This document shows, in pieces, positions 1-32,633 of a stretch of 32,633 nucleotides of DNA. Made by a program: the position numbers and the translations under genes. How positions within the stretch are numbered: position 1 is the first letter of the stretch; the number at the start of each line of letters is the position of its first letter. This stretch comes from a virus, in IMG/VR virus record IMGVR_UViG_3300032285_002350, positions 1-32,633 of that record; one strand, given 5' to 3'. The notes beneath the pieces are model-generated. The model searched no databases. It had not been told where the DNA came from and saw nothing but the letters and a program-made list of their open reading frames with translations.

Positions 1-59
1 CTTCCACTAGAACCTGAAGATCCGTTTGCTCCGCTGCTTCCACTAGAACCTGAAGATCC
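1..59. repeat. Direct terminal identity, left copy
   Basis: These 59 bases are identical to the last 59 bases of the window (32575-32633). They lie inside the Gly-Ser-Ser coding array. The reading frame is preserved when the copies are collapsed, because 32574 is divisible by three. An exact end overlap of this kind usually marks a circular or circularly permuted molecule. Because the sequence is itself repetitive, a collapsed array is also possible. Confidence 0.85.
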
Positions 60-293
60 GTTTGCTCCGTTTGTTCCGCTGCTTCCACTAGAACCTGAAG
101 ATCCTGACGAACCTGAAGATCCTGATTGACCACTAGAACCCGAAGATCCGTTTACTCCACTGCTTCCACTAGAACCTGAAGATCCGTTTGCTCCGCTGCT
201 TCCACTAGAACCTGAAGATCCTGACGAACCTGAAGATCCGTTTACTCCGCTGCTTCCACTAGAACCTGAAGATCCTGACGAACCTGAAGATCC
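1..293 (-). repeat. Collagen-like Gly-Ser-Ser coding repeat, left part
   Basis: Near-identical units of the type CTAGAACCTGAAGATCC alternate with short linkers (TGACGAA, GTTTGCTCC, TGATTGACC). On the minus strand they encode GSS triplets with GQSG, GANG or GVNG breaks. Conservation at the nucleotide level, not only the protein level, points to recent expansion by slippage or recombination. The array continues at 32310-32633, and a shorter version lies in the other fibre gene near 2430-2545. Confidence 0.9.
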
Positions 294-446
294 GAATATT
301 ACTATTTCTCCGCTATGTGAAATTGCTTTCAGAACATTGTCCTGAGAATATAAACTCACATAACCAAAATCTGGTGTTGCTGGTGTTGTTGTGCTTTGAC
401 CGAATTGTATTTCGCCTTCGCCTTGTAGTTTTAATTTACCTGACAT
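1..446 (-). CDS. Large repeat-rich tail fibre (fibre 2), N-terminal part, runs off the left end
   Basis: This is the first part of a fibre gene that starts with ATG at 446, preceded by an A-rich leader, and leaves the window at base 1. The N-terminal ~50 residues (MSGKLKLQGEGE...) resemble the start of the paralogous fibre at 1011-2792 and probably anchor the protein to the virion. From about residue 51 it becomes a collagen-like Gly-Ser-Ser array with GANG, GVNG and GQSG interruptions. Collapsing the 59-bp identity of the two window ends makes this frame run directly into the open frame at 32633-30384, giving one gene of 879 codons (878 aa). It lies 4 bp after the stop of the 186-aa gene, in the same transcript. 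A virion-surface adhesin role is inferred from architecture. Confidence 0.8.
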   Translation of the reverse strand, partial: MSGKLKLQGEGEIQFGQSTTTPATPDFGYVSLYSQDNVLKAISHSGEIVIFGSSGSSGSSGSSGSSGVNGSSGSSGSSGSSGSSGANGSSGSSGSSGVNGSSGSSGQSGSSGSSGSSGSSGSSGTNGANGSSGSSGSSGANGSSGSSG

Positions 447-450
447 AGTT

Positions 451-1011
451 TTAATTTAATGTAAATGTTATTCCTTCTTCTACTAATACATAACCAGTTT
501 CTGTAATAATCAATGGTTGACATGTATTAGTAATAGGAACCGGTATAATATAAGGTGAGTTAGTATAATCGATAATACAATTATTAGTAACACCTGAATA
601 GAATATAATATTTTTAAAAGCATCATTATCTGAAATATAATCAGTAAAGATGACTTCTGGTGGTGAATAGCTTGCCATAATCATTTGACCTTCGTCGATC
701 AAATAACCTGCGGATGGATCTAAACTTGGTTCGTCTAAATTCCAAACTTTATATGAATAATTTCCCGGAGGAAAAACTTCTAAGATTGCGTTTAAAGGAT
801 CATCAATTGTTCCTTTTTCTACTATACCAATATTGAATTGTACAAATCTATAATTACGTTTAATTATAGTTGGTACAACATAAGACCAATGATTAGTATA
901 AAGTGATTTAAATCCAATTAAAAAGTAATTCCCATAATCGTGTACACTGCTATCGATTGTATCAGCATAAATTGCGAATTGATTACTTCCTCCTATTGCT
1001 AAATTTATCAT
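451..1011 (-). CDS. Fibre-associated protein of unknown function
   Basis: A 186-aa protein rich in beta-strand residues (for example PPGNYSYKVW), with no signal peptide or membrane segment. It is placed between the two large fibre genes. Its ATG overlaps the stop of the upstream fibre by one base (TAATG), so translation is probably coupled, and its own stop lies 4 bp before the start of fibre 2. The sequence suggests a compact beta-sandwich. A structural or chaperone role in fibre assembly or attachment is inferred from position only. I do not recognise a named family. Confidence 0.75.
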   Translation of the reverse strand: MINLAIGGSNQFAIYADTIDSSVHDYGNYFLIGFKSLYTNHWSYVVPTIIKRNYRFVQFNIGIVEKGTIDDPLNAILEVFPPGNYSYKVWNLDEPSLDPSAGYLIDEGQMIMASYSPPEVIFTDYISDNDAFKNIIFYSGVTNNCIIDYTNSPYIIPVPITNTCQPLIITETGYVLVEEGITFTLN

Positions 1012-2792
1012 TATGTACTTAGTAATAATTTGTATGTCGTACCACCGATCTTAATAGGAAGATAACAATTGGATGTGAATGGTCCTCCTGAAAATACTAC
1101 ACTACCTGAATTAATAGTTAAATTAGTATTTGATCCTGCATATAATACGATAGAATCAGAACTTCCAGTAGCACCTGTTGCACCTACAACTATATTATTA
1201 GCTCCATTAGTTATTCCAAATCCTGCAGTTTCTCCTATTAAAATGTTATAACTTCCGTTTGTTACACCGTATCCAGCTTGATATCCAATTGCAACATTAT
1301 GAGATCCTGTTGCATTCAGACCTAATGCTGAATTACCAATAGCAGTATTATTTCCACCAGTTGTATTTGCAGGTAATGCAGCATTACCAATTGCAAGGTT
1401 ATTAGATGTAGTATTATAAAATAAAGCTGAATTACCTATAGCAAGGTTATTATTTCCTGTAACGTTAGTATACAATGAAGATTGACCTATAGCAAAGTTT
1501 GTATATCCTGTTGTATTAGAATATAATGATTGTGCTCCTATTGCTATGTTTCCACCAGTTGCTGATGTATTATTAAATAATGAAGCCTGACCTATTGCAA
1601 CGTTAAATCCAGAAGATGTGTTATTGTATAATGATTGACTTCCAATAGCAACATTATAAATTCCAGTGTTATTGTATAAAGATTGATATCCAACTGAAAC
1701 GTTATCTTGTCCAGCATTATTATGTGCAGAACCTACTCCGATTGCTACGTTTTGAAATCCTCCAGTTCCGTTTAACATTGCATTCAATCCGATCGCAACG
1801 TTGTTAGATCCTGTTGTGTTTGCAAAAAATGCAGATTTACCAATAGCAGTATTATTATATCCTGTTGTGTTGCTATTCATAGCAGCATTTCCAATAGCTG
1901 TATTAGAAGATCCTGTAGTGTTTGCATAAAGAGCATTAGATCCAACACCAGTATTATAAAGTCCTATTGTATTTGAAATTAAAGCATAATATCCTACTCC
2001 AGTATTATAACCTCCTGTTGTATTTACATTTAAAGCATAATAGCCAAGTCCAGTATTATAAATTCCTGTTGTATTTGTAGATAAAGCATGATCTCCTAAA
2101 GCAGTATTTTGTCTTCCATAAGTATTAGCTTCTAAAGCACTAGATCCAATTGCTGTATTACCATCTTCTCTATTACCTTTTAATGCTTGAAATCCAACTG
2201 CTGTACAAGTATCTCCTGTTGTATTAGCTTCAAAAGCTCGATAACCTATTGCAAGATTACCAGCTCCAATTGTATTAGCTGCTGCAGCACTATAACCAAT
2301 TGCAAGGTTAAAAGCTCCAGTTGTATTAGCAGCTAATGCTGAACCATCCATTGAACCAGCAATATTAGAAGTTAAACTTCCACCGCCAAAAGTAAATGCT
2401 GCTGCTGAATTTCCTGATGTTCCAGCACTTCCTGAAGAACCACTTGACCCACTGCTTCCACTAGAACCTGAAGATCCTGATTGTCCGCTAGAGCCTGAAG
2501 ATCCTGATTGTCCGCTAGAACCTGAAGATCCTGAACTTCCATCTGACGAAGTACCCGACGTTCCAGGAAATCCATTATTACCATTAACCCCACTACTTCC
2601 TGAAGATCCACTTGTTGAAGTACCAGTTGATAAAATAGTTACTGTTCCTGTATCGTCTATAATTCTTAATTTCTTATCTGGACCATAGTACAAAGAACCA
2701 AATGTTGAAGCAGGTGTTCCATTACCTCCCGTTGGAGAAGTACTGAATAATACCTGACCTCCTGTTGCACCTAATTTAATTGTTCCTGACAT
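1011..2792 (-). CDS. Repeat-rich tail fibre/adhesin (fibre 1)
   Basis: A 593-aa virion fibre in three parts. Residues 1-60 form an N-terminal attachment region that resembles fibre 2. Residues ~60-130 are a collagen-like Gly-Ser-Ser/Gln/Ala array. Residues ~150-525 hold about 23 copies of an NTTGxxNTAIGxxAL-type repeat with a period close to 17 residues, like the left-handed beta-roll head repeats of trimeric autotransporter adhesins and many phage fibres. A unique tail of about 50 residues follows. By family knowledge such proteins trimerise and bind the host surface. The gene opens late unit 2: a terminator (2840-2864) and a promoter-like motif (2808-2835) lie just upstream, and the leader ends in AACGATAACT before the ATG. 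Its DNA repeats match those of fibre 2, so the two genes could recombine. Confidence 0.85.
   Translation of the reverse strand: MSGTIKLGATGGQVLFSTSPTGGNGTPASTFGSLYYGPDKKLRIIDDTGTVTILSTGTSTSGSSGSSGVNGNNGFPGTSGTSSDGSSGSSGSSGQSGSSGSSGQSGSSGSSGSSGSSGSSGSAGTSGNSAAAFTFGGGSLTSNIAGSMDGSALAANTTGAFNLAIGYSAAAANTIGAGNLAIGYRAFEANTTGDTCTAVGFQALKGNREDGNTAIGSSALEANTYGRQNTALGDHALSTNTTGIYNTGLGYYALNVNTTGGYNTGVGYYALISNTIGLYNTGVGSNALYANTTGSSNTAIGNAAMNSNTTGYNNTAIGKSAFFANTTGSNNVAIGLNAMLNGTGGFQNVAIGVGSAHNNAGQDNVSVGYQSLYNNTGIYNVAIGSQSLYNNTSSGFNVAIGQASLFNNTSATGGNIAIGAQSLYSNTTGYTNFAIGQSSLYTNVTGNNNLAIGNSALFYNTTSNNLAIGNAALPANTTGGNNTAIGNSALGLNATGSHNVAIGYQAGYGVTNGSYNILIGETAGFGITNGANNIVVGATGATGSSDSIVLYAGSNTNLTINSGSVVFSGGPFTSNCYLPIKIGGTTYKLLLST
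1290..2350 (-). repeat. About 23 tandem ~51-bp adhesin-type repeats
   Basis: Each unit encodes about 17 residues with the core N-x-A-I-G-x-x-A-L. The units are diverged at the DNA level, in contrast to the near-identical Gly-Ser-Ser array next to them, so this domain is older or under stronger structural selection. Confidence 0.85.
2430..2545 (-). repeat. Collagen-like Gly-Ser-Ser coding repeat in fibre 1
   Basis: A shorter copy of the array found at the window ends, with the same units (CTAGAACCTGAAGATCC plus TGATTGTCC linkers). It is in direct orientation relative to the array in fibre 2. Homologous recombination between the two would delete or rearrange the 186-aa gene between them. Confidence 0.85.
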
Positions 2793-2807
2793 AGTTATCG
2801 TTTAATA

Positions 2808-2835
2808 TATCTGAGTATGTATTCAGTGAAAACTG
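2808..2835 (-). promoter_or_regulatory. Late promoter-like motif, copy A
   Basis: On the minus strand this reads CAGTTTT-N10-ATACTCAGATA and ends 15 bp before the ATG of fibre 1, directly after a terminator. It matches copy B (17852-17879) at 22 of 28 positions, with the same spacing between the two blocks. Copies C and D share the TTT block and ATA(C/T)TC core at the same distance. It fits a bipartite promoter with a TTT upstream box, but differs from the Bacteroidota consensus TTTG/TAnnTTTG. Confidence 0.55.
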
Positions 2836-2839
2836 ACAT

Positions 2840-2864
2840 AAAAAAAGCCAGAAGAATCTGGCTT
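2840..2864 (-). terminator. Rho-independent terminator after the tail tube gene
   Basis: The minus strand forms an 8-bp stem AAGCCAGA/TCTGGCTT with a 4-nt loop, followed by a run of seven T. It lies between the tail tube gene and fibre 1 and closes late unit 1. Confidence 0.85.
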
Positions 2865-2906
2865 AAAAAACTTTCTATATGCACTTAGAAGTTTTATAAA
2901 TTTCAA

Positions 2907-2923
2907 CGGGGGTGCCCTCGCGA
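2907..2923. repeat. GC-rich repeat, distant copy
   Basis: CGGGGGTGCCCTCGCGA lies in the noncoding stretch between the tail tube stop and the terminator. It closely matches elements in the small terminase region (22463-22481 and 22561-22580) about 19.6 kb away. This copy is noncoding, so the similarity is not simply a shared protein motif. Its GC content stands out against the AT-rich surroundings. Confidence 0.6.
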
Positions 2924-2927
2924 AAAA

Positions 2928-3476
2928 TTATGCTGCGTGGAAAGTAATTCCAGCAAATACTGTTTGAGGAGTTGGAGCCACTTGATACATTGGTTGTGGT
3001 TCTTGAGCAGTTAATGTCATGGTATAACCATTTAAATCACCTACTTGTGTACCAGTTACCGCTGTACCAGCTGTTACTACTGCACCTCTTGTTAAACCTA
3101 TTAGCCAGTAATTTCCGTTGTTATCTTGGAAAATTGCTTTTAAGTTTCTGTTACGTGCAACTAAAAGAAGTTCGTTTCTTTTGTCAGCACTCATTTTTTG
3201 AATATTGAAGGAAAGAGCTTGAGCGAAAAAAGCCGTACCATTAGTGTTGGAGATTGTCCAAGTTTCTGTTGCTTGTGCAACATCCTTAGCTACTTCAAAA
3301 GCGTACATGTTACCAGTTGCACCAGTACTACCAGTGATCTCAGAATGAGTTCCGGTTGCAGATGAAATTGTTAATGTACCGAAGTCAACGTCAGCACCAA
3401 TGTATATCGGACCTTTGACACCACCGATACTATCGATGCAATCTAAAGCTATTCCGTATGTTAAGTTACAAGACAT
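2928..3476 (-). CDS. Probable major tail (tube) protein
   Basis: A 182-aa protein beginning MSCNLTYGIALDCIDSIGG. Its second half (about residues 95-160) has a run typical of Bacteroidota phage tail tube proteins: NELLLVARNRN, then NNGNYWLIGLTRGAVVTAG, then GDLNGYTMTLTAQEPQP. The length, beta-rich composition and position directly after the capsid gene, with a strong leader, suit an abundant structural protein. Its leader (ATAACTAAACAATATG) is nearly the same as that of the capsid gene. A terminator follows. A minor head protein is the main alternative. Confidence 0.7.
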   Translation of the reverse strand: MSCNLTYGIALDCIDSIGGVKGPIYIGADVDFGTLTISSATGTHSEITGSTGATGNMYAFEVAKDVAQATETWTISNTNGTAFFAQALSFNIQKMSADKRNELLLVARNRNLKAIFQDNNGNYWLIGLTRGAVVTAGTAVTGTQVGDLNGYTMTLTAQEPQPMYQVAPTPQTVFAGITFHAA

Positions 3477-3498
3477 ATTGTTTAGTTATTTTTTTAAG

Positions 3499-3526
3499 AA
3501 GAGTGTGACCGATTGATCACACTCTT
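3499..3526. terminator. Hairpin between capsid and tail tube genes
   Basis: A perfect 10-bp stem (AAGAGTGTGA/TCACACTCTT) with an 8-nt loop lies between the capsid stop and the tail tube start. The T-rich flank is better on the plus strand, so on the transcribed minus strand it may only attenuate transcription or protect the 3' end of the capsid message. Confidence 0.65.
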
Positions 3527-3541
3527 TTATTGTTATTCCAA

Positions 3542-4501
3542 TTAAGCTATTGTTGAGATAAATTGGTTTGCAAGTGCTGCAGTACCCATTCTGAATGCTG
3601 CTAAGAACTTCACATTATCTTGAGAAGGATCGTAGTAGAATCTGAATTTATCTTGATCGTCCATTAAACCAGTTCCAAAGAATGCATATTTCTTAGGTCC
3701 TAAGATACATGCTGATTTACCAGATGGATCAACTAAACCAGGAGCTGCAAACACTTTAATGTTTGTACCAGGCCAGATGAATGAATTCTCTGGAGATCCA
3801 GTCACGTTATCGATGTTTGGATATTGTAACAAGATTGAGTTACCTTTTCCTTGTAAAGCTTGAGTTAATACTGAGAATGTTTTGTAAGAAACATAAGCGA
3901 TTAAATCATCTTCTTGTAATACTGCTGGGTTTGCTGCTGCTAAAGCATCAACTACTGCCCAGAAGTTTGCATAAGCTGTAGAAGCTGTCCAAGTTGTAGC
4001 AACGCTAGTTGCAGAAATTGCACCTGCAGCTACTGATGTTTGATAAAGTAAACCATCTAATGTGTTACCGTCACCAGCCCAAACTGTTTGCTCGATGTAC
4101 TTGTTGATGTACTTCACTTTCAAATCGCCAATTGCTTGTTCGAATGGAACAGTCTCTTGGTAACCAGAAGCAGACATTTGAGAAGATAACCAGTATTGTC
4201 TTAGTTCGTTAGGACATAAAGCTTCTTTAAGCATTTTAGTCGCAACAACTAAATTTTGTTGTGTGAAAACTGTAGAGTTTCCTGTAGCACCTCCAGGACC
4301 TGTTTGAGCATCTCCGAATCCGCAAGCGTAATCGATAATGTAAGGAACAGTACCTAAGATGTTGATTGCTGTTGTACCAGCAGTTAACCCAATTCTTTGA
4401 GTTAAGTTTTGTACGGTTTGTGGTTTTAATACCGCTCTAGATACAAGGTCAGTTGATAACTGGTCAGTATAAACGGATAAACCTGAAAGATTAAATGACA
4501 T
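3542..4501 (-). CDS. Major capsid protein
   Basis: A 319-aa protein directly downstream of the prohead protease and scaffold genes, the usual place of the major capsid protein. It has no signal peptide. The N-terminal half carries a Gly/Thr-rich loop (GPGGATGNSTVFTQQNL), and the C-terminal part (residues ~255-319) has the ILGPKKYAFFGTGLMDDQDKFRFYYDPSQ region followed by a hydrophobic FLAAFRMGTAAL segment, as in HK97-fold capsid proteins of Bacteroidota phages. The start is ATG with an A-rich, SD-less leader (AAAAAAATAAAATAACTAAAG). The gap to the scaffold gene is 14 bp. The identification rests on gene order and general features rather than one diagnostic motif. Confidence 0.8.
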   Translation of the reverse strand: MSFNLSGLSVYTDQLSTDLVSRAVLKPQTVQNLTQRIGLTAGTTAINILGTVPYIIDYACGFGDAQTGPGGATGNSTVFTQQNLVVATKMLKEALCPNELRQYWLSSQMSASGYQETVPFEQAIGDLKVKYINKYIEQTVWAGDGNTLDGLLYQTSVAAGAISATSVATTWTASTAYANFWAVVDALAAANPAVLQEDDLIAYVSYKTFSVLTQALQGKGNSILLQYPNIDNVTGSPENSFIWPGTNIKVFAAPGLVDPSGKSACILGPKKYAFFGTGLMDDQDKFRFYYDPSQDNVKFLAAFRMGTAALANQFISTIA

Positions 4502-4515
4502 AGTCTTTAGTTATT

Positions 4516-5154
4516 TTATTTTTTTAGAGAATTTTTCAATTCTTTGAATCTATCTACAATATCGATAGAGTTTTTGTTAGAGAAATCGTGTTTTGCAGAT
4601 TCAGTCATAGTTGAAATTTTAGAAGCTGCTGGTGCTTTAGCAAACTTAGCATAAGATTCTTCCATCTTAGCCATTTTAGCTTTCATCTCAGCCATATCAT
4701 TTACGATAGGTTCGATAGCCATCATTACCTTACTCATAGCTTTTGCAATTTTTTCATCAACTGCATCTTCTTTTTTAGGTGCATTAGGCTCAGATCCATC
4801 AATTGGACCTTTTTCTTCGCCTGCTGCCATTGGTGCTTCACCTGTAGTAGCATCCATTTTAACTTTAGCTGCATCTTTTTCAACTACCTTTTCTACGTCT
4901 TCGGCTGCTTTAGGTTCAACTGAAACGATAGTTCCTTTTTCGTCAACGACGATTGAAGATCCATCTTCTAGAATGTGTTCTCCTGCTGGTGCTGGAGATT
5001 TCGTACCGTCTTCTGCTACTATTTCGATCGCAGATCCAGGTTGGAAATCTTCTGACTCAACTACAGTTACACCATCATCTAGTTTTGCTGTTGCTAACTT
5101 AACATGCAAGCCCAGAACGACACGGATTTGGTTTAATTTGTTCTTGTAATTCAT
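4516..5154 (-). CDS. Probable capsid scaffold/prohead core protein
   Basis: A 212-aa, acidic and Lys/Glu/Ala-rich protein between protease and capsid genes. Residues ~20-85 contain short strands (VVESEDFQPGSAIEIV, EHILEDGSSIVVDEKGTIVSV), a small beta domain often seen at the N terminus of Bacteroidota phage scaffolds. Residues ~130-165 are a heptad-like coiled coil (IEPIVNDMAEMKAKMAKMEE), and the C terminus ends in basic helix (RFKELKNSLKK), a common capsid-binding feature of scaffolds. Upstream is a 74-bp gap with promoter-like motif D and two 13-bp direct repeats. Function is inferred from position and composition. Confidence 0.7.
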   Translation of the reverse strand: MNYKNKLNQIRVVLGLHVKLATAKLDDGVTVVESEDFQPGSAIEIVAEDGTKSPAPAGEHILEDGSSIVVDEKGTIVSVEPKAAEDVEKVVEKDAAKVKMDATTGEAPMAAGEEKGPIDGSEPNAPKKEDAVDEKIAKAMSKVMMAIEPIVNDMAEMKAKMAKMEESYAKFAKAPAASKISTMTESAKHDFSNKNSIDIVDRFKELKNSLKK

Positions 5155-5179
5155 GAGTTTGTTTTATTTTGATTTACGC

Positions 5180-5207
5180 TTTAGAATATGACTATTTAGA
5201 ATATGAC
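5180..5207. repeat. Two 13-bp direct repeats upstream of the scaffold gene
   Basis: TTTAGAATATGAC occurs at 5180-5192 and again at 5195-5207, giving a 15-bp period. On the minus strand each copy contains the ATATTCTAAA core of motif D. This may be a doubled promoter core or a protein-binding site. Confidence 0.7.
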
Positions 5208-5221
5208 ATTTCCTAAATCGA
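5194..5221 (-). promoter_or_regulatory. Late promoter-like motif, copy D
   Basis: On the minus strand this reads ATTT-N10-ATATTCTAAAT, with the TTT block and the ATA(C/T)TC core at the same spacing as in copies A-C. It lies upstream of the scaffold-capsid genes and could boost their expression. It is the most diverged copy. Confidence 0.35.
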
Positions 5222-5228
5222 TTTTTTT

Positions 5229-6302
5229 TTATGAATTAAGAATGCGCATGATTTGCTCAAGTGCTTTCTTTTCGTCTTGTATTTTATCGTAATCTTGTTT
5301 GTCTATAAAATTACCTTCTATAGAAAATCCTTTATACTTACCAGCTTTTACTTCTGCCCAAACTTTAGGATCTGTCACTTTCATTTTAACCATCCAAGTT
5401 CCTGCTGGTACATCTAAATGATAAACAGTATTTGCTTTATCAGTCTTAGGATCTTCAACTAACCAAGATTCGAAAACATAACTGCCACCTGACACGTTAT
5501 CATTATGATCTAAATTCGTTTCACGATTTCTCATCTCAGCCATAAACTTCTGCTGAATACCTGCTATAGTATCTTTAGAGAATTTTACGTAGTACGGGTT
5601 GCCATCTTCGTCTTTCCTGAAAATTTCTAAATCGGGTATCATCGCCGCGCCTACTAGTATTTGCTGATCTTTCTCTACTGCGAATGTTATTTTATCATTC
5701 TTAGCAGACGAAAATGTGGATCTTTTTTCAACTTTACGAAGTTTTTTAGCCTTAATTGGAACGCAATTAGGCACCATTCTACCGTTTAATTCCTTCAATC
5801 CGTAAGCTTCGTACCCTTCATCGCAAGCATCTGCAAGATCTTTATCGTCTGCCATCTTAGTTTTTTTCTTTTTTGGCGCTTGTTCGATGTACGGGGGTAA
5901 ACCTGATGGATCAAAATCAAATTTTTCATCTCCCATGTTCCATCTAATCCATCCGCAAAGTGCATTTGCATTTTCTTCTGCAAGTCCACGTGCTTTTGCA
6001 TCAGCAATACACTGATCCCAAGGATAATCGGCAAACTTTTGTTTAGAATGTTTTTGTTCGTACATAGAAATGCACATTGCAACTGCTTGATCTTGATCTT
6101 TTCCTTCGTTAATCATAGCAGGAACACATCTTCCCATAAAATCTGATTGTGATTCTCCAGCTTTTGGATCTACAAACTTTTCATTACGCATGTAAATCCA
6201 GTATTTTTCCGTAGCTGGTTGATCTACTAAAGCAATTGCTGACACACCTGAATCAAATTCGTCTTCTAGAACTTTAAGCTCTATTACTTTTTTATTTTCC
6301 AT
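5229..6302 (-). CDS. Prohead maturation protease, S78_2 (XkdF-like) domain with N-terminal Cys modules
   Basis: A 357-aa protein. Residues ~215-332 match the XkdF-like serine protease domain: ILVGAAMIPDLEIF, NLDHND with the likely catalytic His266, VFESWLVED, GTWMVKMKVTDPKVW and GFSIEG with the likely nucleophile Ser327. It would cleave scaffold and capsid during prohead maturation. Before the protease lie three short Cys-bearing modules: ~51-79 (DFMGRCVPAMINEGKDQDQA), ~92-119 (DYPWDQCIADAKARG...LCGWIRW) and ~155-182 (ACDEGYEAYGL...VPNCVP). These resemble small modules found scattered in Bacteroidota phage head proteins. The gene overlaps the upstream gene by one base (TAATG). The order protease-scaffold-capsid supports the call. 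Confidence 0.8.
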   Translation of the reverse strand: MENKKVIELKVLEDEFDSGVSAIALVDQPATEKYWIYMRNEKFVDPKAGESQSDFMGRCVPAMINEGKDQDQAVAMCISMYEQKHSKQKFADYPWDQCIADAKARGLAEENANALCGWIRWNMGDEKFDFDPSGLPPYIEQAPKKKKTKMADDKDLADACDEGYEAYGLKELNGRMVPNCVPIKAKKLRKVEKRSTFSSAKNDKITFAVEKDQQILVGAAMIPDLEIFRKDEDGNPYYVKFSKDTIAGIQQKFMAEMRNRETNLDHNDNVSGGSYVFESWLVEDPKTDKANTVYHLDVPAGTWMVKMKVTDPKVWAEVKAGKYKGFSIEGNFIDKQDYDKIQDEKKALEQIMRILNS

Positions 6303-6670
6303 TATTTTAAACTTAATTTATACAACGTGTTAGCTATTAGTTGACAAATTTCATCGATAATATTTTGTAAGAAAGATGTCTGATCTAAATCTTTACGTTG
6401 TGTTTGTACTGCTGCATAAAGCTCTTGAAAATATGCTTTAGTGTCATCAGTTGATATCCAATCTTGTAATTCAAAGTTAGTATATCCTGTGTAAGTACCA
6501 TGAATGCCTTGACATGCTTGAACTAAATCGTCTACTAAAGGAATAATCGAATTGTAGTAATCGTTCATGTTATCATGTTCAGAAAATGATGTTGTCTGTA
6601 AATGAAAGATATGCGCTTGTGTTCTGCTTGAGAACAATAAAGAAGCGAAATCTGCTGTTGTTACTGCCAT
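6302..6670 (-). CDS. Small helical phage protein (Dps/ferritin-like helical bundle, DUF5856-like)
   Basis: A 122-aa, all-helical protein. SSRTQAHIFHLQTTSFSEHD, then YYNSIIPLVDDLVQACQG, resembles a family found next to head genes in marine and other phages whose His/Asp/Glu pattern recalls ferritin-like four-helix bundles. No enzymatic role is shown. It lies between tape measure and protease, is preceded by promoter-like motif C, and ends in a one-base overlap with the protease start. Family assignment is from memory of the motif. Confidence 0.5.
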   Translation of the reverse strand: MAVTTADFASLLFSSRTQAHIFHLQTTSFSEHDNMNDYYNSIIPLVDDLVQACQGIHGTYTGYTNFELQDWISTDDTKAYFQELYAAVQTQRKDLDQTSFLQNIIDEICQLIANTLYKLSLK

Positions 6671-6685
6671 AGTTTTTGTTTTATA

Positions 6686-6713
6686 TATTAGAGTATGAAA
6701 ACTTATAAACGTG
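6686..6713 (-). promoter_or_regulatory. Late promoter-like motif, copy C
   Basis: On the minus strand: CACGTTT-N10-ATACTCTAATA, overlapping the last codons of the tape measure gene and ending 15 bp before the ATG at 6670, the same distance as copy A. It probably gives extra expression of the protease-scaffold-capsid block. Confidence 0.45.
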
Positions 6714-9279
6714 CCAAATTTGAGATCTTTTTATCTGCTTGTGCTTGGCTATAAACGTCTGAAGCTACCACATATGTTTTAATAATTTGAGGTTGTTGGT
6801 TTTGATTTTGGTTAGCAAGTACATCTTTTAAATCATCCATATTTGGTAATTGACCACCAGCTGCGTATCTTGCGTTTCCTGCTGCATTAATTGCGCTTAG
6901 CACTGGTAAAAATGATTGTGTAGATCTTTTATTGATTACAAATTCACCGCCTTCTAATTCACCGTATGAAGTTTTAATTCCGCCTTCGTCATGTGAACTA
7001 CCAAATAATAAACCACCAGTTGCAAACTTACTTGCTGAGGCTTTTGTTTCTGCAACACCTGCACTCATATCTGGTTTTTCAGGAACTGGAGTAGATGTAA
7101 TTTGTTGTACTGCTTTCAAACCAGTTGCAACAGCCAATGCTGCTGCAATACCACCAAGTGCAGGACCAACAATTGGAATACCAGCTAAAGATTTATAAGC
7201 TGCAATTGCTGATTGATAAGTATTAATCGTTGTAGAAGCAATCGCTGCTGCTTTACCAGCTACTGTGTCTTTACCTAAAAGTTCTGCTGCTTGATTTAAA
7301 GCATTTGCACCAGCTGCAAGAGCTTGTGCTTTATATTGTTGTTCGTCTTTGGTAATTGCTTTATTTGCATTTGCATTTTTCTCGTTGAACTTAGTTCTGT
7401 TCTCTTCGATTTTTTTAATTGCATCTGCATTACCATTAGCAGCTTTAACTTGCTGATCAAAGTTTGCATTTACTTCTTTAGAAGTTTTAGCAAGAATTGC
7501 TTTTTCTGCTGCAAATCTTCTAACTCCTCTAGCTTGTGCTTTATTTAATTCTTCTTCACCTGCTTTTTGTAATCTAGAATTTAATTGTACAGCAGCTATT
7601 TCTGCATCTTTAGCAAGCTGTTTATTTCTATCAACTGCATCTTTAACTATTAAAGCACTTGTTGAACGTTTATTAGCAAGTAACTGATCATCATATTTTT
7701 GTTCGATTGCTAACTTCTGTTTTGCATATTCAGTTGGATCTAATTGTTTTTCTTTTTCTTTAAGAATTCTAATCTCTTCCGCTTTATTATCTTCTAAAGA
7801 TTTTTTAGATTTTTCTAAAAAATCTTGTTCTGCAGCAAAACGTTTATCTCTTGCTTGTTCTTCAGTAATTAATCCTTTAGAAAGTGCAATTTCAATATCA
7901 TCTAATTCTTTTTGTCTTGCATCTTGTAAAGTATTAGATAATTTTTTAGCTCCGTCTGCTGCAATTTTATTCTTAGCATCTACTTCTTTTTGCGCATCGT
8001 CAGAAATCTTTTTTAAATCATTCTTAGCTTCGTCTTCTCTATCTTTTTTATCTTTAGCACGAATAGCATCTATTTCTGCTTTAGATTTTTTTTCGCCTTT
8101 AAGCTGTATTTGTAATTTTTCTTCCTGTAATTTTTCTATGACTTTAATATCAGAATTGGCTTTATTCTTTTCCAATTCGATCATTGCATCTAATTCCTTT
8201 TCCCTTGCTGCTCTTCTATTATCTGCTGCTGTTTTTGCTTTATCGTCTTTTTCTTTTTGTGCAGCTTCTGCTTCTTTATCTAATCCTCTAATTGCTGTGT
8301 CAGTCTTTTTAGAAATTTTAGCTTGTTGTGCTGCAATATCTTCTGCAACTGCAATTGATTGATAAAGTGCGTCAGATTTTTCTCTATTTAAACCTTTAAT
8401 ATTTTGAATAGTATCTGCAAAGTTTTCTAATTCTTGTGCGTTTGCAGTCTTAAGAGATTCAATTCTTTTTTCATCTAAGCCTAAAGAAATTGCTAATTCT
8501 ACTGCTTGATTTTTTGCTTTTTCTGTTGCACGTGTTTTACCTTTTTCTGCTATATCATCTTCGATCTTAGCAGCTTCTTGTAATGCTTTTTTTCTTTCCG
8601 CAATTGGTTTATTTGCGTCTGCTGCTGCATCTCTTGCTTCTGCAAGTTTTGCATTTGCTTTAGAAATTCCTAATTCGTATTGTGCTTGTGTGTCTTTTAA
8701 TCTATCGTATTCTTCTGCTACTTTTCCTAATTGATCACCTAAATCTTTAGATCCACCAACTAATCCTGAAAAGAAGTTGGCTACTTTCTCTGCACCTGTT
8801 GCTATTGCTTCTAAAGTGGCTGAAATTGGCGGCAAAATGAAATTTGCAAGTTTTTCCATTACCCCAGAAAAGATGCTTGTAATCTTCTCTAATGGATCCA
8901 ATACGCCTTCCATCTTAGAAAACTTTTCAATCAATTGTGTAACAATTGTAACTAGTAATCCAATGGCTGACGTTTTAAACGCCATATCTAAGTTGCTAAA
9001 AACTTCTTGAGCACCTTTAATAGATTGTCCAAACGTTCCTACAATTCCAGGAGCTTGTGCAATATTTTCTAACCAACCTTGAGTACTTTGTTTAGTTTTT
9101 GTATAAGCACCTTGTAAACCTTCAAGATCTTTTTGTGTCTGTTTAAACTCTTTCGAACCAAACTCAGCATTAGCAAGCTGTTTTTTCAACTCGCCAATCT
9201 TGTCTTCAACTTGACTGAAAGATTTAAGTGTCGTGTCTACACCGTTAATCTTAATATTGATGTCTAAATTTTTAGCCAT
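6703..9279 (-). CDS. Tape measure protein
   Basis: An 858-aa protein that sets tail length and sits in the tail lumen. Residues ~20-60 are coiled coil, and ~80-175 are hydrophobic (KTSAIGLLVTIVTQLIEKF, LANFILPPISATLEAIATGA). A very long Lys/Glu/Ala coiled coil follows (~185-640). Next comes an Ala/Gly-rich hydrophobic region (~640-730, IPIVGPALGGIAAALAVATG). The C terminus has the hallmark GGLLFGSSHDEGGIK, GELEGGEFVINKRST pattern of tape measure proteins. By the rule of ~0.15 nm per residue the tail would be near 130 nm, which is an inference. It lies 14 bp after the upstream gene. Its position before, not after, the head genes is unusual. Confidence 0.9.
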   Translation of the reverse strand: MAKNLDINIKINGVDTTLKSFSQVEDKIGELKKQLANAEFGSKEFKQTQKDLEGLQGAYTKTKQSTQGWLENIAQAPGIVGTFGQSIKGAQEVFSNLDMAFKTSAIGLLVTIVTQLIEKFSKMEGVLDPLEKITSIFSGVMEKLANFILPPISATLEAIATGAEKVANFFSGLVGGSKDLGDQLGKVAEEYDRLKDTQAQYELGISKANAKLAEARDAAADANKPIAERKKALQEAAKIEDDIAEKGKTRATEKAKNQAVELAISLGLDEKRIESLKTANAQELENFADTIQNIKGLNREKSDALYQSIAVAEDIAAQQAKISKKTDTAIRGLDKEAEAAQKEKDDKAKTAADNRRAAREKELDAMIELEKNKANSDIKVIEKLQEEKLQIQLKGEKKSKAEIDAIRAKDKKDREDEAKNDLKKISDDAQKEVDAKNKIAADGAKKLSNTLQDARQKELDDIEIALSKGLITEEQARDKRFAAEQDFLEKSKKSLEDNKAEEIRILKEKEKQLDPTEYAKQKLAIEQKYDDQLLANKRSTSALIVKDAVDRNKQLAKDAEIAAVQLNSRLQKAGEEELNKAQARGVRRFAAEKAILAKTSKEVNANFDQQVKAANGNADAIKKIEENRTKFNEKNANANKAITKDEQQYKAQALAAGANALNQAAELLGKDTVAGKAAAIASTTINTYQSAIAAYKSLAGIPIVGPALGGIAAALAVATGLKAVQQITSTPVPEKPDMSAGVAETKASASKFATGGLLFGSSHDEGGIKTSYGELEGGEFVINKRSTQSFLPVLSAINAAGNARYAAGGQLPNMDDLKDVLANQNQNQQPQIIKTYVVASDVYSQAQADKKISNLARL

Positions 9280-9293
9280 TTCATTTTTTTATT

Positions 9294-10832
9294 TTATGGA
9301 CATCCGCCCTGATAACAATTTACTCTTACTTCAACTTGATCTCCAGTCTGAATATAAACTCCTGAGATTGTGACAAACGGTGAACCGTGGAAAGATTGTT
9401 CATATCTTGCACCATATTCTCCATTAAAGAATAAGTACATAGTAGCACAATTTCCGTTACCAGGTAAGTTAGTAGTCACATGTGCTGTGATCGCATTATC
9501 TGACGAATTGTAATTAATCCCAGCAGGAGAATTTTTAGTTCCGTACAATGTTGATGTTAATGGGAAAGTACTAGGTCCGTCTAACGTGTTCATGTAATAG
9601 CCATTAATTCCTACATCGTAAATAACTCCGTATCCACAATCAGCATTTGTAACTTGCCATACTAAAGAAGGAGATGATCCACTACAACTGCAAGTATTGT
9701 ATACTGTTCCAAATGTACCGTCTCCGTCAAGACCTGTATTTGTACCGATAACATACCAGCAATTTACACCATCCATAGTTCCAATTACTGATGGTGCATA
9801 TATTTTATAAAAAGAACCAATTGTAGGAGTTATATCTGTTGCATTAATAACATAAGTAGATCCTGTTGGAGTTCCACCAGTACACATTTGTACTTCATAA
9901 TAAGTACTAGGTGGTGGTGTGGAACATGCAGTTCCAGTATTTATAATTGTAAATGCTGCAATATCTGCTAAAGGAATTCCAGGAATAATTGTTGTGTAAT
10001 CAATACATCCTGAAAGAGTTATAGAACCTGTAGAAGCAATATAATAATAATCAGTTGTAGCAGTTGTACAATTATAATATTTTATGTAACCAGTATCTGT
10101 TACATTTAATGTAATATTTTGACGGCAATTATTAACCGGAGGTGTTGTAGGACAACCAGTATAACCAGTTCCAATTATACCATATTGAATTCCACCAGGA
10201 TTAGTTGAATAAATCGAATTAATTCTATAAGTAATCGTTCCACCTACGTTAGTTACACGATCGCCAATAGCAAAAGTTCCTGGCGTATAATTTTGTGAAT
10301 AAGCTCCTGTAGAATCGTCACAATTTATTAGTTCATACCATTCATAAGTTGGAGGCGGAGGTGTAGATTCACACGCATCTAAGCATGAAGGATATTGTGT
10401 TGTATCAGAAAGATAAATGTCATAAGGTGCTGTAGCTGTTCCTGTAATACGATAAATGTATTCTGGTCCTCTAAACCATCTGTAAAGAGTTGGAGTAAAA
10501 CCTCCAGGAAATGCTACTGTTACATCACCAGGACTTTCACAAAATCCATCGCAAGGATAATAACTTGCAGTCCAATAACTAAATTCTGGCGGTGGTGGAG
10601 TAGGACAAATTATACCAGAGATGCTAATATTAATATTTGATCCTGTACAAACTCCTCCAGATGAAACTGTTATTTGACTAGCAGTTTCGTCTGCATTAAC
10701 TACTATTCCACTTAACAAAGTTGTTCTGCTAACTCCGCTTGTAATTGTTCCAGATACATTATCTGCGATCGTAAATGGACCGCAATCTGCTCCTATTGTA
10801 TTAACTTGTACTGTGACTGGTGTTGTTGCCAT
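9294..10832 (-). CDS. Cys/Pro-rich multidomain tail protein, probably surface-exposed
   Basis: A 512-aa protein made of several beta-rich domains separated by Pro-rich hinges that follow a Cys: CPTPPPPEF (~75), CESTPPPPTY (~155), CPTTPPVNNC (~228) and CSTPPPSTYY (~302). Many Cys (for example PCDGFCESPG, NTCSCSGSS) suggest disulfides formed outside the cell. There is no membrane segment or signal peptide. It lies between the large tail-tip protein and the tape measure, with 12-14-bp gaps. A receptor-binding or tail-tip decoration role is inferred from its place and make-up. No enzymatic motif was seen. Confidence 0.7.
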   Translation of the reverse strand: MATTPVTVQVNTIGADCGPFTIADNVSGTITSGVSRTTLLSGIVVNADETASQITVSSGGVCTGSNINISISGIICPTPPPPEFSYWTASYYPCDGFCESPGDVTVAFPGGFTPTLYRWFRGPEYIYRITGTATAPYDIYLSDTTQYPSCLDACESTPPPPTYEWYELINCDDSTGAYSQNYTPGTFAIGDRVTNVGGTITYRINSIYSTNPGGIQYGIIGTGYTGCPTTPPVNNCRQNITLNVTDTGYIKYYNCTTATTDYYYIASTGSITLSGCIDYTTIIPGIPLADIAAFTIINTGTACSTPPPSTYYEVQMCTGGTPTGSTYVINATDITPTIGSFYKIYAPSVIGTMDGVNCWYVIGTNTGLDGDGTFGTVYNTCSCSGSSPSLVWQVTNADCGYGVIYDVGINGYYMNTLDGPSTFPLTSTLYGTKNSPAGINYNSSDNAITAHVTTNLPGNGNCATMYLFFNGEYGARYEQSFHGSPFVTISGVYIQTGDQVEVRVNCYQGGCP

Positions 10833-10844
10833 AATTTTTTTCTT

Positions 10845-13800
10845 TTAACAATTTCCATTTACTGTTCCTGTCGCACCTGTGATGAATAAAGTGTCTCCTT
10901 CGTTTACTATTACTGGATCACAACAGAAAGTAGCATCAACATTAACTGTTGTATTAGTATCTATTATACAACTCGGAGCCACACATTTTGTAGCAGATCC
11001 ATCACTTAATCTACAATCGTAAGGATTTGCAGTAATATTTAAATTATAAGCAAAATTTACTGTTGGTGAACTAGTTGCAACTGTTGAATAAGTTTTAGGA
11101 TTAGTAGTTGATGTACTAATAATAGATCCATCTATTTGATTTTTTACTACTAAAGTATTAGGTTGTGTTGTTGGTGTATAACTAAATGATCCTCTAATAT
11201 AAGTTCCTGATTGTACTCCCCCGGTATAATTATAAGGAGTTCCAATAGTTGCTAAATCAAAATCTTGAATTGTTACCCAAGAAGAAAGATCAAAAGATTT
11301 TTGTAAACTAAATGTTCCTGTTACTGAACTGCCTGTATTTGAAAATCCAAAATAAACAGGAATAAGTTCTGTTGCACACGGATAACATGATGATCCATTA
11401 CTAACTGTAGTAATTTCTCCTGCACCACCAGTAACTTGTACTGCTGATGTTCCATCCCAATACCAACCATTAGATGCTGGTGTGCTTGCTATATCTTTAT
11501 AAAGAAAAGTTGAAGTTGCTAATGTATTTCCATTACCATAAAATGTTTGTGAATTATCTGCAAAACAACAAACTGCTGTACATTTAGAAGCAGCATCATA
11601 ACAACATCCATAAGGTTTTAAAGTAATTCCTGCACAGTTACAAGAAGTACAAGTTCCAGATTGAACGTTTACTCCTCCTTGTATTTTTACATAATGTGTT
11701 CCATCAGAATACCAACCATCTGTAACTGCATAAGTACCAGATGAACTTGTGTATAATTTTTTATTTGTATACCAAGTTGAACTTGCATCTGCCATCCAAT
11801 AAGTTGCACTAGTTCCTAAACAACAACATGCTAAACAAAAATCTATAGTTGGTGGTTCGTAACAAAGTGTTTTAGAATTTAATGTAGGAATACAAGTACA
11901 TTCAGCAGCGCTATTTGCAATTTCTGCTGTCACAATACCAAAAGCTCCAACTGTATAAGTTGTAGTTCCAATTCTATAATAACCAGGAGAAGCATAAATT
12001 GTTCCTGCAATGTCAACATAAAATCTAGAATTAATTCCTATATCAGCAGGATTGTTAGTATAAAGAATTGTTGATGTTGTAGTTGTATCACAACAAACTG
12101 CAGAACATAAACTGCTTGCTGAATAACAAACATTAGGAATTGGAGAATAAGGAGTTGGTAAATAAACTCCTAAATTGTTTATTTTGTATAATTGTGCTTT
12201 ACAAGAATTCGTTTGACCATTTAATGGAAATGTAATTTGATTAATTAAATAGTAAGCATCTTTAATAAAAATAAAATCATTAAAATTTAGTTGCTTAATA
12301 TCTTCATAATTTAGTACAAATTCACAATCTAAAATCATAGAAAAATCGTAATCGAATTTTCCAGTATTTGGATCTTGCACTTTATTTCCATAAGCAGCTT
12401 CATACCATTTTAACCAATATCTGTTAAAATTATTAAACGAAGTTTGTCCTGTTGGATTTGTTGAGTAAACAGGATCGTCAGTACCAGTTAACCAAGGTAC
12501 TGTATTTGCTACAGACCAATCTAATAAAAATGGATTAGCTCCGTCCCAAGGATTTTTATAATAAGAACTAACTAAAGGAATATAAGGTACTTCCATATAA
12601 TCACCAGGACCAGCTTCTAAAGTTGAAGCAAGAAACCAAGAAGTCGAAGAATAAGTTCCAGGACCAGAAACTCCACATTTTCCGTTATACCAAGTCAATC
12701 TTAATTTAGGTTGAATTGGTTCACGTTTACCTGGACCATCATTAGATGCAGTATCTTTAGCTATATGTGGAATTAAAAATTTGTTAGCTTTTTGTATTTG
12801 ATCAACGGTTGCAGTTGCAGAATATCCAATTGGTGCAATAGGCATAGGTGCAAAAATTCCTTGCACGTCGCTTGTACCTTTAATAACTTCTATTCCAGAA
12901 TCAAGATTTAATTGACCATAAGTTTGTTTGTATTGTTGCTGCCAGTTAAAATTTAAATAGTCAGCATCCTCATCATCCTTAAATGTTTTAAATCTTGTCT
13001 GTGTTTGGAATAAAGGTGAAATTTTAAAATCAACGTTTCCGTTTACTTTTGAGCTCCAATCTTTTACACTACCTTGTTGAATCCATGTGTTCCAAGGAAC
13101 TATATTAAAATGTTTTGATTTATCTTTACTAGGAACAAACACTAATTTAAAGCGTTCAACAACAGAACGCATGAAATCAATTTGCTTGATATTAGGCTGA
13201 AAGAAATTACTCATGTCAACGTTAGCATCACTAGGAACAGTAGTCATGTGTACACTTACAGAATTGATTGCAATTTTACCTAAACCATAAGAATGAAAAT
13301 AAAATGAAAATTCTTGACCTGCAGCAAAGTTATAAATATTTGTTGTTGCTATCAAAGTTCCATTTTGATCTACTGGTGTATAAAATTCTGGATCGCTTGA
13401 AGTAAATGTGAAGGTGCCTCCGCCGCCTTTTAAAGAAAAAGTTGCGTATTGTGTACCATCTGGTGCAGTTGGATTTAAAAATTCATATTCTGCTGTGATA
13501 GTAAATGCATAATTTCCAGCTGCAGAAACTCTAAAAACTTGTGTATCAAAATTATAATTTCCTGCATAATCGTAAATGGCTGGTGTTTGTAAAGTAATTT
13601 TCTTATCAGCCATTCCGCTGGTATAAATAAATCCATTAACATTATTTGCTTTAAATCCAATTGTCTTACCAACTTCTGCACGTGCAACAGAATCAGAAAT
13701 AACGTATAAATCTCTAAATTCGTTTGAACTTAAAAATTGTGATTCATAAGTATATTCTGTTGTTCTGAAAATAGTGTCCCAAATTGCTTTCAATCTAAGA

Positions 13801-14525
13801 CATGGTTTCATCTGTTGTAATCTTAAAGCATGCGAACTAGAAGTAAATGATTTTGCACCACCAATAGAAAGTGTTGGTTGAACTGGAGCAGTTGAACTTC
13901 CAGAACCAGCATAATCATAACCCCATTCTATCAAAGGATAAAGAATATCTCCTGGTTCAGAAACATCTCCAACCCCAGAAAGTTTTTGGTCCCAAGAATT
14001 AACAACATTGTAAAGGGTCTTTTGATGACCATAAGGAGTAAAATCTAAATCTTTTAAAAATCCTTGTGTTGTGATACCAATCTGAGAAGCAAAATCTGAG
14101 GTCTCTCCTAAGAAAGTTATTTCATATTCTATATTTTGTGAATGGTCGTTAAAATAAACATTCATTAACTGAATGCAACCATACATGAAAAAAGATCCGT
14201 TATCATTAATGTATGCTTGACATTTTTTACTTGGATCGAAATAAGTTGCATTCACATTGAATACAGCTTGAAAAAATCTACCGTTTGAATTAGTGTTAGG
14301 AATTCGTAATGTTTGTGAATAACCAGATGCAGCAATTGTTGGTTCAATTACGTCTTGAACCCTAGATGTAATTACAATTGGTTCTGATGGATATAAATCC
14401 AACAAAACCCAATCGTTTGTTTCACCATTTCTTACTTGAGCAGGCGTATCAACTCCTGGTGTAATACGATCTAACCATTGTTGATCTGTGTATTTCCTAA
14501 CGAATAACTGTGGTAATGATCTCAT
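10845..14525 (-). CDS. Large tail-tip/baseplate-hub-like protein with Cys-rich C-terminal modules
   Basis: A 1226-aa protein, the largest in the window. Residues 1-780 are a beta-rich body typical of Bacteroidota phage tail-tip proteins (SLPQLFVRKYTDQQWLDRI start; ILDCEFVLNYEDIKQLNFND and FIFIKDAYYLINQITFPLN near 735-775), probably the hub or tail-associated adsorption protein. Residues ~798-1050 hold three tandem Cys-rich modules of ~85-90 aa, each with a CxxxCC-type cluster, a GWYxDGT-like core and a closing Cys pair. A beta-sandwich-like tail with more Cys follows. Neighbours on both sides are tail genes with gaps of 1 and 12 bp. No lysozyme or peptidase motif was recognised. Confidence 0.7.
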   Translation of the reverse strand: MRSLPQLFVRKYTDQQWLDRITPGVDTPAQVRNGETNDWVLLDLYPSEPIVITSRVQDVIEPTIAASGYSQTLRIPNTNSNGRFFQAVFNVNATYFDPSKKCQAYINDNGSFFMYGCIQLMNVYFNDHSQNIEYEITFLGETSDFASQIGITTQGFLKDLDFTPYGHQKTLYNVVNSWDQKLSGVGDVSEPGDILYPLIEWGYDYAGSGSSTAPVQPTLSIGGAKSFTSSSHALRLQQMKPCLRLKAIWDTIFRTTEYTYESQFLSSNEFRDLYVISDSVARAEVGKTIGFKANNVNGFIYTSGMADKKITLQTPAIYDYAGNYNFDTQVFRVSAAGNYAFTITAEYEFLNPTAPDGTQYATFSLKGGGGTFTFTSSDPEFYTPVDQNGTLIATTNIYNFAAGQEFSFYFHSYGLGKIAINSVSVHMTTVPSDANVDMSNFFQPNIKQIDFMRSVVERFKLVFVPSKDKSKHFNIVPWNTWIQQGSVKDWSSKVNGNVDFKISPLFQTQTRFKTFKDDEDADYLNFNWQQQYKQTYGQLNLDSGIEVIKGTSDVQGIFAPMPIAPIGYSATATVDQIQKANKFLIPHIAKDTASNDGPGKREPIQPKLRLTWYNGKCGVSGPGTYSSTSWFLASTLEAGPGDYMEVPYIPLVSSYYKNPWDGANPFLLDWSVANTVPWLTGTDDPVYSTNPTGQTSFNNFNRYWLKWYEAAYGNKVQDPNTGKFDYDFSMILDCEFVLNYEDIKQLNFNDFIFIKDAYYLINQITFPLNGQTNSCKAQLYKINNLGVYLPTPYSPIPNVCYSASSLCSAVCCDTTTTSTILYTNNPADIGINSRFYVDIAGTIYASPGYYRIGTTTYTVGAFGIVTAEIANSAAECTCIPTLNSKTLCYEPPTIDFCLACCCLGTSATYWMADASSTWYTNKKLYTSSSGTYAVTDGWYSDGTHYVKIQGGVNVQSGTCTSCNCAGITLKPYGCCYDAASKCTAVCCFADNSQTFYGNGNTLATSTFLYKDIASTPASNGWYWDGTSAVQVTGGAGEITTVSNGSSCYPCATELIPVYFGFSNTGSSVTGTFSLQKSFDLSSWVTIQDFDLATIGTPYNYTGGVQSGTYIRGSFSYTPTTQPNTLVVKNQIDGSIISTSTTNPKTYSTVATSSPTVNFAYNLNITANPYDCRLSDGSATKCVAPSCIIDTNTTVNVDATFCCDPVIVNEGDTLFITGATGTVNGNC
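11374..12131 (-). repeat. Three tandem Cys-rich modules in the tail-tip protein
   Basis: The modules start near 12131 (CYSASSLCSAVCC), 11862 (CYEPPTIDFCLACCC) and 11602 (CCYDAASKCTAVCC), each about 260 bp apart. They share the pattern C-x(6,8)-C-x-A-CC ... Y(T/K) ... GWY-x-DGT ... V-x-GG ... C-x(1,2)-C. The first copy has GYYRIGT in place of GWYxDGT. They are clear at protein level but diverged in DNA. Confidence 0.75.
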
Positions 14526-14526
14526 A

Positions 14527-16167
14527 TTATACTATTTGCATTGAGCGATCTACTGCTGTTTCTATTGTGAAAGTAACTGTGTAAACTTTTACTTGCTTAA
14601 TTGTTTTAACAGTGTAATTTGTTTCTTTAATTGTACACGTATAAGGAAAATCTACTTCTCCGATATAAGCCCAAACTTGTGGTGATTGTGCTGCATCTTT
14701 TAAGAAAGAGACTTCATCTTGTGTTAACCAGTTAGTTGTAATTTTCCAAGAATTTGTAACAACTTTATTGTATTGTTTATCTCCACCATGTAACCAGTTT
14801 TGTGTCTGATCTGCACCTGCATCTGATTTAATAACCGGTGTAGAATTTGACCAAAGCACTTCTGACTGATACCATTCTTTTTGGGTCGAACTAATTGATT
14901 GTTCTGCAAACATTGTAAAGTTGTAATAGTCTCTACCGCCTTGAGTATTTAACCATGCTAAACGAACTCTTGGATAAAGATAACTTGTACAATCTTCTGT
15001 AATATTAATTGTGACTAATTCTGATAAAGGAACTGAAGGCGATCCTGTATAATTACAAGAACCGTCAATTGTCATGTTTGCAAATAATTGAACTGTGTAA
15101 GAAGTAGGTACTTGACTAAGTCCTGAAAAAATTCCCATTTCATCTAAATCTTTAGGACCAACTCTTAATGAAATTAATTCAGTATTATCTGAATTTGAAA
15201 ATACTGAAATTTGACTACCGCAAGTTTGACGAGGATTACCACCATAAAAAACGTCAGTTGGAACTGTTTGATAATTAGGCATTGCTATATGCCCAATGTT
15301 ATTTCCAGCTGAATCATAAAAATTAAAATAAGCAACTAATGGTGAACTTGCTTGTAAATATGGATATTGTCCTCCTGAATAATAATATTGATAAACAGGA
15401 TTTCGATTAATAAAACTTAAACTGTAACGATCATAAATGTAATCATAAACAGAAATATTTAAACTTGGTGAAGCTGAACTTGTTTGCCAATTACCTGTTG
15501 CATCATTTGTACGTGGATAAGCACTTAAGAATTTTCCTAAACCACCAACTGTAGATTGTGTGTACAAACCTGGATTTTTTAGAATGTATGGAGCAACATC
15601 TCCAAATAGACCATAATAATCTGTTCCAGAAGTATTCTGAATTGCTAAAGTTTGTTGTTGTTCTGCCCAATCCATTGTATAAGGAAGAGCAATCACAGGA
15701 ACATATTCTGATCCTTGCGAAGATATTGTTGGTTGAGTTTGTGCATTAACATAACCTTGTGCGCCTACACGGAAATTTGGTTCTCCTTCAACGTCTGCAG
15801 TTCCTGTATAAATTCTTAATGTTGGATCTGCTAACGTTGCATACTCTTCTCCAATAATTAAATAGACAGAACAGATTGCATCATATCCAGTTTTATAAGG
15901 TTGACTTGGACTAACACCAACTTCATTTGCAAATCTTCCAACGTTCAAATAACTTTGCACAATCAAGCTAACATCTAACATACCAGCATTAGCTGGATTT
16001 GGACGTTGCTTAATTCTATTCACTTTTACACTATCTACATAAATGTCAAACACGTATTTGAAATCTATGTAAGTCGTATTTCCAGCATGATCTGAGGTGA
16101 CAGACCAAATCACTGGATTGTATGCTGGTGAATAAAATTTAGGTCTAAAGTTTACACCTGTAATCAT
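14527..16167 (-). CDS. Tail protein, probable distal-tail/tip component
   Basis: A 546-aa, beta-rich and aromatic protein without signal peptide or membrane segment. The N terminus (NFRPKFYSPAYNPVIWSV) and C terminus (ITTNWLTQDEVSFLKDAAQS, then VWAYIGEVDFPYTCTIKETN) look like Bacteroidota phage tail proteins located before the large tip protein. The C-terminal part resembles the strand-rich ring domain of distal tail proteins, though this is only suggested. Its ATG overlaps the TGA that ends the -1 frame of the upstream chaperone (ATGA), and its stop is 1 bp from the next start. The tight coupling supports a conserved tail operon. Confidence 0.6.
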   Translation of the reverse strand: MITGVNFRPKFYSPAYNPVIWSVTSDHAGNTTYIDFKYVFDIYVDSVKVNRIKQRPNPANAGMLDVSLIVQSYLNVGRFANEVGVSPSQPYKTGYDAICSVYLIIGEEYATLADPTLRIYTGTADVEGEPNFRVGAQGYVNAQTQPTISSQGSEYVPVIALPYTMDWAEQQQTLAIQNTSGTDYYGLFGDVAPYILKNPGLYTQSTVGGLGKFLSAYPRTNDATGNWQTSSASPSLNISVYDYIYDRYSLSFINRNPVYQYYYSGGQYPYLQASSPLVAYFNFYDSAGNNIGHIAMPNYQTVPTDVFYGGNPRQTCGSQISVFSNSDNTELISLRVGPKDLDEMGIFSGLSQVPTSYTVQLFANMTIDGSCNYTGSPSVPLSELVTINITEDCTSYLYPRVRLAWLNTQGGRDYYNFTMFAEQSISSTQKEWYQSEVLWSNSTPVIKSDAGADQTQNWLHGGDKQYNKVVTNSWKITTNWLTQDEVSFLKDAAQSPQVWAYIGEVDFPYTCTIKETNYTVKTIKQVKVYTVTFTIETAVDRSMQIV

Positions 16168-16957
16168 CTTATGCTGTTATATTTTTGAACCATTTTTTGA
16201 TGTTCCAATTCTGCTTTGCGGTTTTCGTCATGCTGCCAGGCAAGGTAGTTAAAGGATTCTCTGAGACCAAGTTTTGAAGCTCTTGCGATGTCAAGAGGAT
16301 TTTGTCTAGCGAGTGTGAGGAGAGTGAGCCACCATCCTCTTGCAATGTTTGCAACAACTGGTTTGTCTTCTTGATTATCCTCTTCGTCTTTTGATCCGAA
16401 GAGATTGACATAGCTTTTAAAGATGCTTGTGCGGAATGCAAAAAAAAACCTGAAACAGATTTTGCTAATTCAACTGGAGCGTTTAGAAAAAATTCTGAAC
16501 GATGTTTAAATCCTTCGTAATCGTAATCTCCGATTTTATATTTACCGTGAGATTCTCCAATAATTGGACGATATAAAATTGCAAGCATTTCATGCAATCT
16601 ATCATCTGCATTGTTCGAATTAACTATGACATCTAAATCTCCAAACTCACCAATAGTCATTTGATCGAAATCTGCTAGACCATATTCTATGCCATCCATT
16701 TCAAAACGGAAAGTCATTTTATCTGATTGATTAAATGCACGATTAATAATCAGATTTAGATTGAAAGAGATAATTCCCCATTGATCGACTTTAACTTGTT
16801 TTAAAGTTTCTACCGGACAACCTGAAAGTGCTGATACGATTTCAAATTCTGCTTCTGAACCACCTAATAATAAAGCAGTTCTAATGCTATAGTAGTCTTT
16901 AATTTTAATCGGTTCGATTTTATAGGTTTCTCCTTTAACTGTAAATTCAATATTCAT
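16164..16957 (-). CDS. Tail assembly chaperone with probable -1 frameshift at a T9 tract
   Basis: The zero frame (16957 to 16169) encodes 262 aa. Its first ~172 residues look genuine: FTVKGETYKIEPIKIKDYYS, then MTIGEFGDLDVIV, then HEMLAILYRPI. At 16448-16440 the minus strand has GG-T9-G. After this tract the zero frame turns into Ser/Lys/Thr-rich sequence. The -1 frame instead reads VNLFGSKDEEDNQEDKPVV, GWWLTLLTLARQNPLDIA, NYLAWQHDENRKAELE and stops at TGA (16166-16164), overlapping the ATG of the next gene. A 172+92-residue fusion of ~264 aa is therefore the likely functional product. Such frameshifts are known in tail assembly chaperones, which lie upstream of the tape measure and coat it. 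A lost T in the assembly would look the same. Confidence 0.7.
16440..16448 (-). promoter_or_regulatory. T9 slippery tract, probable -1 frameshift or transcriptional slippage site
   Basis: Nine T on the minus strand cover GGT TTT TTT TTG in the zero frame. Moving back one base, or adding one U by polymerase slippage, joins the plausible upstream domain to the plausible -1 frame domain. Removing one T instead would lead to a stop within a few codons. Confidence 0.65.
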
Positions 16958-16958
16958 A

Positions 16959-17363
16959 TTATTGTGATCTGTTTTCTATTTCTTCTTGTAGTGCTTCTTC
17001 TATAGCTCGTTCCAATTCGTCCTGAGCTTGCTCCCAAACTGTTGTTGAGAAGTTCATCCAATATCTTGGTTTGATTCCTCCTTTGCCTTTACCAGGTTTT
17101 GGATCCCATTTTTTAGCGTAGAGATTATCATACGCCACTGATTCATCTTCATCAGACATTGGATCTCGTTCACTCCCAGTACCACGATACAAATAAATTC
17201 CATATTTTGCTCCAATTTGAATACTAATTCCGTCATTACCGTCTGGCACCACTTGAATTGAATCTCTTAAAGCTCCAGTTCTTTTAGGAGCTTGATTTTG
17301 TAAGATAGATTCTAGTTCTCTACAAATCTTATTCAGTGCCTCTGATAAATCTAGTTCTGCCAT
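16959..17363 (-). CDS. HK97 gp10-like neck/tail-completion protein
   Basis: A 134-aa protein with the family's typical N-terminal helix and loop ILQNQAPKRTGALRDSI (residues ~20-36), then a strand-rich part (IQIGAKYGIYLYRGTG) and a C-terminal segment GIKPRYWMNFSTTVWEQ ending in a helix rich in Glu. Members of this family connect head and tail in siphoviruses. Length fits the family (about 110-150 aa). The ATG overlaps the upstream stop by one base (TAATG), and the next gene begins 1 bp after its stop. Confidence 0.75.
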   Translation of the reverse strand: MAELDLSEALNKICRELESILQNQAPKRTGALRDSIQVVPDGNDGISIQIGAKYGIYLYRGTGSERDPMSDEDESVAYDNLYAKKWDPKPGKGKGGIKPRYWMNFSTTVWEQAQDELERAIEEALQEEIENRSQ

Positions 17364-17836
17364 TATGATTTAAATGCAGCATCGCAATTATTAAATGGAT
17401 TCTTAACTTCGAATCGCACTTCTATTGACCAGCCACTTAAATTATTATTAAACGATTCCACAAATGGTCTTGCAACCACTGGTGTTTGTAGTTTCACATC
17501 TACTTCTTCCCATGTAGTCATACGAATACGACTCAGCAAGTCCTGTAGTATCATGAAAGTCGTGTTCAACTGATCCTCTTCAACTTGCAGGTCGTAATTC
17601 GTAATATCTTGAACACTTAAAGCAAATGAAAACTCTACTTTCCCAAAGGCATCTAAGTCCGCACGTCTAGGAATTAGCATGACCAGAGGATATTGAGTTG
17701 GATTTTGAGTGTTTGTTTCAACATCTAAATCACTCAATTGGCCAAACGTGAACTGTTTAACATTGAGATGGGAAAGCGAGAGTTCTCTTAAATACTCTAC
17801 CAACGATTTGAACGATGATATTGGACCTGATGCCAT
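17363..17836 (-). CDS. Tail completion/terminator-type protein
   Basis: A 157-aa protein starting MASGPISSFKSLVEYLRELS. The pattern of an N-terminal helix, a strand pair around YPLVMLIPRR, FSFALSVQDIT and a C-terminal beta region (GWSIEVRFEVKNPFNNC) resembles head-tail joining or tail terminator proteins of Bacteroidota siphophages, which stand next to gp10-like genes. The ATG at 17836 is chosen over possible upstream starts, which would run through the promoter-like motif and add a hydrophobic stretch unlike the family. It is the first gene of late unit 1. Confidence 0.65.
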   Translation of the reverse strand: MASGPISSFKSLVEYLRELSLSHLNVKQFTFGQLSDLDVETNTQNPTQYPLVMLIPRRADLDAFGKVEFSFALSVQDITNYDLQVEEDQLNTTFMILQDLLSRIRMTTWEEVDVKLQTPVVARPFVESFNNNLSGWSIEVRFEVKNPFNNCDAAFKS

Positions 17837-17851
17837 ATTCTTGACTTGTTT

Positions 17852-17879
17852 TATCTGAGTATATATGGTATAAAAACTG
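17852..17879 (-). promoter_or_regulatory. Late promoter-like motif, copy B, in a divergent gap
   Basis: On the minus strand: CAGTTTT-N10-ATACTCAGATA, 15 bp upstream of the ATG at 17836, the same distance as copies A and C. It lies in the 51-bp gap between divergent genes (17836 minus, 17888 plus), so the same AT-rich stretch must also hold the plus-strand signal or overlap it. Confidence 0.55.
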
Positions 17880-17887
17880 CCGAAGAA

Positions 17888-18169
17888 ATGGGAAAGAAAG
17901 CCAAAGAGCACCGTAAAAAAGTACAAGCACGTAAACAAAAGTTAATTGCTGAACGTAAAAAGTTCGGAAAGTATCTACAAAGCATGGTAGATGCACAAGC
18001 AAATGCGCAGGTAAGATCTGCTGAGGCGCCCTCACAGAACATCGTGTACGCCAGCACAGGAGATTTTATAGCTAAGAATTATGAATTCATTCAAAAAGAT
18101 CCTAGTACAAATAAAGTAGCCGAATTTTTAGCTGAAAATTCAGGCGTTTCATTTAGTTCTAATGATTGA
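17888..18169 (+). CDS. Small basic protein of unknown function
   Basis: A 93-aa protein. Residues 1-30 are very basic and helical (MGKKAKEHRKKVQARKQKL), and the rest is neutral to acidic (YASTGDFIAKNYEFIQKDPS). The ATG at 17888 is chosen because it follows an A-rich leader, while an earlier TTG at 17846 would place the coding region across the divergent promoter. The basic helix could bind nucleic acid. It overlaps the glycosyltransferase start by 8 bp and opens the plus-strand island. I do not recognise a family. Confidence 0.65.
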   Translation: MGKKAKEHRKKVQARKQKLIAERKKFGKYLQSMVDAQANAQVRSAEAPSQNIVYASTGDFIAKNYEFIQKDPSTNKVAEFLAENSGVSFSSND

Positions 18170-18860
18170 TATAGTAATCTTAAGTTACGCTCATAACGAG
18201 CGCCTAGAAAGGGATACGGATAGATGTTTAACCACTCTGTTCGCATCCGAAAAGAACGCCAAAGACTTATTTATGGTCTATGTCGTGGAATCAGAGCCTG
18301 ACGTGAATTGGAATCACTATCCCAACACTCTAACCCTGATTCCCGACCAACCATATGGCTATCACAAGTTCATGAACTATGGTAGGAGTGCAGGCAGCAG
18401 AGAATTCGTTTGTCTATGCAATTCAGATCTACTATTTCACCCAGGATGGGCTACAGAAATGCTAAATGCAGCTAGTGCACACGAGGAAACTTTAAGTTTT
18501 TCCCCAATTTGCCCGCTAACCCAACCACAATATGGGATTAAACCATACACAGGATTACATTTTGGATACGATGTACGTAAGCACATTAGTGGTTGGTGCA
18601 TCTTTCAACGCCGTAGCATCTACTATCAGATCCACGATTTGGACGAAACGTTCACGCATTGGTTCTGTGATAACGATTATGCCTTAACATTATGGAAGGA
18701 AAAGATCCCTCATATGCTAGTAACCTCTAGTTTAGTCACCCATCATTCTAACAATTTAGGTGCAACTGCTTTAGAAACCCGTACAGAAGAAGAGCTAAAC
18801 ACGCTTACGCACGGGAATAGTCTGCTTTTTAAAGAAAAGTGGCAGAAATACTTTCCATAA
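18162..18860 (+). CDS. Family-2-type (GT-A) glycosyltransferase
   Basis: A 232-aa protein. The N terminus MIDIVILSYAHNERLERDTD is the usual first strand of GT-A enzymes. VYVVESEPD follows, and YGYHKFMNYGRSAGSREFVC (about 65-84) leads into LCNSDLLFHPGWATEM, where Asn87-Ser88-Asp89 replaces the more common DxD metal motif. WFCDNDYALTLWKEKIPH (about 167-184) is the likely acceptor/catalytic region. It would move a sugar from an activated donor to an unknown acceptor, perhaps a host glycan, phage protein or DNA base. Its base composition is more GC-rich than the tail genes. It lacks a membrane segment. It overlaps the small basic gene by 8 bp. Confidence 0.8.
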   Translation: MIDIVILSYAHNERLERDTDRCLTTLFASEKNAKDLFMVYVVESEPDVNWNHYPNTLTLIPDQPYGYHKFMNYGRSAGSREFVCLCNSDLLFHPGWATEMLNAASAHEETLSFSPICPLTQPQYGIKPYTGLHFGYDVRKHISGWCIFQRRSIYYQIHDLDETFTHWFCDNDYALTLWKEKIPHMLVTSSLVTHHSNNLGATALETRTEEELNTLTHGNSLLFKEKWQKYFP

Positions 18861-18887
18861 ACATTTTTTTATTTCGTAGGGTTGCCA

Positions 18888-18895
18888 TACATTTG
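18888..18895 (+). promoter_or_regulatory. Host-type -7 promoter box before the ATPase gene
   Basis: TACATTTG matches the Bacteroidota -7 consensus TAnnTTTG, with a T-rich stretch (18864-18870) at the distance expected for the upstream TTT box. It lies 26 bp after the end of the glycosyltransferase gene. Confidence 0.4.
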
Positions 18896-18913
18896 TCCTA
18901 TAAACAACAAATT

Positions 18914-18967
18914 ATGTCTTACTACGAAATCGTCCGCACTACACCAGGCGGCAAAATTAAAAAATAA
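18914..18967 (+). CDS. Possible 17-residue leader peptide before the ATPase gene
   Basis: ATG-TCT-TAC runs 17 sense codons to TAA: MSYYEIVRTTPGGKIKK. It follows an A-rich leader (TAAACAACAAATT) and stops 4 bp before the ATPase ATG, so ribosomes could reinitiate. It may be a real short gene, a regulatory leader, or chance. No attenuator hairpin was seen. Confidence 0.35.
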   Translation: MSYYEIVRTTPGGKIKK

Positions 18968-18971
18968 TCTT

Positions 18972-19838
18972 ATGGCAAAGTCAAAATCGATCCCGGGTAC
19001 ATTTAATACCGGATTTTTCACAGCACCTATGTTAGCTGCTTATCAAGAAGGTCAAAAGCATCGTATCGGTTTAAAACAAATCGGTAATAAACTTTCTGTT
19101 ACTAACAACAAGGAAACACGTCCACACATTTTTATTTCCGGCGATCCAGGTATAGGAAAATCTTACGAAGTGACAGAAGCATTAAAGAAAAACAAGGTCA
19201 AGCATTATTGTATTTCTGGAAATCTTTCTATGTTTGCTTTCGGTGTTCAGTTAGCAACTATTAATCACTTAGATCCAAAAGGTGTTTCTATTATCTTAGT
19301 CGACGACTGTGACGAGATCTTACGCAACGAAGCTAACATTAATATTATGAAAAATGTTTTAGACGGTGCTAAAACTTTCCATTATCAAAAACATTTAGGT
19401 AGTTTAATTGGTCAGTTAGATCCAGTTCAACAAGCAGCAGTTCAACGTCATCAAAAACCTGGTGTTTCTGGCTTTGTTGTCCCAACTGATCGCATGATTT
19501 TCGTTTTCACTGCTAACGAAGCTTTACCTGAAATCGATGCACCAAATAAAAACAACAAAACTATTCACCTTAAAGCAATAGCTGATAGATGTCGTGTACA
19601 TGATATTAAATTGTCTCCAGAAGAAAAATGGGGCTGGATCACAGATGTTATTGCAAATAGCAATGCAGTAGATATTTCAGTTCCCCGTAAAATAGTCGAA
19701 GAAATTTCTAAGTTCATGTGGGAAAATTGGGACAACTTAAAAAAGAGATCTATTCGTACTGTACAAATGATGGCAGACGATTATCTTAATGATTCTAAAT
19801 CTTATAAAAAATTCTGGGAATCTCAATACGTTAAGTAA
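18972..19838 (+). CDS. AAA+ ATPase
   Basis: A 288-aa P-loop ATPase. It shows Walker A GDPGIGKS (residues 57-64), Walker B IILVDDCDE (107-115), sensor-1-like FTAN (179-182), a possible Arg finger in IADRCR (203-208) and a sensor-2-like KRSIRTV near the C terminus. ATG 18972 is chosen because it follows a leader ORF and starts the compact MAKSKSIPGTFNTGFF region, while an in-frame TTG at 18882 adds unlikely sequence. Such stand-alone phage AAA+ proteins act as loaders or remodelers, and with no other replication ATPase in the window a replication role is possible but not shown. It ends on the start of the next gene (TAATG). Confidence 0.8.
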   Translation: MAKSKSIPGTFNTGFFTAPMLAAYQEGQKHRIGLKQIGNKLSVTNNKETRPHIFISGDPGIGKSYEVTEALKKNKVKHYCISGNLSMFAFGVQLATINHLDPKGVSIILVDDCDEILRNEANINIMKNVLDGAKTFHYQKHLGSLIGQLDPVQQAAVQRHQKPGVSGFVVPTDRMIFVFTANEALPEIDAPNKNNKTIHLKAIADRCRVHDIKLSPEEKWGWITDVIANSNAVDISVPRKIVEEISKFMWENWDNLKKRSIRTVQMMADDYLNDSKSYKKFWESQYVK

Positions 19839-20077
19839 TGGACATACAAAAAATTCTAGACGATTTTGCTAAATCTAAATTTAGATACGTTGGTTGTGTC
19901 GAGGGATTACATTATTCAAAGACAATTGCCCAATACGATTTGCAAGGCAATCTCATTCGCAAATACAATTCTTTTCATTCCTTACGTAAAGAATTAGGTG
20001 TTCCTACAATTAAGATCAAAGAATGTCTTAAGGGTAAACGTACATGTGCTAAAGGATTTATTTGGAAATATGCATAG
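19838..20077 (+). CDS. Standalone NUMOD1-like DNA-binding protein
   Basis: A 79-aa protein. After an N-terminal DIQKILDDF segment it has one module, IAQYDLQGNLIRKYNSFHSL...IKECLKGKRTCAKGFIWKY (residues ~29-78), with the pattern of NUMOD1 modules that bind DNA in homing endonucleases. No nuclease domain is present. It starts in a one-base overlap with the ATPase stop and overlaps its paralogue downstream by 8 bp. DNA binding is inferred from the module. Confidence 0.7.
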   Translation: MDIQKILDDFAKSKFRYVGCVEGLHYSKTIAQYDLQGNLIRKYNSFHSLRKELGVPTIKIKECLKGKRTCAKGFIWKYA

Positions 20078-20591
20078 TCAAGACATACAAAAAATATTAG
20101 ATGGATTTCAAGAAAGTGAAGTAGGAAAAGCTAACGGAACAAAGTTAGCACAAATTGCAATCAGAAGAATAATTTATCAATATGACTTTGATGGAAATTT
20201 GATTAAGATCCATAAATCTTTAGACGAGTGCGGTAAAGCTATGAATTCTAGTAATAGAGGTATACAAAGTGTGATTGATGGTTACGATAATGTGAACAAT
20301 AAACCTGCTTATTCAAAAGGAGGTTTTATTTTTAGAGATAAGCCAACAATCTTTACTGAACAAGAATTAGAAATAATTCGAAAGAATTCTAATTGTGCAG
20401 AAGGCAAACCAGAATTTGGACAATACGATTTGAATTGGAATTTGATTAAGAAATTTAGAAGAACTAACATAGCAGCTTTAGAAGTGTACGGATTAGAAAG
20501 TGCTAGAAAAAGTATCACGTATAGATTACAGGGAACTCAGCCTAATCCTTTCAAAAGCTATAATTGGAAATGGATAGAAGATGAAGAATAA
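20070..20591 (+). CDS. Two-module NUMOD1-like protein, paralogue of the preceding gene
   Basis: A 173-aa protein from ATG 20070 (MHSQDIQKILDGF). Two modules are visible: ~32-87 (IIYQYDFDGNLIKIHKSLDE ... GGFIFRD) and ~111-168 (FGQYDLNWNLIKKF ... YNWKWIED). The N-terminal DIQKILD(D/G)F is shared with the preceding gene even at DNA level (GACATACAAAAAAT in both), which shows a tandem duplication. No HNH or GIY-YIG residues follow. A start further upstream would run through the preceding gene. The next gene overlaps by 11 bp. Confidence 0.7.
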   Translation: MHSQDIQKILDGFQESEVGKANGTKLAQIAIRRIIYQYDFDGNLIKIHKSLDECGKAMNSSNRGIQSVIDGYDNVNNKPAYSKGGFIFRDKPTIFTEQELEIIRKNSNCAEGKPEFGQYDLNWNLIKKFRRTNIAALEVYGLESARKSITYRLQGTQPNPFKSYNWKWIEDEE

Positions 20592-20850
20592 CTTACCACA
20601 TAACTTAGATTGGGAACGACTTTGTTTAAAGCCCGTAGCTGAACGCGACTTGCAAAAGATGTTAGCATCTAGCATCATTCGTTTCGCAGCAGCTACGGCA
20701 ACAGAGATCTCGTTTATGACAGGAACTAGAGTTAAGAAGATAGCTGGCCGTCAGGCCAGGCGCGTTAAAAATGGTTATTGGGAATTCTACGCGAGTGATA
20801 GAGGTTGGGTGACAGTACCGAAAGGATCGCATTATTGGCTACATCCTTAG
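20581..20850 (+). CDS. Small protein of unknown function
   Basis: An 89-aa protein with a helical N-terminal half (DWERLCLKPVAERDLQKMLA, SIIRFAAATATEIS) and a basic middle (KKIAGRQARRVKNG), followed by aromatic GYWEFYASDRGW. The basic middle is compatible with nucleic acid binding, but no family was recognised. It is the last gene of the plus-strand island. It overlaps the NUMOD gene by 11 bp and its end overlaps the convergent large terminase stop by 4 bp. Base composition is more balanced than in the tail genes. Confidence 0.65.
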   Translation: MKNNLPHNLDWERLCLKPVAERDLQKMLASSIIRFAAATATEISFMTGTRVKKIAGRQARRVKNGYWEFYASDRGWVTVPKGSHYWLHP

Positions 20851-22109
20851 CGAAAGAATTCTAATTCACCACCACTGCGCTTACCCGAACCAATAAACGT
20901 GTAAGCAGAAGAACTTCCAATTCCTAATTTAGTACCCACAGCGTACCTCAAAGCATCCAGAATATGGTTATAGTCGTCTACCGGTTTGTCAGTGCCTTCT
21001 CGGTAATAGTAGTTGTCGTACTCAAGTCGGAGATTGAAACTCATAGCATCAGCATGTACCTGATAAGAATTGACTGTGTCAATACCAGCACGAATAGAAT
21101 CCGGACCTTTCACACATGGACGGATATTACGCCAACCCAGTCGGCGCAAAGTCTCAATCGATCTAGGATCAGCGGAGTCAGCTACTATGACGCTGTGCTG
21201 AGGTATCTTCGCCTTCATCATAGCCCGATGCAAGTCATCAATCGTCAGACCAGTCTGGTACAACAACTCCTTCACCCATAACTTCTGCCCACGCTTCTTC
21301 ACTTCGACTAACGCTGTTGGGTCATGAGCAAATCCAAAGTCCAGACCTAGGATAACTTCTGACTCAGGATCTGGTTCGAAATACTGCCAATCCCAATTCT
21401 TGTAGACCTGTCCCTCTCCAACACTTTTCCACTTACCCATAATCGAATGGTCATAGTAGGCCGGATCGATATCCTTCATACGTTCCCATTCCCGCATCTT
21501 GGTAGGATCTAAATGTTCTGCATTGTCATGATAGGTTGTGTGTAGGAACACATGGTCTAACGACCATTTAGGATGTGGTGTACCGTCGGGCAGGTAGAAG
21601 CGCTGAAAAATCCAATGGTTCTTACTGGTCGGGTTAAAGCACAGAAAGATCTTACGCTCCGCTCCTTTAGTTCGGAACGAATCAATTAGCTTCTGGTATT
21701 CATCTTCGCTTGGCATCTCCGTCGCTTCATCTATTAACAAGTGTGTCACGTTGGACAGACCTTTACCTTTGGCTGACATCGAATTCTCAGTCATCTTCAT
21801 GGCGTGGGTAATAATCATATTGCCATTAATCGGATTCTCTATTTCGTCTCCTGTAATGCGAACACGGTCTTTAAGTCCCCACGAACTAATCAGATCTAGA
21901 ATGTCACGGTAGATGGAACTGGAAATACTCTTCTGGGTATACCTGGAAACTACACCACGGAATTTCTCTTCGCCAAACAGTTTGACCAGAAAGTAAGCGG
22001 CAATTTGGGTGGACTTCCCAGATGCTCTGCCACCACTGATAACGAAATAGTTCTTATCATGCTCGTAGAAGATAGGATGGTAAGCGTCAAGGAATTTAAA
22101 TTCGGCCAT
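20847..22109 (-). CDS. terL: Large terminase subunit
   Basis: A 420-aa DNA-packaging motor. ATPase domain: Walker A SGGRASGKST (25-34) and Walker B LLIDEATE (124-131), with a coupling-motif region around LCFNPTSKNHW. Nuclease domain: Asp257 in GLDFGFAHDP, Asp311 in VIVADSADPRS and Asp385 in NHILDALRY, as in RNase H-like terminase nucleases. Length and motifs fit PBSX-type terminases. The gene is clearly richer in GC than the tail genes. It is separated from the small-terminase candidate by a 343-bp noncoding stretch, unusual since these genes normally touch. The start is ATG at 22109. Confidence 0.95.
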   Translation of the reverse strand: MAEFKFLDAYHPIFYEHDKNYFVISGGRASGKSTQIAAYFLVKLFGEEKFRGVVSRYTQKSISSSIYRDILDLISSWGLKDRVRITGDEIENPINGNMIITHAMKMTENSMSAKGKGLSNVTHLLIDEATEMPSEDEYQKLIDSFRTKGAERKIFLCFNPTSKNHWIFQRFYLPDGTPHPKWSLDHVFLHTTYHDNAEHLDPTKMREWERMKDIDPAYYDHSIMGKWKSVGEGQVYKNWDWQYFEPDPESEVILGLDFGFAHDPTALVEVKKRGQKLWVKELLYQTGLTIDDLHRAMMKAKIPQHSVIVADSADPRSIETLRRLGWRNIRPCVKGPDSIRAGIDTVNSYQVHADAMSFNLRLEYDNYYYREGTDKPVDDYNHILDALRYAVGTKLGIGSSSAYTFIGSGKRSGGELEFFR

Positions 22110-22452
22110 AAGCTATGTATGTCTTTGATTATCGGGTGAGTTGCCAAGGAACGGGTTTAGACAACCTAAAAAAAAATTATAACCTGAGGAATTCTTTTGT
22201 CCCACCCTTCCAACCGGACGGGCGGAAAAACCTGGTTTTCTTGGAAATCTCGGTGAGACCATCCCGTTTACAAAGCTGGACGGGATTTACAAATGTTAAT
22301 AACTTCATTTTTTTATTTGACCGTTCCCCCCCCCATCGGGTGGGCATCCCCGATTCATCCCTGGAGGGGCTATGGGGGATTATCCCAGATACCGCGTTAA
22401 AGGACCGTTAACCTTCGGTCAGCTTCGCTTAAACATTTAAACAACTTTTTAA
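22110..22452. other. Noncoding GC-rich stretch between small and large terminase genes
   Basis: This 343-bp stretch has no convincing gene. It contains a 7-bp inverted repeat ATCCCGT/ACGGGAT (22261-22267 and 22280-22286), a C9 run (22326-22334), several G-rich runs (22350-22380), an inverted repeat GACCG/CGGTC (22403-22420) and an inverted, diverged copy of the GC-rich repeat (22250-22266). Position and structure make it a candidate packaging (cos/pac) site or control region for the terminase gene, which must have its promoter or leader here. Confidence 0.55.
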
Positions 22453-22644
22453 CTACCCTTCTGCGGGGGTGCCTTCACCGAGAGAGTCTGGTGGTACCAT
22501 CCCCATCTCCCTCAGATCCCTTAGCTGATTCTCTGAAAGCTGAGGTTTAGGAAGAACAAACGCGGGGGTGCCCTCACCGATTAACTTTGGAATATCCTTG
22601 CTTTCTGGTAATTCTAGGGTAGGTTCCGGGGCGGTCTCACTGAT
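22250..22644. repeat. Cluster of GC-rich repeats around the terminase junction
   Basis: Copies of the type CGGGGGTGCC(C/T)TCACCGA lie at 22463-22481 and 22561-22580, with a weaker copy at 22626-22644 (14 of 19 matches) and a diverged inverted copy at 22250-22266 (13 of 18 matches). Within the small-terminase gene the two best copies encode GEGTPA. A further copy at 2907-2923 is noncoding. Iterated sites inside or next to a small-terminase gene are known places for packaging recognition. Confidence 0.55.
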
Positions 22645-22986
22645 TGATGTTGCTACATTGATCTGTGGTATGTTAGGGAGGTTAATAGTGATGGGCTGGA
22701 ATGCCTGACCATCTGTCCCAGTGATCTCTGTCCTCTGTAAGGATGGCAGGAACCTCTCAGATACCCTTAGCATTAAGTCTGCTGCTTTAATAGGATCTTT
22801 CTTAGCAGCTGCCTCTAACCATGCCTCTAGGTTAGGTAACTGATTAGCTAAAAGCATAGCAAAGGCAGTCTTGATCTGCACATTGATCTCGTTAACACTC
22901 CCTGCAGGGCGTCCATTGGGATTGCCACTCTGCCCAGGCTTGAATCCGGGATTAGGTTTAGGGTTTTTAACTGGTCTTCTTGGCAT
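22453..22986 (-). CDS. Probable small terminase subunit (DUF5681-type N terminus)
   Basis: A 177-aa protein. Residues 12-30 carry the basic PGFKPGQSGNPNGRPAGS signature of DUF5681 proteins, followed by a helical part (VQIKTAFAMLLANQLPNLEA, IKAADLMLRVSERFLPSL). The C-terminal 80 residues are Pro/Glu-rich and hold a repeated GEGTPA (137-142 and 170-175). Such proteins often precede the large terminase and bind DNA in packaging. The repeated C-terminal motif corresponds to the GC-rich DNA repeat. The start is ATG at 22986. Its GC content is higher than in the tail genes. Confidence 0.6.
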   Translation of the reverse strand: MPRRPVKNPKPNPGFKPGQSGNPNGRPAGSVNEINVQIKTAFAMLLANQLPNLEAWLEAAAKKDPIKAADLMLRVSERFLPSLQRTEITGTDGQAFQPITINLPNIPQINVATSISETAPEPTLELPESKDIPKLIGEGTPAFVLPKPQLSENQLRDLREMGMVPPDSLGEGTPAEG

Positions 22987-23099
22987 TTGCGTTGATTATC
23001 TGTTGTATACGGCGGGGGCGAAAACCTTCCCGGCTGCTGAATAGATGGGCTAGGTTCACTCGCTTTTTTTGAATATTATTCAGTGATTGGCCGGGATTG

Positions 23100-23420
23100 C
23101 TAGATTATATTCAGTCTTTCTTTCTTCTTGGCTAGGTAAGCTTGGACATTATCTTTCCCTGTGCACCATCTCAAGTTTTGCACTCGATTGTCCGTTTTAT
23201 CTTCATTGATATGATCCACTTCGGGGAGATTCAATGGATTTGGTAAGAATGTTTCAGCTATTATTCTATGGGTGAATACTTTTGTGTTCTTTCCTTTCCA
23301 GGTTAAGTGTATTCTTGTATAGCCTTTCTTATGAAGTTCTTGTTTCAGAAATCTTTTCCAAGCTTTACCCCATACTGTTCCATCTGAATGTATTATGTAG
23401 TTTCCTATATCTTTAATCAT
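23100..23420 (-). CDS. HNH endonuclease
   Basis: A 106-aa protein with an HNH_3-type core: HRIIAETFLPNPLNLPEVDH (residues ~51-70) with the catalytic His of VDH, then INEDKTDNRVQNLRWCTGKD with the conserved Asn residues. The N-terminal part (IHSDGTVWGKAWKRF) looks like the short strand module that precedes HNH in phage homing enzymes. No metal-binding Cys pairs are seen. It overlaps the upstream HTH gene by 8 bp. A nicking enzyme in packaging (near terminase) and a free-standing homing endonuclease are both possible. Confidence 0.8.
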   Translation of the reverse strand: MIKDIGNYIIHSDGTVWGKAWKRFLKQELHKKGYTRIHLTWKGKNTKVFTHRIIAETFLPNPLNLPEVDHINEDKTDNRVQNLRWCTGKDNVQAYLAKKKERLNII

Positions 23421-23643
23421 TCTTATTAGTTTTTTCCCACTTAGGTAGACCTAAAAGTTCTATATGTGATTGCCAGGACTTCCCATTTCTGACATCATTC
23501 ACACATGCATGGCTTACTCCCCATCTACGGGATAGTTCTCTTCCACTTACATTCTTCAATTCTGTTAGGCATGCTATGACTTGTTCTAATGTTAACTTCT
23601 TCTTGCCTGTATAGTTAGGATTATCTGTTACTCTCTGTCTCAT
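23413..23643 (-). CDS. Small helix-turn-helix protein
   Basis: A 76-aa protein with a helix-turn-helix around residues 20-55: LTLEQVIACLTELKNVSGRE, then LSRRWGVSHACVNDVRNGKS, followed by WQSHIELLG. The pattern is like the DNA-binding tail of phage HNH proteins, so it may work with the HNH gene directly downstream, which it overlaps by 8 bp. It overlaps the 137-aa gene upstream by 23 bp. Regulatory or targeting role is inferred. Confidence 0.65.
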   Translation of the reverse strand: MRQRVTDNPNYTGKKKLTLEQVIACLTELKNVSGRELSRRWGVSHACVNDVRNGKSWQSHIELLGLPKWEKTNKND

Positions 23644-24034
23644 TATTGGTTAAGTTTTCGAATTCTGCTGGTATTGCTTTACCTGCCATTGACTTTACTA
23701 ATATGTCTATAACTTGATGACATCTTATTAGTTCTTCTATTGGTGCTGCTAATGCTTTGGTCTTCTCTTCGAATTCTTTTATGACATCCATTCTGCGCTT
23801 AGCAAATGTCTCTAATGTGTTAGCTAATTTAATGTAACTCTTTCCTTCTGGAGTCTGTGCTTCTATCTGATTGTTTGGTATGTTACTTGTGTCTAGCGTT
23901 CTAGGTGCTTTTAACCAGGCTAGAGCTTCTTCTGTTAAGCCTAAAACCTTTAATGCTTCTTGTCTTTGCAATTGCCAACCCATATGCAGAGTTTCATTCG
24001 GAATGTTTAGCTCTTGTGCCATTTCTTCTATCAT
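23621..24034 (-). CDS. Helical protein of unknown function
   Basis: A 137-aa, mostly helical, mildly acidic protein (LQRQEALKVLGLTEEALAWL; LANTLETFAKRRMDVIKEFE). No membrane segment or catalytic motif is visible. The charged central helix could form a coiled coil. It starts in a 4-bp overlap (ATGA type) with the upstream 85-aa gene and overlaps the next gene by 23 bp, within a run of tightly packed early genes. No family recognised. Confidence 0.65.
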   Translation of the reverse strand: MIEEMAQELNIPNETLHMGWQLQRQEALKVLGLTEEALAWLKAPRTLDTSNIPNNQIEAQTPEGKSYIKLANTLETFAKRRMDVIKEFEEKTKALAAPIEELIRCHQVIDILVKSMAGKAIPAEFENLTNNETESNR

Positions 24035-24288
24035 AGCTTAATGTTATTTAGTATCTCTTGCGTATTGGCTGCTAACTTGCTCATAGCTGAGTTATTCTGT
24101 CCTGCCTTATCTAATTCTTGCTGTAACTCATTAAGCAAGCGTTTGGCTTCTAATAAAGCGTTACGACTCTCTTCACTTACTAGCTGATCTGCGGTGATGA
24201 ACTTCTCTTCTATCAACCATTCTGTCCATTCTTTAGCTCGGCGACGTTTTTCGTTTGGACTGAGCACTTCTACGACTTTAAATCCCAT
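24031..24288 (-). CDS. Small helical, coiled-coil protein of unknown function
   Basis: An 85-aa protein. After a short basic part (PNEKRRRAKEWTEWLIEEKF) it is a Glu/Leu/Asn-rich helix (NALLEAKRLLNELQQELDKA) likely to form a coiled coil. It overlaps the upstream gene by 11 bp and the downstream gene by 4 bp, so it is translated as part of the early cluster. Function unknown. Confidence 0.65.
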   Translation of the reverse strand: MGFKVVEVLSPNEKRRRAKEWTEWLIEEKFITADQLVSEESRNALLEAKRLLNELQQELDKAGQNNSAMSKLAANTQEILNNIKL

Positions 24289-24517
24289 CTGATTCTGTTT
24301 TATTCTTTAAGTAGACTTCGTTATAATACTTACGGACACGGTTGACTGTACTTGTTCTGCAAGCTCCACATCCAGTATCGTGCTTACGCTCCCCTGTGAT
24401 AAGATTGTACATCATATACATAATTGTCATCTCGTATCCTTGGAATGCTTGCTTCGGACGGTTCAGCAAGTGTTCGTTCACTCTGATAAGTTCGTCTAGA
24501 TCTATTTTTTCTTCCAT
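24278..24517 (-). CDS. Small Cys-motif protein of unknown function
   Basis: A 79-aa protein with a helical N-terminal part (LDELIRVNEHLLNRPKQAFQ) and the segment GERKHDTGCGACRTSTVNRV, whose CxxC and nearby His could bind zinc. Similar DTGCGACR-type segments recur in small proteins of Bacteroidota phages, from memory. Its ATG follows the stop of the overlapping membrane-protein frame with no gap (TAA-ATG), which supports translation of that frame. Overlaps the next gene by 11 bp. Confidence 0.65.
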   Translation of the reverse strand: MEEKIDLDELIRVNEHLLNRPKQAFQGYEMTIMYMMYNLITGERKHDTGCGACRTSTVNRVRKYYNEVYLKNKTESDGI

Positions 24518-24772
24518 TTAGTATTCATTTAGTTTCTTCCACATTATTTCCGCTATCCATGCTAGAAGATAAGGTTGCATCAGATCTAATAGGGTTGGAC
24601 TCAGGAATAGTGTCAGGAGCAAGCTTGTCCAGAATGTGCTGCACATCGGGCAGTTGAACGGCTTTCTTTCTAGCTTTAGGCTTTTTAGGATTTGCAAATA
24701 CCACGGCTGACTCAGTGCTATCGCCATCATCGCCGGAACTGCTAGCATCTGAAAGTTCTGTTGTAGGGTCAT
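24518..24772 (-). CDS. Small membrane protein with CPxCxxFW motif, overprinted on the 129-aa gene
   Basis: An 84-aa protein with two or three hydrophobic segments: MLAVPAMMAIALSQPWYLQI (~8-27), TFWTSLLLTLFLSPTLLDLM (~46-65) and PYLLAWIAEIMW (~67-78). Between them lies RKPFNCPMCSTFW, a motif I recall from small membrane proteins of Bacteroidota phages. The frame overlaps nearly all of the 3' two-thirds of the gene at 24525-24914. Its stop directly abuts the next start (TAAATG), a spacing typical of this cluster. A holin-like role is conceivable but not shown. The alternative is that only one of the two frames is used here. Confidence 0.6.
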   Translation of the reverse strand: MTLQQNFQMLAVPAMMAIALSQPWYLQILKSLKLERKPFNCPMCSTFWTSLLLTLFLSPTLLDLMQPYLLAWIAEIMWKKLNEY

Positions 24773-24914
24773 AGTTCTTTAGGATTTCTATTCCAATATA
24801 ATAAGGCACACTTAGTCTGAAGCGGGTCTCATTCACTGCCATTTCAAAATTCCAAGCTTCTGCAGCGTGAACATCGTCGTTCCAGTCATTAAACTTGTAA
24901 TAAATTATTTCCAT
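24525..24914 (-). CDS. Protein of unknown function with low-complexity C terminus
   Basis: A 129-aa protein. Residues 1-50 look like a folded domain (YYKFNDWNDDVHAAEAWNFE, then FRLSVPYYIGIEILKNYDP). From ~55 on it is Ser/Asp-rich (DASSSGDDGDSTES) and then Lys/Pro- and Ser-rich, the region that lies over the membrane-protein frame. The low-complexity part may be constrained by, or be a by-product of, that second frame. It lies 21 bp after the sigma-like gene. No family recognised. Confidence 0.65.
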   Translation of the reverse strand: MEIIYYKFNDWNDDVHAAEAWNFEMAVNETRFRLSVPYYIGIEILKNYDPTTELSDASSSGDDGDSTESAVVFANPKKPKARKKAVQLPDVQHILDKLAPDTIPESNPIRSDATLSSSMDSGNNVEETK

Positions 24915-24935
24915 AAGGTGTTCAGTTTCTTCTAT

Positions 24936-25544
24936 CTATCTTATCTGTTTTGTCAAGTGTAGTTTCACTTTCCTGATAGTTAAGTTAATAGATGTACGGG
25001 GTATTTTAGTTAGGCGTGACACTAGGGATGCATTACCATTATGCTCTGCGTAAACTTGTAAGAGTTCTCGCTCATACCAACCTAATGATTGCATTCCTGT
25101 CTGAATCTGTCCATAAATCTCTTCAAATGTCCATTCACTTGTCTCATCTAATCCATTCATTTGGGCTTTTGTCTTAGAACTTGGTCGATGTTCAGGTTCT
25201 AACTCTTCGTGCTTATCATTCTCTTGTCGCTCTTGATAATGATGTTCATTTAGCGGAATGTGCATGTTAGGATCGCGATAGTTCCGATAGAATGGACTGG
25301 TTGTGCTTTTCCAATTGTTAGTTGCTATTCTTAGGCAATAAAAAAAAGCACCACCGGAATCGATAATGCTTTGGACATCGGATTTGAGCAAGAATTCTGT
25401 TAAGACATAATGCGTCAGTTCTTCAGCTAAAGGATTGCCTTCACAAATACGTTCACAAGCCTGTTTAAAAGGTTCGTAATTCAGATTGCACCAATCAGTT
25501 ATTGTCAAATGAGTTAGGAATATTCTTGTTATATATTCAATCAT
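24936..25544 (-). CDS. Sigma-70-like transcription factor
   Basis: A 202-aa protein. Residues ~30-90 resemble sigma region 2 of ECF-type factors (ELTHYVLTEFLLKSDVQSII; FFYCLRIATNNWKSTTSPFY). An acidic, His/Glu-rich linker (~98-125) follows. Residues ~155-200 form a region-4-like helix-turn-helix (WYERELLQVYAEHNG; ASLVSRLTKIPRTSINLTIR). Proteins of this type occur in Bacteroidota phages and are thought to redirect host RNA polymerase. It would be a good candidate to read the late motif upstream of 2792, 6670 and 17836. Its ATG shares two bases with the ATG of the divergent winged-helix gene. A non-sigma regulator with a HTH is the alternative. Confidence 0.6.
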   Translation of the reverse strand: MIEYITRIFLTHLTITDWCNLNYEPFKQACERICEGNPLAEELTHYVLTEFLLKSDVQSIIDSGGAFFYCLRIATNNWKSTTSPFYRNYRDPNMHIPLNEHHYQERQENDKHEELEPEHRPSSKTKAQMNGLDETSEWTFEEIYGQIQTGMQSLGWYERELLQVYAEHNGNASLVSRLTKIPRTSINLTIRKVKLHLTKQIR

Positions 25545-25971
25545 GCAACCCCATTCAAAAAAACCATTTCCAGGTTCGTTCTACACGAATTGTAAATTCA
25601 AACCTCGTCACTATTTTGTCTTCGATGTCTTATGCAGGCATTTGGAAGCAAGTGATGATGGTTGGATCTTTACTAACTCTAAAGATATTATTCGATTAGT
25701 TAAACAGATTAATGGAGTTAGCATTGAAGCTATTACTCCTATTCTAAATGCTTTAAAAGAATTCGGCTATATCGAATTGATCTGGAATGATGGTTATCGT
25801 TCAGCTGCTGAACGTTTTTGGGGTAAGACCGATTATGAAGTAAAGATTTTAGATTCTGCTTGGGAAGAGAAAGAAGCAGTCATTCCCCTTTATAACTATT
25901 CAGAAGAAAGACGAGCTCGATATGCTGCTCGCAAGCGTGATCAATATCCTCGTTATAGACGTACAGTCTAA
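25543..25971 (+). CDS. Small winged-helix protein, divergent from the sigma-like gene
   Basis: A 142-aa protein. Residues ~22-75 have the order of a winged helix: HYFVFDVLCRHLEASDDGWI, then TNSKDIIRLVKQI, then IEAITPILNALKEFGYIELI with a wing (WNDGYRS). The C terminus is basic (YSEERRARYAARKRDQYPRY). It may repress or activate the sigma-like gene that diverges from it. Upstream the frame is closed by TGA at 25510-25512 and no other ATG exists, so ATG 25543 is the start, although it overlaps the opposite start codon. It ends in a 4-bp convergent overlap with the 90-aa gene. Confidence 0.65.
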   Translation: MQPHSKKPFPGSFYTNCKFKPRHYFVFDVLCRHLEASDDGWIFTNSKDIIRLVKQINGVSIEAITPILNALKEFGYIELIWNDGYRSAAERFWGKTDYEVKILDSAWEEKEAVIPLYNYSEERRARYAARKRDQYPRYRRTV

Positions 25972-26240
25972 TTGTTACTAATCTGATGTCTTTCCCAAAG
26001 ATCTAATCTATATTCTGCATCATCTACAAAAATAGTGTGGGAGAAATCTAATGGTAACCACTGAGCTTCTCGATTGCTCTCCCAAATCCTTTTTAAATGC
26101 TCGTAGCTGTCCGCAAACCATAATTGTGATTGTATACTTGGGTTAGTCTGTAAAGTGTCAGTATAGAGCTTATAAATCCGATGTACGCGTCTTTTATTAG
26201 CTTTCAGTCTTTGGACTTTATCCCAATAATGTTCTTCCAT
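25968..26240 (-). CDS. Small protein of unknown function
   Basis: A 90-aa protein with a basic, helical N-terminal half (WDKVQRLKANKRRVHRIYKL) and an aromatic, acidic C-terminal half (LPLDFSHTIFVDDAEYRLDL). No membrane segment or known motif. It follows the 47-residue gene by 13 bp and ends in a 4-bp overlap with the convergent winged-helix gene. Probably part of the early cluster. Function unknown. Confidence 0.6.
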   Translation of the reverse strand: MEEHYWDKVQRLKANKRRVHRIYKLYTDTLQTNPSIQSQLWFADSYEHLKRIWESNREAQWLPLDFSHTIFVDDAEYRLDLWERHQISNN

Positions 26241-26253
26241 TTAGTTAATTATA

Positions 26254-26397
26254 TTAATATAAAGGTTTGCTCTTAGGCAATTTCTTCATCTTATAGCTTT
26301 TTTTTAGATCTACAACTTCTGGTCGTTTATTAATTCTATCTTGATAATTCTTTTTGATTTGTTTAATTTGTTCAAGATCTTTCTTAATGCATTCCAT
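26254..26397 (-). CDS. Short basic protein (47 aa)
   Basis: ATG at 26397 opens 47 codons ending in TAA at 26254: a Lys-rich, helical peptide beginning MECIKKDLEQIKQIKKNYQD and ending KKLPKSKPLY. It lies 13 bp before the 90-aa gene on the same strand, fills an otherwise empty gap, and has lysine-rich composition like other small early phage proteins. Two palindromes lie just upstream. It may be a DNA- or host-protein-binding peptide. Confidence 0.5.
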   Translation of the reverse strand: MECIKKDLEQIKQIKKNYQDRINKRPEVVDLKKSYKMKKLPKSKPLY

Positions 26398-26408
26398 ATT
26401 TATTATTT

Positions 26409-26450
26409 AAGTGACGAAGTCACACTTACAATATTTACGTAGTAAATATT
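26409..26450. promoter_or_regulatory. Two adjacent palindromes, operator-like
   Basis: GTGAC-GAA-GTCAC (26411-26423) and AATATTTAC-GTA-GTAAATATT (26430-26450) lie side by side in the gap upstream of the 47-residue gene. Perfect short-spaced palindromes of this size suit dimeric HTH regulators. The winged-helix proteins of this window are candidates. Confidence 0.5.
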
Positions 26451-26506
26451 GATGCGTCTTCTAGATTATAGTGTTAGTGTTAGTAGAAGCTGAGTCTTAG
26501 TATATC

Positions 26507-26540
26507 CTAACGTTTGCCGAGGCTAACGTTTGTTAGACTC
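26507..26540. repeat. CTAACGTTTG direct repeat pair
   Basis: CTAACGTTTG occurs twice, 6 bp apart (26507-26516 and 26523-26532), at the 3' end of the winged-helix gene. GAGTCT (26492-26497) and AGACTC (26535-26540) flank the pair as an inverted repeat. It may be a binding site for the protein itself, or part of an origin. Speculative. Confidence 0.4.
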
Positions 26541-26911
26541 GGCGTTTCTTCATCCAAGCTTAGCATATTTAAAAAGTCTTTATCCATAGTGAATTTAAGA
26601 TCTAAAGATTCAAATACAACGTGATCCCAACCTTTAAATTGACCTGTGCTATTTTTAATTTGGGCGGACACAATATAACCTTTCTCTTGTAAAGATTTAA
26701 AAATTCTATCTATAGTTCCTGGTTTTTCACCAGTTCTACTAGGTAGGCTATTTTTATAAAGATGCCAATCATCTGGTAAGCTTAGGATATAGATTAGCAA
26801 TCCCTTTTCTTCTAAGGTTAGGTCTTTGTTATTAATTAGATCATTACTAATTGTAGTAAAGTTCTTTTCGATTCTGCGTTTGATAATTCTTCCTGTGTTC
26901 ATTATTTCCAT
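26507..26911 (-). CDS. Replication-initiator-type winged-helix protein (short)
   Basis: A 134-aa protein. Residues ~18-90 match the winged-helix domain at the N terminus of phage replication organiser and DnaD-like proteins: FTTISNDLINNKDLTLEEKG, then LLIYILSLPDDWHLYKNSLP, then IDRIFKSLQEKGYIVSAQIK. The C-terminal partner domain that full-length proteins have is missing, with only ~40 further residues, so it may act as a regulator or a minimal origin binder. It lies 1 bp after the degenerate HNH gene. Its 3' end carries the AACGTTAG repeat pair. Start ATG 26911 (MEIMNTG); the internal Met4 is also possible. Confidence 0.65.
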   Translation of the reverse strand: MEIMNTGRIIKRRIEKNFTTISNDLINNKDLTLEEKGLLIYILSLPDDWHLYKNSLPSRTGEKPGTIDRIFKSLQEKGYIVSAQIKNSTGQFKGWDHVVFESLDLKFTMDKDFLNMLSLDEETPSLTNVSLGKR

Positions 26912-26912
26912 T

Positions 26913-27419
26913 TTATTTTACGCTTTTCCAAGTTATACCTTTAACACATGCATAAATTGTCCAAGGATGTACACCGTAGTATTCTGCTAGTTCTTTATAA
27001 GACATTGTCTTATGGTGACGCATCCATCTGATAGTTGCTACGTCTACTGCAGTTAATTTAGAATTAAACGAAGTTGGATCGTACTTACCTTCTGCTAGTC
27101 TGCGTTTCATGCGAGCATCTTGATTAGACCAGTAGAGGTTCTGGAGATCCGTATTCGCAATATTACCATCCTTAAAGCACACATCGATGTTCACAGAAGG
27201 ATTATCATTGGGAATGAATAATTGCGCAAGAATACGATGCAAATATCTTTTAGTCGACTGTGCATTTTTAGAGACTGTAAACATCTTATAAGGTGCATTG
27301 CTATAAGTTGTTGGTTCAATGTATCTCCAAGTCTTAGATGTCTTTAACCATCTGCGAATTCGTCCTTCGTTTGATACCTCGTACATTTCGTAATCGGGTA
27401 CTGATTTCCATACTTCCAT
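26913..27419 (-). CDS. NUMOD4 protein with degenerate HNH and C-terminal HTH
   Basis: A 168-aa protein from ATG 27419. It starts with a NUMOD4 module (EVWKSVPDYEMYEVSNEGRI), then an HNH-like region in which HRILAQLFIPND is kept but the catalytic VDH is replaced by DVC. This is followed by DGNIANTDLQNLYW. The C terminus is a helix-turn-helix (MSYKELAEYYGVHPWTIYAC). With the active-site His gone, it is probably no longer a nuclease but can still bind DNA. A possible TTG start at 27443 would add 8 residues and overlap the upstream gene. Its start lies 1 bp after the stop of the intact HNH gene. Confidence 0.75.
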   Translation of the reverse strand: MEVWKSVPDYEMYEVSNEGRIRRWLKTSKTWRYIEPTTYSNAPYKMFTVSKNAQSTKRYLHRILAQLFIPNDNPSVNIDVCFKDGNIANTDLQNLYWSNQDARMKRRLAEGKYDPTSFNSKLTAVDVATIRWMRHHKTMSYKELAEYYGVHPWTIYACVKGITWKSVK

Positions 27420-27420
27420 A

Positions 27421-27909
27421 TTATGAATTATATTTTTTAACAATTCTAAAACTCCATCCCGTAATTGTTTTATTACCGTTCTTTAAAGCATATTGAACTG
27501 ATCTTCTCCAATGAGAAGTCTTTTCTGCTGCTTCTCTTGTTCCGGAAGCAATTATTTTCTTACCAGTTTCGTGTTCGCATAGAATGTAATCAGATTGATC
27601 CTTTTGCACATTCTCTCTATGTTTAGTCCAAGCTAAATTCGTTGCTCTATTATCAGTCTTGATATTTGAAATGTGATCCACTTCTCGATATCCATGTGGA
27701 TTAGGTACAAATGCTTTAGCGACTAATGAATGCGCTGTGACCTGAGTTCGGTCTTTAAGCATATAACAAAGATAACCTCTGTTACTTGTTTTTGATTTTA
27801 GGATACGACCATCGATTGTGTCTATGACAAACGATTTTAATCGACCAAGGTTAGAGATTTGATAATCACCTTCATAACCTATAACATCTTTCCAGATTTC
27901 TTTTTCCAT
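27421..27909 (-). CDS. NUMOD4-HNH homing-type endonuclease
   Basis: A 162-aa protein from ATG 27909. It has NUMOD4 (EIWKDVIGYEGDYQISNLGR, ~4-23), then an HNH_3 core with all key residues: AHSLVAKAFVPNPHGYREVD-H and KTDNRATNLAWTKHRENV. A NUMOD1/HTH-like tail follows (GTREAAEKTSHWRRSVQYAL ... GWSFRIV). It is a typical free-standing phage homing endonuclease. It is the first gene of the early cluster and has a host-like promoter and the terminator of late unit 2 upstream. Confidence 0.85.
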   Translation of the reverse strand: MEKEIWKDVIGYEGDYQISNLGRLKSFVIDTIDGRILKSKTSNRGYLCYMLKDRTQVTAHSLVAKAFVPNPHGYREVDHISNIKTDNRATNLAWTKHRENVQKDQSDYILCEHETGKKIIASGTREAAEKTSHWRRSVQYALKNGNKTITGWSFRIVKKYNS

Positions 27910-27923
27910 TTTGTTTGTTTTAT

Positions 27924-27956
27924 CATTATATATCCCGGGCAACCGAAAGTTCCAAA
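27924..27956 (-). promoter_or_regulatory. Host-like promoter of the early cluster
   Basis: On the minus strand TTTG (27956-27953) is followed after 20 nt by TATATAATG (27932-27924), close to the Bacteroidota TTTG/TAnnTTTG arrangement, and the HNH gene starts 14 bp further on. The upstream box overlaps the T-run of the preceding terminator. Confidence 0.4.
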
Positions 27957-27989
27957 AAAAGACCTAAAGATGGAATAACTTTAGGTCTT
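27954..27989 (-). terminator. Rho-independent terminator of late unit 2
   Basis: The minus strand forms an 11-bp perfect stem AAGACCTAAAG/CTTTAGGTCTT with a 9-nt loop, followed by seven T. It separates the portal-connector transcript from the early cluster. Confidence 0.9.
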
Positions 27990-28039
27990 GCAAGATAAAA
28001 TATATATGGAAGCCATTACTGGCTGGATGCTTATTATAT

Positions 28040-28165
28040 CTATCTGGAGTCTTTTTGTTTCTCCATTAGATACTTCTTTAATTTCTGACTATTTCCCTCT
28101 GTTTTCTTGTACTGTTTAGACAACTTAACCGGGGAGTTTTTAGAATCTTGTTTTTTATCTTTCAT
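28040..28165 (-). CDS. Short basic protein (41 aa)
   Basis: ATG at 28165 opens 41 codons ending in TAG at 28040, giving a Lys-rich peptide beginning MKDKKQDSKNSPVKLSKQYK. It lies 10 bp after the connector gene on the same strand, before the terminator, so it would be co-transcribed with the portal genes. Small basic proteins at this place may be virion or regulatory peptides. Function unknown. Confidence 0.5.
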   Translation of the reverse strand: MKDKKQDSKNSPVKLSKQYKKTEGNSQKLKKYLMEKQKDSR

Positions 28166-28175
28166 AACTTATTGA

Positions 28176-28829
28176 TTAATAACCCCATAGCCACCAGGGA
28201 AAATCGCAAAACGCCCCGGATTGCGTCATATTGCCAATTGAACCTTGTAAAGTATAACCATACTGACCACGAGATGCTGATTGAGCCAATCGCTTTTTCC
28301 AAGCATATGGATAATGTGGCGTAACAAGTGGTGCTTGATATGGACTTCCTTTATCTGGTATGACACCATCACGTGCATTGGCTGTATTCCAAAGTGGATA
28401 GTCCGACATATGAAAATACAAATAACGTTGTAGAAGCATCGCATATTGGTCGGCTACGTTACGTACTTCACTTACTAAATATTTTAATTCATCTAAGTCA
28501 ATCGAATCTGCTGTTTCTGATTTGGGACTTAAGATAGATTTATTTAGAATCTTATACTTCAAAAATGGCAAAGCCATCATTAAAGCATAATTTAGGACTA
28601 CGTTTCCTACATACTCATCTAACAAATACTTATTAACAGGTGTAACTGAGCTAGTTCTAACTTGAAGATAAAGATCTTTCATGAAAGTACTACCAATTAG
28701 GTTAACTAAGTAGGTATTCTGTGCATTGAACACATAAGGAATTAACAACTGAGGACTCACATTCTCGTTGATTGTTGTAAAAGCTTTAAGCTTCTCTTCT
28801 GATACTAATAATACCTCGTTGAGTGCCAT
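28176..28829 (-). CDS. Head-tail connector/adaptor-like protein (DUF6712-like)
   Basis: A 217-aa protein that follows the portal gene. It is mainly helical, with LLIPYVFNAQNTYLVNLIGS and YLLDEYVGNVVLNYALMMAL (~28-90), as in the helical adaptor proteins of Bacteroidota phages. The C terminus is aromatic and Gly-rich (YPLWNTANARDGVIPDKGSP; FCDFPWWLWGY), also characteristic of that group. The assignment is by pattern and position; the usual place of an adaptor is directly after portal or capsid genes. It starts 15 bp after the portal stop. Confidence 0.6.
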   Translation of the reverse strand: MALNEVLLVSEEKLKAFTTINENVSPQLLIPYVFNAQNTYLVNLIGSTFMKDLYLQVRTSSVTPVNKYLLDEYVGNVVLNYALMMALPFLKYKILNKSILSPKSETADSIDLDELKYLVSEVRNVADQYAMLLQRYLYFHMSDYPLWNTANARDGVIPDKGSPYQAPLVTPHYPYAWKKRLAQSASRGQYGYTLQGSIGNMTQSGAFCDFPWWLWGY

Positions 28830-28844
28830 TTTGTATAATTATTT

Positions 28845-30092
28845 TTAAGCAACGCTTGTTACAGGTTGCGCTGGATTTGGTTTATTGTCTACAACTTCTG
28901 GTGCTGATGTAGGATCTGCTGCAGGATTATCTCCAAATAAAGAAATAGGTATAACTTGTAATTCTCCTGTACCTCCCATCATCTTAAAGATGCGATTCAT
29001 TGTCTTAATTAGAATTTTTACATCTGGAACTATGACTTGTTGTTTAAATAATTCATAGTCTATTATCATTTCGTCTTTTGTAGTGTTTTTAATACCACCT
29101 GCAGATTCTAAATAAAGACCTGCAATCTTAGGATTCGTAATTCGTAAGGCAGAAAGAATACGTGAACTAATTCTTTGTTCAAGTTGTATGTAGTAATCAT
29201 CTCCAACTGGTTGTATAGCTTGTACTTCTGTTTGCGTGTCTTTGCTTTGGTTAAAGCTTAAGAAGAACTTGCCTGCATTTTCTGTTCCTGAAAAAGAACT
29301 TGCAATCTCTTCAAAAATTGCTTGTCTTTCCATTGGACCTGGATCTCCGTTGTTCATATTTATAATCATGCTCGGTGCTAGTCCTTGCTTTAAATGTGAA
29401 CAATGGTATGAACTGATTTCAACGTCACTCATAACATCTGTACCAGCGGAGATCCAAGTTGGAAGTCCGTAGAAAATTTGTCCTGGATTGTGATCGAAGT
29501 AATAAAGTATTTGACTTGGAAATTCTTGAGCAAGTTCTGGACAATAGCGATGATAAGCTCTTGGTTTCCATTCTGGTTTCTTAAAACGAGACCAATCTGA
29601 ACTTACCCAATAGTATTCTACACGATCAGATTCTTTTGTTAAAACACCTGAACGTACTTTAGAAAAATCCACGTGGTAGATTTCTGCTATTTCAGTTCCT
29701 TCATTATTCCAAATAACATTCAGTGCATAACCACCGAATATTTCATAGTCTTGAACTACTTTTGACCAGATATCATTCCATGTTTCTTCCGGATTTGCAT
29801 TATAAAGAACTTCTTCATTTCCGGGTTGAATTGCTTCTAATCCATTTCCTTTCACTGCTGTAATCTTAGCAAGTAAACCTGTACGTAAGATTGCAGATTT
29901 ATTCCACATCTCAATAATGAATTGGGGATATAAATTATCTTGTCCATATTGCATCCACATGTTTTGCGGACCGCGAAATTCCATTAATGTAGGAACGGCA
30001 GGATCAAATATTTTATCAAATCGATAGAATTTTTTATCGACTGTAGTTTCTTTTTGTAGGTCCTGTGGTGTCACTGTTGTTATTTCTGCCAT
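28845..30092 (-). CDS. Portal protein
   Basis: A 415-aa protein forming the dodecameric gate through which DNA is packaged. It shows WMQYGQDNLYPQFIIEMWNK near the N terminus and a central beta/helix region EIYHVDFSKVRSG, YYFDHNPGQIFYGLPTWISA. These are followed by the long helices of the stem and wing (SDVEISSYHCSHLKQGLAPS; IFEEIASSFSG) and an adenine-type crown region (YIQLEQRISSRILSALRITN). Length is at the short end for portal proteins. The C-terminal tail is Pro/Ala-rich and disordered. It lies in late unit 2, away from the other head genes and terminase, which is unusual. Confidence 0.85.
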   Translation of the reverse strand: MAEITTVTPQDLQKETTVDKKFYRFDKIFDPAVPTLMEFRGPQNMWMQYGQDNLYPQFIIEMWNKSAILRTGLLAKITAVKGNGLEAIQPGNEEVLYNANPEETWNDIWSKVVQDYEIFGGYALNVIWNNEGTEIAEIYHVDFSKVRSGVLTKESDRVEYYWVSSDWSRFKKPEWKPRAYHRYCPELAQEFPSQILYYFDHNPGQIFYGLPTWISAGTDVMSDVEISSYHCSHLKQGLAPSMIINMNNGDPGPMERQAIFEEIASSFSGTENAGKFFLSFNQSKDTQTEVQAIQPVGDDYYIQLEQRISSRILSALRITNPKIAGLYLESAGGIKNTTKDEMIIDYELFKQQVIVPDVKILIKTMNRIFKMMGGTGELQVIPISLFGDNPAADPTSAPEVVDNKPNPAQPVTSVA

Positions 30093-30116
30093 GAGATTGT
30101 TTTATACTTGTATCTA

Positions 30117-30371
30117 TTATAGTGAACTAACGTAAGTATTTCCAGTAGAGATTGCTGCATCAATAGTTGCTATTTCATCTGCTGAGAATTGACTTAGATC
30201 CACATAAGAACCGCTTTTCACTATTTGTAAATGTTCTACATTTCTTTTCACTTGAGCTTTTTTATTTGCTTGTGAATCGTCTGGAAATAAAGAACCATCA
30301 ACGATTCCGTTAATATCATTAACTGAATCGAAAGTTATATCTATGTCTGATCTTTTATTAGGATATTCCAT
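30117..30371 (-). CDS. Small protein of unknown function before the portal gene
   Basis: An 84-aa protein, acidic in the N-terminal part (RSDIDITFDSVNDINGIVDG, SLFPDDSQANKKAQ) with a short helix (KRNVEHLQIVKSG) and a C-terminal LSQFSADEIATIDAAISTG. It starts 12 bp after the fibre 2 stop and ends 24 bp before the portal start. It may be a virion or assembly factor; no family recognised. Confidence 0.65.
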   Translation of the reverse strand: MEYPNKRSDIDITFDSVNDINGIVDGSLFPDDSQANKKAQVKRNVEHLQIVKSGSYVDLSQFSADEIATIDAAISTGNTYVSSL

Positions 30372-30383
30372 GTTGTTGTTTTA

Positions 30384-32633
30384 TTATAGTGTTGTATGTG
30401 ATACTTTTCTCCATGCTATTCCGTCGTAAAATACTGGACATGCAGTATCAGTTGCATATAACATCATACCTGCAACTGGTGAACTAATTGCAAGAATATT
30501 TGTTGAAGTATCTTTCTTAAGAATAAAAGGAGTGTAAACATAACCTGCTGTTGCACCATCAAATTTAAATCTAATATTACTTTGTCCATCTCCTAAATAA
30601 ACCTGATTGCTTCCTGTTGGAGAGAATATACCAGGATTTGCATTTTCATCAATATCGTTACCAATTATGACGTTGTAATTTCCGGTTGTGATACCACCAG
30701 TTGCATTTAAGAAAGATCCAATTTGTACGTTGCCTAATCCTGAACTAATTAATAAACCAGAATTATTTCCGATTGCTGTATTAGAAGATCCTGTTGTTAA
30801 TCCGTTTAAAGCTGCTTGACCAATACCAACGTTATCATTAGAAGTAGGATCAGAAACTCCATTATTATGTCCAGCTCCTTGTCCTATAAATGTATTTCTA
30901 CTTGATGCTGTATAAGCTCCTGCACTATTACCTATGATAGTATTAGCTGCTCCAGTTGTATTTCTTAATAAAGCGCTACCACCAATTGCTAAACCAAAGT
31001 TTCCTGTTGATGCTTCTGCTGCTCTAGAACCAATAGCAACCATACCTGTAAAGCCTGCTGTTGCGCCTGCTGCTGACATAGCATTATAACCAATTGCTAT
31101 AAATCTATTTGAGGATGTAACGTTTTTAGCTGCGTTAAGACCGATAGCAACTGAACCAGTACCACCTGTTAATGAAACGGAAGCTGATGCTCCAATAGCT
31201 ACGTTACCTGCTCCAGTAGCAGCAAATAAAGCTTGATAACCAATTGCAGTATTACTTGCTCCGGTTACGTTTGTTGTTAATGCTTGATGACCAATTGCAG
31301 TATTATTTACTCCTGCTCTTACTGATTTTAAAGCTTGATAACCAACTGCTACAAATCCATCTGCAATATCACCAAAGTTAGCATTAACTGTTTGATATCC
31401 AATTGCTACACCTGTAAGGGTGTTTGAAGAAGTAGTTGCACCGATAGATCCATATCCAATTGCTACTGCTCCTGTTCCGTTGTTTCTATTGTTTGCTTGA
31501 TAACCAATTCCTACTGCTTGGTTACTTGCAGTTGCACCGCCGATTGAAGCTGAACCTACTGCAGTATTAAATGAACCTGTTAAGTTTGTTCCTAAACTAC
31601 CTTGACCTAAAGCAGTATTACCATTACCAAATGTATTTGATATTAAAGCACCAGCTCCTAAAGCAACATGACCAGATCCAGTTGTATTTGCTGCTGCTGC
31701 AGATGCACCAATAGCTACGTTACCATTACCAAATGTGTTTGCGTATAAAGAGTTAACACCAATTGCTAAGTTATTAGCACCAGTTGCGTTAGTAAATGCT
31801 GCTTGATAACCTACTGCCACTGTACCAGTTGATGTGTTATTTTTAGCTGCTTCGTATCCGACTGCTACAACGTTTGCTGCTCCTTGTAATGTATTAGCAT
31901 TAACTCCTATTAAGGTATTATTAGATTGAGTGCTAATTGAAGATCCTGCTAACCAGCCAACTAAAGTATTATTATTTGCTGAAGTTGCTTGATAAGCTGT
32001 ACCAACTCCAACTGCTGTATTACTTGCTCCTGTTGTTAATGCACTTAATGAAAGTTCACCAACTGCTGTATTTTCTTGACCAGATAAAGATGCAGAAGCT
32101 AAAGCTGATGCACCTACTACTGTTGATCTATAAACTGAATTTGCTTTACCAACTCTTACTGCTCCCACAGAAAGTATTGGATCTACAAATGTTAAATTTG
32201 TTTGCGCGTTTGCTTCGCCTGATGTACTTGAACCTGTAATTACTCTAGTCGCTGCGTTATTGTTAATTGTTGCACCTGCACCTGTCGCACCTGTCGCACC
32301 TGTCGCACCTTGTGCTCCACTGCTTCCACTAGAACCTGAAGATCCTGATTGACCGCTAGAACCCGAAGATCCTGATTGACCGCTAGAACCTGAAGATCCT
32401 GCTGCTCCGCTTTGCCCACTGCTTCCACTAGAACCTGAAGATCCTGATTGACCACTAGAACCTGAAGATCCTGATTGACCACTAGAACCTGAAGATCCTG
32501 CTGCTCCGCTTTGTCCACTGCTTCCACTAGAACCTGAAGATCCTGACGAACCTGCTGCTCCGCTTTGTCCACTACTTCCACTAGAACCTGAAGATCCGTT
32601 TGCTCCGCTGCTTCCACTAGAACCTGAAGATCC
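30384..32633 (-). CDS. Large repeat-rich tail fibre (fibre 2), C-terminal part, enters from the right end
   Basis: The open frame enters at the right window end and stops with TAA at 30384. It continues the gene that starts at 446. It begins with the Gly-Ser-Ser array and a short Gly-Ala-Thr run, then AGATINNNAATRVITGSSTS, then about 28 NTAIGxxAL-type repeats (to ~30730), and closes with a unique domain (NQVYLGDGQSNIRFKFDGAT ... CPVFYDGIAWRKVSHTTL), probably the trimerising or receptor-binding tip. A GTG at 32168 lies inside the frame and is not the true start, since the frame is open far upstream and continues into the repeats. The portal-group genes follow. Confidence 0.85.
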   Translation of the reverse strand, partial: GSSGSSGSSGANGSSGSSGSSGQSGAAGSSGSSGSSGSSGQSGAAGSSGSSGQSGSSGSSGQSGSSGSSGSSGQSGAAGSSGSSGQSGSSGSSGQSGSSGSSGSSGAQGATGATGATGAGATINNNAATRVITGSSTSGEANAQTNLTFVDPILSVGAVRVGKANSVYRSTVVGASALASASLSGQENTAVGELSLSALTTGASNTAVGVGTAYQATSANNNTLVGWLAGSSISTQSNNTLIGVNANTLQGAANVVAVGYEAAKNNTSTGTVAVGYQAAFTNATGANNLAIGVNSLYANTFGNGNVAIGASAAAANTTGSGHVALGAGALISNTFGNGNTALGQGSLGTNLTGSFNTAVGSASIGGATASNQAVGIGYQANNRNNGTGAVAIGYGSIGATTSSNTLTGVAIGYQTVNANFGDIADGFVAVGYQALKSVRAGVNNTAIGHQALTTNVTGASNTAIGYQALFAATGAGNVAIGASASVSLTGGTGSVAIGLNAAKNVTSSNRFIAIGYNAMSAAGATAGFTGMVAIGSRAAEASTGNFGLAIGGSALLRNTTGAANTIIGNSAGAYTASSRNTFIGQGAGHNNGVSDPTSNDNVGIGQAALNGLTTGSSNTAIGNNSGLLISSGLGNVQIGSFLNATGGITTGNYNVIIGNDIDENANPGIFSPTGSNQVYLGDGQSNIRFKFDGATAGYVYTPFILKKDTSTNILAISSPVAGMMLYATDTACPVFYDGIAWRKVSHTTL
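30730..32150 (-). repeat. About 28 tandem ~51-bp adhesin-type repeats
   Basis: Units encode about 17 residues with the core N-x-A-I-G-x-x-A, as in fibre 1 but with more length variation. Clear at protein level and diverged in DNA. Confidence 0.8.
32310..32633 (-). repeat. Collagen-like Gly-Ser-Ser coding repeat, right part
   Basis: Near-identical units (CTAGAACCTGAAGATCC with TGATTGACC or TGCTGCTCC linkers, often 27 bp apart) encode GSSGSSGQSG-type sequence. It continues into bases 1-293. Repeats of this similarity are hard to assemble from short reads, so the copy number is uncertain. Confidence 0.9.
32575..32633. repeat. Direct terminal identity, right copy
   Basis: Identical to bases 1-59. 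It supports a circular or circularly permuted molecule of 32,574 bp, with fibre 2 reading through the join in frame. Confidence 0.85.

Follow-up and report, generated by a model that had tools for sequence, protein, structure and literature searches.

A conserved T9 run at the junction of two overlapping C-terminal reading frames in a putative tail assembly chaperone gene of aquatic phages

The window, i.e. the whole stretch of DNA analysed here (32,633 nucleotides, IMG/VR virus record IMGVR_UViG_3300032285_002350), includes a chaperone-like gene in the tail cluster, between the neck and tape measure genes. Three genes separate it from the tape measure gene, hence it is not directly upstream of the latter. 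The features of interest are all on the minus strand:

16959..17363, minus: preceding gene, HK97-gp10-like neck or tail completion protein (Pfam PF04883, E=5.4e-5; phrog_5, E=1.8e-9)
16449..16957, minus: N-terminal domain of about 170 aa shared by both predicted products, tail-assembly-chaperone-like (AlphaFold2, homologues, Pfam)
16440..16448, minus: T9, the predicted slip site (of 127 distinct homologous sites, 123 have T9 or T10 and a C-terminal domain in −1)
16164..16448, minus: −1 C-terminal domain, 94 codons from T9 plus stop, an acidic linker followed by a helical domain (ARGWWLTLLTLARQNPLDIARASKLGLRESFNYLAWQHDENRK)
16169..16448, minus: alternative C-terminal tail in the zero frame (92 codons and a stop), sharing its DNA with the −1 domain
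16164..16167, minus: ATGA overlap of the −1 stop and the start of the next gene
14527..16167, minus: next gene, 546 aa, a probable tail or baseplate protein and conserved neighbour, used to find relatives
6703..9279, minus: tape measure protein, which a chaperone would be expected to partner (phrog_3336, E=8.6e-10)

The 546-aa product of the next gene had no family match in Pfam or PHROGs. The tape measure gene at 6703-9279 precedes the genes for a protease and a probable major capsid protein (5229-6302 and 3542-4501), which is an unusual order for a siphophage.

The zero-frame ORF of the chaperone-like gene extends from 16957 to 16169 on the minus strand and encodes 262 aa, with ATG at 16957 and TAA at 16171-16169. 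Read from the letters of the window, the minus strand has GG at 16450-16449, T9 at 16448-16440 and GCA at 16439-16437, and the position of GG-T9-GCA at 16450-16437 given in an earlier sequence-only reading is thus exact to the base. The zero frame reads GGT TTT TTT TTG CAT at the run and continues into a tail that contains SVSGFFLHSAQASLK. Reading GGT TTT TTT TTT GCA instead leads into the −1 frame, and the junction peptide of the predicted fusion is SVSGFFFAFR. The −1 frame stays open for a further 91 codons past T9 and ends with TGA at 16166-16164; this stop and the ATG that opens the next gene (16167-16165) overlap as ATGA, as the same reading had noticed. The zero-frame stop lies 1 nt ahead of that ATG. 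Between T9 and the conserved part of the −1 frame, the window includes no ATG, GTG or TTG, and the first methionine is found near the C-terminus. The +1 frame from T9 closes after 9 codons in the window, no faster than expected by chance, and hence argues neither for nor against deletion of a nucleotide.

The gene had been proposed to encode a tail assembly chaperone. This is plausible from matches to Pfam, PHROGs and Foldseek targets that are weak but concordant. A location between the neck and tape measure genes counts towards this identity, and the distance from the latter gene counts against it. Pfam Phage_TAC_7, which covers chaperones E, 41 or 14, was matched weakly by 5/34 members (best E=4.5e-4); most members, the window protein included, had no match, and the domain here is about 170 aa. 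Matches to PHROG chaperone families were also weak (0.013 for a tail assembly chaperone). Foldseek related the N-terminal domain to annotated tail assembly chaperones (E=6e-3, prob 0.99). Fold searches of the PDB gave nothing significant, with which a known fold stays compatible, and the PDB sequence search was uninformative. In the AlphaFold2 model of the N-terminal domain, pLDDT is about 90 for residues 1-160; the C-terminal domain was modelled as small and helical (pLDDT 77), following the acidic linker. A family of unknown function, phrog_32199, is matched by 30/34 clade-1 proteins (best E=1.4e-13). It contains gp40 of the cultured phage P12024L (E=7e-124), and its profile is as long as the P12024L zero-frame product (175 aa) and has no functional name.

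Single-sequence searches with the two halves of the window protein found no relatives. The 546-aa neighbour (14527-16167) matched one contig, L002, and an alignment of the window and L002 neighbour proteins led to 79 more loci. In nearly all of this set, the gene upstream of the 546-aa-type neighbour includes an uninterrupted T run. Searches with alignments of the N-terminal and C-terminal domains added another ~160 loci, of which many lie on contigs from the earlier rounds, to give a total of ~250 loci. N-terminal domain homologues were present in about 234 of these. All loci were scored with profile HMMs of both domains, and the longest single-base run between the domains was taken. Only sites that were identical in both the run and the flanking sequence were merged, which left 127 distinct sites, not all of which are independent.

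The C-terminal domain lies in the −1 frame relative to the N-terminal domain at 110 sites with T9, 13 with T10 and one with T8. Among the remaining three sites, L061 (793-1584) has T10 and includes both domains in one ORF, the only such case among the 127, and is either a natural fusion or a sequencing error; L156 has T9 with a second shift further on, probably an indel; and L075 is a distant N-terminal match without the run and without the C-terminal domain. Among these sites, L061 is the only one joined without a slip (1/127), an arrangement that would have counted against a programmed shift, and the −1 relation is seen in 124/127. Two sites do not fit neatly with the best explanation given below. 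In the T8 site (L028, around 2764), the ninth T is replaced by C, a synonymous change in the −1 frame; either a run of eight is enough, or the shift at this site is ribosomal. In L029 (T10, around 5690-5715), the −1 frame meets TAA after four codons, and the −1 domain is intact beyond it. A tree of 55 N-terminal domains has two deep clades, and the phase of the run changes several times within one of them. The C-terminal domains of clades 1 and 2 are related by profile comparison (E=1.6e-9), and the N-terminal domains are homologous across the two clades as well. Through most of clade 1, either one frame or the other overlaps the next start at its end, and both may be kept open partly because they couple translation to the next gene.

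A search with the terminase pointed to the Nonlabens phages P12024L and P12024S, both cultured on a Nonlabens (Persicivirga) strain and both represented by complete genomes. In these phages, T9 lies inside gp40 and gp38, respectively, and the −1 frame is open for 83 codons. The end of this extension is annotated as a 55-aa hypothetical protein (gp41 and gp39) that starts at an internal ATG. The −1 extension of P12024L matches the clade-1 profile of the C-terminal domain (E=1.7e-7), and after the run 6/7 differences between the two phages affect the third position of −1 codons. The fusion peptide predicted for P12024L ends in FFLSFR, and its zero-frame peptide contains FFYHLGNDLGIYTQNSTPPQADSK. 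A programmed −1 shift at T9, as proposed, draws support from these two phages and from the conserved run and −1 domain at more than 120 sites. Extrapolating from P12024L and P12024S only, the uncultured relatives presumably also infect Bacteroidota. A T9 site of this type was not found in the cultured Bacteroidota phages 6H, B40-8 and P12002L, nor in the tail region of P2559S, and a scan of genome contigs gave no prophage relatives. Flavobacterium phage 11b (L086) has an A9 run at 18173-18181, at the end of gp38, from which the −1 frame stays open for 117 codons, spanning gp39 and reaching the tape-measure-like gp40. This resembles a chaperone frameshift, so far unannotated and on an A run, in what seems to be an unrelated family.

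Selection was assessed by counting substitutions between related pairs by codon position. In the clade-1 N-terminal domain, 28/12/59% of substitutions fall on codon positions 1/2/3, versus 37/26/37% on the −1 codon positions of the clade-1 overlap. In clade 2, the −1 positions past the zero-frame stop show 23/19/58%, as in single coding, versus 41/27/32% where the frames overlap, with the zero-frame third position being the most variable there. In the openness test, the −1 protein was kept while synonymous codons were reshuffled, and the open length of the zero frame was compared. The zero frame of the window is open for 92 codons versus a mean of 29.5 after reshuffling (p=0.0005), and that of 33 clade-1 homologues for 94 codons versus 25.6 expected; the reverse test in clade 1 gave 93.6 observed versus 13.2. 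Because of the substitution pattern and the openness tests, the zero-frame tail is regarded as a selected alternative C-terminus in clade 1; in clade 2 the same holds over about 50 codons. The −1 frame had been read as coding in place of the zero frame; the former part stands and the latter does not, as both frames are under selection. Comparison of the relatives thus demonstrates the run, the two frames and the selection on both, and since both frames are selected, the gene would make two proteins with one N-terminal domain and alternative C-termini.

The picture in the window could be produced by an error in sequencing or assembly if the true sequence were T10 in a single continuous ORF. The relative L061 has this arrangement, and Foldseek matched single proteins of 240-267 aa that cover both domains. 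However, 110 distinct sites have T9, the 13 sites with T10 still need a shift, T9 is found in both complete P12024 genomes, and signatures of dual coding are present. The missing base suggested earlier is refuted in this way, by comparison and not by reads, and an error retains almost no probability. The run could also be phase-variable, with replication slippage toggling individual phages between split (T9) and fused (T10) states, for which a homopolymer tract would be suitable and L061 would represent the fused state. Yet almost every T10 site retains the −1 relation, hence T10 is not the 'on' state, and both frames are selected together; this makes phase variation very unlikely. Nor is it at all probable that the locus consists of two separate genes, the −1 ORF having its own internal start and overlapping the other incidentally. 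The annotation of a separate 55-aa gene with an internal ATG in P12024L and P12024S agrees with such an arrangement, but the −1 frame of the window has no start codon ahead of its conserved part, and the conserved run would be left unexplained.

The shift itself may be made by the ribosome or by RNA polymerase. Frameshifted tail chaperones are textbook cases of ribosomal recoding. In a ribosomal mechanism, the mRNA would be unchanged and a programmed −1 frameshift would occur on U_UUU_UUU within U9, as in lambda G/GT. This heptamer is contained in T9 in every phase, the chaperone shifts covered by a review are ribosomal (PMC5009743), and U_UU.U_UU.U/C works as a −1 site in E. coli (PMC4066793). 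Several observations argue against it and in favour of slippage by the polymerase. As a ribosomal heptamer needs only seven Ts, the keeping of 9-10 in 123/127 sites points to the polymerase. The −1 phenylalanine codon formed by T7-T9 is TTT in 31/32 and TTC once, the synonymous C at the ninth T being found only in L028, while other conserved phenylalanine columns of the same proteins mix TTT and TTC (e.g. 15:19, 14:12 and 8:21). The run is found in all three codon phases among distinct homologous sites, and that its first T occurs at codon position 1, 2 or 3 also favours the polymerase. So does the lack of a conserved RNA structure or Shine-Dalgarno-like element flanking the run: no stem-loop stimulator was found just downstream (mean z −0.4 and +0.3 in pseudoknot-free models), and an upstream Shine-Dalgarno-like motif was present in 10/55, with no conserved stimulator. 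Some ribosomal frameshift sites work without a stimulator. No other slippery heptamer occurs in any homologue having both domains.

The avoidance of long A/T runs in the other ORFs of the same loci is a further reason to favour the polymerase. In 404 kb of other long ORFs, runs of at least nine Ts were found 0 times versus about 12 expected from codon shuffling, A9 once versus 22 expected, and A10 or longer 0 times versus 17 (the expectation for at least nine As is about 38). Such avoidance is a signature used to recognise slippage-prone lengths in bacterial genomes (PMC1088944), and it could here arise partly from mutation. The same study recognised slippage by an uninterrupted run of ~9 A/T conserved at an ORF junction in non-identical homologues, which is the arrangement found here. 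For E. coli RNA polymerase, slippage sets in at runs of 7 Ts, favours poly(T) over A and yields more insertions than deletions (PMC6260861), and slippage at 9 A/T is efficient (PMC5009743). From the run length, the phases, the absence of stimulators and the run avoidance, we infer slippage by RNA polymerase, mentioned earlier only as an aside, to be the better-supported mechanism. A purely ribosomal shift is rather unlikely, and the polymerase and ribosome may act together at the run. Among the open-access papers searched, none describes transcriptional slippage in a tail chaperone.

Thus, it is probable that a slip at T9, with RNA polymerase inserting one U, makes this a tail-chaperone gene with two C-termini. 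Ordinary reading would give the N-terminal domain with the zero-frame tail. In a fraction of transcripts, the host RNA polymerase would add one U while copying T9, and ordinary translation of the U10 mRNA would enter the −1 frame to give the N-terminal domain followed by the linker and the helical C-terminal domain. If the two proteins act like lambda gpG/gpGT (PMC5009743), the tape measure protein would be coated through the N-terminal domain, with the zero-frame product as the major chaperone and the −1 product as a minor form that brings in tail-tube subunits. On balance, we lean towards lineage-wide control of tail assembly by polymerase slippage at T9, in which two chaperones would share one N-terminal domain, carry overprinted and separately selected C-termini, and be made in a ratio set by transcription. 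As in lambda G/GT (PMC5009743), the gene lies in the tail cluster and encodes a small N-terminal protein to which the −1 product adds a C-terminal domain, both domains being conserved in distant relatives. Unlike lambda G/GT, which has a mixed heptamer, the site here is a homopolymer (T9/T10), the zero-frame product has a long selected tail, other genes intervene before the tape measure gene, and the mechanism is probably at the level of RNA polymerase. Slippage in Thermus dnaX, Shigella spa13 and mxiE, and IS elements similarly uses runs of ~9 A/T to give another C-terminus (PMC5009743, PMC1088944). Those systems differ from the present one, which is a phage tail gene, extends over a very wide range of phages and has both downstream frames coding.

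As judged from the comparison of homologous sites, the finding is real and the run is kept across a large group of little-known aquatic phages. If polymerase slippage is used, the mechanism would have changed while the outcome was kept, a parallel to dnaX, which differs in this way between E. coli and Thermus. With their overprinted tails, these genes would put about 90 codons to an unusual double use. The fusion escapes annotation pipelines, and part of it is called a separate hypothetical gene in P12024L and P12024S. With these phages in culture on a Nonlabens (Persicivirga) strain, the question can be put to a direct test.

Both ends of the window (3-446 and 30384-32633, minus strand) lie in ORFs with collagen-like GSSGSSG repeats. 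The record therefore probably breaks inside one repeat-rich fibre gene, which may mean a nearly complete genome of circular or circularly permuted form. The ORFs at 23100-23420, 26913-27443 and 27421-27942 resemble, by eye, HNH/NUMOD-type endonucleases.
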